Shown here: positions 1 through 47,906 of the stretch, one piece after another
How positions within the stretch are numbered: the first letter of the stretch is position 1
Layout of the letters: each line of letters starts with the position of its first letter
NCBI GenBank assembly: GCA_031277475.1
Contig: JAITMJ010000059.1
Coordinates: 1 to 47,906, forward strand
DNA: 47,906 nucleotides
Direction of reading: 5' to 3'
Source of the DNA: Flavobacteriaceae bacterium
GTDB taxonomy: Bacteria; Bacteroidota; Bacteroidia; Flavobacteriales; Weeksellaceae
The notes under the pieces: model-generated
Told to the model about the DNA's origin: nothing
Database searches by the model: none
What the model saw: only the letters and a program-made list of their open reading frames with translations
Position numbers and translations under genes: made by a program

Positions 1-138
1 GCCGAAAAACCCGAAATGATGATTTTATCTGCAACAAAAGGCGTTGAAGTTCCGGTCATCAATTTTAATGGACACATTATTTGGGGTGCAACTTCAATGA
101 TTTTAAGCGAATTTAGCCACTTGTTGAAAAATTTGTAA
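1..138 (+). CDS. Nudix hydrolase, probable CoA pyrophosphatase (C-terminal end only)
   Basis: The window opens inside an open frame of 45 codons that ends at TAA 136-138. The visible tail reads through VPVINFNGHIIWGATSMIL, which matches the C-terminal signature of NudL/YeaB-type CoA pyrophosphatases (a hydrophobic strand followed by IWGAT and an amphipathic helix). These enzymes hydrolyse CoA and CoA derivatives in the cytoplasm. The Nudix box itself lies outside the window, so the assignment rests on the tail alone. The gene is followed after 24 nt by the stub of an acyltransferase gene. In related flavobacteria, as I recall, a lysophospholipid acyltransferase sits next to this Nudix gene, which supports both calls. 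Confidence 0.6.
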   Translation, partial: AEKPEMMILSATKGVEVPVINFNGHIIWGATSMILSEFSHLLKNL

Positions 139-162
139 TTCCGTCAATTTGCCGCAGAAATT

Positions 163-255
163 ATGGCTAAAAAGAATATTTTTTTCGATGCATTCGGAAC
201 GCCTTATTTTTATAACAAATGGGTGATTATTTCTATTTTCGGATTGATTTCTTAG
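163..255 (+). pseudogene. N-terminal stub of a PlsC-type acyltransferase
   Basis: A 30-codon frame starts with ATG and begins MAKKNIFFDAFGTPYF. From memory this strongly resembles the start of flavobacterial 1-acyl-sn-glycerol-3-phosphate acyltransferases, which are about 250 residues long. The frame stops at TAG 253-255. The sequence after it is a repetitive stretch of GGTTCAA/GGCTTCAA units and not acyltransferase sequence. None of the catalytic part (the HX4D motif) is present before yicC. I read this as the remnant of a gene whose body was deleted or replaced by a dispersed repeat. A chance small ORF is the alternative, but the close match to a known N-terminus and the position after the Nudix gene argue against that. 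Confidence 0.55.
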
Positions 256-344
256 ACGGTTCAAACGGTTCAACGGCTTCAACAAATTGAAAATTTCCGT
301 AATCGAAAACCTTGAGTTTGTTTAAATGTATAGGTTTCTCACAT

Positions 345-1202
345 CTACAAAACATTCATCGTTTGTTCTTTAATTTTTTCGAGGTCGTCTTTCATTTTTA
401 CCACCAATTTCTGGATGTCGGCGTGAGCGGCTTTTGAACCCAAAGTATTGATTTCTCTCCCGATTTCCTGTGAAATAAAACCGAGTTTTTTTCCGTTCAG
501 ATTTTCGTCTTCCGCCACTTCATTAAAATATTTCAAATGCTGGGCAAGCCGCACTTTTTCTTCGGAAATATCCAATTTTTCGGCGTAATATGCGAGTTCT
601 TGGTAGAAACGCGTTTCATCCACGTTTTCAAATTCGCTTAATGTTTTTTCGTATCGGCTTTTTAAAATTTCCATCCGAACTTTTTCAAACGGAACAATCT
701 CGGAAAGATAATTCCCAATGTTTTCAATGCTTTTCAGCATGTCTTCTTTTAATATTGAGCCTTCTGTTTTACGGAAATTATCAAATTCTTCAATGGCTTT
801 TTCAATTAAATTTTGTAGGAAAATCCATTCATTTTCATCGAGTTCATCGGTTTTTCCGGAAATAGCATCGGGCAAACGAACCGCCATTTTCAGGTATTCG
901 AAGTCGGGTCCGTCTAAAGCACATTCTTTCAGCAGATTCATATAATTTCGGATGAGTTCCCGGTTGATTTTCACATTCGGATTTGCTTCCAAAAGTTCAC
1001 AACCAATGCTAAAATCTATTTTTCCGCGAATGATTTTATCGCTGAGAATCTTTCGGATTTCAAATTCTTTTTCTTTCAGATGAAGCGGTATTTTGAGGTT
1101 TAAATCAAAACTTTTGCTGTTGAGCGATTTGATTTCCGGCATATATTTTTTTCCTTCAAAAACACCTTCACTTCTGCCGAAACCCGTCATTGATAATATC
1201 AT
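345..1202 (-). CDS. yicC: YicC/YloC family endoribonuclease
   Basis: This 285-residue protein opens with the family signature MILSMTGFGRSEG and has the usual two-domain layout: an N-terminal YicC-like domain of about 150 residues and a C-terminal DUF1732 region ending in a helix with KMKDDLEKIKEQ. The GSKAAHADIQ stretch near the end is the conserved DUF1732 part. Members are RNases that act on RNA in the cytoplasm; in E. coli YicC has been linked to small-RNA turnover. The start is an ATG, and a perfect -7 box lies 21-28 nt upstream. The gene is monocistronic, with a repeat-bearing gap of 300 bp upstream of it. Confidence 0.92.
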   Translation of the reverse strand: MILSMTGFGRSEGVFEGKKYMPEIKSLNSKSFDLNLKIPLHLKEKEFEIRKILSDKIIRGKIDFSIGCELLEANPNVKINRELIRNYMNLLKECALDGPDFEYLKMAVRLPDAISGKTDELDENEWIFLQNLIEKAIEEFDNFRKTEGSILKEDMLKSIENIGNYLSEIVPFEKVRMEILKSRYEKTLSEFENVDETRFYQELAYYAEKLDISEEKVRLAQHLKYFNEVAEDENLNGKKLGFISQEIGREINTLGSKAAHADIQKLVVKMKDDLEKIKEQTMNVL

Positions 1203-1222
1203 AAATTCGAGAATATTTCATA

Positions 1223-1230
1223 CAAAGATA
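1223..1230 (-). promoter_or_regulatory. -7 box of yicC
   Basis: On the minus strand the sequence TATCTTTG matches the Bacteroidetes -7 consensus TAnnTTTG exactly, 20 nt before the ATG of yicC. No clear -33 TTTG is seen at the usual spacing. Confidence 0.6.
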
Positions 1231-1270
1231 TAGATTTTTTTCAGGTAAAAGATTGTTGCTCAGGTTTTAG

Positions 1271-1407
1271 CAGGTCAAACGCATTAAGAGAACACAAGCT
1301 TTTGCTAAATAAAATGCCCTTGCGTTTTCGAAAAATCAAGATAAAAGTATGGCGAAATCTTTGCGTTAAAAAAAAGACGGCGGATTAACTTTAATGCGTT
1401 TAGCCTG
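1271..1407. repeat. MITE-like element with 17-bp terminal inverted repeats
   Basis: The arms CAGGTCAAACGCATTAA (1271-1287) and, on the other strand, CAGGCTAAACGCATTAA (1407-1391) match at 15 of 17 positions and bound a 137-bp AT-rich segment without a gene. The inner motif TAAACGCATTAAA recurs in other gaps of this window, at 9909-9926 and 19704-19720. The 19.7 kb copy is again preceded by CAGGTTTTAG, as here at 1261-1270. No target-site duplication is obvious. This is a candidate short non-autonomous element or dispersed repeat and also fills most of the 300-bp gap between yicC and the next gene. Confidence 0.45.
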
Positions 1408-1502
1408 AGGTTTTAGCTCAATCGACATCTTCTGTTGATTTTGTTTTGCTTTCATAATACAATCCATCGAGTGAAATTTGGAATATATTGATTATCATCA
1501 AT

Positions 1503-2142
1503 TTATTTCATCCGTTCCAATAAAACCGGAAAAAATTTATCGAATGTGGGATATAGATTTCGGTTTTGTTCGTATTCGTCCAAGATTTTAAGAATAGACT
1601 CCACCAATCCGAATCCCTCCGATATTTCCCAATCCAGATTTTTTTTCGCCTGCGCTTTTCCGAAATATTTTTCTGTAATTTTTATGGTAGTCGCCCGCAA
1701 TATGAGTTCATTAAACACATCTTTCCATTCCTCATAGCCGTTTTCTTTTCCGGTCTTTTGCAACTCAACGGTGTAGTATTTTTCTTTTAAATCATTGATT
1801 TTCCTCTCATATTTATCCGTTATCGGATTTCCAAATTCGTGCAAAACTATATCTGTTTCAATGAAATTTTTATCAAAAACCGGTAAAAAATCGATTTCAC
1901 AATTTGGACCTACAACTGCGTAAACTTCTTTTTGTCCGTTGGAATTAATCATTTCAGAATTAAAACCGCCGGAGTGCAAAAAAAGCGAGAGAATTAATCG
2001 GTAAGAATCATGTTTTTGTCCGTAAAATTCCTCTAAATATGCGGAAAGTTTTTGTATAGTCGGTGAATTTTCAACTTGTTTAATGACTTTTTCATTTTCC
2101 GGCGGTAACGATGATTAAAAGTATCAATAGGATTTTCCGCAT
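1503..2142 (-). pseudogene. DUF4932 family secreted protein, frameshifted
   Basis: Two overlapping minus-strand frames together make one protein. The first starts with ATG at 2142 and encodes a signal peptide, MRKILLILLIIVTAG, but ends at TGA 2092-2094. The second is open from 2114 down to 1503 and carries the body, beginning PPENEKVIKQVENSPT. A one-base shift in the overlap would join them. The body resembles DUF4932: a GGFN stretch, a WK..NE..RA helix, EGFG, and a YEQNRNLYPTFDKFFP C-terminus. Relatives carry a metalloprotease-like HEFxHSFxNP motif; here it reads HEFGNPITDKY, as if about four residues including the second His were lost. Both defects point to decay. The body is also far shorter than usual for the family. 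A sequencing error could explain the shift but not the missing motif. Confidence 0.6.
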
Positions 2143-2171
2143 CTTAAAGAAATTATTGAGAATATCGAAAT

Positions 2172-2522
2172 TTATTCTCCGTGTAAAAACGCTTTTTTGC
2201 TGAGCAGCAATTCTTCGCTTTCGGTGTGATTTTCATCGGGAATACAGCAATCTACCGGACAAACGGCAGCACATTGAGGTTCTTCATGAAAACCTTTGCA
2301 CTCGGTGCATTTATCGGAAACTATGAAATAAACATCATCGTTCACAGGTTCTTGCGGAGCGTTTGCATCTATCGTCAATCCGGAAAAAAGCGTTACTTTT
2401 CCCGAAAGCGCGGTTCCGTCCGAAACTTTCCAATCCACTGCTCCTTCATAAATCGCGTTGTTCGGACATTCCGGTTCGCAAGCACCGCAATTGATGCATT
2501 CATCCGTTATTTTGATAGCCAT
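2172..2522 (-). CDS. 4Fe-4S dicluster ferredoxin
   Basis: This 116-residue protein has two cysteine clusters. The first is CINCGACEPECPNNAI near residues 10-25. The second, near residues 73-92, is CTECKGFHEEPQC followed by CAAVCPVDCC. The longer second CxxC spacing and the insert between the clusters are typical of the Alvin/flavobacterial type of bacterial ferredoxin with two [4Fe-4S] centres. It would act as a soluble low-potential electron carrier. The start is ATG, and a near-consensus -7 box (TAATTTCG, 2548-2555) lies upstream. The gene lies 126 nt downstream of menD on the same strand, but its own promoter suggests separate transcription. Confidence 0.93.
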   Translation of the reverse strand: MAIKITDECINCGACEPECPNNAIYEGAVDWKVSDGTALSGKVTLFSGLTIDANAPQEPVNDDVYFIVSDKCTECKGFHEEPQCAAVCPVDCCIPDENHTESEELLLSKKAFLHGE

Positions 2523-2648
2523 TGCTAACTTTAATTTTAAATTTGTGCGAAATTACAAAAAATTCAATAATTTTTTTTCGGAATATTCGACCGAAAATAG
2601 CGGAATAATATGGTTTAAATGTATTATTTTTATTATTATGGCAATTTA

Positions 2649-4322
2649 TCAAGTAGAAATAACCTCAAAATATCCGCGTAAAATTTCAGCGTTTTGAACT
2701 TCCGAAGTGTTGATTTCCAAAATTTTAGGTTGAGCATCGGGTTTGAAAAAATTCTCTAAAACGCGTTCCAAGGTTGGCTCGTCGTCTGCTTTTATGTAGG
2801 AAAATCCAAAAGTTTTGGCGAGAGATTCGGCGTTTCGGTTGTGTTTTGTGGTGATGAACTCGTCTAAAATATTTTCGGCGGCGTTTTCCGGTCCGGGAAT
2901 GATTTTAAAAATATTTCCTTCGCGATTATTAAAAATAATAATCCTTGTAAACGGCGGAATATATTGGTTCCAGAGCCCGTTGATATCGTAGAAAAATCCC
3001 AAATCGCCGGTGATTAAAACCGTAGGATTCGGATTTTTTATCGCAAAACCCATCGCTGTGGAAGTGCAGCCTTCGATGCCGCTGGTTCCGCGATTGCAAT
3101 AGATTTTATTTTGTTTAAAATCAAACAGTTGCGCATATCGAATGGCGGAAGAATTTGAAAAATGTATGTTGTAGTTTTCCGGAACGTTCTCCGAAAAAAT
3201 CCTGAAAACCGTGAAATCCGAAAAGCCTGTTTTCAAACAATATTCCGAATGTTTTTCATCTTTTTTATCGCGCAAAACATCCCAAAGATTGTAATACGAA
3301 CTCGGCTCTAAATTAATGTTATTCAATAATTTACTAAAAAATATTTCGGGTTTGGCTTCGATTTTTTGGGTTAAAGAGAAATAGGTGTCGGGTTGCCAAA
3401 ATTCGTCAATATGCCAATGTTTTTCGGGTGCGGCTTTTCTCAAAAATTGTTTTACTTTTTTTGAAACTACGTTTTGCCCAATCGTAATTAATAAATCCGG
3501 AGCGTAAGTTTTGTAGTCTTCATCGGAAAAATTAAAAATATACCTGTCAATATGTTTGAAAAATTTTTCGTGATGCAAATTGGAATTCACTTCGCTTAAA
3601 ACCACAACACTATGATTTTTAACCAATTGTGAAAGTTGATATTCCAAATCGGGATTATAATCTTTCGTTCCTACGAGAACCAGAATTTTTTTTGAAGTAT
3701 TAAATTCGGCGATTAAACCTGAAGAAATTTCATAATTTTTTTGCTTGATGGTTTTTTCGACAGAGGAAAAAAACGGAAGTTCCGTAACCAAGTTGTAAAG
3801 CGGCTCTGCCAAAGGAATATTGATGTGAACCGGACCTTGTTTTTCAAAACACAATTCCACTGCTTTTTTGATGGTTTCGCGGTTGTGGTCGTCTGCATTT
3901 TCTTCACGGTCTTCCAAAAGTTCAAAATCTCCGTAGGAATGTTGCTCGTAAAGGTTTTTTTGCCGAATGGTTTGTCCGTCGAAAATGTCCACAAAATCAG
4001 TCGGTCGGTCTGCCGTTAAAACCAAAATCGGAATGTTTTGATAAAACGCTTCTGTGATTGCGGGATAATAATTTGCCGCCGCCGAACCGCTGGTACAAGT
4101 GATTGCCACAGGTTTTTTTAAACTTTTTGCCATTCCCAAACCTACGAAAGCGGCACTTCTTTCGTCCACAATGCTGTAAGTATTAAAGCCGTCTGATTCG
4201 CCAAAATGTATTGCCAACGGCGCGTTTCGGGAGCCGGGAGAAATGATGACATCAAAAATTTCGTATTCTTTCAGAATGTGAGCCAAAATCTGAACGCTTC
4301 TTTTGGAAGAGAATTTTTTCAT
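2649..4322 (-). CDS. menD: 2-succinyl-5-enolpyruvyl-6-hydroxy-3-cyclohexene-1-carboxylate synthase
   Basis: This 557-residue thiamine-diphosphate enzyme joins 2-oxoglutarate and isochorismate in menaquinone biosynthesis. Visible landmarks are the N-terminal ISPGSRNAPL motif, the catalytic glutamate in VDERSAAFVGLGMA, the TCTSGSAAANYYPA segment, and the C-terminal ThDP/Mg-binding stretch GDLGFFYDINGLWNQ. Length and order of the domains agree with full-length MenD. The start is the ATG at 4322, with a consensus -7 box a few bases upstream. Menaquinone is the usual respiratory quinone of Flavobacteriia, so the gene fits the host. No other men gene is adjacent. Confidence 0.96.
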   Translation of the reverse strand: MKKFSSKRSVQILAHILKEYEIFDVIISPGSRNAPLAIHFGESDGFNTYSIVDERSAAFVGLGMAKSLKKPVAITCTSGSAAANYYPAITEAFYQNIPILVLTADRPTDFVDIFDGQTIRQKNLYEQHSYGDFELLEDREENADDHNRETIKKAVELCFEKQGPVHINIPLAEPLYNLVTELPFFSSVEKTIKQKNYEISSGLIAEFNTSKKILVLVGTKDYNPDLEYQLSQLVKNHSVVVLSEVNSNLHHEKFFKHIDRYIFNFSDEDYKTYAPDLLITIGQNVVSKKVKQFLRKAAPEKHWHIDEFWQPDTYFSLTQKIEAKPEIFFSKLLNNINLEPSSYYNLWDVLRDKKDEKHSEYCLKTGFSDFTVFRIFSENVPENYNIHFSNSSAIRYAQLFDFKQNKIYCNRGTSGIEGCTSTAMGFAIKNPNPTVLITGDLGFFYDINGLWNQYIPPFTRIIIFNNREGNIFKIIPGPENAAENILDEFITTKHNRNAESLAKTFGFSYIKADDEPTLERVLENFFKPDAQPKILEINTSEVQNAEILRGYFEVIST

Positions 4323-4326
4323 ACCG

Positions 4327-4334
4327 CAAATTTA
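4327..4334 (-). promoter_or_regulatory. -7 box of menD
   Basis: On the minus strand TAAATTTG fits TAnnTTTG and ends only 4 nt before the ATG, which implies a very short or absent 5' leader for menD. Confidence 0.55.
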
Positions 4335-4710
4335 CTTTTTTTTCGAGGAGAAAAAATATCAACTTTACATAACTAAACCGCTATTTATTTTTAATTTTAG
4401 TATAAATATTTCTTTTCCAATACATTTTATCAAGAATTTCATTGTGACAAAAGTCAAAATCAAAAGTGGCTTTTAGTATTCCTTCATTTCATAATTTTTT
4501 ATCTATCAGCATTTGTCCACTTTTACAAGAGTATGTTTTTTCGGTAGTGTCACAAATCGATTGATACAAATCTATTAATTACTGATAATGAATGTATTAA
4601 AATATAGAATCAGATAATTTATGACACAATCATGTATTTGAGATTCTTTGATTTTTTTTCAAATTAAAGCATTCTCAGGCTCTTTTTAAAAACAAACTTT
4701 CGGATGGTCG
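4335..4710. other. Non-coding gap between menD and the mgtE leader
   Basis: About 375 bp of AT-rich sequence lie between the divergent menD and mgtE promoters. I find no convincing ORF, RNA gene or strong hairpin. It may hold upstream control sites for either gene. Confidence 0.4.
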
Positions 4711-4824
4711 TATCCTTGACAAATTAATTAGATGAAACACGCATGACAAAATATTGACACACAGGCAAATGATTGTACAAAGTGTTCCATCTGACCGCTG
4801 AAAAAAATAAAATATAAACAGATG
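4711..4824 (+). promoter_or_regulatory. Conserved structured leader, copy 1 (mgtE), with -7 box
   Basis: A -7-like box TATCCTTG (4711-4718, one mismatch) precedes a 90-nt leader that begins ATGAAAC at 4732 and ends TAAAATATAAACAGATG at the mgtE start. Stem P1 pairs 4734-4740 with 4782-4788 (six of seven pairs). Stem P1b pairs ACAA 4746-4749 with TTGT 4773-4776. Stem P2 pairs CATCTG 4788-4793 with CAGATG 4819-4824 and so includes the start codon. Near-identical copies precede mrdA and, more diverged, the alpha/beta hydrolase at 19.9 kb. A five-codon frame (M-K-H-A-stop) opens the leader. Pairing is predicted by eye from sequence complementarity. Confidence 0.65.
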
Positions 4825-6204
4825 AAAAAACATGACTTAATTTTAAAATTTGAAGTATTTTTGCACAACCAAATTTCGGAAATGCAAACCACAGACGAAT
4901 TGATTTTCAATGCTGCCGATATTGCAGAAACGCTGAGTGAACTTCACGCAGACGAACGTTTGTTGGCTTTTCTGAAAATTCCGAAAGAATATAAAGCCGA
5001 TGTTTTTTCGCACCTCGACCCCGATTTCCAAGAAGAAACCATCCGAAGCATCGGAAGCGAAGAAGTTTCCGAAATCCTGAACGGAATGACGCCAGACGAC
5101 AGAACCGCACTTTTTGAAGATTTTCCGGACGAACTCATCAAATATTCCATCAATCATCTCAATCCGCAGGAACGCAGAATTGCTCTGAAACTTTTGGGCT
5201 ATCACGCGGATTCCATCGCCAGATTGATGACGCCGTATTACATACAAATTCGCAAAGAATGGACGGTGAAAAGATGTCTCCAGCAAATTAAAAAAGTCGG
5301 CAAAAAAGTAGAAACGCTCAATCATTTATATGTGGTTGACGAAAAAAATTGCTTGATAGACGACCTCGCCATCGGTGCTTTGCTTTTGGCAGATGAAGAA
5401 ACTTTAATATCCGAACTCACTGATAATCATTTTGTTGCAATTACCACCACCACTTCCAAAGAAGATGCCGTTGCTTATTTTGAAAAATACGACAGAACCG
5501 CGCTTCCGATTATTACCGAATCCGGTGTTTTGGTAGGAATTGTAACCATTGACGACATCCTCGACCAAATCGAACAGCAAAACACAGAAGACATTCAAAA
5601 ATTCGGTGGGGTAGAGGCTTTAGACGTTCCTTACATACAAACTTCCGTGATGGGAATGGTGAAAAAAAGAGGATTTTGGCTCACCATTTTGTTTTTTTCC
5701 GAAATGCTGACCGTTTCCGCGATGGGATTTTTTGAAGACGAAATTAAAAAAGTGGTCATACTCGCATCATTCATTCCGCTCATTATTTCCAGCGGCGGAA
5801 ACACCGGTTCGCAAGCGGCAACGTTGATTATCAGGGCGATGGCACTTCAAGAAGTTACACTTCGCGATTGGTGGTATGTGATGAGAAAAGAAATTTTTAC
5901 CGGTTTGTTGCTTGGCGGAATTCTGGGAATTATCGGATTTTCCAGAATATTGATTTGGCATTTGCTCGGTTTGTTCGACTACGGAGAACATTGGTTTTTC
6001 ATTGCATTGAGCGTAGGTTTATCGTTGGTGTTCGTGGTTTTGTGGGGAACACTTTCCGGTTCTATGGTTCCGTTTATTCTTAAAAAATTCAAACTCGATC
6101 CCGCGGCTTCGTCCGCACCGTTTGTCGCCACTTTGGTTGATGTTACCGGTTTAATCATTTATTTCTCGGTTGCCGGATTGCTCTTGACGGGGAAATTGCT
6201 TTAA
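4822..6204 (+). CDS. mgtE: Magnesium transporter MgtE
   Basis: This 460-residue inner-membrane Mg2+ channel/transporter has the full MgtE architecture. An N-terminal superhelical domain (about residues 30-135, with repeated DFQEE and LNPQERR elements) is followed by two CBS domains (about 135-265, LMTPYYIQI through [10 protein letters not shown]). Five membrane segments follow to the end. The pore hallmarks [14 protein letters not shown] and [16 protein letters not shown] are present. In studied members the CBS and N domains sense cytosolic Mg2+ and close the pore. The ATG at 4822 lies inside the conserved leader hairpin; an internal ATG at 4882 is a weaker alternative. The septoil-knot gene follows 18 nt downstream and is probably cotranscribed. 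Confidence 0.95.
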
Positions 6205-6222
6205 GTCTGTAAAATCTGATTA

Positions 6223-6537
6223 ATGAAAAAAATAATTTCGCTTTTAGTGTTTAGTTTTGCTTTCTCGTCGTTTTTTTCTCAAAAAATAAATAATGATTGT
6301 ACTTTGAAGGAAATTCCGATCTACGGCAAAGTGAAAATTGTGGATGGTTTCGCAGATTTCAATGTGAAAATCGTAGAAAATTTTTCGGATATTAAAGTAA
6401 AAATCGTAACCGATTTTCCCGATGAATGCGGAGAATGGCAATTCGTGGATTCTTTTCCGGACTTCACCATAAAATTCGTAGATAATTTTCCCGATTTCAC
6501 CGTAAAATTTGTGGACAGTTTTTCCGGATTGAAGTGA
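6223..6537 (+). CDS. 7(1) septoil knot (DUF6150) domain secreted protein
   Basis: This 104-residue protein has an N-terminal signal peptide (MKKIISLLVFSFAFSSFFSQ) followed by about seven tandem units of 11-12 residues of the form VDxFPDFTIKF, interrupted once by a CGEWQ insert with one cysteine; the other cysteine is near the mature N-terminus. This pattern is that of DUF6150, named for the 7(1)-knotted fold predicted for it. Its molecular role is not known to me. The two cysteines may form a disulfide in the periplasm. It sits 18 nt after mgtE on the same strand with no promoter of its own visible, so it probably shares the mgtE transcript. Confidence 0.8.
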   Translation: MKKIISLLVFSFAFSSFFSQKINNDCTLKEIPIYGKVKIVDGFADFNVKIVENFSDIKVKIVTDFPDECGEWQFVDSFPDFTIKFVDNFPDFTVKFVDSFSGLK

Positions 6538-6557
6538 GATTTAAAAATCCTAAAAAC

Positions 6558-6589
6558 TTTGTCGCTTTCGGTTTATTAAACTAATTTTG
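6558..6589 (+). promoter_or_regulatory. Promoter of the DinB-like gene
   Basis: A -33 TTTG (6558-6561), a 20-nt spacer and a perfect -7 box TAATTTTG (6582-6589) form one of the clearest Bacteroidetes-type promoters in the window, 21 nt before the ATG. Confidence 0.7.
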
Positions 6590-6610
6590 CTGTTTTAAAC
6601 CGATTTAAAA

Positions 6611-7078
6611 ATGAATTATCATTTTCTGGCTCACAGACAGGTGAGAAAAAATCTCCTCAATATTCTTCAAAATACGTCTCACAAAGATTTGCTGGAAATT
6701 CCTGATGGTTTCAACAACAATATCTTCTGGAACATCGCACATTGTGTTGCAACACAGCAACTTCTGCATTATTACCTCAGTGGAAATTCTTTCAGAATTG
6801 ATAAATATTGGGTGGAAACCTACAAAAAAGGAACACTCCCGAATTTGGACGTTCAGCCTTTCGAAGTGGAAGATTTGGCGTTTTTGCTCACGGAAACTTC
6901 AAAAATTTTGATGCGCGATTATGATGCCGGATTTTTCACGGATTATACGCCTTACAATACAAGTTTCGGAATGGATTTAAAAAATATTCAGGATGCCGTA
7001 ATTTTCAACAATCTCCACGAAAGTCTGCACTGCGGCTACGCAATGGCTCAGAAAAGAGCGATTTTGGGAATGAAATGA
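6611..7078 (+). CDS. DinB family protein
   Basis: This 155-residue soluble protein has the four-helix DinB/YfiT layout. Its likely metal ligands are His in IAHCVATQQLLHYY (about residue 42) and the NLHESLHCGY helix near the C-terminus (about residues 133-139). DinB-like proteins are putative metal-dependent enzymes, some of them thiol-S-transferases for bacillithiol or mycothiol; the substrate here cannot be read from sequence. It has its own good promoter and is followed 94 nt later by adk on the same strand. A small ATCCCGAAGGGAT palindrome lies in that gap. The full length matches the family. Confidence 0.85.
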   Translation: MNYHFLAHRQVRKNLLNILQNTSHKDLLEIPDGFNNNIFWNIAHCVATQQLLHYYLSGNSFRIDKYWVETYKKGTLPNLDVQPFEVEDLAFLLTETSKILMRDYDAGFFTDYTPYNTSFGMDLKNIQDAVIFNNLHESLHCGYAMAQKRAILGMK

Positions 7079-7172
7079 TTTAGATTCGGGATTGAACTTT
7101 AAACATAAAATCCCGAAGGGATGAATAATTATAAATTTAAAAAAATATGAATTTAACAAAAAAACAAAAATT

Positions 7173-7751
7173 ATGATAAATATCATTCTCTTCGGACCGC
7201 CCGGAAGCGGAAAAGGAACTCAGGCTGAAAACCTGATTGAAAAATTTAATTTAAAACAAATTTCTACCGGAGATTTGTTCCGCTACAACATAAAAAACGA
7301 AACCGAACTCGGAAAAGCGGCTAAATCTTTTATTGATAAAGGCGAATTGGTTCCCGACAAAATCACCATTGATATGCTCATCGAAGAAGTAAAAAAACCA
7401 ACCGATTCTTCGGGTTTTATTTTCGATGGATTTCCAAGAACCGTTGCTCAAACCGAAGTTTTGGAAAAAATTGTGAAAGATGTGCTAAACGCCCCAATCA
7501 ATATTTGTCTTGCGTTAGTAGTGGACGATGAAATTTTGGTTCAGCGGCTTCTGAAACGCGGCAAAACCAGTGGCAGAACAGACGACAGCAATGAAGAAAT
7601 CATCCGAAACCGAATCAAGGAATATTATACCAAAACCGCCGAAGTTGCCGAACTTTACAAACAGCAGGGAAAATATGTAGAAGTAAACGGCGTTGGTGAA
7701 ATCTCGGAAATTTCGGAAAAACTCTTTAATGAAGTGAAAAAAATATCCTGA
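7173..7751 (+). CDS. adk: Adenylate kinase
   Basis: This 192-residue enzyme interconverts ATP plus AMP with two ADP. It has the P-loop GPPGSGKGTQ near residue 8, the AMP-binding STGDLFR and DGFPRTVAQ motifs, and a short LID region (RGKTSGRTDD) without zinc cysteines, as in the short-type adenylate kinases common in this phylum. It ends 15 nt before the convergent end of mrdA, so the two genes face each other. In many flavobacteria adk adjoins hpt or obg; that is not the case here. Confidence 0.96.
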   Translation: MINIILFGPPGSGKGTQAENLIEKFNLKQISTGDLFRYNIKNETELGKAAKSFIDKGELVPDKITIDMLIEEVKKPTDSSGFIFDGFPRTVAQTEVLEKIVKDVLNAPINICLALVVDDEILVQRLLKRGKTSGRTDDSNEEIIRNRIKEYYTKTAEVAELYKQQGKYVEVNGVGEISEISEKLFNEVKKIS

Positions 7752-7766
7752 AAATACTTTAAAAAA

Positions 7767-9704
7767 TCAATCCTCAACCTTCACCGTATCTGGTTCTTTG
7801 TACCAGCCTTTTCGTTTCATTTCGGAAATGTATTGGCGTTTGTATTCGGGCATGAAACTCGAGGTCGTCATTTTGTTGTAAAGATGTTCGCGTTTGATGT
7901 CGCCGGTGATGTATTTTTCGGCAATTAAAGTGCAAGCCGGTCCTGCCCAAGTTGCACCAAATCCGGCGTGTTCCATCACGGCGGCAACTACAATTTTCGG
8001 ATTTTCTGCCGGAGCAATCAACACAAAAATAGAATTGTCTTTCCCCTGCGGAACCTGCGCCGTTCCCGTTTTCGCAAGTTGTGTGAAATCTGCGGATTTT
8101 AAACCGTAAGCCGTTCCGCGCAAAACTACGGCTTCCATTCCTTTTAAAACGATTTCAAAATATTTAGAATCTACCAAAGTTTGATGTTTCACTTTAAATC
8201 TGGGGTCGGGATTTGGTTTTCCGTCAATACTTTTCACGATGTGCGGCGTATAAAACCAACCTTTGTTTGCGATAGCCGCAGAAACATTCGCCATTTGAAG
8301 CGGCGTCATCATAATATCGCCTTGTCCCATTCCGTTGAAAACGGCACCTGTGGGAAGCGGATCCCAATTTTCAAAATCTTTTTTTCCGCTGTATTTGTTC
8401 AGATTTTTTTGCCGATTTTCATAAAATTCGCCGCTCGGAATTCTGCCTCTTGAACCGACTGCCAAATCATTACCCAAATAATCACCAAGTCCGAAACTCG
8501 CCATAATTGCTTTCCATTCGTCCACGCCTTTGGACGGATTGTCGGGATATTTATTGATAATCGCCAAATAAGCGTAAGAAAAATAGCAGTTGCTGGAAAC
8601 TTGAATCGAGGGAATTAGCGGAACTGCGCCGCCGTGTCCTTTGATGCTCAAACCGCGATAATAAAAACCGCCGCCGCACGGAAAAATGGTATTTTCGTCG
8701 AACACGCCCATTTGCATTCCGGAAAGAGCCGTCAAAAGTTTGAACGTGGAACCGGGCGGATATTCGCCTTGAATAGAGCGATCGAAAGTAGGTTTGTTTT
8801 CATAAATCGTGTCGTTGGCGAGTTTGTAGAGATTTTTGGATTTTTCCGGACCGGTGAAAAGATTGGGATCAATGTCCGGACCGGTTGCCAACACCAGAAT
8901 TTCGCCGTTGTTAGGGTCTAATGCCACGATTGCGCCGTGTTTGTTCACCAGCATTTCTTCGGCAAGTTTTTGCAAATCGTAATCAATCGTGAGCGTGATG
9001 TCTTTTCCGGTGATTTCTTCTTTGTCCAATTCGCCGTTTTTGTAGGAACCGATACTTCGGAGTTTGATGTCTTTTTGAACGTATTTCATTCCTTTTTCGC
9101 CGCGAAGTTCTTTTTCATAAGCCTTTTCAATTCCGGATTTCCCGATTAAATCTCCTCGAATATAGTAAAGCGAATCTTTTTTAATTTCTCTTTCGTTCAC
9201 TTCATTGGTGTAGCCGAGCAGATTTCCGGACGTGGAAACTTCGTATTGGCGAATGGGTCTGGAAACGATATCGAAAGCGGGATATTTAAAAATAATTTCC
9301 TGTATTCTGGCGGCATCTTCGCGCGTGAGGTTTTTCTGAAATGTGGTGGGTGAGAGTTTGGAGATTTTTTTCTGCTTAATTTCCAATTTAATTTTATTAA
9401 TTCTGCCGATGAAATCCGATTTGGAAATTTGCAAAAGGTCGCAAAACCCAATGGTATCGAAAGGTTTTTTGAATAGCGCGTCGGTGTATTGAATTTCGTA
9501 GGAAGGTTGATTTCCCACGAGAATTTTTCCGTTTCTGTCGAAAATCACGCCGCGTTGAGGAATGGTGTATTCTATTTTTATGGACGTATTTGCGGCGTTC
9601 AGTGCGTATCTGTCCGTAAAAAGTTGCATATACGCTAATCTTGCTATAAAAATTATAACAATTATCGAAAGAAAAACGCTGATTTTGATGTATTGGGATT
9701 TCAT
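7767..9704 (-). CDS. mrdA: Penicillin-binding protein 2, peptidoglycan DD-transpeptidase
   Basis: This 645-residue class B PBP is anchored by one N-terminal membrane helix (about residues 8-26). The dimerisation domain (about 50-230) is followed by the transpeptidase domain with all three catalytic boxes: STFK (about 322), SSN in the SSNCYFSY segment, and KTG in LAKTGTAQVPQG (about 545). It crosslinks peptidoglycan in the elongasome with RodA and MreBCD. The gene stands alone: no mreC, mreD or rodA flanks it, although the usual context in this class is an mre-mrdA-rodA operon. Its ATG at 9704 lies in the 3' arm of the conserved leader hairpin shared with mgtE, which suggests post-transcriptional control. 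Confidence 0.95.
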   Translation of the reverse strand: MKSQYIKISVFLSIIVIIFIARLAYMQLFTDRYALNAANTSIKIEYTIPQRGVIFDRNGKILVGNQPSYEIQYTDALFKKPFDTIGFCDLLQISKSDFIGRINKIKLEIKQKKISKLSPTTFQKNLTREDAARIQEIIFKYPAFDIVSRPIRQYEVSTSGNLLGYTNEVNEREIKKDSLYYIRGDLIGKSGIEKAYEKELRGEKGMKYVQKDIKLRSIGSYKNGELDKEEITGKDITLTIDYDLQKLAEEMLVNKHGAIVALDPNNGEILVLATGPDIDPNLFTGPEKSKNLYKLANDTIYENKPTFDRSIQGEYPPGSTFKLLTALSGMQMGVFDENTIFPCGGGFYYRGLSIKGHGGAVPLIPSIQVSSNCYFSYAYLAIINKYPDNPSKGVDEWKAIMASFGLGDYLGNDLAVGSRGRIPSGEFYENRQKNLNKYSGKKDFENWDPLPTGAVFNGMGQGDIMMTPLQMANVSAAIANKGWFYTPHIVKSIDGKPNPDPRFKVKHQTLVDSKYFEIVLKGMEAVVLRGTAYGLKSADFTQLAKTGTAQVPQGKDNSIFVLIAPAENPKIVVAAVMEHAGFGATWAGPACTLIAEKYITGDIKREHLYNKMTTSSFMPEYKRQYISEMKRKGWYKEPDTVKVED

Positions 9705-9868
9705 CTGTTCATATTTTATTTTTTTCAGCGGTCAGATGGAACACTTTGTACAATCATTGCCTCCTGCATTTTTATTTTTTTTAATGGTGTCGGCGAATCT
9801 CGTTCCTCGATTTCGCTTGTGTGTCAATATTTTGTCATGCGTGTTTCATTTTGGCACCCGCAAATATA
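9702..9868 (-). promoter_or_regulatory. Conserved structured leader, copy 2 (mrdA), with -7 box
   Basis: On the minus strand a perfect -7 box TATATTTG (9868-9861) precedes the leader, which starts ATGAAAC at 9849 and ends ATATGAACAGATG at the mrdA start. Outside one insertion it differs from copy 1 by only about two bases. The 56-nt insertion (9762-9817) falls between the P1b arms, that is in a predicted loop. P1 (9841-9847 with 9738-9744) and P2 (9733-9738 with 9702-9707) are intact, and the start codon lies in P2. The same five-codon opening frame as in copy 1 is kept. Confidence 0.65.
9762..9817. repeat. 56-bp insertion in the mrdA leader, related to a repeat at 17.4 kb
   Basis: Relative to the mgtE leader this is an extra block. 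On the plus strand it contains a T-rich run, TCGGCGAATCT and TCGATTT, an arrangement found again at 17415-17450 between the hmuY-like gene and the TonB receptor. The shared parts suggest a short dispersed repeat that entered the leader after the leader itself was duplicated. Confidence 0.5.
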
Positions 9869-9953
9869 ATGAGAAAATGTGGAAAACGGTAAAGATGATG
9901 AAACAATGTAAACGCATTAAAATTTTACAATTCGTGGTTTGAATTTCATCAAT

Positions 9954-11075
9954 TCACAGCAAAAACTCAGTGTAGTTTTTAGGTGTAATGATTTGAAAAT
10001 CAACATTTTTATAGTTTTCTAAAAATGCTTTTGGAATTTTTGTTTTTGCCGCGGGATTCCATTTGAATTCGTAGGCGTTGATTTTCCCGTCGCTTTCTTC
10101 TATCAAATCAATTTCTTTTTGTTCTTTGGTTCGCCAAAACCACGAGTTTTTCCAAAGCGATTGATATTCCAATTTTTTCATTCTTTCGGAAATCAGAAAA
10201 TTTTCCCAAAGTTTTCCGATGTCGTTCCGAACTTCGGCAATGGTGAAATCGGCAATCAACGAGTTGCGAATCCCATTGTCGTAAAAATAAATTTTCTTAC
10301 TGTTTTTCAGTTCGTTACGAAGATTTCTGCTGAAAGATCCGAGCCTAAAAATCACATAAGATTGTTCCAAAACCAAGACGTATTTTTCTATGGTTTTGCT
10401 GTCCAACCCAATCATATTTCCGATTTCCGCATAGGAAACCTGCGCGCCGACTTGATATGCCAATGCTTGAAGAAGTTTTATGATTTTTTCGGGTTTTTTA
10501 ATTTGTTCCAACATCAGAATATCTTTGTATAAAAAACTGTCTGTCAGTTGTTTAAGAACTTCTTTTTCCTTTCCCAAATTGTTGATGACTTCGGGATAAT
10601 AGCCGTAAACCAAGCGGTGATAAAGCGAGCGATTTTCTTCCAAAAGTCCGTGATGATTCACCATTTCTTCAAACGAAATCGGGAACATTTTGTATTCCCA
10701 TTTTCTGCCTGTCAGTGGTTCGTTCACCCGATTTGCGAGTTCAAAAGAAGAACTTCCGGTGGCAATCAGTTGAATCTCGGGAATGGAATCGGTGATGAGT
10801 TTGAGTTTAAGACCAACATCGGGAATTCTTTGTGCTTCGTCAATGATTACCATTTTTTTTGTTCCGAAAAACTGTTTCAGCCGAACTGAATTTGCCGAAC
10901 CGAAAAGTTCCAAAACATCCGTTTCATCGGCGTTAAGCCACAAAACATCGTCTGAATTTTCTGTGATTTTCTTGAGCAAAGTGGTTTTCCCGACTTGTCT
11001 TGCGCCCATCAAAATAATTGCTTTTCCTTGAAAAAATCGGTTTTTTATTTGGTCTTCCAAAATTCTTTTAATCAT
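9954..11075 (-). CDS. AAA+ ATPase with C-terminal DUF4143 domain
   Basis: This 373-residue protein has an N-terminal AAA_14 ATPase domain: Walker A GARQVGKTTLL (about residue 25), Walker B MVIIDEAQRIPD (about 80), and sensor ATGSSSFEL. A winged-helix/DUF4143 domain follows and ends in a nuclease-like fold with EIDLIEESDGKINAYEFKWN (E-x-D and ExK residues). The family is widespread in Bacteroidetes and archaea; its function is unsettled and it is often found as a mobile accessory gene. I chose ATG 11075 because the longer frame starts with TTG inside the -7 box. Tandem palindromic operators lie directly upstream, suggesting tight regulation. Codon use looks like that of the neighbours. Confidence 0.88.
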   Translation of the reverse strand: MIKRILEDQIKNRFFQGKAIILMGARQVGKTTLLKKITENSDDVLWLNADETDVLELFGSANSVRLKQFFGTKKMVIIDEAQRIPDVGLKLKLITDSIPEIQLIATGSSSFELANRVNEPLTGRKWEYKMFPISFEEMVNHHGLLEENRSLYHRLVYGYYPEVINNLGKEKEVLKQLTDSFLYKDILMLEQIKKPEKIIKLLQALAYQVGAQVSYAEIGNMIGLDSKTIEKYVLVLEQSYVIFRLGSFSRNLRNELKNSKKIYFYDNGIRNSLIADFTIAEVRNDIGKLWENFLISERMKKLEYQSLWKNSWFWRTKEQKEIDLIEESDGKINAYEFKWNPAAKTKIPKAFLENYKNVDFQIITPKNYTEFLL

Positions 11076-11097
11076 AACATTAAAATATTTCAAAAAA

Positions 11098-11105
11098 CAA
11101 AAATA
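11098..11105 (-). promoter_or_regulatory. -7 box of the AAA ATPase gene
   Basis: On the minus strand TATTTTTG matches TAnnTTTG exactly, 22 nt before the ATG at 11075. It directly abuts the tandem operator repeats. Confidence 0.6.
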
Positions 11106-11106
11106 C

Positions 11107-11195
11107 AACTTTTTTGGATTTTAATCCGAAAATATCTAAACTTTTTTGGATTAGAATCCGGTTATTTCAAAACTTTTTTTTGGATTTTTAGTATG
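11107..11195. repeat. Three 32-bp tandem repeats with GGATT-nn-AATCC palindromes
   Basis: Units begin AACTTTTTTGGATT at 11107, 11139 and (with two extra T and degenerate) 11171, a strict 32-bp period equal to about three helical turns. Units 1 and 2 each contain GGATT-nn-AATCC; unit 3 keeps only the left half. They lie immediately upstream of the -7 box of the AAA ATPase gene, where a repressor or the ATPase itself could bind on one face of the DNA. Confidence 0.7.
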
Positions 11196-11545
11196 TAAAG
11201 TATTGTTGATCGTCTTAGAAATTATCTAATTTTATATATTAATTCATTCATTATCAATAACTAAAGATTTTCAACATTACCAAAATTTTTGCCCAATTAT
11301 ATCTAAAAAATTATATCTGAATTTGCTAAATATTTAGAATATTTTTTACATAAATTTTTTCTCAAAGTGTTTCGCTAAAATCGCTTGTTTTTATATATCG
11401 AAAATAATTGCAATATTTGCATATACAATTTCACTTTGCATTAGCACCTCGATTTGGAAAAGCAAATCATCAACCAAATAAAAGATGTAAATTTGGAAAC
11501 ATGTCAGTTTTCAACTTTGAATCCTGAACTTTGAATTTAAAAAAA
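11196..11545. other. Non-coding gap upstream of purF
   Basis: About 350 bp of very AT-rich sequence with no convincing ORF. Near its end a GAACTTTGAAT-type dispersed repeat (CTTTGAATCCTGAACTTTGAAT area, 11515-11537) precedes the purF start. The purF promoter must lie here, but I cannot place it with confidence. Confidence 0.4.
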
Positions 11546-13033
11546 ATGCCTATCAACCGCCAAAAACAAAACTACTTAAAACAGTTTAAATCAAGAACTT
11601 ACGGCAGAAATCTCTTTCGAGACAAAAACGAAGAACGTCTTGACGCTCCGCAAGAAGAATGTGGAATTTTCGGGCTTTATTCCGAATCCGACATCGATAC
11701 GTTTTCGCTTTCGCAATTCGGACTTTTTGCGCTGCAACATCGCGGACAAGAAGCCTGCGGAATTTCCGTGATGAAAGAAGGGAAAATCTACAACATCAAA
11801 GATGAAGGCTTGGTTTTGGACGTTTATAAAAGCATTCGCGAGCCGGAAACTTTTATGGGAAACGGTGTCATCGGACACACGAGATATACCACCGCCGGCG
11901 ACAAGAAAAAATACAATTTCCAACCCTTTTTTGCAAAAAATGAATGGGACCAAATCATCCTTTCCATCGCACACAACGGAAATCTGACCAACGCAAAACT
12001 GCTGAAAAAAGAATTGGAAGCCGAAGGCATCACTTTTAAAGCCACTTCAGATTCGGAAATTATTTTAAGATTGATTCAAAAAAATATCGACCTCGGTTTG
12101 AGAGGTGCCATCAAAGCGACTATGGAAAAAATCGAAGGCGCATATTCCGTAGTTGGGATGACGAGAAATAAATTTTTCGCATTTCGAGATTTCCACGGCA
12201 TTCGTCCGTTGGTTTTGGGAGCGATTGACGAAAAAACATTTGTTGCCGCCTCTGAAACTGCGGCTTTAGACGGAATCGGCGCACAATATATTCGGGATAT
12301 TTTGCCCGGCGAAATCGTTTTTACGAGCGACAACGAGAAAGGTTTGCAATCTTTCGTGGTAAAAGAAAACTGCGAAAAAAGAATTTGCGCGTTTGAATAC
12401 ATCTATTTTGCGCGCCCCGATTCCAATCTTGAAGGCATCAACGTTCACGAAATTCGTGAAAAATCCGGAGAAAAAATTTGGGAGCAATCTCCCGTTGAAG
12501 CCGATGTTGTGATTGGCGTTCCCGATTCCGGAGTTCCGGCTGCGATTGGTTTTTCCAAAGCATCGGGAATTCCGTTTCGTGCGATTTTAATTAAAAACCG
12601 ATACGTCGGCAGAAGTTTCATCGTTCCGACTCAAGAAATGCGCGAGCGAATTGTGAATTTAAAACTGAACCCGATTATTTCAGAAATCAAAGGAAAACGA
12701 GTAGTCATCATTGATGATTCCATTGTTCGCGGAACTACGGCGAAACGTTTGGTAAAAATTCTGAAAGATGCCGGTGCGAAAGAAATCCATTTCCGAAGCG
12801 TTTCTCCACCGATTATTGCGCCGTGTTTTTTGGGGATTGATACGCCTTCAAAAGATGATTTGGTTTCCGCAAATATGTCTAAAGAAAAACTTTGCAAATA
12901 TCTCGGCGTCAATACATTAGAATTTTTGAGTATGGAAAATCTCATCAAAATTTTGGGAAGTTCCAACCATTGTTTCGGCTGTTTCACGGAAAAATATCCG
13001 GTAGAAAAAGGCGAGGAAACGGAACTTTTTTGA
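11546..13033 (+). CDS. purF: Amidophosphoribosyltransferase
   Basis: This 495-residue enzyme makes 5-phosphoribosylamine from PRPP and glutamine, the first committed step of purine synthesis. A propeptide of about 38 residues precedes the N-terminal nucleophile Cys39 in EECGIFGLY, as in the Fe-S type of PurF. The glutaminase domain shows QHRGQEACGI and the TRYTTAG loop. The phosphoribosyltransferase domain shows the PRPP motif VVIIDDSIVRGTTAK. Cysteines able to hold the [4Fe-4S] cluster occur in CEKRICAFEY and near the C-terminus in NHCFGCF. I chose ATG 11546; a TTG 15 nt upstream in frame is unlikely. No other pur genes are adjacent. Confidence 0.95.
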   Translation: MPINRQKQNYLKQFKSRTYGRNLFRDKNEERLDAPQEECGIFGLYSESDIDTFSLSQFGLFALQHRGQEACGISVMKEGKIYNIKDEGLVLDVYKSIREPETFMGNGVIGHTRYTTAGDKKKYNFQPFFAKNEWDQIILSIAHNGNLTNAKLLKKELEAEGITFKATSDSEIILRLIQKNIDLGLRGAIKATMEKIEGAYSVVGMTRNKFFAFRDFHGIRPLVLGAIDEKTFVAASETAALDGIGAQYIRDILPGEIVFTSDNEKGLQSFVVKENCEKRICAFEYIYFARPDSNLEGINVHEIREKSGEKIWEQSPVEADVVIGVPDSGVPAAIGFSKASGIPFRAILIKNRYVGRSFIVPTQEMRERIVNLKLNPIISEIKGKRVVIIDDSIVRGTTAKRLVKILKDAGAKEIHFRSVSPPIIAPCFLGIDTPSKDDLVSANMSKEKLCKYLGVNTLEFLSMENLIKILGSSNHCFGCFTEKYPVEKGEETELF

Positions 13034-13169
13034 GATTTTATATCCTTTAATCTTTATTCAAAGTAATTCATGAAAAGTCTTATGTAAAAAAAATAAAATC
13101 GAATAGTTGGCAAATTTTTTAATACGTTTGATTTGTTTTTTTTCACTCTTTTATCTTGATTCTTAAATG

Positions 13170-13177
13170 TATCTTTG
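13170..13177 (+). promoter_or_regulatory. -7 box of metG
   Basis: TATCTTTG matches TAnnTTTG and ends 16 nt before the metG ATG at 13194. No good -33 element is visible. Confidence 0.6.
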
Positions 13178-13193
13178 CAAAAAAAAATAATTG

Positions 13194-15230
13194 ATGCCCG
13201 ACAAAAAAATCATGATTACCGCCGCTTTGCCTTATGCCAACGGACCCGTTCATATCGGGCATTTGGCGGGAGTTTATATTCCTGCGGATGTTTACGCCAG
13301 ATTTCAACGGCGGCTCGGAAAAGACGTTGCTTTCATCTGCGGCTCCGATGAACACGGGATTCCCATTACCATTCGTGCAAAAAAAGAAGGTGTTTCGCCG
13401 CAAGAAATTGTGGATAAATATCACGCCATCATCAAAAAATCTTTCGAAGATTTGGGAATTTCATGCGATGAATATTCGCGAACCACGTCTAAAAATCACT
13501 ACGAAACAAGTCAAGATTTTTTTAAAACGCTTTACGATAAAGGAAAATTCGCTGAAGAAATTTCCGAACAGTATTTTGATGAAGAAGCCGGCGAATTTCT
13601 GGCAGACCGCTACATCACAGGCACTTGCCCGAATTGCGGAAACGAAAACGCTTACGGCGATCAGTGCGAAAAATGCGGCTCTACACTTTCTCCGGCGGAA
13701 CTCATCAACCCGAAATCTATGTTGAGCGGAAATGTTCCCGTTCTGAAACCGACCAAAAATTGGTATCTTCCTTTGAACGATTACGAAAATTTTTTGAACG
13801 AATGGATCATCAAAGGACATAAAAACGATTGGAAACCAAATGTTTACGGACAAGTGAAATCTTGGTTGAACGAAGGTTTGAAACCGCGTGCGATGACACG
13901 AGATTTGAATTGGGGTATTCCTGTTCCGCTTCCGAATGCCGAAGGAAAAGTGCTTTACGTTTGGTTTGATGCGCCCATCGGTTATATTTCCTTCACCAAA
14001 GAATGGGCTGCGAAAAATGGAAAAAATTGGAAAGATTTTTGGCAAAATGACAATTCGGATTTGATTCATTTTATCGGGAAAGACAACATTGTTTTTCATT
14101 GCATTATTTTTCCGGCGATGATGAAAGCGCACGGAGATTACATTATGCCGACCAATGTTCCCGCTTTTGAATTTCTGAATTTGGAAAACGAAAAAATTTC
14201 AACTTCCAGAAATTGGGCGGTTTGGGCAAACGAATATGTCGAAGATTTCCCGAATCAACAAGATGTTTTGCGATATGTTTTGATTTCTTCCGCACCGGAA
14301 ACCAAAGACAACAATTTCACTTGGAAAGATTTTCAAACCAAAAATAATTCCGAATTGGTGGGGATTTTCGGGAATTTTATCAATCGGGTTGCGGTTTTGA
14401 TTCACAAATATTACGGCGGAAAAATTCCTCCCGGAAATGAACAAGCGGAAGAATTAAAAGAAATTACGAAATCCGCAACAGAAATTGAATTTTATTTGGA
14501 AAAATTTGAATTTAGAAATGCGCTTTCCGCTTTGATGAATTTGGCGCGTTTTGGAAACCAATATTTGCAAACCGCAGAACCTTGGAAAACCATAAAAACC
14601 GACGAAGCAAAAACCGCCGAATCGCTTTTTGTTGCAGCACAAATTGCAGCAGCACTCGGACAAATCTGCGAACCGTTTTTGCCGTTTACGAGCGAAAAAA
14701 TCCTTAAAATTTTTAACCTCGAAAAGAAAAATTGGAACGATTTGAAATCGAATCCGGTTCTGATAAAAAGCGGTGAACAGATGAATGAAGCCGAACTTTT
14801 ATTTTCAAAAATTGAAGACGAAACCATTGACAATCAAATTAATAAATTAGAAAATACGAAAATCAACAATCAAAAAACCAATCCAAACGCCGCTCCGATG
14901 AAAACCGAAATTTCTTTTGACGATTTTACGAAAATCGATTTGAGAACCGCCACTATTTTGGAAGCCGAAAAAGTGGAAAATACCGACAAACTTTTGAAAC
15001 TGAAAGTAGATACCGGCACAGATGTGCGCACCGTGGTTTCGGGAATTGCGGAAAGTTTTTCGCCCGAAGAACTCGCCGGAAAACAAGTGATGATTTTGCT
15101 AAATCTCGCGCCGAGAAAAATTCGCGGCATCGAATCTCACGGAATGTTGCTTCTGACCACAAAACCGGACGGAAAACTCGCTTTCGTAACGCCGGACGAA
15201 AAAGTGAAAAACGGCGTGGAAGTGAAGTGA
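13194..15230 (+). CDS. metG: Methionine--tRNA ligase
   Basis: This 678-residue class I synthetase charges tRNA-Met. The ATP-binding HIGH motif ([11 protein letters not shown]) lies near residue 20. A zinc knuckle [18 protein letters not shown] lies near residue 145. The KMSKS loop appears as KISTS in [11 protein letters not shown], a normal variant. The C-terminal 110 residues form the EMAPII/Arc1p-like tRNA-binding dimerisation domain ([17 protein letters not shown] to the end), joined by a low-complexity linker rich in N, K and T. The start is ATG 13194, three bases after an in-frame TTG. It is transcribed alone from its own -7 box. Confidence 0.97.
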
Positions 15231-15316
15231 TTTGTTCCTCGTGTTTTATGAAGAAATAGACAGTGTTTGTACCGATTTTTTTTAGAAAGAGGTGTGAAAT
15301 CATTTCGTTTCAAATT

Positions 15317-15964
15317 TCAAATCGAGTGATTTCTGAAACAACGTTCCAAAAACACGGCAATTGCAAATGCGAGTATGAAAATTATCGTTATTTTTTTCAG
15401 ATTTAAAAAACTTTTATCAGCAGGAGTATCCGGTTTTTCTTGTCCGCTAAACACTTTTCCGGTTGTGGTTTCGCTTTCGAAAATTTCGGTAAATGTAATT
15501 CCCTGAACGGCAGTTTTATGGATGAGCGTATTCATCGCTTGAAGCACGACGTGAAATCTACCGTCTTTAAATTCCGTGATTCTGAAAATCCGTTCGCCAT
15601 AAGATTTTTCCAGACCGAAAGGCAAGATTTTCACTACATCCGCATCGTTGGTTTGCCAATTCAAAATGATTTCTTCGCCTTTTTTTACGCGAATTTTATT
15701 TGCCGTAAAGGTTTTAATCTTTGGCGGAAAATGCGATCTGGAGCTCCGCTGAGAAATTCCGAAATTTTGATTATAGATTTTTCTGTTTTCTTCGTCTATC
15801 AAAATGTTGTAAGCCTCCTGAATTTCGAGGAAACGCTGTTCAAAAAACTCGTCGTTGTCATTTTTATCGGGATGATATTTAAGGGAAAGTTTGCGATATG
15901 CTTTTTTGATGTCTTCCAAAGAAGCATCTTTTTTTACGCCGAGAAAATAGTAATAATCTTTCAA
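15317..15964 (-). CDS. J-domain protein with C-terminal membrane anchor
   Basis: A J-domain occupies about the first 65 residues (KDYYYFLGVKKDASLEDIKK through the HPD motif in KYHPDKND). A middle region of about 110 residues looks like an all-beta domain with NWQTNDADVV, and one hydrophobic segment (IIFILAFAIAVFLERCF) lies close to the C-terminus. It would recruit DnaK to the membrane or to a specific client. There is no ATG start: the -7 box at 15989-15996 overlaps the more distal TTG, so I place the start at TTG 15964, where the sequence becomes LKDYYYFLG, the usual N-terminus of such proteins with Leu(TTG) in place of Met. The gene is monocistronic. Confidence 0.82.
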   Translation of the reverse strand: MKDYYYFLGVKKDASLEDIKKAYRKLSLKYHPDKNDNDEFFEQRFLEIQEAYNILIDEENRKIYNQNFGISQRSSRSHFPPKIKTFTANKIRVKKGEEIILNWQTNDADVVKILPFGLEKSYGERIFRITEFKDGRFHVVLQAMNTLIHKTAVQGITFTEIFESETTTGKVFSGQEKPDTPADKSFLNLKKITIIFILAFAIAVFLERCFRNHSI

Positions 15965-15988
15965 AAAAATCAAGGGATTGAAACAAGG

Positions 15989-15996
15989 CAAAAATA
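15989..15996 (-). promoter_or_regulatory. -7 box of the J-domain gene
   Basis: Minus-strand TATTTTTG matches the consensus exactly. Its position rules out translation starting at the in-frame TTG 15991 and favours TTG 15964. Confidence 0.6.
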
Positions 15997-16042
15997 ATCA
16001 TTTTGATAATTAGATAATGTTTCGAATCTCATCACTCAAAAC

Positions 16043-17125
16043 TCACAACGGTTTGTATTCAAATTCGGGGTTTCCGCGAACGCCTTCCAAATTCGTCATC
16101 CTATTGAATTTCAGTTTGTAATAAAGTCCGTCTGTGTTTTTAATAATGTAAAATCTATCGCCGTAAACATCATTTCCGCTCGGTCCGGTGAATCTCCAAG
16201 TAGAGCCGATTGCGGTTTGATCATCAAAAATAAATTTGGATTCATCCACATCCGAAGCGGAAAAATTGTTGTAAACTTCCGTAGCATTAGTTCCCGCCGG
16301 AACTTTAACTTGATAAGCACCGACTCCGGAAAGAATATTCGTGGTTACAAAATCCGAATAAATATAACTGCCCGCTCCGGAAAGTATATTCACGAAAACC
16401 GTGAAACAAATATCCCAATGTTTTTTTTCGGGCTGAACCATAACTTCCTGATTGTCAATTAAACTAAAAAACACAAAGTTGTAATCCGGATTTTTTTGAA
16501 TGATGTATTCTTTGTAAGTTGTAGCGTTGATATCCGCATATTTTATTTTGTAACCGTCTGCATTTCGGGTGATTTGAATTTTCATCCAACCGCGCGCATC
16601 GCCTTTCGGTTGGGCACTTCCGAGCGGAATATTTTCGGTATTGATTTCATTTCCCATATTGACGAGATAAATTCCATTTTCCGAATCGTTTTCGCTGATT
16701 TCTGCAATAGCCGTGTGTCCGCTGATATTTCCGGCGGGATTGTCCACATATTGTTCGTTTTCGGCAACAAAATTTGCCACTTGAATTTCGTCTTCCAAAG
16801 CCAATATATCCAGCGTTTCGGAAATGGCGTTGATATCGGTTGCGTTTTCTATTTTTCCGGCAGCCATCAGTGCAGACGAATTTAAAATCACTTTAAATTC
16901 ATCGCCGCAATAAAATCCCAAATCCCATTTTGTACGCAGATTTTCCGAAGAATTTCCACTGCTCAATTCAAACCAAATTTGGTTCGGTTGAGCGGCACCG
17001 CCAACATTGGGATTCACGATTTCTCCCTCGAAATTAGGAATGGCAATCGGTGTTTCGTCGTCATTAATGCAAGACTGAAAAGCGAAGACGCCTAATAATG
17101 AGTAGATTAATATTTTGTTTTTCAT
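16043..17125 (-). CDS. HmuY family heme-binding lipoprotein
   Basis: This 360-residue protein starts MKNKILIYSLLGVFAFQSC: a lipoprotein signal with lipobox FQSC, so it is probably anchored in the outer membrane. The body matches HmuY-like proteins: an N-terminal WFELSSGN..TKWDLGFYCGDEFKVILNSSALMAAG region and a C-terminal GDRFYIIKNTDGLYYKLKF region. HmuY binds heme and hands it to a TonB receptor. It is longer than Porphyromonas HmuY (about 216 residues). The receptor gene lies upstream on the same strand, 339 bp away, which fits a hmuR-hmuY pair. ATG 17125 is chosen because the longer TTG frame precedes the signal peptide. Confidence 0.85.
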   Translation of the reverse strand: MKNKILIYSLLGVFAFQSCINDDETPIAIPNFEGEIVNPNVGGAAQPNQIWFELSSGNSSENLRTKWDLGFYCGDEFKVILNSSALMAAGKIENATDINAISETLDILALEDEIQVANFVAENEQYVDNPAGNISGHTAIAEISENDSENGIYLVNMGNEINTENIPLGSAQPKGDARGWMKIQITRNADGYKIKYADINATTYKEYIIQKNPDYNFVFFSLIDNQEVMVQPEKKHWDICFTVFVNILSGAGSYIYSDFVTTNILSGVGAYQVKVPAGTNATEVYNNFSASDVDESKFIFDDQTAIGSTWRFTGPSGNDVYGDRFYIIKNTDGLYYKLKFNRMTNLEGVRGNPEFEYKPL

Positions 17126-17136
17126 AATTTTTAGAT

Positions 17137-17153
17137 GCCCCCTGTCCCCCAAA
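17137..17153. repeat. Left arm of a 17-bp perfect inverted repeat
   Basis: GCCCCCTGTCCCCCAAA lies 12 nt upstream of the hmuY-like start codon. Its exact reverse complement is at 17448-17464, ending at the stop codon of the TonB receptor. It also forms a local palindrome with the following GGGGG. This C-rich type recurs at 24915-24938. Confidence 0.7.
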
Positions 17154-17224
17154 GGGGGAAAATTTTCTAATAAAGGGGTGTTTTTTTTAATTAATTCTTG
17201 ATAATTTTTTTTAAATCTTTATCC

Positions 17225-17320
17225 TTTGTGTCGCCCTACGGGCGAATTTTTTACCGTTTTCCTTTTCCACAGGCTTGCGCCTATGGTTATTCACATTAAG
17301 TCCTACGGACTTTTTATATA
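17225..17320. repeat. Cluster of small palindromes in the hmuY upstream gap
   Basis: Three short hairpins follow one another: TCGCCCTACGGGCGA (about 17231-17245), AGGCTTGCGCCT (about 17271-17282) and AAGTCCTACGGACTT (about 17299-17313). They belong to the CCCTACGGG-type dispersed palindromes often found between genes in this phylum. A related ATCCCGAAGGGAT occurs at about 7109-7121. Confidence 0.6.
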
Positions 17321-17447
17321 AATTTTAAAATATCTTTAAATTTTTCAATTTTTTTTAATAATTTTTTTTCAACCACAATTTTTGCCGCGTTTGCCCCCTT
17401 TGCCTCTTTTAATTTTTATTTTTTTTATGGAATCGGCGAATCTTCGA

Positions 17448-17464
17448 TTTGGGGGACAGGGGGC
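17448..17464. repeat. Right arm of the 17-bp perfect inverted repeat
   Basis: TTTGGGGGACAGGGGGC is the exact reverse complement of 17137-17153. Together the arms bracket the whole gap between the receptor and the HmuY-like gene. Confidence 0.7.
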
Positions 17465-19579
17465 TTAGAAACCATACATCAATCTCGCGAAATAACTTCT
17501 TCCGTAGAAAAGTTTGGAACTGTCGAGAATATTTCTGGATTGTGCAGTGCTTTCAATGCTTGTAACATCAAAAATATTTTTAATTCCGAGCGTCAATTCC
17601 AAATGATCTTTAAAAAACGGCTGCGAAATCGTAGCATTCATCATACTGAAATCTCCGATTTTTTCGAGAGAATATTTCCCGACACCCTGCAAATTCACAT
17701 CTTCAAGATAATATTGTTTGCTGCTTCCGCTGTATTTGTAGTAAAGCGCAAACAGGGTTTTTGTCGGGTTTAATTTATAATTTGCGGAAATATTGGCTTC
17801 GGGATAAAAATAAAATTTAGTGGGAGAAACGCTGTTGAACACTTTTATTTCGCGGGAAATTCCTGTGAGCGAAACGCCGGAGTTGAACGTGAAATTTCCT
17901 TTTTTGTATCCGAAATTTCCCGAAAACAAGAGAGATTTGTAGCCGTCCACATTGATGTAGAGAAATTGCAGCGGATTCAGATTGATGGTTGCCAATTCTA
18001 TTTTATCTTTTAAATCCATATACATTCCCGAAAAATTGACGTTGATATTTCTGTTTTCATTAATATTTTTATAATCCCAAAACAATCCGATTGTAACTCC
18101 TGTTTCGGGTTTCAGGTTTTCATTTCCGTGAATGTCATGATTGGCGTCCATCAAATAGGAAAACAATTCTTCATATTTTGGAAAACGATTGGCAGAACCG
18201 CCGGACAATCGGATGTCCATTTTTGGTGTAGCCGAATATTTCAAAACCAAAGAATAATTAAATTGATGATCAAATTTATCGCTCAACGCCAATCTCGCGC
18301 CGGGACGAACGTAGAATTTCGGCAGTGCATTCCATTCGGCAGAAAAGAAATTGGCATAATTAAAAATTGTTCTTTTAACATCAGTTCTAAAAAATTGTTG
18401 CTCAGTGAGTTGACTCGCAAATCCGTCGGTTCTGTCTAATTCGTAACCCAATTGAAAATCGAGTTTTTCATCATCCAAAAAATGACTGAACATTCCTCTG
18501 GAATACAAAATATTGATGTCGTAAAAAGGTCGTTTTTCTTCTCTCGAAATTTCTTTCCGCGCCGGAATATCGTAAATATATTTTTGAAGTTCTCTCAACT
18601 GCGTCTGATAGGAAAAATCTCCCATATATTTCACGGTTCCCAAATTGGAAATCAGGTTTAGCTGATGCAGCCAACGCGTTGTGAAATAATCTCTGTCATG
18701 CGCAATGTAAGTTCGCTCACCGCCCGCAAAATTCAAAGGTTCTATTTTGGAATCCCGATAATTGATTTCCTCGCGAAGCAAATTAATCTTATAAAAAATG
18801 TTCGTTTTGTTTTTGGAATATTTTATCAAACCTCCGACGTTCATTTGATCTTTCGGTTGCCATTCGTAGCCGCGTTTTTTATCATTTATTTCGGAAAAAT
18901 AGCGATAGCCTTTTTGAGTTCCCCAAAATCCTTGAAAATCATTGTGATTGAAATCCGCCGAAACAAACCAGTTTTCAGAAATATTGTACCCCAAATTCAA
19001 AATTTGAATGTGTCTGCCTTGTCCTTTTTTGTACCAATCATATTCTTTTCCTACGGTTTCTTCTTGCAAAGCCACATTTCCAAAGAATTTTTTAGACGAA
19101 CTTTTTTTGGTAATAATATTAATTACCGCCACAACCGCGTTATTTCCGTATTCCACGCCCATCGAACCTTTCACGATTTCTATTTTTTCGATATTGTTGA
19201 GGCTGATTTTCGTGAGGTCAAACAGATTTCCCAAGCCTTCATCGTTCACCACAGGAATATTGTCGATAAGAACTTTGGTATATTCGCCGCCCAAACCCAA
19301 AATATTTGCAGAAGAATTTCCGCTGGAAGTATCGGCTACAACGAGGATATTTAGATTTTGATTCAGAACTTCCGCCACATTCGTTGCCGCCATATTTTTA
19401 ATTTGTTCAGCGTCAATCACTTCTACTTTGTAAATAGATTTATTGATGGATTGCGGATTGTATTGTGCGGTGAGAACTACTTCTTCAATATCTTTTTTCG
19501 TGATGAGGCTGTCGTCATCTTGAGCATTCATCAAAACCGCTGTCAGAAAGGAAAAGAGGGCGACTAATGTTTTTTTCAT
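17465..19579 (-). CDS. TonB-dependent outer-membrane receptor, probable heme receptor
   Basis: This 704-residue protein has a signal peptide (MKKTLVALFSFLTAVLMNAQ). A plug domain follows (about residues 30-160) with the TonB-box-like EEVVLTAQ, a LGLGGEYTKVLIDNIPVVNDEG loop and EKIEIVKGSMGVEYG. The rest is a beta barrel ending in the aromatic outer-membrane signal YFARLMYGF. The HmuY-like gene downstream argues that heme or hemoprotein is the ligand. I do not see a clear FRAP/NPNL heme-receptor box, so this is inference from context. A consensus -7 box lies 15-22 nt upstream of the ATG. Iron regulation is plausible, but no Fur site can be claimed. Confidence 0.92.
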   Translation of the reverse strand: MKKTLVALFSFLTAVLMNAQDDDSLITKKDIEEVVLTAQYNPQSINKSIYKVEVIDAEQIKNMAATNVAEVLNQNLNILVVADTSSGNSSANILGLGGEYTKVLIDNIPVVNDEGLGNLFDLTKISLNNIEKIEIVKGSMGVEYGNNAVVAVINIITKKSSSKKFFGNVALQEETVGKEYDWYKKGQGRHIQILNLGYNISENWFVSADFNHNDFQGFWGTQKGYRYFSEINDKKRGYEWQPKDQMNVGGLIKYSKNKTNIFYKINLLREEINYRDSKIEPLNFAGGERTYIAHDRDYFTTRWLHQLNLISNLGTVKYMGDFSYQTQLRELQKYIYDIPARKEISREEKRPFYDINILYSRGMFSHFLDDEKLDFQLGYELDRTDGFASQLTEQQFFRTDVKRTIFNYANFFSAEWNALPKFYVRPGARLALSDKFDHQFNYSLVLKYSATPKMDIRLSGGSANRFPKYEELFSYLMDANHDIHGNENLKPETGVTIGLFWDYKNINENRNINVNFSGMYMDLKDKIELATINLNPLQFLYINVDGYKSLLFSGNFGYKKGNFTFNSGVSLTGISREIKVFNSVSPTKFYFYPEANISANYKLNPTKTLFALYYKYSGSSKQYYLEDVNLQGVGKYSLEKIGDFSMMNATISQPFFKDHLELTLGIKNIFDVTSIESTAQSRNILDSSKLFYGRSYFARLMYGF

Positions 19580-19593
19580 CTAAAAAATTTGTG

Positions 19594-19601
19594 CAAAAAT
19601 A
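19594..19601 (-). promoter_or_regulatory. -7 box of the TonB receptor gene
   Basis: Minus-strand TATTTTTG, an exact TAnnTTTG match, 14 nt before the ATG of the receptor. Confidence 0.6.
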
Positions 19602-19703
19602 AATTTCATCAATAGATTGAGAATATATTTTTACAAAGTAATTAAAAAAACTGACAAAAATCATAATTCGGTTTCAGGTTTTAGGTGATTTCTCAGACCA
19701 TGC

Positions 19704-19720
19704 TAAACGCATTAAAATTT
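19704..19720. repeat. Copy of the TAAACGCATTAAAATTT motif
   Basis: Exact 17-nt match to 9909-9925 and close match to the ends of the element at 1271-1407. It lies in the 355-bp non-coding gap between the divergent TonB receptor and alpha/beta hydrolase genes. Confidence 0.5.
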
Positions 19721-19833
19721 CAAATATGTTTAATAAATAAATTAAATATATTTAATAATTGCGAAATATTTAAGTATAATTTTAACGCAAATGGTTTTTA
19801 ATCCTGAATCAAGTTCAGAACTGAAAAATATTT

Positions 19834-19937
19834 TATTTTTGAAAAATGAAACCTTCATGACAAAATCATCAACATAAAAATCTGATATTGTGTATTGAAG
19901 GTTCCGTCTGACCATTGAAATAAAATATAAACAGATG
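19834..19937 (+). promoter_or_regulatory. Conserved structured leader, copy 3 (alpha/beta hydrolase), with -7 box
   Basis: A perfect -7 box TATTTTTG (19834-19841) precedes an 89-nt leader starting ATGAAAC at 19846. Blocks identical to copy 1 are CATGACAAAAT, TCTGACC and TAAAATATAAACAGATGA. Between them the sequence has diverged but pairing is kept: P1 is 19848-19856 with 19897-19905 (8 of 9 pairs), P1b is 19860-19868 with 19883-19891 (8 of 9), and P2 is CGTCTG 19905-19910 with CAGATG 19932-19937, including one G-U pair. The opening frame is M-K-P-S-stop. Confidence 0.65.
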
Positions 19938-20570
19938 AATTTATACATCATCAGCGGACTTGGGGCGGATTTCAAAGTTTTGGAACGTATAAAATTTCCG
20001 GAATATTTAAACGTGATTTTCATTGATTGGCTGATGCCCGAAAAAAATGAATCTTTTGAAAATTATGTCCGAAGAATGTCTGAAAAAGTGGACGGTTCCG
20101 AGCCTTTTTGTTTGCTCGGCTATTCTTTCGGCGGAATGCTGGTGCAGGAAATCAATAAACTAAAACCGGCAAAAAAAGTGGTGATTCTGGGAAGTATAAA
20201 ATCGGACAAGGAAAAATCACGGTTCATAAAATCCGGCAGAATTATGAGCATTCCCAAATATTTACCGGAAAAAATATACAGAGAAAACGGCGGTTTATTC
20301 GCGTTTCTTGGAAATTGGTTGGGTTTGAAAAATTCTAATATTTCCGATTATTTCAGAGTTCGAGATCCGTATTATTTGAAATGGTCTGTAGAAAAAGTTT
20401 TCGAATGGAAATTTGAAGAAAATCCCGACGTCATTCAGATTTTGGGCGACCGCGACCTGATTTTCCCGATAAAATATTCTAAACCGAACTACGTCATCAA
20501 AGGCGGAACACATCTTTTTCCCGCAACCAAACACAAAGAAGTTTCGGAAATTTTGAAAAAAATATTTTAA
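19935..20570 (+). CDS. Alpha/beta hydrolase
   Basis: This 211-residue cytoplasmic protein has the alpha/beta hydrolase core: an oxyanion loop ISGLGAD near the N-terminus, the nucleophile elbow GYSFGG (Ser at about residue 69), a late acidic residue in GDRDLIFPI, and the catalytic His in GGTHLFP about 20 residues from the end. The cap region is small. The substrate cannot be told from sequence; relatives are called esterases or lipases. It has the third copy of the conserved leader, with the ATG inside the P2 hairpin, and is transcribed alone before the hairpin at 20.6 kb. Confidence 0.85.
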   Translation: MNLYIISGLGADFKVLERIKFPEYLNVIFIDWLMPEKNESFENYVRRMSEKVDGSEPFCLLGYSFGGMLVQEINKLKPAKKVVILGSIKSDKEKSRFIKSGRIMSIPKYLPEKIYRENGGLFAFLGNWLGLKNSNISDYFRVRDPYYLKWSVEKVFEWKFEENPDVIQILGDRDLIFPIKYSKPNYVIKGGTHLFPATKHKEVSEILKKIF

Positions 20571-20597
20571 TTTGGCGGTTTGAAAAACCAAAACTTG

Positions 20598-20661
20598 TCC
20601 CGATTTATCCTGTTAGATAATTTTTACCATGAGGATGAGTATCTAACAGGATGAATCGGGA
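20598..20661. repeat. Long hairpin repeat upstream of sdaA (22-nt arms)
   Basis: Arms at 20598-20619 and 20640-20661 (cores ATCCTGTTAGATA and TATCTAACAGGAT) pair over 22 positions with a single T/G difference that still allows a G-U pair, around a 20-nt loop. It sits 14 nt before the sdaA ATG. Part of the outer stem (TTGTCCCGATT) recurs at 22760-22770. It is not followed by a T run, so it is not a standard terminator for the hydrolase; a dispersed palindrome is the likelier reading. Confidence 0.75.
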
Positions 20662-20675
20662 AGCCATCAACAAAC

Positions 20676-22094
20676 ATGGAATCCATCTCAATATTTGAAA
20701 TCATAAAAGTAGGAATTGGACCGTCGAGTTCGCACACGATGGGACCTTGGAACGCCACCACTTCTTTCATCCGACTGATTGAGCGCGAAAAACAAATTTC
20801 CGCCGTGAAAGAAATTTTTGTGGAATTTTTCGGTTCATTGGCAAAAACCGGAATCGGACACGGAACCGACATCGCCGCAATACTCGGACTTTCGGGCGAA
20901 GATTTTAAAACAATCGACACCAATTCCATAGACGAAAAAATTGAAAACATTAAAACTTCCCAAAAAATCAATTTTGCCGGACAAAAAGAAATTCCCTTTG
21001 TTTACGGACATCATTTAATTTTAAATAAAAATAAAACCCTCGAATTTCATCCTAACGGAATGATTTTCAAAGCCGTTTTTGAAAATGGAGAAGAATTGAT
21101 TCAAGATTATTATTCGGTCGGCGGCGGTTTTGTGGCAACCCGCGAACAAAACTCTTTCGAGAGAATGTGTATTCGTACGCTTTATCCTTGCCATTGCGGA
21201 AAAGATGTTTTAAAATATGCTGAACAGTTGAATTTATCGCAGTTTTCGGATTTGATTTTTCTGAACGAAGAAAGTTGGCGCACCCGCGAAGAAACCGAAA
21301 ACGAAGCACTTTATATTTGGCAGCAAATCAAAGAATGTATTTACAAAGGCGTGAACAAAGAGGGAATTCTCCCCGGCGGTTTGAATGTTTCCAGACGAGC
21401 AGCCGGTTTGAATCGCACACTTTTAGGCGAAAAAATTTATAAAAATCTCGACGAATGGTTCAAACTCGTGGTTCAAGCGGAGGAAACTTTCACGAATACC
21501 AACAAATGGATTTCCTGTTTTGCGCTCGCCGTAAACGAAGAAAATGCGAGTTTCGGAAGAATTATTACGGCACCGACCAACGGCGCAAGCGGCGTAATTC
21601 CCGCAGTTTTGATGTATTCGCAAGCCTTCACGGAATTTACGAAAGATGAAGATATTATTCGATTCATATTGGTAGCCGGAGAAATCGGAACGTTATTCAA
21701 GAAAAATGCCACTATTTCTGCGGCGATGGGCGGTTGCCAAGCGGAAATCGGCGTTTCTTCGGCGATGGCTGCTGCCGGACTTACGGAAATTATGGGCGGA
21801 ACTCCGGCTCAAGTTTTGCAAGCGGCGGAAATTGCGATGGAACATCATCTCGGTCTCACTTGCGATCCAATTTCCGGATTGGTGCAAATTCCCTGCATTG
21901 AAAGAAATTCGATGGGTGCCATAAAAGCGATTACCGCCGCAAACATCGCGATAGAAAGCGATCCCGCAAAAGCGCGCGTTTCTTTGGACGAGGTGATTCA
22001 AAGTATGTGGGAAACCGCGCAAAGTATGAGTGAGCGTTTCAAAGAAACTTCCGAAGGCGGACTTGCCATTGCCGTGAATGTGGCGGAGTGTTAA
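20676..22094 (+). CDS. sdaA: L-serine ammonia-lyase, single-chain Fe-S type
   Basis: This 472-residue enzyme deaminates L-serine to pyruvate. The N-terminal beta-like domain starts with IKVGIGPSSSHTMGPWNA. The alpha-like catalytic domain (about residues 200-470) carries APTNGASGVIPAVL, the AAMGGCQAEIGVSSAMAAAG segment and the CDPISGLVQIPCIERN segment, giving the three cysteines expected to hold the oxygen-labile [4Fe-4S] cluster. This is the fused SdaA/SdaB form. The ATG at 20676 directly follows a strong hairpin, which could affect ribosome access. The gene is monocistronic. Confidence 0.96.
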   Translation: MESISIFEIIKVGIGPSSSHTMGPWNATTSFIRLIEREKQISAVKEIFVEFFGSLAKTGIGHGTDIAAILGLSGEDFKTIDTNSIDEKIENIKTSQKINFAGQKEIPFVYGHHLILNKNKTLEFHPNGMIFKAVFENGEELIQDYYSVGGGFVATREQNSFERMCIRTLYPCHCGKDVLKYAEQLNLSQFSDLIFLNEESWRTREETENEALYIWQQIKECIYKGVNKEGILPGGLNVSRRAAGLNRTLLGEKIYKNLDEWFKLVVQAEETFTNTNKWISCFALAVNEENASFGRIITAPTNGASGVIPAVLMYSQAFTEFTKDEDIIRFILVAGEIGTLFKKNATISAAMGGCQAEIGVSSAMAAAGLTEIMGGTPAQVLQAAEIAMEHHLGLTCDPISGLVQIPCIERNSMGAIKAITAANIAIESDPAKARVSLDEVIQSMWETAQSMSERFKETSEGGLAIAVNVAEC

Positions 22095-22244
22095 TATAAA
22101 AAAGATATATTGAAAAATTTTTCTTTGTATAATAATTCTCATTTCTCTCAAAAAAACATTAGAGGTTTTTAGTTTTATCAATATTGATTATCAATTAAAT
22201 ACAAGAATATGTTCGTTGTCTTTTGAAACTTGGTTTGTAAAGAT

Positions 22245-22275
22245 TTTGTCAATCCGAAAAATATGTGTAATTTCG
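22245..22275 (+). promoter_or_regulatory. Promoter of rpsO
   Basis: A -33 TTTG (22245-22248), a 19-nt spacer and a -7 box TAATTTCG (22268-22275, one mismatch) lie 36 nt before the rpsO start. Confidence 0.6.
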
Positions 22276-22311
22276 CCGCCGTTACATAATAATTATTAAA
22301 ATAATATTGGC

Positions 22312-22581
22312 ATGTATTTAACATCAGAAAAGAAAGCGGAAATCTTCACGAAATACGGAAAATCTGCACAAGACACAGGAAGTCCCGAAGGACAAATAGC
22401 ACTTTTTACGTTCAGAATCAATCACCTTTCAAACCATTTGAAAAACAATCACAAAGATTACAACACAGAAAAGTCTTTGGTAAAATTGGTAGGTAAAAGA
22501 AAAAGATTGTTGGACTATCTTAAAAACAAAGATATCGGAAGATACAGGGCAGTCATCGCCGAATTGGGATTAAGAAAATAG
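22312..22581 (+). CDS. rpsO: 30S ribosomal protein S15
   Basis: The 89-residue protein has the full S15 length and signature: QDTGSPEGQIALFTFRI (16S rRNA contact region), HLKNNHKDYNTEKSL and KRKRLLDYLKNKDIGRYRAVIAELGLRK. It binds 16S rRNA helices in the central domain early in 30S assembly. In many bacteria S15 represses its own translation by binding its leader; a 36-nt leader here leaves little room for a large structure. In most flavobacteria pnp follows rpsO; here it does not, and the next gene is convergent. Confidence 0.98.
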   Translation: MYLTSEKKAEIFTKYGKSAQDTGSPEGQIALFTFRINHLSNHLKNNHKDYNTEKSLVKLVGKRKRLLDYLKNKDIGRYRAVIAELGLRK

Positions 22582-22689
22582 TAAAAAAAACAGAAGGAAT
22601 TGTCTTAAAAGTAATTTGGTACGCAAATAACGCCGGTTTTATATATATGAATATCAGATTGTTATAAAAATGATATTTTCTTTTATCCG

Positions 22690-22770
22690 TGTAAATCCGC
22701 GAAATCTGTGTCATCTGCATGCTTTTCGAGGCAGCCGCTTTATAGAAAAATCGTCAGCCTTGTCCCGATT
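22690..22770. repeat. Dispersed intergenic repeat (AATCTG-type) between rpsO and the sensor gene
   Basis: The stretch with GTAAATCCGCGAAATCTG and TCATCTGCATGCTTTTCGAG resembles the sequence at 30129-30175, where AAATCTGTAAAATCTGCG and TATCTGCGTGCTTTTGAG occur in the same order before the alpha-2-macroglobulin gene. It holds no ORF and is followed by a TTGTCCCGATT palindrome half. Confidence 0.5.
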
Positions 22771-22776
22771 CCAAAT

Positions 22777-22995
22777 TTACGAATCAGGAATATTCGGGCT
22801 AAGTTTGGTGATAAATTCTTCCAAATCATCATCTTTGGAAAGGTTGAGTTTCTTTTTCAGGCGGTATTTTTTCATCATTAAAGTCGTATAATCCACGTTC
22901 ATAATATTTGCCAATTCTTTGTTGCTCACGCGGAGTGCGATATGGACGCAATATTTTAAGTCACTGTTAGTCAGTTTATTTGGTGCAGCCTGCTG
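22777..22995 (-). pseudogene. HTH remnant severed from the TPR sensor
   Basis: Directly after the TAA that ends the sensor ORF, the same frame stays open for 72 more codons to TAA 22777-22779. It encodes QQAAPNKLTNSDLKYCVH, then IALRVSNKELANIMNVDY, KKYRLKKKLNLSKDDDLEEF and a short tail. This is the helix-turn-helix DNA-binding domain normally found at the C-terminus of flavobacterial TPR-type LuxR-like regulators. It has no start codon of its own in a useful place, so it is probably lost unless the stop is read through. Confidence 0.75.
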
Positions 22996-24531
22996 TTACA
23001 ATCGGTCAAAAAATTCGGGTCTTGTTTCTTCAAAAAGTTTAACATAATCACTTGTGATTTTGGCTTTTTTCTGTTCGTTGCGTATTGTTCTGCTGATCTG
23101 TTCCTTATTCATATTTTTTGTTTTTTCCAGCAGTTGTTCTTTACGTTCCAGTTCGGTGGTGCTGACGATTAATTTTTTACCGATTTTATCTTTTTCATAA
23201 GCCATTTTTTCTGAAATAAGTTCGACGTTTTCTTTTTCAAGTTTCAATCTCTTGTTTCGCCGATTGGCGTGAATCACGGCAGATATCAAAAAACCAATCA
23301 CAGAAAAACCGATGACATAATAAAGTGTAGATCTTGTTTTGATAAGGGAGAGTGCGGCGTCTTTCTTCTCTACTTCAAATTTTATTTCGGCGAGTTGGCG
23401 CTGTTCTTCCATTTGAGCGTCCACGTGTTGTTTGTAATAATCAAAACCTTTAGCCATCGCTTCCAATGCTTGTTGATATTCGCCTGCATTGGAATAGACT
23501 TCGGATAAACTCACATAAGAATCACTGACGACATTGGGTTGTATAATTTTATCCACTTCTATTTTTTGCAGATATAATTCTGCGGCTCTTGCATAATTTT
23601 TCTGTTCGATGGCGTCAAGAATATTGTAACTGATGTAGATTCTTTTGATTCTGTGATTGTTTCCTGCTAATTTTTTGGAATTTTCTATGTAGAGATTGAA
23701 CAATTCTTTGTAATGAGCACTCGAACCTCGGTTAAATTTCAAAACCATAAGTGCATCTCCGTAAGTTGCCATATTTATATCGTTTTCATTTTTGGTAATA
23801 AACTCTTCCAAGCGTTCGGAATTTTGTGAAATCAAATTTGTATTTTGGGGCGAATATGAAAGCATGAATGCCAATTTTAGATTCATTGCCGAGCACAAAA
23901 TATCCTTATTTTCGGTTTTTCCGGCAGTTTGATACATCAAATCAAGATATTTTTCGGCATCCGTTTTTTTTCCTTTTTCTCTGTTTTGGATATACAAACG
24001 TCTATAGATATTGAATAATAATTTATACTTTTCTACCGATTTTTCGGGAAGTTTTTCGGCAATGGATAAAGACAGTAAATAATCGTTATAATCATATTTC
24101 GAATCCGTTATACCTTTTGCGCCGGCAATGTAATAATAACCCCACGCTTGTGCTTCGCTATTGGCGGTTTTCGGAATGGCAGCGTATATGCTGTCTATAA
24201 TTTTGTATATGCGGGTAATATTTCTGGGATAGATATTCCAAGTATTTGCCAATTCCCGATTCAAAACATAAATCATATATCCGCCGTCTTTCTGTTTTTG
24301 GGCAAGTGTACGCGCTTGATTTAAAAATTTTTCCGCTTTCAGACTGTCTCCCAATTCGGTGTACAGCCGTGAAATATCAGTCATTGGTTTTATTTTTTCT
24401 TGTGGCTCGGCTTCACTGTTCACAATTTTCGACAGAGAATCTATCGCCAACTGTTCGCCTCTTTGTGCGGAAATTTTGCTTGAAATACTGATTGCCAAAA
24501 CAGCAATGCAAATGAAAATGGTACGGTTCAT
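22996..24531 (-). CDS. TPR membrane sensor/regulator truncated before its HTH domain
   Basis: This 511-residue protein (from ATG 24531) has a signal peptide (MNRTIFICIAVLAISISSKISAQ). A periplasmic TPR array of about 370 residues follows (for example SLSEVYSNAGEYQQALEAMAKGF), then one membrane helix (TLYYVIGFSVIGFLISAVIH), a charged coiled coil (LKLEKENVELISEKMAYEKD) and KKAKITSDYVKLFEETRPEFFDRL. Full relatives continue into a LuxR-like HTH; here TAA 22996-22998 intervenes, with the HTH still in frame behind it. The protein would therefore sense but not bind DNA. A perfect -7 box is at 24565-24572. The longer TTG frame overlaps that box, so ATG 24531 is chosen. Confidence 0.8.
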   Translation of the reverse strand: MNRTIFICIAVLAISISSKISAQRGEQLAIDSLSKIVNSEAEPQEKIKPMTDISRLYTELGDSLKAEKFLNQARTLAQKQKDGGYMIYVLNRELANTWNIYPRNITRIYKIIDSIYAAIPKTANSEAQAWGYYYIAGAKGITDSKYDYNDYLLSLSIAEKLPEKSVEKYKLLFNIYRRLYIQNREKGKKTDAEKYLDLMYQTAGKTENKDILCSAMNLKLAFMLSYSPQNTNLISQNSERLEEFITKNENDINMATYGDALMVLKFNRGSSAHYKELFNLYIENSKKLAGNNHRIKRIYISYNILDAIEQKNYARAAELYLQKIEVDKIIQPNVVSDSYVSLSEVYSNAGEYQQALEAMAKGFDYYKQHVDAQMEEQRQLAEIKFEVEKKDAALSLIKTRSTLYYVIGFSVIGFLISAVIHANRRNKRLKLEKENVELISEKMAYEKDKIGKKLIVSTTELERKEQLLEKTKNMNKEQISRTIRNEQKKAKITSDYVKLFEETRPEFFDRL

Positions 24532-24564
24532 CTTAGTCCTTAAATCTTTTTTTTGTTTCAAGGG

Positions 24565-24572
24565 CAAAAATA
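24565..24572 (-). promoter_or_regulatory. -7 box of the TPR sensor gene
   Basis: Minus-strand TATTTTTG, exact TAnnTTTG, 33 nt before ATG 24531. Confidence 0.55.
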
Positions 24573-25298
24573 GAATTATTTTTTCATTGTTTCATACGAC
24601 AAATTTACAAAATTTTTACAACTAATTGATAAACAATGTTTTGTTATTTTTATGTAGTGTATTTGTATAGTAAAAACTATTTTAAGGGGAGGGGTATTTT
24701 TGTTTTTGTAGAGCATTTGTAGGGGATTCTTTTTTGTTTTTTGTTCATTTTATCCTCTACTTTGCCCCCGAAAAATTAAAAGCCGAGTATAAAAAGCGAT
24801 AAGCAACAGGCAATAAGCCGCAGCAAAGCACATTTTGTGAAATGTTAGGTTCATTGAAACTTTTCGGAAGTAAGCGGAGCAACAAAAACGCTCCGCTCTT
24901 TCGGAAAGGAATATGCCCCCTAACCCCCGAAGGGGGGAATGAAAAAAAACATTCACTCAATATATAAAGTAAGCACTTTGACAAAGTTGAAAATCTTTGT
25001 CAAAGTTTTAAAAACAAAATTCGCAAGAGTTAGTCACTAAAAAAAAGAAAGAGATTGCGGGTCAGACCCGCAATGACGCCAAAAGCAAAAAGCCATTCGC
25101 CAACCGACATATGAAACATAAAAGCACATATCAACCATATATCCTTTCCTCCAAAAGAGGCGAGATCACCGCAAAACATTTTTTACAAAAAATGTTTTTT
25201 CATCAATCCTTAATGTTTCTTTCAGGAACGCGTCTTGTCTTTTGGCGAGACGCTTCCCGAAAGGAATTTCATTAAAAAAAATCAATAATTAAAATATC
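24573..25298. repeat. Repeat-rich non-coding stretch
   Basis: About 725 bp carry several palindromes and no convincing gene: AGCGGAGC/GCTCCGCT (24873-24897), a CCCCCGAAGGGGG hairpin (24924-24936), a CTTTGACAAAG...CTTTGTCAAAG hairpin (24975-25004) that recurs at 27257-27286, TGCGGGTCAGACCCGCA (25057-25073), an AAAACATTTTTT hairpin (25173-25198) and a long imperfect hairpin (25224-25263). These are typical intergenic dispersed repeats. ORFs that can be drawn across them follow the repeats and are not credible genes. Confidence 0.65.
25224..25263 (+). repeat. Long imperfect hairpin upstream of the small membrane ORF
   Basis: CTTTC-A-GGAA-C-GCGTCTTG pairs with CGAGACGC-TTCC-C-GAAAG around an 8-nt loop: 17 pairs with one mismatch, one bulge and one G-U pair. 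It lies about 35 nt before ATG 25299 and would be in the leader if transcription starts further upstream. Confidence 0.55.
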
Positions 25299-25451
25299 AT
25301 GTCTCAAGTAATATACCGCCGAAAAAGAAATAGAAAAATATCAAACGCAAGACTATGGTTTATAATTTTAATAACGCTCGTAGCGATTTCTTTTCCATGG
25401 TGGGTGGATTATTTTATAAACTTCATCGCGGAATTGGGGGATAGGTTTTAG
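25299..25451 (+). CDS. Small basic membrane protein (50 aa)
   Basis: A 50-codon frame starts MSQVIYRRKRNRKISNARLW and continues into one hydrophobic helix (FIILITLVAISFPWWVDYF), ending NFIAELGDRF and TAG. A strongly basic N-terminus before a single helix predicts an inner-membrane protein with the N-terminus inside. An AT-rich stretch of the sort used for translation initiation in this phylum precedes the ATG. It ends 76 nt before the large secreted protein gene on the same strand and may be cotranscribed with it. I do not recognise a family. Coding is inferred from the clean protein-like composition in a region otherwise made of repeats. Confidence 0.45.
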   Translation: MSQVIYRRKRNRKISNARLWFIILITLVAISFPWWVDYFINFIAELGDRF

Positions 25452-25527
25452 GTTAAAAACAGCATAGCAGAGATTAAATAAAACAAAATCAATCATCATA
25501 AAATACATAAATCAAATATTTCACAAC

Positions 25528-27204
25528 ATGAAAAACAGACATTTCTTGTCGCTCATCGCACTTACAGTAAGTGCCGCGGCGTATGCACAAACACCAAGTG
25601 GTGTAGGAATTAATACTATTGCTCCAAAAGCAACATTAGACGTAGTCGGAAAACCGATAGACGCAGAGAATCTTGCAGGCGTCATCGCCCCGAGATTAAG
25701 ACTGGATCAACTGAATGCTGCCCAAATATACACGGCAGACCAAACCGGTGCCATAGTATATGTAAACGATATTACGACAAACATACCGTCTCCGTACAAA
25801 CCTGCCGGACAGACCATAAACATTAGAAATATAGGTTACTATTATTTTGACGGCGATGTGTGGCAAATGATGAGTGGCAATGATTGGCATCTTACCGGAA
25901 ACACGCTGGGTATTTCAAATGATTTAGACTCTACTACTCCGCCTGATCCGGATGCTGAATTTACGGTAGGCGACAGATACCTCGGAACCAATGACGAAAA
26001 CCCTTTGGTCTTTAAAGTAAACGAACAATGGGCAGGCTACATCAGCAATGTAGATACGAAAGAAAGCGGAAATTTCAATGCTTTTGGTCTGGGAGCATTG
26101 GAAAACAATGTTCCTCAAAAAGTATTTTCCATCTATTATGGTGTGGGCAACAATGCTTTCGGACACAATGCGCTTAATAAAAATGTAATCGGTCGTTGGA
26201 ACACTGCTTTTGGAGATCAGGCACTTGCCAATAATGATAATGACAGCAATACTGCTTTTGGGTATAGAGCACTTGCCAATGGAGATTCCAGCCTTGAAAG
26301 CACAGCAGTGGGTACCAGTGCCATGGAGCGCATATCAGATATCAAGAATGTTGCTGTGGGGAATGGTGCTATGTCATTTGCTACTGAAGGATGCTGTAAC
26401 GTAGCCGTAGGCAATGTCGCTTTAGCCGGTGCTTCTACAATTACCGCTGCTGCTGTTACCGGAAACACAGCCATAGGTAGTTCTGCTTTGAGTACTTGTA
26501 TTTTGTGTGAGGACAATATTGCCATAGGAAGTCAAGCCGGAAATAAATTGGAGGAAGGGTCTTATAATATTCTTCTTGATGCAAGTCAACCCGGTGCTGC
26601 AGGCAGCATTATGACAAAAGGAGATTCTAATATCTTTCTTCGCAGTCAAGGAAATACAGTCAATCCTTTAGGAAATCTAACCGAAATCAATAATATGATG
26701 AACATCGGTGATGTGGTTTTCGGAGTGAATATGTATGATGTTGCCGGAACCATTCCTAATACGGTTAACCTCCCTGCTCCAAGTCTAAATACCAATACCG
26801 CAATCTCCAAAATAGGCATAGGAACTGCTAAACCTCAAACAAAATTGGAAATAAACGGAGCGGCTACCAATACCGCATCATCCATAGGAACAAGTATTAG
26901 CACGACCAATTTCTCCATTGATTTCACGACAAGCAATCTCGCCCGCATAGCACCTGCCAATGACCCTGTTTCTGCCACTCTTAACGGAATGAAAGACGGC
27001 GGTACCTATACGCTTGCTGTTCAGAGAGATGTAGCCGCAGCAATACCAAGAGCAGGTTTCACGGCTCCAAAATTAGGCGGCGGCGGTAATTTTACCATTT
27101 ATTACACGGATTCCACAGGCAGTACATCCGGACACAGGGTTTATACCATTGTCTGTATCGGCGATGTAGCGTATATCTATGTAACTGTATTGACGAATAC
27201 ATAA
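25528..27204 (+). CDS. Secreted protein with YadA-head-like repeats
   Basis: This 558-residue protein has a signal peptide (MKNRHFLSLIALTVSAAAYAQ) and the GVGINTIAPKATLDV opening common to Bacteroidetes surface and tail-fibre-like proteins. The middle (about residues 185-340) has units of the form NTAFGDQALANN, NTAFGYRALANG, NVAVGNVALAG and NTAIGSSAL, which resemble the left-handed beta-roll repeats of trimeric autotransporter heads (Hep/Hag type). A second GIGTAKPQTKLEI module precedes a C-terminal domain ending GDVAYIYVTVLTNT. There is no type IX sorting domain and no YadA anchor. It is probably a secreted, perhaps trimeric, adhesin-like protein. It uses ATA for Ile more than the core genes around it, a hint of foreign origin. 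Confidence 0.8.
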   Translation: MKNRHFLSLIALTVSAAAYAQTPSGVGINTIAPKATLDVVGKPIDAENLAGVIAPRLRLDQLNAAQIYTADQTGAIVYVNDITTNIPSPYKPAGQTINIRNIGYYYFDGDVWQMMSGNDWHLTGNTLGISNDLDSTTPPDPDAEFTVGDRYLGTNDENPLVFKVNEQWAGYISNVDTKESGNFNAFGLGALENNVPQKVFSIYYGVGNNAFGHNALNKNVIGRWNTAFGDQALANNDNDSNTAFGYRALANGDSSLESTAVGTSAMERISDIKNVAVGNGAMSFATEGCCNVAVGNVALAGASTITAAAVTGNTAIGSSALSTCILCEDNIAIGSQAGNKLEEGSYNILLDASQPGAAGSIMTKGDSNIFLRSQGNTVNPLGNLTEINNMMNIGDVVFGVNMYDVAGTIPNTVNLPAPSLNTNTAISKIGIGTAKPQTKLEINGAATNTASSIGTSISTTNFSIDFTTSNLARIAPANDPVSATLNGMKDGGTYTLAVQRDVAAAIPRAGFTAPKLGGGGNFTIYYTDSTGSTSGHRVYTIVCIGDVAYIYVTVLTNT

Positions 27205-27421
27205 GCGGTTGGCAATTGGCTTTTTGCTTTTGGCGGTTGGCAATCAGAGATTAGCACTTTGACAAAGTTTCAAATCTTTGTCAAAGTTTTGGGAACGCAA
27301 AAGTCATAAGAGTCACAAAAGTCCCTAAACAATGGAAAAAGAGATGAAACGCTAAAACCCTTTCAGAGTTTTCAAACTCTGAAAGGGTTAAAAACCGAAC
27401 CTTAAACAAAAACCTTAAATA
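27205..27421. repeat. Dispersed palindromes between the two secreted protein genes
   Basis: The gap holds CTTTGACAAAG...CTTTGTCAAAG (27257-27286, second copy of the one at 24975-25004) and AACCCTTTCAGAG...CTCTGAAAGGGTT (27356-27390). A related TTTCAG...CTGAAAAGG pair occurs at 29223-29252. No gene is seen. Confidence 0.65.
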
Positions 27422-29074
27422 ATGAAAAAATTAATTCTAAAAACAGCAACAATGAAACAACTAAAAACAATCGTCATCACAGCAATTACAGCGATATTTT
27501 ACTTTCTCCCCTCCTTTGGAGGGGCAGGGGGAGGTTGGGCTTACGCACAAGTAGTCGGTACGCCCTATATTGTACCAACTATAGCAAAAGTCGAAGAGCC
27601 AAATTTTTGCACCGGAACCGATAACTCTACCCAAGGCACAGACTTTTGGGTAACTTTCGGGCAGAATTTAACACTTACATCAATTTACGGTCCGGGAGGG
27701 GAAGCCAACGCTCTTTTCATGCTATACATTGCGGCAGATGAGGAAACGGATGTCAGACTGCGTTTTTCGGCAGACAACACCCAAGCCATTTATCATATAC
27801 TCGACCATTCAACGATTAGAATCGACATGAAAAATGTCGATATTACGGGTGCAATAACCCCTGCCGATCGAAATAAACAACAAGCCGTTTATTGCTTTAC
27901 GAACTCAGCAACAGATTATAGTCCTCATAAAAGTAAAAACACATTGCATATTACCTCTGATAAACCTGTATCCGTCTATGCTTTCAACACAGGGTCAACT
28001 ACAACCGATGCCACCATTGTGTTGCCTGTAAGCGGATGGGGAACAGAATACTACAACCTTTCTTACGCACCTATACCTACCGGTATTCCTAATCCTTTGT
28101 CTTTTAGTATAATCATTGCCAATCAATCCACCCAAGTTACCACGCCGGAAGGAATAGAAACGCTTGCCGAGGGAGAGGTATATTATAGAGCAAATAACGT
28201 TGATCTGACAGGCAGACGCTATACTGCCGACCAACCGATAGCGTATTTTGCACACAATGGAGCGACTAATATTCCCATTGGCAGACAAACTGCAGATATA
28301 ATATTGGAGCAGATGCTCCCTGTAGATAAGTGGGGAACGCAATTTTTGGTACCGAACGCTCCCGAAGGTCCGACCAATAATATGCTCAACCATATCCGAA
28401 TAATCGCTTCGGAACAGACAAAGGTTAATTATTCGGGGGCTACCTTAGTAACGGGGCTTGGCTCGGCAGTAAGTTTTGGCGGCTCCGGCGGCATACTGAA
28501 CGCAGGACAGTGGATAGAACTGCAAATTAACGGATCTGCCGGTAATATCCCCAACGACACTCTCGTTAAAAACCACTGCTACATTACATCTGACAAACCG
28601 GTGGGAGTTGCAGGGTATATGGTAGGTGAGGGTGGTACTGCAAGTAATGGAATTAGCGATCCTTCTCTTTGTTGGATACCGCCACTAAGTCAGCTTATTT
28701 CTACGGTTACCGTTATGCCGTTTATATTTCGCCTTTTTGAATATGATATCAATACCACCTTGAGTTACCCCATTTCTACACATTATATGATTATTACCTC
28801 CAAAACAGACGCTAAAGCAAATACCACCATCAGCGAAAGCGGAGTTAATATCGTATTAGACAACAATAAGTGGACGGACAACGCTACATCGGGCTATTCA
28901 TACTATTATCACGAATTTAAAACTGCACAAAGCGTAAGCGATCTCGGAGATTTTGGCAAAAATTTCACTGTCTCCAATTTAAAAAACGGTATATCTGTGT
29001 TAATGGGAGGAATATCTTACTATGAATCCTATTACTACAATGCCGGCAGCGGCACGTGTGTGGTAAATCCGTAG
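27422..29074 (+). CDS. IgGFc-binding-like secreted protein
   Basis: This protein has up to 550 residues. A second in-frame ATG (27452, MKQLKTIVITAITAIF) starts the hydrophobic signal sequence and may be the true start. After AYAQ the mature part contains GTDFWVTFGQNLT, repeated ITSDKPVSVYAFN / ITSDKPVGVAGYM stretches, and VLPVSGWGTEYYNLSYA / LPVDKWGTQFLVPNAP pairs, typical of the IgGFc-binding N-terminal region found in Bacteroidetes surface proteins. A GC-rich palindromic repeat (27506-27535) is inserted within the signal peptide in frame, giving LPSFGGAGGGW before AYAQ. No type IX sorting domain is seen at the C-terminus, so the protein may be shortened or released another way. Confidence 0.78.
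   Translation: MKKLILKTATMKQLKTIVITAITAIFYFLPSFGGAGGGWAYAQVVGTPYIVPTIAKVEEPNFCTGTDNSTQGTDFWVTFGQNLTLTSIYGPGGEANALFMLYIAADEETDVRLRFSADNTQAIYHILDHSTIRIDMKNVDITGAITPADRNKQQAVYCFTNSATDYSPHKSKNTLHITSDKPVSVYAFNTGSTTTDATIVLPVSGWGTEYYNLSYAPIPTGIPNPLSFSIIIANQSTQVTTPEGIETLAEGEVYYRANNVDLTGRRYTADQPIAYFAHNGATNIPIGRQTADIILEQMLPVDKWGTQFLVPNAPEGPTNNMLNHIRIIASEQTKVNYSGATLVTGLGSAVSFGGSGGILNAGQWIELQINGSAGNIPNDTLVKNHCYITSDKPVGVAGYMVGEGGTASNGISDPSLCWIPPLSQLISTVTVMPFIFRLFEYDINTTLSYPISTHYMIITSKTDAKANTTISESGVNIVLDNNKWTDNATSGYSYYYHEFKTAQSVSDLGDFGKNFTVSNLKNGISVLMGGISYYESYYYNAGSGTCVVNP
27506..27535 (+). repeat. Palindromic repeat in frame within a signal peptide
   Basis: CCCCTCCTTTGGAGGGG (27508-27524) followed by a G-rich tail. 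It is of the same type, orientation and reading frame as the repeats at 30621 and 35558. Confidence 0.75.
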
Positions 29075-29265
29075 ATGTAGGTTCGCGGCATACCGCAAAC
29101 TAAGAAAAAATAGAGATTATCTGCCACACGCACATTCCACCCCGTAGAGGTCAAACCTTGGTAGAAACGTTCCGTTGAAAAAATCCTGTCAGGAATTCAA
29201 TCTCGGTAGGGATAATACAGAATCCTTTCAGCGTTTCAAGCTCTGAAAAGGTTTAAAGTCTATCT
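29075..29265. repeat. Dispersed repeat cluster downstream of the IgGFc-binding-like gene
   Basis: Contains AATCCTGTCAGGAATT (29188-29203), CTCGGTAGGGATAATACAG and the CCTTTCAGCG...CTCTGAAAAGG pair. It is typical of non-coding dispersed palindromes. No gene or RNA gene is seen. Confidence 0.55.
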
Positions 29266-29775
29266 TTATTGTTTCACAAACTGCAATTCACCGGCGATTT
29301 TCACTTCGTCCGAAACCATTACACCGCCGGTTTCAAGGGCTGCGTTCCATGTCAAACCGAAATCCGACCGGTTAATTTTTCCACTGAAAGAAAATCCGGC
29401 TTTTGTATTTCCCCACGGATCTTTATTGATTCCACCAAAATCTATATCCAAAATTACAGATTTTGTAATGCCGTTCATGGTCAGATTTCCGGAAATTTCA
29501 CCATTGACGGAATCCGATTTGAAAATAATTTTCGAATGTTGTTCCACATTGAAAAAATCCGAATTTTTCAAATGATTATCACGGTCGGCATTATTCGTAA
29601 ATATTGAATTTACATCAATTTCAGCCGTAGTTTTGGCATTGGTGAAATCATCATTTTTCGCCTCGATTTCCGCATGAAAAATTGTAAATTCACCCTTAAG
29701 ATTGGAAATCATCATGTGTCTTACTTTAAAAGTAATTTCGCTGTGTGTGGGATCTAAAATCCATTTTGTTGACAT
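29266..29775 (-). CDS. YceI family protein
   Basis: This 169-residue protein has the YceI lipocalin-like barrel fold pattern: WILDPTHSEITFKVRHMMISNLKGEF at the start, DRDNHLKNSDFFNVEQHSKIIFKS, then a GNLTMNGITKSVILDIDF strand and GFSFSGKINRSDFGLTWN. Family members bind isoprenoid-like lipids. There is no signal peptide, so this one is cytoplasmic. A palindromic operator-like site lies 62 nt upstream of the ATG and may bind an HxlR- or MarR-type repressor, but no regulator gene adjoins it. The gene is monocistronic. Confidence 0.92.
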   Translation of the reverse strand: MSTKWILDPTHSEITFKVRHMMISNLKGEFTIFHAEIEAKNDDFTNAKTTAEIDVNSIFTNNADRDNHLKNSDFFNVEQHSKIIFKSDSVNGEISGNLTMNGITKSVILDIDFGGINKDPWGNTKAGFSFSGKINRSDFGLTWNAALETGGVMVSDEVKIAGELQFVKQ

Positions 29776-29836
29776 AATTTTCTTTTTTAATTAAGAACTG
29801 CAAATTTATATATTCTAACATTAAAAAAGTAAGTAT

Positions 29837-29868
29837 TATACTTTTGTATAGTGCTATATAAAAGTATA
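29837..29868. promoter_or_regulatory. Palindromic operator upstream of the YceI gene
   Basis: TATACTTTTGTATAG and CTATATAAAAGTATA are inverted repeats matching at 14 of 15 positions with a 2-bp centre. The dyad of about 32 bp and the position upstream of a stress-type gene suggest a dimeric repressor site. There is no T run or GC-rich stem, so it is not a terminator. Confidence 0.65.
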
Positions 29869-30204
29869 GTTTTGTTTAGAATAGGCAAAAACCAAGCTTC
29901 TATTTTTGCTGACTATTTTCGATGTTTTAAACTCTGGTAATCTCATTTCAAAAGGTTTATTGTTTTCTGTTTTTCCCAAATCCGGAAAAAACCAAGAGTT
30001 TTGCTATCGAATATTTTTACTAATTTTATAAAAGCAAAAAGCAATGAATCTGTTTAAGCACGCAGACGAGACAGATTGTAAAGATAAACGAAAATTTTTA
30101 TATACCTGAAAATCAAATTATTACATTTTATGATCCCTATAAATCTGTAAAATCTGCGTTATCTGCGTGCTTTTGAGATGACTTTAAAACCAAAATAAAA
30201 AATT
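29869..30204. other. Non-coding gap upstream of the alpha-2-macroglobulin gene
   Basis: About 335 bp without a convincing gene. The last 150 bp include the AATCTG/CTGCGTGCTTTTGAG dispersed repeat also seen near 22.7 kb, with a partly inverted version (GCACGCAGACGAGACAGATTG, split by divergence) at about 30058. Confidence 0.4.
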
Positions 30205-33200
30205 ATGAAAAATCTAAAAAAAATCATCCTTTCCACTCTCGTTTTTGCGGGCATTTCCACAATTTCCGCCCAAAATTATTACGAGCAACAATGGAAAAAA
30301 GTAGAAGAAAATTATCAAAAAGGCATTTATAAAAACAATTTGCCCATCATTTTAGAAATTCAAAATCAAGCGATGAAAGATAAAAATACGGTTCAAATCA
30401 TCAAATCTCTGAAAGCGGAATTTAGCATTGTGAAACAAACGCAAGACGATACGCAAAACAACGCCGCTTCAGAATTTTTCGCGAAATTAAAACCGATTGA
30501 AACTCAGTTTAAACCCGAAGATCAACGCTTTTATAAAACGCTTCTCGGTTTGTTTTTCAGCGAATATTATAATAATAATTCTTGGAAAATCAATCAGCAA
30601 ACGGGTATTGACCAAAATAACTCCCTCTCCTTTGGAGAGGGTTGGGGTGAGGATATCGAAACGTGGAGCAAACTCGATTTTAAAAATTTTCTCTCCAAAA
30701 ATTTCGAGGAACTTTTAGCGATGAATTCGGAACTGAAAAATATCCCGCTGGAAAATTACGAAGACATTTTTGAAACCGCCGAAAACTTCGATTATTTCCC
30801 GACTCTCGCAGATTGGAACGCCAACAATTACATCAGTTTTTTACAAGATTCTCGGCTGTTTACGCCAAACGAATTGGAGGAAAATCGCGAAAAAATAATC
30901 GCCGCTTTTGATGATGAAATCGCTTCCAATTCGGGAAATCCAAAACTTTATTTCCAACATCAAAAAATCAATTATGTTTATGCGTATAACGAAAGGTTTG
31001 AACATTTGGAAAAATTGGTGGAAAATGCAGATACAGACGGAGATTACAAGGTTTTAATCATCGCCGATATGATGAATATTTTGCGGCAAAAAGAGGATTT
31101 TAAATCGGCTTTGGTTTGGGCAAATAATGCCAAAGAACAATACCCGAAATCGCCGTTCATCAACAATATTATAAATATTGAAAGCGAAATTAAAAATCCG
31201 AATTTGAACCTTTTTTACGAAACGCAAACACAAACCAAAAAGCCGATTCACATTGTGGTAGAAAGCAAAAATGTGGAAAATTTCTCACTGAATATTTATG
31301 AAATGAAGGACGATATTTCGGGATTTTTAAAATACGCCTACGAATACCAAACGCCTTTTGCTTCTGTGAAAAAAACTTTGGTAAAAAAGGAAAATTTTGC
31401 CGTCAATTTTCCGAAAGATTATAAAAAACATAAAACTTCGTTGGAAATTCAGCCGCTTCCGGCGGGGATTTATCTCGCGGAAATACTTGTGGAGAACGGC
31501 GTTCAAGAAACGTTTTATTTCATCGTAGGAAATTCAAAAATTATTTATCAAACCAAATCAAACCAAAAAAATGCCGATGTTTTCAAACTCGTGAACAACG
31601 AAAACGGAAAACCGATTGCCTCCGAAAATCTGCAAATCACGGAATATATTCGCGGCGAAAATATTGCCGTAACTTCCGCAAAAACCGATGCCAAAGGCGT
31701 TTTTAAATTTTCGGATTCAAAAAACGATAATTATTATCGGCGGCTTTTTCTCGTGAAAAATTCGGCGAACGATTATAATTTAATATATGTTGACGATTAC
31801 GATTATAACTACGAAACCGAGAAATTTAATGCCCAAATATTCACAGACCGAGCGATCTACAGACCCGGACAAACGGTTTATTTTAAAGTGATAAACACAA
31901 AAATTGTAAACGGAAAAGAAGTGGTGAATCCGAAATTTAAACAAGAAATTTCTTTGATTGATGCGAATTATCAGGAAATTGCTACGCAAAAATTTGTAAC
32001 CAACGAGTTCGGTTCTTACAACGGAAGTTTCGTTTTGCCGAAAGGAAAATTGAACGGTCAATTTTCGCTGGAAATTGATGACGACGAGGGAACTTCCGGC
32101 GAAAAATATTTTCAAGTGGAAGAATACAAACGCCCGACTTTTGAAGTGGAATTTGAAAAAATAAAAAGCGAATACAAATACGGACAAACCATTGAATTGA
32201 AAGGAAAAGCCGCGATGTTTTCGGGAGTTCCGCTCGGAAATTCTACGGTGAATTATGAAATTAAAAAACAAAATATTCGCTGGAAATATTTTTGGTGGTA
32301 TCCGCCGACTTACGATAATGAAAACTCGATTTTGGGAAGCGTGCAAACCGACGAAAAAGGCGAATTTACCATAAAAATAGATTTGCAAAAAGATGAAAAA
32401 TCCGAAGGAATTTTGGTGGACAATTATTCCATAAACGCTTCAGTTACAGACATTAACGGCGAAACGCAATCGGCGGAGGAAAATGTGGTGGTGTCGTCGG
32501 TTTCGCATTACATCGAAGCGGAAAAAATCGGAAATGCGTTTGCAGACGAAAGCGTGAAACTGAAAGTAGAAACCAAAAACTACAGCGGCGAAACCTTACA
32601 AAAACCTTACAACGTAAAACTCTCCAAATTGGAAGAACCAAACCGCATTTTCAGAAACAATTTTCAGCGACAAATTCAGGATTTCCCGAGCCTTTCAAAA
32701 GAGGAATTTATACAAAAATTTCCGCACGATAAATTCGATGAAAATGATGAACAAAAAAATTGGAAAATTCAAGACACAAGAATCAAGACACAAGAACCAA
32801 GACAACCATCAACCGACAAAAATGTCACACTGAGCGAAGTCGAAGTGCAACAACCAATAACCAACAACCAACAACCAACAACCGACAACCAACTCGATTT
32901 AGGAAAATTATCTGCCGGAACTTACAAATTGGAATTATTCAATATTGAAGGGAAAGACACCATAAAAACCGAGCAATATTTCGGAGTTTGGGACAAAAAT
33001 GCTTTGGGAAATTCCGGGCATCCGTTTTTAAAATGGGTTACAAACGCGAAAAAAATTGTACGCGGCGAGAACATAAAAATTTTCGTGTATTCCGCAGTTC
33101 CGGACGCTTTGTTGAATATTTTTACACAAAACGGCGATGGAAACACGATTACGGAAACCAAAAAATTAAACCGCGGCATTTTAGAATACGAAATACAAGT

Positions 33201-36165
33201 TCCGAAAGATGAAAATATTTCGAGTTTAAACGTTCAGTTTCAGTTGGTTGCGTTTAATGATGTGCAAACCGAAACCGTGAACCTTCCGATTGAAAACAGC
33301 CAAAATTTAAAAATAGAAACCGTAACATTTAGAGATAAATTGCAACCCGCGACAAAAGAAAAATGGACGGTAAAAATTTCCGGAAAAGACGGTGCGAAAG
33401 TCTCTGCCGAAGTTTTGGCGAATATGTATGATAAATCTTTAGACCAATTTGCGGCGAATACTTTTTCTTGGCAAGGCTTGCCTTTGGACCGAAATATTTT
33501 TTCGGATTACAAGATTTATAAAAATTTGGACACCAGATATTATTACAAACGCTATCAATATTTGGCAAATTCTAATGTTTCAGTTCCGAATTTTAATTGG
33601 TTTGATGGCAGAATTTATGATAAAAGAAATCAGGTTTATCCAATGTCGGCTTATGCTACAGATTCGGCTTCTGTGGAGTATGAATCTGTCGAACAGGTTG
33701 TAATGACCGGCGGTTTAGGAATACAACGAGAAAATGCTCCGGCTGCTCCAATGGAAATGGCTTTACAAGGTCGAGTCGCAGGTTTAGCAATAAATTTTGC
33801 CGGCGGAAAAGCGGAAATGTCCGAACCGATAAATTTAGAAAACATAAAAATCCGCCAAAACCTAAACGAAACCGCATTTTTTTACCCGAATTTACTCACC
33901 GATAAAGACGGAAATGTGTCTTTTGAATTTACTTCGCCGGAAGCACTCACCGCTTGGAAATTGATGTTTTTGGCTCACACGAAAGATGCGCAGGCAGGGG
34001 TTTTGGAGAAGGAAGTCATCACGCAAAAAGAATTTTCCGTAACCCCGAATTATCCCAGATTTTTACGCGAAGGAGACGAAATCCGTTTGCAAACCAAAAT
34101 TTCATCTTTGCTCGATAAAAAATTAAACGGAACGGCACAACTGCAAATTTTAGACGCGTTCACGGAAGAAGATATTTCCGCGAAATTTAACTTAAACGAA
34201 ATTCAAAAACAATTTTCCGTAAACGAAAACTCAAGTACAGCAACCGATTGGACGGTGAAAGTTCCGAACGGCGTTTCATCAATCATCATAAAAATCGTGG
34301 CAAAAGCGGGAGATTTTTCAGACGGCGAACAAAAAGCGATTGCCATTTTGCCGAATCGAATGTTGGTTACGGATGCCGTCCCGATTTTCGTGAAAGAAGG
34401 ACAAACGAAAACTTTTGTTTTGGAAAATCTGAAAAATGCCAATTCTACGACTATTTCCAATGTTTCCAACACGTTGGAACTCACCACAAATCCGATTTGG
34501 GAAATTATGTTTGCGCTCCCGAGTTTGAAAAACGATGTTAATAATTCCGCCGATGTGGTCTTTAATAAATGGTTTGCGGATGTTTTGGCGGCTGAAATTT
34601 TTAAAGCAAATCCGAAACTGAAAACCGTTTTTGATGAATATCAAACGAAAGGTTTGCTGACTTCCAATCTTGAAAAAAATCAGGAGTTGAAACAACTTTT
34701 GCTCGAAGAAACGCCTTGGGTTTTGGACAGCAAAAATGAGGAAGAACAAATGCAAAAACTCGCGCGATTGTTCGATGCAAACACGATGAGAAACGCCATC
34801 CAAAGCGATTGGAGCGACCTCGTGAAATTGCAAAATTCGGACGGCGGTTTCAGTTGGTATTCCGGCTATCCGAGTTCGTATTGCACGTCGGTTTACATTT
34901 TGAAAAATCTCGGAAAAATGAATCTTTGGCTGAAAGACAACATTAAAGATTATCAAATCGAGGAACAGAAAACTATGGTTTCAAAACTCGTGAATTATAT
35001 TGATAATGAGGTAAATAAGTATTGGCGAACCGATGATGATTTCTGGACGAATTTTGTTTTGGATTACCTTGACACGCGAAATTATTGGGAAAAACAATTT
35101 CCGCTAAAAGACAAAGGCGCAACTTTGAAAACGCAAATCATTGCCAAAGCGAAAAAAGCGGACATCACAGATTTTACGTTTTTCGGATTGCATCGCGCGG
35201 CGTTGCTGTTCGATGATTACGGCGTGAAAGACGTTTCCAAAAAATTGATGACGTATTTAAAAGAAACTTCCACAGAATCCGAAACCCAAGGCGTTTATTG
35301 GAAACAAAACTTGAACGATTGGGGCTGGTATTCCTCCAAAACCGTGAATCACGCGGGTGCTTTGGAAGCGTTTCAAAAACTTTCGCCGAGCGATATTAAT
35401 TTTATTGAAGAGATGAAAATTTGGCTCATCACGCAAAAAGAAGTCAATTTTTGGGGAAGTTCGCGCGGCACCGCCGAAGTGATTTTCACGATTTTAAATT
35501 CCGGAAAATCTTGGACTTCCGCCGAATCCGACAAAGCGGAAATTTTGTGGGGAAATCCTCCCCTCTCCTTTGGAGAGGGGTCGGGGGTGAGGACGACGGG
35601 TTACATTAAACAAAGCATTAATTCTAATGAAATTGATAAAAATCTCGCGACCGTTTCCATAAAAAAAGAAAGTGCCGGAATTGTTCAGGGCGGTTTGTTT
35701 TGGCAATATTATGAAGATTTGGACAAAATAAAATCATCGGAAAATTATGTTTCGATTACGAAAGAACTGTACCGAAAAATAAAAACCGAAAACGGCGAAG
35801 AATTGCAGAAAATTACGGAAAATTCTCCGCTGAAAATCGGCGATAAAGTAAGCGTACGAATGATTTTGAACACCGACAGAAATATGGAATTCATCCACCT
35901 GAAAGATATGCGCGCCGCAGGTTTTGAACCTTTGGACGTGATTTCAAAATACCAATGGAAAAATTCTTTAGGCTATTATCAAAGCACAAAAGATGCCTCC
36001 ACGAATTTCTACATCCAATATTTGCCGAAAGGAAAATATGTGTTCGAGTACGATTATATTTGCAACGCCGCCGGAACTTTCAGCAACGGAATCACCACTT
36101 TGCAAAATTATTACGCGCCGCAAATGAACGCCCACACTAACGGAACGAAAGTGGAAATTGAGTGA
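30205..36165 (+). CDS. Alpha-2-macroglobulin family protein (1986 aa)
   Basis: A signal peptide (MKNLKKIILSTLVFAGISTISAQ) leads into a giant envelope protein. An MG2 domain is marked by FTDRAIYRPGQTVYFKV (about residue 545). The A2M domain has FYPNLLTDKDGNVSFEF and SPEALTAWKLMFLAHT (about 1230). An alpha-helical thioester-type domain follows (NSDGGFSWYSGYPSSYCTS, about 1545) but lacks the CGEQ thioester. Such proteins are thought to trap proteases or guard the envelope. Three stretches look like intergenic repeats read in frame: about residues 140-150, 853-897 and 1785-1797. Near 1155-1195 a SusC-like phrase (GLGIQRE, then ALQGRVAGLAI) is inserted. Despite the insertions the frame is intact. 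No partner gene adjoins it. Confidence 0.9.
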   Translation: MKNLKKIILSTLVFAGISTISAQNYYEQQWKKVEENYQKGIYKNNLPIILEIQNQAMKDKNTVQIIKSLKAEFSIVKQTQDDTQNNAASEFFAKLKPIETQFKPEDQRFYKTLLGLFFSEYYNNNSWKINQQTGIDQNNSLSFGEGWGEDIETWSKLDFKNFLSKNFEELLAMNSELKNIPLENYEDIFETAENFDYFPTLADWNANNYISFLQDSRLFTPNELEENREKIIAAFDDEIASNSGNPKLYFQHQKINYVYAYNERFEHLEKLVENADTDGDYKVLIIADMMNILRQKEDFKSALVWANNAKEQYPKSPFINNIINIESEIKNPNLNLFYETQTQTKKPIHIVVESKNVENFSLNIYEMKDDISGFLKYAYEYQTPFASVKKTLVKKENFAVNFPKDYKKHKTSLEIQPLPAGIYLAEILVENGVQETFYFIVGNSKIIYQTKSNQKNADVFKLVNNENGKPIASENLQITEYIRGENIAVTSAKTDAKGVFKFSDSKNDNYYRRLFLVKNSANDYNLIYVDDYDYNYETEKFNAQIFTDRAIYRPGQTVYFKVINTKIVNGKEVVNPKFKQEISLIDANYQEIATQKFVTNEFGSYNGSFVLPKGKLNGQFSLEIDDDEGTSGEKYFQVEEYKRPTFEVEFEKIKSEYKYGQTIELKGKAAMFSGVPLGNSTVNYEIKKQNIRWKYFWWYPPTYDNENSILGSVQTDEKGEFTIKIDLQKDEKSEGILVDNYSINASVTDINGETQSAEENVVVSSVSHYIEAEKIGNAFADESVKLKVETKNYSGETLQKPYNVKLSKLEEPNRIFRNNFQRQIQDFPSLSKEEFIQKFPHDKFDENDEQKNWKIQDTRIKTQEPRQPSTDKNVTLSEVEVQQPITNNQQPTTDNQLDLGKLSAGTYKLELFNIEGKDTIKTEQYFGVWDKNALGNSGHPFLKWVTNAKKIVRGENIKIFVYSAVPDALLNIFTQNGDGNTITETKKLNRGILEYEIQVPKDENISSLNVQFQLVAFNDVQTETVNLPIENSQNLKIETVTFRDKLQPATKEKWTVKISGKDGAKVSAEVLANMYDKSLDQFAANTFSWQGLPLDRNIFSDYKIYKNLDTRYYYKRYQYLANSNVSVPNFNWFDGRIYDKRNQVYPMSAYATDSASVEYESVEQVVMTGGLGIQRENAPAAPMEMALQGRVAGLAINFAGGKAEMSEPINLENIKIRQNLNETAFFYPNLLTDKDGNVSFEFTSPEALTAWKLMFLAHTKDAQAGVLEKEVITQKEFSVTPNYPRFLREGDEIRLQTKISSLLDKKLNGTAQLQILDAFTEEDISAKFNLNEIQKQFSVNENSSTATDWTVKVPNGVSSIIIKIVAKAGDFSDGEQKAIAILPNRMLVTDAVPIFVKEGQTKTFVLENLKNANSTTISNVSNTLELTTNPIWEIMFALPSLKNDVNNSADVVFNKWFADVLAAEIFKANPKLKTVFDEYQTKGLLTSNLEKNQELKQLLLEETPWVLDSKNEEEQMQKLARLFDANTMRNAIQSDWSDLVKLQNSDGGFSWYSGYPSSYCTSVYILKNLGKMNLWLKDNIKDYQIEEQKTMVSKLVNYIDNEVNKYWRTDDDFWTNFVLDYLDTRNYWEKQFPLKDKGATLKTQIIAKAKKADITDFTFFGLHRAALLFDDYGVKDVSKKLMTYLKETSTESETQGVYWKQNLNDWGWYSSKTVNHAGALEAFQKLSPSDINFIEEMKIWLITQKEVNFWGSSRGTAEVIFTILNSGKSWTSAESDKAEILWGNPPLSFGEGSGVRTTGYIKQSINSNEIDKNLATVSIKKESAGIVQGGLFWQYYEDLDKIKSSENYVSITKELYRKIKTENGEELQKITENSPLKIGDKVSVRMILNTDRNMEFIHLKDMRAAGFEPLDVISKYQWKNSLGYYQSTKDASTNFYIQYLPKGKYVFEYDYICNAAGTFSNGITTLQNYYAPQMNAHTNGTKVEIE
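30621..30653 (+). repeat. In-frame palindromic repeat in the A2M gene, copy 1
   Basis: CCCTCTCCTTTGGAGAGGG (30623-30641) with the tail TTGGGGTGAGGA. It is translated as SLSFGEGWGED near residue 143. Confidence 0.8.
32765..32897 (+). repeat. In-frame low-complexity repeat block in the A2M gene
   Basis: The block comprises CAAGACACAAGAATC-type units, then GTCACACTGAGCGAAGTCG (32823-32841) and tandem CAACAACCAA units. The middle part matches the GTCACACTGAGCCTATCGAA sequence found between genes at 47254. In the protein it gives a low-complexity stretch rich in Q, T, N and P (residues about 853-897). Confidence 0.7.
35558..35593 (+). repeat. In-frame palindromic repeat in the A2M gene, copy 2
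   Basis: Core CCCTCTCCTTTGGAGAGGG (35561-35579) followed by TCGGGGGTGAGGA. It is translated as PPLSFGEGSGVR, the same frame and orientation as copy 1. Confidence 0.8.
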
Positions 36166-36231
36166 GGTGCGAGGTGCGGGGTGCGAGATGCGAGTTTCGG
36201 GGTGCGAGTTGCGGGGTTCGGGGTTCGGGGT
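36166..36231. repeat. Degenerate GTGCGAGG/GTTCGGGG tandem repeat
   Basis: Directly after the A2M stop codon the sequence runs through about nine 7-9-nt units such as GTGCGAGGTGCGGGGTGCGAG and GTTCGGGGTTCGGGG (broken here into parts). It is far richer in G than its surroundings and was not found elsewhere in the window. Confidence 0.65.
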
Positions 36232-36394
36232 TTTTTACTTGGCTCTTTTTACTTTTTCCTTGGCTCTTGGTTTTTTTGCGGTATATCACGCTGAGTTTCG
36301 TTCTGAAAAACGGGAAAATGTTGAGAAGGTTACGAGATTTTTGGAAAAAACATTAAAATACATTTTTGTATAACCTTAAAAATATTAACAAAAC

Positions 36395-36886
36395 ATGAAA
36401 AAAAATATTTTAATTCTGATTATTTTTCTCCTTTGGGGAACAGGAGGATTTTTCTCGCAAATGCCCGATATTTCTAATGTTTGGCTTAATCATCACAAAC
36501 CTTACGCCGGAACCATTGAAAATAAAAACGATTCGGAAATTCTGAAAATCAACATTGATATTTCGGAGCAAAACCAAAAAAACGATCAGGAATATTTTAT
36601 TTCCGGAACGTCCGAAGTTCAAAATACGATTTCCAATTTTGAAGGTTCCATAAAAATCACGAAATACAAAAACGGCAAAAAACAAAATAGCGTTTTCGGC
36701 GAATACGAAATCGCTGAAGAACCCAAAGGAATGCACTCCGGAATGTTTACGGGAAAATTTGTTTACACTTTTACGTGGAATCCCAAAACCGAAAAAATAG
36801 AGAAACAATCCATAGAGTTCATCGGAACGTGGAAAAATTACGAAGGAAATTTGGTTTATAAAACGAATTGGAAAAACGGGGAATGA
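36395..36886 (+). CDS. Secreted hypothetical protein
   Basis: This 163-residue protein has a signal peptide (MKKNILILIIFLLWGTGGFFSQ). The mature part begins MPDISNVWLNHHKPYAGTIE and continues with beta-rich sequence: DQEYFISGTSEVQNTISNFEGSIKI, KGMHSGMFTGKFVYTFTWN and FIGTWKNYEGNLVYKTNW. The repeated small, charged and aromatic strands suggest a compact beta-sandwich or lipocalin-like fold. I recognise similar unnamed proteins in flavobacteria but no function. It lies 229 nt after the A2M gene and appears to be a single transcription unit. Confidence 0.7.
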   Translation: MKKNILILIIFLLWGTGGFFSQMPDISNVWLNHHKPYAGTIENKNDSEILKINIDISEQNQKNDQEYFISGTSEVQNTISNFEGSIKITKYKNGKKQNSVFGEYEIAEEPKGMHSGMFTGKFVYTFTWNPKTEKIEKQSIEFIGTWKNYEGNLVYKTNWKNGE

Positions 36887-36935
36887 GATAATTCTTAAAT
36901 CTATATTCTCAGCCGTCAATAGAGATTAAATTAGC

Positions 36936-36950
36936 CGGTTGCATCAACCG
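36936..36950. terminator. Small hairpin between the hypothetical and aminotransferase genes
   Basis: CGGTTG-CAT-CAACCG, a perfect 6-bp stem followed by TTATTT. It is a weak terminator candidate for the 36.4 kb gene. Confidence 0.35.
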
Positions 36951-37034
36951 TTATTTATAATTGGCAACCAATCTGTTAAGAAAGAATATGCTTATCCCTG
37001 ATAAAATTCTTATTTTTACGGAAACAATTTTTCT

Positions 37035-38168
37035 ATGAAAAAGATTCAAATGGTGGACTTGCAAAGTCAGTATTACAAAATAAAATCCGAAGTAGATAAT
37101 GCCGTGCTGAACGTGATGGATTCTGCGGCTTTCATCAACGGACCCGAAGTAAAATTTTTCCAAAATGAATTGGAACAATATCTCAACATCAAACACGTGA
37201 TTCCTTGCGCCAACGGAACCGATGCGTTGCAAATCGCTCTGATGGCATTGGATTTGAAAGAAGGCGATGAAATCATTACCGCAGATTTTACATTTGCCGC
37301 AACGGTGGAAGTGATTCATCTCTTGAAACTGAAAGCCGTTTTGGTGGATGTGGATTACGACACATTTACCATCAATCCCGAAAAAATAAAAGCCGCAATC
37401 ACCGATAAAACCAAAGCCATTATTCCGGTTCATCTGTTTGGGCAATGCGCAAATATGGAAGAAATCTTGAAAATTGCAAAGCAACATCATTTGTTCGTCG
37501 TGGAAGACAATGCGCAAGCCATCGGTGCGGATTTTTTGTTTTCGGACGGCGTTTCCAAAAAATCCGGAACGATGGGAACTCTCGGAACGACGTCTTTTTT
37601 CCCGTCTAAAAATCTCGGTTGCTACGGAGACGGTGGCGCGGTTTTTACCGATGATGACGCTTTGGCTCATCGTTTGAGAGGCATCGCCAATCACGGAATG
37701 TACGAAAGATATTATCACGATGAAGTGGGTGTAAATTCTCGGTTAGACAGTATTCAAGCGACAATTCTCAGAAAAAAACTTCCGCTTTTGGATTCCTACA
37801 ACGAGGCGAGAAGAAAAGTTGCCGATTATTATGACGAAGCATTTTCCGCCAATCCGAATATTTTAACACCGAAAAGAGCCGAAAATTCTACGCACGTTTT
37901 TCATCAATATACGTTGAGAATTTTGAACCGAAAACGCGATGAACTCCAGCAATTTCTCGCCGAAAAAGAAATTCCCGCGATGATTTATTATCCCGTTGCC
38001 TTGCGAAAACAAAAAGCCTATTTCCAAGAAAGCAACGATGCGGATTTCGCGAACACCGATAAACTTTTGACACAAGTAATTTCTCTTCCGATTCACACGG
38101 AATTAGACGAGGAGCAACTGAAATATATCACGGATGTGGTATTGGAATTTATGAGGGCAATGCTTTAA
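37035..38168 (+). CDS. DegT/DnrJ/EryC1/StrS family sugar aminotransferase
   Basis: This 377-residue PLP enzyme is related to WbpE/WlbC, which transfers an amino group to a nucleotide 3-keto sugar. Motifs are VPCANGTDALQIALMAL (here IPCANGTDALQ), TADFTFAATVEV, a VEDNAQAIGA aspartate loop, and the PLP lysine in FFPSKNLGCYGDGGA (about residue 195). SRLDSIQATILRKKL and the C-terminal SLPIHTEL are also typical. Such genes normally lie in O-antigen or capsule clusters; here no other sugar gene is adjacent, so the pathway partner must be elsewhere. It is convergent with the heme-binding protein gene and overlaps it by four bases. Confidence 0.93.
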   Translation: MKKIQMVDLQSQYYKIKSEVDNAVLNVMDSAAFINGPEVKFFQNELEQYLNIKHVIPCANGTDALQIALMALDLKEGDEIITADFTFAATVEVIHLLKLKAVLVDVDYDTFTINPEKIKAAITDKTKAIIPVHLFGQCANMEEILKIAKQHHLFVVEDNAQAIGADFLFSDGVSKKSGTMGTLGTTSFFPSKNLGCYGDGGAVFTDDDALAHRLRGIANHGMYERYYHDEVGVNSRLDSIQATILRKKLPLLDSYNEARRKVADYYDEAFSANPNILTPKRAENSTHVFHQYTLRILNRKRDELQQFLAEKEIPAMIYYPVALRKQKAYFQESNDADFANTDKLLTQVISLPIHTELDEEQLKYITDVVLEFMRAML

Positions 38169-38614
38169 AAATTTAAAATTTCTTCAAAATATTCTATCAA
38201 AAAATGGCGTTTCGCATTGGTGAGATTGGCTTTCGGATGATACGCGATATAGCCCGGAATCGGCATTGCTCTTTCTTTTAAAGTTTTAATACTATTTTTC
38301 AAAACTTCTTTTTTCACATCGCTGTCGTAAGTTCCGAATTCGGAAAAATTCAAATGTTCCCTGCCTTCGTTAATGTGATTTTTTATCGACCATGAAATCG
38401 GCGCAATGTAAGCGTATTTTGGATAAACGGTTTCGTTGGAATGGCAATCGTAGCATGCATTTCGGAGTATTACCGTTACTTTTTCCGGAGCATGATAAAT
38501 ATCTGTAAAATTTTCGGATTTTTTCACAGGTTTGTTTGTTCTGTCAATCGGAATGAATTGAATAACAACAATGATAACCAAACTCCACAAAACAATTTTT
38601 TTTAAATTAGACAT
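38165..38614 (-). CDS. Heme-binding domain protein (membrane-anchored, c-type)
   Basis: This 149-residue protein starts with one N-terminal membrane helix (LKKIVLWSLVIIVVIQFIPI) and has a periplasmic domain with a single CYDCH heme c attachment site (about residues 54-58), preceded by the conserved FTDIYHAPEKV. This is the Haem_bd (DUF1924-like) arrangement, with AMPIPGYIAYHPKANLTNAKR later. It could donate or accept electrons at the inner membrane. It is the last of three minus-strand envelope genes (serine hydrolase, Ig-like lipoprotein, this gene). A CCTTGAACCTTGAACCTTGAA repeat (in part) separates it from the lipoprotein gene. Confidence 0.85.
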   Translation of the reverse strand: MSNLKKIVLWSLVIIVVIQFIPIDRTNKPVKKSENFTDIYHAPEKVTVILRNACYDCHSNETVYPKYAYIAPISWSIKNHINEGREHLNFSEFGTYDSDVKKEVLKNSIKTLKERAMPIPGYIAYHPKANLTNAKRHFLIEYFEEILNF

Positions 38615-38672
38615 TGAGATTTGAGATTTTAAATTTTTGAACCTTGAACCTTGAACCTTGAATTTTTGAATC

Positions 38673-40304
38673 TCACGGCTCTTTCAAATCCCAAGTTTCG
38701 TTGAGACTCCAGAGCGGTCGGGCAGATATTTTTTTGTTGAAATTATAAACGTCTTCCGCAAAAGTTTGGTTCTCGAAATCGGCGGCATCCCAAATTCCGT
38801 TTTCATTGTTGTCCACCAAAATTCGCACGCCGTAAGTTGCCGGTTTCAGGTATTCAAACACCATTTCGGATTGGTTGGTATATGCGGAATACACCGGTTC
38901 TTCTTTTTCGTTCAGCAGTTGAAACCAAAATTTTTTGTCGGGAATATTGATGATTTTTAAATGCAAATTTCCGTAGTTTTCAGATTTATCTGCCTCAAAA
39001 TCAAAACGATAAGATTTTGAAATTCTGTCGTAAAAAGAAATTGCCGTTTCTTTCGGAATGTTGAGCGAATATTTTTTGCCTTCTTTAAAATCCGAATCCA
39101 CGAGAATTTTATACGGATTTGCCTCGGAAATTTTTGCGGTAAAAGGTTGAGCGATGCTGTCTGAAACCAACGTCCATTTTTCCGTATTGATGCTGTCTAA
39201 AATATAATTCGACGTGATTTCAAATTTGCTTTTTGGCGGCAAAAGATTTCCTTTTTCGTTGGAAATTTTCATTTCGTTTTGGGCGTTCATTCTGTAGAAA
39301 ACCGAAACCGTATCTTGCTTGTTTCCAATATCATAACTGAATTTTAGGTTGTCGCTTTTGCCAATTCCCAAACTGTCTTTTTTGGCATCGAACCAAATAA
39401 AAACAGAATCGGATTTCGGGCGGCTCGTGATTTTGTAATCTTTCAAATTTTCATTGATGGAAAGCACGTTGGTTTGGTCGGGATTTCCTTGAAAAAGCAT
39501 CAAAATTCCGCCCGGATTTTCTTTCATTTCCAAATATTTCACCGCTTTTTTGGAAGGATAAAGATTGAGGTTCAAACCCGAAATATTTTCTTGAAATTGA
39601 ATGGAATCTTTCAAAAATCCTACATTTTCCGCACCGGAATCGAACACAGAATTTTCGTTGCTGTCGATAAATGCGATGATTTTATAATTCGCCGGCGAAA
39701 GATAATTCAGTTCGTAGTATCCATCGGCATCGGCTTTAGAAATGTAATACGGTTTTTGGTGAAAATCCATCGAATCTTTTAATTTATACAAACCGACCAC
39801 AAGATTTTTTTCGTTCAAATTTCCGGTGTTTGAAGTCGGAGATTTCGGGGGCGACATTATATTTTTCAGTTCGCCGCTGATGTACAAATCGTCAATTTTT
39901 TCTCCGGTCGAAAACGCAAAATTGAAGTAGGGAAGCGCATTTCCTTCATTGTTGTCCCGAATGGAATTTCCGAAATTGAAATTATATGTGGTGTTCGCTT
40001 GCAAAGAATCTTCCCACTGAATAATCACGGATTTGTTGGCGAGATTTGCGGGGAGCATTTTTTTAATTTTTTTAATCGGCGGCGAAATAATCAGGTTTTT
40101 GCTCGCTTCTTTCAGCATCACATATTCATCAAAATCGAGGCGGAGTTCTTTCAGATTTCTCGGAACGTTCACACGCGGTGTATCAATGTTGGAACCCAGC
40201 ATTGTCGGCGGAATCGTATCTTTTGTTCCACCATTTGGCGAACCGACTCTGGCGCAGGAAATCAGCAAAAAACCGAAAAAAACAGATAGAAAATACGTTT
40301 TCAT
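38673..40304 (-). CDS. Lipoprotein with N-terminal Ig-like (SbsA/Big_5) domain
   Basis: This 543-residue protein starts MKTYFLSVFFGFLLISCARV: a lipoprotein signal with lipobox LISC. GSPNGGTKDTIPPTMLGS leads into a Big_5 Ig-like domain (about residues 30-125, ending TTYNFNFGNSIRDNNEGN). Later IIAFIDSNENSVFDSGAENVGF resembles a prealbumin-like or SdrD-type repeat, echoed near the end by VRILVDNNENGIWDAADF. It is an envelope protein common in Bacteroidetes without a known role. ATG 40304 is chosen because the longer TTG frame lies in the -7 box (TAAATTTG, 40314-40321). It follows the serine hydrolase gene by 23 nt. Confidence 0.85.
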   Translation of the reverse strand: MKTYFLSVFFGFLLISCARVGSPNGGTKDTIPPTMLGSNIDTPRVNVPRNLKELRLDFDEYVMLKEASKNLIISPPIKKIKKMLPANLANKSVIIQWEDSLQANTTYNFNFGNSIRDNNEGNALPYFNFAFSTGEKIDDLYISGELKNIMSPPKSPTSNTGNLNEKNLVVGLYKLKDSMDFHQKPYYISKADADGYYELNYLSPANYKIIAFIDSNENSVFDSGAENVGFLKDSIQFQENISGLNLNLYPSKKAVKYLEMKENPGGILMLFQGNPDQTNVLSINENLKDYKITSRPKSDSVFIWFDAKKDSLGIGKSDNLKFSYDIGNKQDTVSVFYRMNAQNEMKISNEKGNLLPPKSKFEITSNYILDSINTEKWTLVSDSIAQPFTAKISEANPYKILVDSDFKEGKKYSLNIPKETAISFYDRISKSYRFDFEADKSENYGNLHLKIINIPDKKFWFQLLNEKEEPVYSAYTNQSEMVFEYLKPATYGVRILVDNNENGIWDAADFENQTFAEDVYNFNKKISARPLWSLNETWDLKEP

Positions 40305-40327
40305 AATTTCGGACAAATTTACAGAAA

Positions 40328-41596
40328 TTATTCTTCCGAAATATTGGTACTGTCTATTTTCGTGCCGTTTTGCGGTTTCATTTCTTTGCGAAGAAGATCG
40401 ATTTCATAAGGAAAATTTTCAAAAAGCGAAGAGAGCGACAAAGCCGAATAAATCCTCCGCGAATATTTGTTTCCGATGGCAATAATCGTAACTTTTGATT
40501 TTAGCAAATGTGCAAAAACCGCATTGCTGCCATGCCACCAGCCTGTGTGATAAACCAATTTTTCGCCGTCGTCAAAAATTTTCAAACGACATCCCAAACC
40601 GTAGTTATTGATTCCGGGTTTCTCGTTGCTGTAAGGCGTAAAAATCTGTTGCTTCAAATCTTTTCCTAAAAAATTTTCGGCAAAAAGCGCGGTCGAAAAA
40701 TTCAGCATATCTTTCGGAGTGGTGTAAACGTTTTTATCGCCGTAAATCAAATCCAAACGGTCAAAAGGAAAAAGTTTGTTGCCGCGATTGAAAAAAGATT
40801 TTGCCGCTTTCAGCGTGTCTTTTTCTTGAAAAATATAAGTGTTTTTCATATTCAGTGGTTCGAAAATCATTTTTTGCATCGCTTCGGGAAAAGGCATTTT
40901 TGTAATTTTTTCGACGATTAAAGCCAACATCGCAAAATTCGTGTTGCAATACATAAAACCGGTGTCGGGCGATCTTGCCGGTTCGGGTTTATATTTTATC
41001 AATAAGTTTAAAATATCCTGATTGGTCAGAAATTTTTGGGAAAGTTCCGCAGGTTTCGGTTCAATTTTTTCGATGAAATGTTCGTATTTCGGCAGTCCGC
41101 TTCTTTGGTTCAAGAGATGTTTGATTTGAATATTCGGATAAGGAAATTTTGGGAAAAATTTGGTGATCGGATCGCTGAGTTTCAGTTTTTTGGTTTCCGC
41201 TAATTTCAGAATTGCCATTGCCGTAAGCGTTTTAGAGATGGATGCGATGTGAAGCGGCGTGTTTTCGTCAATCGGTTCGCTGCTGTTTTCCTGCGCAAAA
41301 CCGCGATATTTTTCCAGCAAAATGTTGTCGCCTTTCGCCACAATGATACCGCCGCTGAGATTTCCGCTTTCCCAAATGGTTTTATAATAATTCCCCAGAA
41401 AATTTTTAATGGAATCTTCGTTTTTCAAATAGCGGTCTTGCTTGGAGAAAACGGTTTTTAAATCCACATTTCCGAAGTTTGGAATAATGAAATTTATTTC
41501 TTCTTTTTTTGTTTCGGCAATATTGTTTTTATTTTTTTTACATGAAATCAGAAAAAATAGGAAAGCCGACAGAAAAATTCGGGAAAATTTTCTCAT
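40328..41596 (-). CDS. Serine hydrolase, beta-lactamase class C/DD-peptidase family lipoprotein
   Basis: This 422-residue protein starts MRKFSRIFLSAFLFFLISCKK: a lipoprotein signal with lipobox LISC. The penicilloyl-serine hydrolase boxes are visible: SISK in HIASISKTLTAMAILKL (Ser nucleophile), YCN in FMYCNTNFAMLALIV, and HTG in LVYHTGWWHGSNAVF in place of KTG. LLNQRSGLPKYE is also typical. Such proteins act as esterases or peptidases in the periplasm and are not usually true beta-lactamases. ATG 41596 follows from the signal peptide; a TTG further up would add eight unlikely residues. It is the first gene of the three-gene minus-strand run. Confidence 0.9.
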   Translation of the reverse strand: MRKFSRIFLSAFLFFLISCKKNKNNIAETKKEEINFIIPNFGNVDLKTVFSKQDRYLKNEDSIKNFLGNYYKTIWESGNLSGGIIVAKGDNILLEKYRGFAQENSSEPIDENTPLHIASISKTLTAMAILKLAETKKLKLSDPITKFFPKFPYPNIQIKHLLNQRSGLPKYEHFIEKIEPKPAELSQKFLTNQDILNLLIKYKPEPARSPDTGFMYCNTNFAMLALIVEKITKMPFPEAMQKMIFEPLNMKNTYIFQEKDTLKAAKSFFNRGNKLFPFDRLDLIYGDKNVYTTPKDMLNFSTALFAENFLGKDLKQQIFTPYSNEKPGINNYGLGCRLKIFDDGEKLVYHTGWWHGSNAVFAHLLKSKVTIIAIGNKYSRRIYSALSLSSLFENFPYEIDLLRKEMKPQNGTKIDSTNISEE

Positions 41597-41702
41597 ATTA
41601 TTTTCAAAATACGATGGCAATTTAATATTTGAAAAGCGAATTACCTAAATTTTAAGAATATTTTAACAAAGATTTTTGTCGAAAATTATTAGAAATTGCC
41701 GA

Positions 41703-41737
41703 AAAAAAATTCTCTTTAATTTTTAAAGAGAATTTTT
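41703..41737 (-). terminator. Intrinsic terminator of tRNA-Leu
   Basis: AATTCTCTTTAA (41708-41719) and TTAAAGAGAATT (41723-41734) form a perfect 12-bp stem with a 3-nt loop. On the minus strand it is followed by a run of eight T. It lies directly 3' of the tRNA gene. Confidence 0.85.
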
Positions 41738-41738
41738 G

Positions 41739-41820
41739 TACCCGGAGCCGGGATCGAACCGGCACGGATTGCTCCACTGGTGTTTGAGACCAGCGCGTCT
41801 ACCAATTCCGCCATCCGGGC
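41739..41820 (-). tRNA. tRNA-Leu (anticodon CAA)
   Basis: The minus strand reads GCCCGGATGGCGGAATTGG at the 5' end. The acceptor stem GCCCGGA pairs with TCCGGGT near the 3' end. The D-loop has GGTAGACGC. The anticodon stem-loop CTGGT-CTCAAAC-ACCAG gives anticodon CAA (codon UUG). A class II variable arm (GTGGAGCAATCCGT region) and the T-loop GGTTCGATCCC identify a leucine tRNA. The CCA end is not encoded. A perfect -7 box is upstream and a strong terminator downstream. Confidence 0.95.
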
Positions 41821-41836
41821 ATTGTTTTTTGGATTG

Positions 41837-41844
41837 CAAATATA
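41837..41844 (-). promoter_or_regulatory. -7 box of tRNA-Leu
   Basis: Minus-strand TATATTTG, exact TAnnTTTG, 16 nt upstream of the mature tRNA 5' end. Confidence 0.6.
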
Positions 41845-42397
41845 TGTGTTTTTTTTAAAACGAAAAAGAGGTTGTCTCAAAAATCATAATGGTTAAATTA
41901 GAAAATTCCAGATGATAAAATAGTAATTCACAAAGTACTACAAGAAAAATCCTGAAAAGATAACAAGATTCTAATATTGAAAAACCATCGAAGAAGTTAC
42001 AGACAATTTAAAAACTTATTTTATTGTGAACAGGAGATTTCCATTCGGAAAGCCAAACAAAATAAAGTTTTTTATCGAAAAATAGCCATTGTATGAAACG
42101 TGAAAAACTTTTTAAGCATTTCAAACTTACCAAACAATTTTGTATCTTTGTCCAAGTGCAAAAGGGAATTTCTCCCCCTAAATATATATGTTTTTTGATT
42201 TGTTGTACTTGTGTGTTGAACTCTTTTAAGTAAGAAAGTACGTAATTTTCCTATTAAAGTGTTCTTTAGAAACATCTAATAACGGAAGAGTGATATTATC
42301 AATAATTTTTCGGGAAGAATATACTTTGTTTCATAAAGCGGATGTGATAGAATAATATATAAATATAATTTAACTTAAATTTTAACCTTAAATCATT
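41845..42397. other. Non-coding gap between tRNA-Leu and the enoyl-CoA hydratase gene
   Basis: About 550 bp without a convincing gene. At 41868 GAGGTTGTCTCAAAA resembles the end of some insertion sequences, but no partner end or transposase remnant can be shown. A perfect -7 box TATCTTTG (42143-42150) would give the downstream gene a leader of about 240 nt, in which I see no clear fold. Confidence 0.4.
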
Positions 42398-43198
42398 ATG
42401 AATTATAATCAATTTGAAGTGGAAAGTCGCTTCGACGGTAAGTTGAAAATCGCTTATCTCAATCATCCGGAAACGTATAATGCACTTAACAGAATGACGC
42501 TGAAAGAACTCCGCGAATTTATGGAAGAATGCGATGACGATCCGAAAGTGAGATGCATCGCCATCGGCGGGAAAGGGAAGGCATTCTGTTCCGGACAAAA
42601 CCTCAAAAGCGTAACGGAAATGAATTTCGACAGCAATGACAAGGTGATTCGGCGAATTGTGATGGAAGATTACAACCCTCTGGTTTTGTCTATCATAAAG
42701 AATAAAAAACCCGTGATTTCATTGGTAAACGGAGCCGCTGTGGGCTCGGGAGCAATGTTGGCACTGATTTGCGATTTCACTTTAGCGATGGAAAGTGCCT
42801 ATTTTTCTCAGGCTTTCGGAAATATCGGACTGATTCCCGATACCGGCGGAACCTATTTTCTGCCTAAACTTTTGGGTAGACAAATGGCAAATTATCTCAC
42901 GTTTACCGGAAAAAAAATATCTGCAACCGAAGCCAAACAATTAGGTTTGATTGCCGAGGTTTTTGCAGACGATGAATTTGAAGCAAAATCCAATGAAATC
43001 TTGGAATTTATGTCCAACCATGCAACTATGGCGATTGGTCTTACCAAAAGAGCGTTCTTGTATTCTTACAGCAATACGCTTCAAGACCAGTTAGAAATGG
43101 AAGGAACTTTCCAACAAAAAGCCGCCTTCAGCAAAGATTTCCACGAAGGCATAACCGCGTTTATGGAAAAAAGAAAACCGAAGTATAAAGGGAAATAG
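42398..43198 (+). CDS. Enoyl-CoA hydratase/isomerase, PaaG-like
   Basis: This 266-residue crotonase-fold enzyme has the two oxyanion-hole segments GKGKAFCSGQNLKS and NGAAVGSGAMLALICDF, and GLIPDTGGTYFLPKLLGRQMA, which is closest to PaaG-type 1,2-epoxyphenylacetyl-CoA isomerases. Generic enoyl-CoA hydratases usually have Glu in the PExGG position; the Asp in PDTGG favours an isomerase. No other phenylacetate (paa) genes lie in the window, so the role in aromatic catabolism is uncertain and fatty-acid degradation is possible. ATG 42398 is preceded by an A/T-rich stretch. It converges on the PLP enzyme gene with a shared terminator hairpin. Confidence 0.88.
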   Translation: MNYNQFEVESRFDGKLKIAYLNHPETYNALNRMTLKELREFMEECDDDPKVRCIAIGGKGKAFCSGQNLKSVTEMNFDSNDKVIRRIVMEDYNPLVLSIIKNKKPVISLVNGAAVGSGAMLALICDFTLAMESAYFSQAFGNIGLIPDTGGTYFLPKLLGRQMANYLTFTGKKISATEAKQLGLIAEVFADDEFEAKSNEILEFMSNHATMAIGLTKRAFLYSYSNTLQDQLEMEGTFQQKAAFSKDFHEGITAFMEKRKPKYKGK

Positions 43199-43221
43199 AA
43201 AGAAATAAAACATAGGAAAAA

Positions 43222-43238
43222 AAAGTGTTCTCCACTTT
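43222..43238. terminator. Bidirectional terminator
   Basis: AAAGTG-TTCTC-CACTTT, preceded by an A run and followed by TATTTATA. It lies between the convergent enoyl-CoA hydratase and ACC-deaminase-like genes and can serve both strands. Confidence 0.55.
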
Positions 43239-43245
43239 ATTTATA

Positions 43246-44190
43246 TCATGTCTCAAAGTTTATTAAAATCCTGTTTTGCTTTTTCAAAAGTTGATTAGCA
43301 CCCGCAATTCCTTGCAAACCTCCGGTATGAAAAGCGAGAATTTTGCTGTTTTCCGGGAAATAGTTCTCATGGATCAATTTAAAAATTTTTTGCATCATTT
43401 TTCCTGTATAAATCGGATCAAGTGGAATTTTATACTCATCGTAAAACCAATTTATAAAGCGGATATTTTCATCGGCTATTTTTCCGTAACGTTCGGTCGG
43501 TTCTACTAATTCAAAATTTTGCTTTCCCGAAAGTTTAAAAATTCTATTTTCTAAAGTATTGTCTTTCACAGTCTTGAAACCGACAATTTTTTGCGTGGCT
43601 TCACAAAATTTGGAAATTCCTGCCAAAGTTCCTCCGGTTCCCACAGTCGCACAAAGGTAATCGAAATCCATCGTCCTATTTCCGAGCATAAATTTAATGC
43701 CTTCCACAGCAAGATCGTTGGTTCCGCCTTCTTCGATAATTAATGAATCCGGAAATTCTTTTTGAAATTTATTTTTAATAAAATCTTTATTTCTGTATTC
43801 TTCTCTGGAAACGAAATGCAGTTCCATTCCATTGTTCCGGGCGAAAGAAAGCGTAGGATTTTCCGAAAACAAATCTTTCAATTCTTCACCTCGAATGATG
43901 CCGATGGTTTTGATGTTCAGTATTTTTCCCAAAAACGAAACCGCCGAAATATGGTTGGAAAATGCACCGCCAAAAGTGATGAATAAGGAGTTTTTCGGTT
44001 TTGAATCTAAATAATTTTTAACGTTGTAAAACAGTTTCCAATATTTATTTCCCGAAATTTCAGTGTGAATGAGATCTTCCCGTTTGATGAAAAGTTTTAC
44101 TTTTTTCTGTAGCGGAATTTCCACAATCGGGATGTTTATATTGGAATTGAAAATGTGAGACACAAGATTTAAATATTTAAAGATTTTCAA
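43246..44190 (-). CDS. 1-aminocyclopropane-1-carboxylate deaminase/D-cysteine desulfhydrase family PLP enzyme
   Basis: This protein of about 314 residues has fold type II PLP features: LFIKREDLIHTEISGNKYWKL with the PLP lysine in GNKYWK, FGGAFSNHISAVSFLG (SNH phosphate/substrate loop), CATVGTGGTLAG (glycine-rich phosphate cup) and AFHTGGLQG. The family includes ACC deaminase and D-cysteine desulfhydrase; the substrate cannot be assigned. There is no ATG: the frame begins at TTG 44190, with GTG 44163 as an alternative. It starts 6 nt after the stop of the small HExxH membrane protein gene, so the two probably share a transcript and may be translationally coupled. Confidence 0.85.
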   Translation of the reverse strand: MKIFKYLNLVSHIFNSNINIPIVEIPLQKKVKLFIKREDLIHTEISGNKYWKLFYNVKNYLDSKPKNSLFITFGGAFSNHISAVSFLGKILNIKTIGIIRGEELKDLFSENPTLSFARNNGMELHFVSREEYRNKDFIKNKFQKEFPDSLIIEEGGTNDLAVEGIKFMLGNRTMDFDYLCATVGTGGTLAGISKFCEATQKIVGFKTVKDNTLENRIFKLSGKQNFELVEPTERYGKIADENIRFINWFYDEYKIPLDPIYTGKMMQKIFKLIHENYFPENSKILAFHTGGLQGIAGANQLLKKQNRILINFET

Positions 44191-44196
44191 GAATTA

Positions 44197-44529
44197 TCAA
44201 CCGGCTAAATATTTCCAGAAACCCCATAATTTCCTGTTCGTCAGATAGTTAAAGTCAGATTCATTGGAATAAGCTTCTCTTTCAAAAGAAATATTTCTGT
44301 AGGCTAAAAATCGGTTTTTCAGTTTTAAAAATCGGTAACAAAATTCTGCGATATACCAAATATAAAAGAAAATTACCAACAGTTCCAACTGCTGGCGAAT
44401 ATGGATTTTCTCGTGATTTATCAAAACTTGGTTTTCTCTATCTTCAGAGTTTTTCAAAAAAATAAAAGGAAAAAGTGCTATCGCATTAATTTTTGTATTT
44501 TTGAGAAGTTTTTGGCGTGCGATAATCAT
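44197..44529 (-). CDS. Small membrane protein with an HExxH motif
   Basis: This 110-residue protein contains LINHEKIHIRQQLELL, an HExxH zinc-protease motif (about residues 39-43). One or two hydrophobic segments follow (LLVIFFYIWYIAEFCYRF), and NISFEREAYSNESDF supplies a possible third metal ligand Glu. The order HExxH, membrane helix, FEREA recalls M56/M48-like minimal metalloproteases. I recognise similar unnamed flavobacterial proteins but no proven function. The start is ATG 44529. It heads a two-gene unit with the PLP enzyme. Confidence 0.7.
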   Translation of the reverse strand: MIIARQKLLKNTKINAIALFPFIFLKNSEDRENQVLINHEKIHIRQQLELLVIFFYIWYIAEFCYRFLKLKNRFLAYRNISFEREAYSNESDFNYLTNRKLWGFWKYLAG

Positions 44530-44668
44530 TTCACAAAATTATCAAAACTTTTTTTGATGGCGATTTTTAACTTATATTCAATTTTAAAATCATAAAAGTT
44601 GTGGTTTTTTACATTACGAAAAAAAAACGATTTCATAAAGAAAATTTAACCCAAAAAAATAAAACAAC

Positions 44669-45199
44669 ATGAAAAAATATCTTTTATTAACCGCAACTTT
44701 CATAGTTTTAGGCTTGACTTCCTGTAGTCCTTTTCAAGTGAGAAGTGATTATGCGGATACCGCAAATTTCAATGATTACAAAACGTACAAACTGCGAATT
44801 GATGATTTGAAATTGAACGACATCGACAAAGATCGTGTTTTGAATGAAATCTCTAAACAACTGCAAACCAAGGGTTTAACCTCTGGCGAAAATCCGGATT
44901 TGATTGTAAACATCAAAGCCAATCACAAAAAAATTACAGACATCGAAAGCAGCAGACCTTACGGAATGTGGGGTTGGGGCGGACCTTTCGGTTGGGGAAT
45001 CGGAATGAACAGAACTTGGACTTCCAATTACAACGAAGGTGCTTTAATTATTGATTTGGTGGATGCAAAAACTCAAAAATTGGTTTGGCAAGGCATCGGC
45101 AGTGGAATTTCTGTTGATTCTCCGAAATCCAAACAAAAACAAATTCCCGAAATCATTGCCGAAATTATGGCAAATTATCCGCCTCAAAAAGGAAAATAA
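44669..45199 (+). CDS. DUF4136 domain lipoprotein
   Basis: This 176-residue protein has the lipoprotein signal MKKYLLLTATFIVLGLTSC (lipobox LTSC). The body matches DUF4136: VRSDYADTANFNDYKTYKLR, a helix DKDRVLNEISKQLQTKGLT, SGENPDLIVNIKA, a Gly/Trp-rich loop (GMWGWGGPFGWGIGMNRTW) and GALIIDLVDAKTQKLVWQGIGSG. DUF4136 lipoproteins are common in the Bacteroidetes envelope, with no defined function. It is monocistronic and ends 27 nt before a strong hairpin. Confidence 0.9.
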   Translation: MKKYLLLTATFIVLGLTSCSPFQVRSDYADTANFNDYKTYKLRIDDLKLNDIDKDRVLNEISKQLQTKGLTSGENPDLIVNIKANHKKITDIESSRPYGMWGWGGPFGWGIGMNRTWTSNYNEGALIIDLVDAKTQKLVWQGIGSGISVDSPKSKQKQIPEIIAEIMANYPPQKGK

Positions 45200-45225
45200 T
45201 TTTTTTTAAAAAAAAGCAGTCATAA

Positions 45226-45256
45226 AAAAAGCAGTTGAAATATTTCAACTGCTTTC
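45226..45256. terminator. Bidirectional terminator
   Basis: AAAGCAGTTGAAA (45228-45240) and TTTCAACTGCTTT (45243-45255) form a perfect 13-bp stem with a two-base loop. It lies between the convergent DUF4136 and T9SS cargo genes. Confidence 0.75.
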
Positions 45257-45294
45257 CATCAATAAATGATTAGAATAGTGAAAAGAAAAGTTAC

Positions 45295-46590
45295 TTACTC
45301 CTTTATAAGCTTAATATTTTGTTTTTTGCCGTCAGCGGTTAATCGGAGAATATAAGTGCCTTTTGACAATTCGGAAACATTGATTTTATCAGATGTTGCC
45401 GGAGATTTCACTCTTTGTCCTGCCATATTGAAAATTTCAATGTTTTCCAGTTTATTAAATCCGGTAATGTTCAGAACATCTTTTACGGGATTTGGATATA
45501 TGGATAATTTTTTAATATTCGCATTTTGAGTAGCCATCGTGCCGGATAAATCTATCATAAATGTAGTGGGAACTCCGGATTGAATTCCTGCTCCGGCAAT
45601 TTTTGTTCCGTCTCTTGAAATCGCCAAAGGAAGTCCGAATTTAATTCCTTGTGTATCAATTCCTAAACTTTCTACATATTGATTCAGTTCTATTCTTCCG
45701 GTTTCCTGCGTCCAAATAAAACCTTCGCCTCCTACCGGAATTCCGAAGGGACTGCGGTAATAGCCTATCACGGTTTTTCCGTCTGCGGAAACTGCAGTTG
45801 ATCCTCCTCTAAAATTCGATGAGGTATTCGGATGTGTAATCGCTTGATAGCCGGTTGTTTCGTTCCAAACGTAGGCAGACAAATCAGTATCATTATATCC
45901 TACAATGGTTTTGCCGTCGGCGGAAATGCCGCTCGGTTCGTTAATATGATTTCCATCGGTATCCGTCAAATATGCCTGAACGCCGTTCACCCATCGCACG
46001 GCTTCTCTCAAGAAAACATTATCTTGCCAGCCTGCGATTATGGTTCCGTCGTCATTTACCACATTTGCTCTTGAACCATTTCCGGGAAGCGTACTTCCCA
46101 TATCCGTCCATCCGTCTGTAGGAGTCCATTTTATGGCATGAGGAAATGCACCGAACCAACCCAAACCGACAATGATGTTTCCATCCGGATTCATTCCCCA
46201 AGGCGTAGATATCGAGCCATCCAAAACATTTCCGGGTCCTCCCAAATGCGTCCAAGTTGCGGTAGAAACATCGTAAACAGAAACCTCATTAACGTTGGTT
46301 CCGGAATTGGTAACTCCTGCGACAATTTTGCTTCCGTCTTGTGAAATCAGAGATTTTCCTGCTAAATTGACCCCGTTGTTAGCCGTTCCGATTTGGATCA
46401 ATCCGTTTGTGGGATTCCAGTAATAGACTTCATTCCCTCTGTTCATGGAAACCGCGCCGTCGTTTGTAACGCCTCCGGGATAATATAAACCTCCGGATAC
46501 AACAGTATAAACCTGTTGTGCATTCATCATTTGGGAACAGAGTAGCAGTGTTCCCAAAATTTTTAAGTAAAAATTGCAAATACTTTTCAT
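45295..46590 (-). CDS. Type IX secretion cargo with HAF-type extracellular repeats
   Basis: This 431-residue protein (from ATG 46590; ATG 46596 is also possible) has a signal peptide (MKSICNFYLKILGTLLLCSQ). Six or seven repeats of about 45 residues follow, of the pattern GISADGKTIVGYNDTDLSAYVWNETTGYQAI, as in HAF-family extracellular beta-propeller-like repeats. The last 75 residues form a type A T9SS sorting domain: LSIYPNPVKDVLNITG, IEIFNMAGQRV and LSKGTYILRLTADGKKQNIKLIK. The protein should be exported across the outer membrane and attached or released. A -7-like TAACATTG lies at 46615-46622. Confidence 0.9.
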   Translation of the reverse strand: MKSICNFYLKILGTLLLCSQMMNAQQVYTVVSGGLYYPGGVTNDGAVSMNRGNEVYYWNPTNGLIQIGTANNGVNLAGKSLISQDGSKIVAGVTNSGTNVNEVSVYDVSTATWTHLGGPGNVLDGSISTPWGMNPDGNIIVGLGWFGAFPHAIKWTPTDGWTDMGSTLPGNGSRANVVNDDGTIIAGWQDNVFLREAVRWVNGVQAYLTDTDGNHINEPSGISADGKTIVGYNDTDLSAYVWNETTGYQAITHPNTSSNFRGGSTAVSADGKTVIGYYRSPFGIPVGGEGFIWTQETGRIELNQYVESLGIDTQGIKFGLPLAISRDGTKIAGAGIQSGVPTTFMIDLSGTMATQNANIKKLSIYPNPVKDVLNITGFNKLENIEIFNMAGQRVKSPATSDKINVSELSKGTYILRLTADGKKQNIKLIKE

Positions 46591-46622
46591 AAGCATGGAT
46601 TTAAAAATTCTCTGCAATGTTA

Positions 46623-47313
46623 AAAAGACTTAATTTTTTTTTCAAATTTTTGACTTCCAAAATTCGTGAAATTTGAAAGTATTTAAATGTTAATTTAATG
46701 ATTATCAAATGTTTGACGGTTTTAAATAAGTGTTTATATCTCGTAATAATTTTCCTGAATATTCACAGATTTAAAAAAAAGATATGTATTCCTTTGAAAA
46801 AACAGTTACGGATATGGAAAATTGTTTTTAATTCGGTTACGACCTTAGATTTAAGGATATGAAATTTGTAAACATGATATATTAATCCGGCATTAAATAA
46901 GTGATAATAATCAATTTCCCCTCAAAACATACACACAATAAATTTATAATCAATGAGATAAATTGAAAAACATTTAACTGTCTTTGCCGGATTTTGTATT
47001 TTTATGGTATAAAAAATGGTGAATTATGTTAGGAAATGAGCCGTAAAAAAAACAATAAAAAACCATCGGAAAAGCAGCCGAACTGTTTTGCATACGATTG
47101 GAAGATTTAATCAACTCAAACCACAAATTGATATTCAGAATATTTGGTTGGAATCTTCAAAAACGGTATTTTAGCAATAAAAAGTAGATTTTTCGATGCT
47201 AAATCCTAATACCATTAATGAATTTAATCAATAAAATTTGAACTTTGAACATTGTCACACTGAGCCTATCGAAGTGTTTTGAACCTTAAACTTTTAAATT
47301 TTAAATAAAAAAT
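46623..47313. other. Non-coding gap before the CoA-transferase gene
   Basis: About 690 bp with no convincing gene. The last 70 bp carry dispersed repeat text: GAACTTTGAACATTGTCAC, CACTGAGCCTATCGAAGTG and GAACCTTAAACTTTTAAATT. The second matches the block inside the A2M gene at 32823-32848. Confidence 0.4.
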
Positions 47314-47906
47314 ATGCTCACAAAAGAACAAATCGCAAAACGCATTTCAAAAGAAGTAAAAGACGGCTATTATGTGAATCTCGGGATTGGGATCCCGACT
47401 TTGGTAGCCAATTATGTTCCGGAAAATATTTCCGTAGAATTTCAAAGCGAAAACGGCGTTCTCGGAATGGGACCTTTTCCGTATGAAGGTGAAGAAGACG
47501 CCGATTTAATCAACGCCGGAAAACAAACGATTACGATTTTGCCCGGCGGTTCGTTTTTCGATTCGGCTTCCAGTTTCGGGATGATTCGCAGTAAAAAAGT
47601 GGATTTAACGATTCTCGGAGCGATGGAAGTTTCCGAAAACGGCGATATTGCCAATTGGAAAATTCCGGGAAAAATGGTGAAAGGAATGGGCGGAGCGATG
47701 GATTTGGTGGCTTCTGCCGAAAACATTATCGTGGCGATGATGCATGTGAACAAAGCCGGAGAATCCAAAATTCTGAAAAAATGCACGCTTCCGCTGACGG
47801 GTGTGAATTGCGTGAAAAAAATCGTAACCGAACTCGCTGTTTTGGAAGTTACACCCAAAGGTTTTAAACTCTTGGAACGCGCGCCCGGCGTTTCGGTGGA
47901 AGACAT
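47314..47906 (+). CDS. 3-oxoacid CoA-transferase subunit B (3' end outside window)
   Basis: An open frame starts at ATG 47314 and runs off the window after 197 codons. [34 protein letters not shown], and the catalytic glutamate in [16 protein letters not shown] identify a beta subunit of the SCOT/AtoA type; [32 protein letters not shown] follows. The enzyme moves CoA between succinyl-CoA and acetoacetate in ketone-body or branched-chain use. Subunit A is normally directly upstream; here no such gene precedes it within at least 700 bp, so A must be downstream or elsewhere. About 20 residues are missing at the C-terminus. Confidence 0.93.

Follow-up and report, generated by a model that had tools for sequence, protein, structure and literature searches.

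The hairpin that covers the start codon of mgtE in the DNA studied here very probably belongs to a mobile element, short, structured and non-autonomous, that inserts at ATGAA and whose 3' end it forms. The window, by which we mean the whole stretch of 47,906 nucleotides analysed from the genome of a Flavobacteriaceae bacterium (G000), holds three copies, each with a terminal helix, designated P3. In copy 1, CATCTG at 4788-4793 is complementary to CAGATG at 4819-4824 on the forward strand; in copy 2 the arms lie on the reverse strand (9738-9733 with 9707-9702); and in copy 3, CGTCTG (19905-19910) faces CAGATG (19932-19937) on the forward strand with one G-U pair. A preliminary description of this DNA had claimed these three arm pairs, and all are present; in every case the 3' arm finishes with the ATG that opens a long ORF. 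Folded as an isolated helix, P3 reaches -4.9 kcal/mol (z -6.8), with about -4 to -5 kcal/mol overall. It is a real helix, beyond chance. The features of the three copies are as follows.

4732-4826, forward strand: element copy 1, from left ATGAA to right ATGAA, 5' of mgtE (sequence; covariance-model match of 87.2 bits; identical copies elsewhere in the genome).
4732-4736, forward strand: left ATGAA of copy 1, the left copy of the duplicated target (sequence; empty sites in other genomes).
4736-4740, forward strand: P1 5' arm of copy 1, AACAC (covariation across genomes; fold).
4782-4786, forward strand: P1 3' arm of copy 1, GTGTT (covariation across genomes; fold).
4787-4796, forward strand: CCATCTGACC, the most conserved internal block (sequence comparison of copies).
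4788-4793, forward strand: P3 5' arm of copy 1, CATCTG (sequence, fold, covariation).
4819-4824, forward strand: P3 3' arm of copy 1, CAGATG, with the mgtE start codon at 4822-4824 (sequence, fold, covariation).
4822-4826, forward strand: right ATGAA of copy 1, the mgtE start codon in use (ORF 4822-6204; Pfam MgtE).
4822-6204, forward strand: mgtE, Mg2+ transporter, using the element's ATG (ORF; Pfam MgtE).
7767-9704, reverse strand: mrdA (PBP2), using the element's ATG (ORF; Pfam PBP2-type transpeptidase).
9700-9849, reverse strand: element copy 2, 5' of mrdA (sequence; alignment to copy 1; covariance-model match).
9702-9707, reverse strand: P3 3' arm of copy 2, CAGATG, with the mrdA start codon at 9704-9702 (sequence; ORF; Pfam).
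9733-9738, reverse strand: P3 5' arm of copy 2, CATCTG (sequence).
19846-19939, forward strand: element copy 3, of an older subtype whose P1 differs in sequence yet pairs (covariance-model match of 72.5 bits; sequence; fold).
19850-19857 and 19896-19903, forward strand: P1 arms of copy 3, AACCTTCA and TGAAGGTT (sequence; fold).
19935-20570, forward strand: 211-aa ORF, using the element's ATG (ORF).

Of the gene names given earlier, those of MgtE and the PBP2-type transpeptidase are borne out by Pfam. For the 'hydrolase', the 211-aa ORF at 19935-20570, a Pfam search returned no match; its alpha/beta-hydrolase look is our own reading of GYSFGG by eye. Copies 1 and 2 are identical at 59 of 60 bases over their right part, and the left part also matches; they are recent duplicates, whose mutual agreement alone proves nothing. 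In copy 2 the P1 loop is longer by an insert of about 56 nt (roughly 9759-9814, reverse strand). The left ATGAA of copy 1 now begins a four-codon ORF (ATG AAA CAC GCA TGA) and, by analogy with two empty sites in other genomes, was probably the original mgtE start. As a separate observation, the P1 loop of several copies is interrupted by some 50-60 nt (window 9759-9814, reverse strand, and loci L022-L033 of this genome); such inserts reach about 190 nt, sometimes in tandem, and look like another repeat family, similar in style but smaller, made up of an AATC..GATT hairpin, CGCCGATTCCATTG, an A-rich stretch and a terminal AGGCAA common to adjoining units.

The unit was defined from relatives and from a scan of GTDB genomes. 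It begins with ATGAA, followed by a stem, P1, that encloses a hairpin, P2, and a conserved loop (ACACA..GATGATTA, of the form ACACA..GG.ATGATTA); after the 3' arm of P1 come CCATCTGACC, an A-rich stretch, AACAG and the second ATGAA, for a compact length of 86-97 nt. P1 occurs in subtypes that are unlike in sequence (AACAC/GTGTT, AATGCCC/GGGCATT, AACGCCC/GGGCGTT, AATC-GA-GC/GC-GA-GATT and the AACCTTCA/TGAAGGTT type), and across them 225 of 280 cells form Watson-Crick pairs, against 154 +/- 6 in shuffles. Over 128 covariance-model hits the covariation score is 0.234, compared with 0.076 when shuffled, and all slid registers score below 0.05. P1, P2 and P3 each covary. Because the pattern by which copies were chosen for our first alignment (A1) fixed P3, its invariance there was discarded and the evidence for P3 is taken from the covariance-model search alone, which did not demand an exact P3. 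That search returned CATCTG/CAGATG in 108 copies, CATGTG/CACATG in nine, CATATG/CATATG in four, CATGCG/CGCATG in one, and six rarer forms, one copy each and some mispaired, frequencies that are biased towards CATCTG because the searched loci had been fetched by a CATCTG pattern; the training of the model relied on that pattern as well. The fourth pair of P3 is C-G in 111 of the 128, G-C in 10 and A-T in four, with about 1% of cells unpaired. The CATGTG/CACATG type has undergone a burst of its own in genome G232. Loss of complementarity among homologues, proposed earlier as one of the observations that would refute the start-codon hairpin proposal, was looked for; the homologues keep it through compensatory changes. 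In Chitinophaga, copies have shrunk to about 50-60 nt (L094 7506-7554, L068 4614-4673) and consist of ATGA, a mini P1 hairpin, CCATCTGACC and AACAGATGA, which suggests a minimal core.

A DNA search of this genome gave 54 matches and the covariance model about 41 confident copies, many of them 93-100% identical with unrelated flanks; the copies at mgtE and mnmA agree at 95 of 95 positions. The genes 3' of the copies are likewise unrelated (mgtE, mrdA, mnmA, rodA, recX and others). In a survey of the phylum, 7 of 118 sampled genomes exceeded the threshold, with bursts of 29 and 23 copies and one or two in the others. Among the scan matches listed, the named organisms are all Bacteroidota except one unclassified genome, BMS3Abin03. 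Searches of plasmid and phage collections returned no match, and the sole hit on a viral contig (L180) looks like chance. Rfam 15 gave no relevant match, either for the window at the gathering cut-off or for seven loci at E-values up to 10, and a search of the literature, with subscription journals largely outside its reach, found nothing on the motif or on start-codon-targeting repeats. No long, cargo-bearing version was found in this genome or in the single-contig genome G232. Copies do form tandem arrays, spaced 89-94 bp, in which neighbours have an ATGAA in common (L064, L074, L103, L140 and L171), and at one Algoriphagus site the number of copies is one or two, depending on the species (L145, L175).

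Two empty sites show the result of insertion directly. At mrdA of Algoriphagus G087 the sequence reads GGGGAATCCG/ATGAAAGACCAAAGACC (also written GGGGAATCCG/ATGAAAGACC), whereas in G065, whose MrdA protein is 100% identical over the aligned N-terminus, two tandem units lie between GGGGAATCCG/ATGAAATCGAGC and AACAG/ATGAAAGATCAAAGACC (also written AACAG/ATGAAAGATC). At the empty mrdA site, ATGA doubles as a stop/start overlap with the upstream gene, which we take to be mreD, and the duplication therefore leaves both frames intact. The second site precedes an ABC-transporter gene in the genus of G007: L278 and L279 read aagaataaaa/ATGAA/GCAACAAAATACC, the last block beginning GCAAC, and the filled L276 reads ATGAA/ACACC...AACAG/ATGAA/GCAACAAAATACC, a duplication of exactly 5 nt, ATGAA. 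The element inserts at ATGAA and duplicates this pentanucleotide, and at both loci the old start codon has become the left end while the right end provides the new one. The ATG falls inside the P3 helix because ATGAA is the insertion target. On these sequence comparisons the unit behaves as a multicopy mobile element rather than a fixed leader. The earlier proposal that the leader belongs to these genes and evolved as their switch is not supported, in view of the empty sites, the near-identical copies at unrelated genes, the tandem arrays and the patchy bursts; a leader or riboswitch would be expected to stay with orthologues or with genes of related function, and this is not seen, the genes being unrelated.

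How far does the target account for the position at start codons? Among non-coding ATGAA sites, 24-28% in the sampled loci and 30-34% in the window and the G232 loci lie at gene starts. Of 106 copies with no further copy behind them, 74, about 70%, coincide with the start of an ORF (p = 3e-23 against 0.24 and 3e-5 against 0.5). The figure is about 20 of 22 in G232, and 15 of 31, a weak enrichment, in G000. The remaining copies are found in either orientation relative to their neighbours; ORF interiors hold almost none of them, in spite of containing about three quarters of all ATGAA sites. Much of the link to start codons follows from the ATGAA target, combined with selection against insertions that disrupt genes. 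Since the excess at gene starts is greater than ATGAA targeting predicts, most clearly in G232, something further, selection or targeting, acts.

Among the closest parallels are the IS200/IS605 elements and their non-autonomous derivatives. These insert 3' of a short fixed target, and their ends are read by pairing with a guide next to a hairpin, as in IS608; changing the guide reprograms the target (PMC5934647). The present element likewise has a fixed short target, seen as ATGAA on both sides and in the two empty sites, and its hairpin adjoins a CATNTG complement of target and right end, N covarying with the right end. CCATCTGACC can pair with the right CAGATG and partly, through CAT, with the left ATG. 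It differs in that the complement lies 3' of the hairpin, where IS608 has its guide 5', and in that the target stands at both ends, the unit is only about 90 nt and no transposase was found inside or beside it. As to the subterminal imperfect hairpins that IS200/IS605 elements have at each end, P1 and P2 do covary, but as one nested hairpin. In the G232 burst (L307-L326) a C precedes the left ATGAA in 13 of 18 copies, matching the G of the CATGTG guide, but this relation between guide and -1 base is flat for CATCTG copies in other genomes. We do not claim membership of IS200/IS605, because no Y1 gene is tied to the element, the complement flanks the hairpin on the opposite side, and agreement between the -1 base and the guide is not general.

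Structural RNAs usually tolerate more G-U pairs than are seen here, where their share of paired cells is 2.3%, half of what shuffling leads one to expect. This scarcity, with the Watson-Crick covariation, hints at folded single-stranded DNA, and taken together with an invariant target and a complement, inside the element, to both that target and the right end it points to a principle like that of IS200/IS605. As the two loci show, insertion leaves ATGAA on both sides; the left one marks the site as it was before, in many cases the former start codon, while the right one, brought in on the element's side, is taken over as the start codon in use. In the mechanism that we propose, the central CATNTG, which pairs with CANATG at the right end, as the covariation shows, and has CAT/ATG complementarity to the left target, would provide guide-to-end and guide-to-target pairing during excision and insertion. 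The element would probably move as folded single-stranded DNA, much as those of the IS200/IS605 type do. P3 is, we infer, best read as the element's end- and target-recognition pairing. To the host the insertion would be a tolerated, portable translation start that keeps the reading frame and supplies an A-rich upstream stretch, and the hairpin of roughly 5 kcal/mol over the AUG may lower or gate translation. A wider picture, which we put forward only tentatively, is of a phylum-wide family of folded, start-codon-targeting mobile elements of ~90 nt, in which the CATNTG guide would recognise the element's end as well as targets containing ATG; moved by an unrecognised mobiliser, they would time and again exchange the start codons of unrelated genes for their own AUG under its hairpin and so rewire translation.

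One version of the mobile-element reading, a special case of it rather than an exclusive alternative, would make the unit a palindrome of the REP/BIME kind that depends for its movement on a Y1 transposase of the host genome, either TnpAREP or IS200-type; we regard this as possible but somewhat unlikely. Like REP, BIME and REPIN sequences with their TnpAREP (RAYT), the copies are short, dispersed, extragenic, covarying hairpins with lineage-specific subtypes and tandem arrays, and the hairpin comes with a guide-like complement. Unlike them, the unit measures about 90 nt, has a further helix at its end, targets ATGAA and is located at start codons. REP palindromes are short and have a conserved tetranucleotide foot (GTAG/CGTC-type); here an ATGA adjoining P1 is conserved, but the unit is larger and bears that further helix. 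Most carriers have Y1 (PF01797) genes, among them members of subclasses specific to Bacteroidota, whose cognate structures are atypical or unknown (PMC6006769). A genome search for a Y1 partner, covering this genome, 13 carriers and six further genomes, found no association and no TnpAREP belonging to the element. The model search placed a copy within about 1.5 kb at 3 of 35 Y1 loci, one of them weak (E 0.15), with copies on both sides of the Y1 gene at none of the 35; a Chitinophaga genome with seven copies gave no Y1 hit; and there is no transposase ORF inside the element. The nearest candidate, a REP-associated Y1 transposase gene located between trpF and a trpB-like gene (L197 1274-2163), was rejected as mobiliser, being flanked by different repeats, ACCTCACAGGTTTT...AAACCTGTGAGGTC, which are apparently its own cognate REPs. 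The copies adjoining another Y1 gene (L213) look accidental.

Several other systems share single traits with the element. HEARO, the IscB-associated RNA, is a structured element directly upstream of ATGA, but the present element is far smaller, comes with no visible HNH gene and has no counterpart in Rfam at E-values up to 10. Mobile promoters and Correia-type MITEs are dispersed small elements that land 5' of genes and may alter expression; ours lands at the start codon and replaces it, rather than a promoter, and is also found inside operons (mreD-mrdA, trp). S15-Flavobacteria and similar leaders have structure near the AUG and come from the same phylum, but they are gene-specific and autoregulatory, whereas the element is multicopy, mobile and placed at unrelated genes.

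Local domestication of a mobile element is a further reading: its structure would first have served its own movement, and certain copies would later have been retained as translational attenuators or gates of the genes on which they landed. Bacteroidota initiate without Shine-Dalgarno pairing, as the preliminary description had assumed, and are sensitive to structure at the start; in Flavobacterium johnsoniae an A at -3 is favourable and structure at the start lowers initiation (PMC6847099). The element places P3 over the AUG and a C at -3 in lieu of the favourable A, both of which predict lowered initiation, so damping or gating of translation by P3 is plausible. Because P1, CCATCTGACC and P3 are unchanged in four close orthologues (L276, L277, L284 and L286) while the loop varies, local domestication is possible, and the enrichment at start codons beyond the target null points the same way. 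However, the fifth orthologue, L283, has decayed, and the retained set is small and closely related. On balance we consider domestication possible but somewhat unlikely.

Much of the same evidence could be claimed for a cis-acting switch selected for regulation, in which CATCTG sequesters the AUG until a signal or an alternative pairing (P1, with its GGATGATTA loop) frees it: the AUG lies inside a covarying helix of about -5 kcal/mol, initiation in this phylum is structure-sensitive, copies are enriched at gene starts, and the core is constant in the four orthologues. We think this improbable. The element is not fixed to genes, as the empty sites attest, and most orthologous sites lack it; the genes have no function in common. 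Copies whose ATG starts no gene bear the same helix, including those in arrays where the ATG is merely the left end of the next copy, while some gene-start copies are without it, CATCTG having been lost in L039 as well as in the decayed L283. The few G-U pairs also speak against it. The switch between P1, P2 and an open form proposed earlier is unsupported, and is not needed to explain the element. A self-splicing or translational-bypass element, removed or skipped at the RNA level to leave the insertion silent, would suit the exact ATGAA direct repeats at both ends, the strong structure and the tolerated tandem copies, but is very improbable given that it would be tolerated inside genes, yet ORF interiors (about 75% of ATGAA sites) are nearly empty, that unit lengths are not all multiples of three and that no known ribozyme matches.

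Read as a mobile element, the unit explains how one leader comes to stand before unrelated housekeeping genes such as mgtE, mrdA, mnmA, rodA and recX: all were hit by the same tiny element. It would survive because ATGAA targeting returns a start codon and keeps stop/start overlaps such as mreD-mrdA. Pairs of filled and empty orthologues provide a natural test of how Bacteroidota ribosomes deal with an AUG hairpin when there is no Shine-Dalgarno pairing, and the element poses the question of what moves 90 nt carrying a complement to their own target. Annotation pipelines and RNA-motif searches could take its copies for riboswitches.

Other repeats and structures were seen in the window. A REP-like hairpin, ACTTTGACAAAGTT...CTTTGTCAAAGT, occurs as two 38-nt copies, 95% identical, at 24972-25009 and 27253-27290. 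An S15-Flavobacteria ribosomal protein leader (Rfam), without its hairpin insert, lies at 22268-22314 on the forward strand. A 58-nt inverted pair, intergenic and 83% alike, at 4575-4632 (forward strand) and 11207-11264 (reverse strand), represents a further dispersed repeat.
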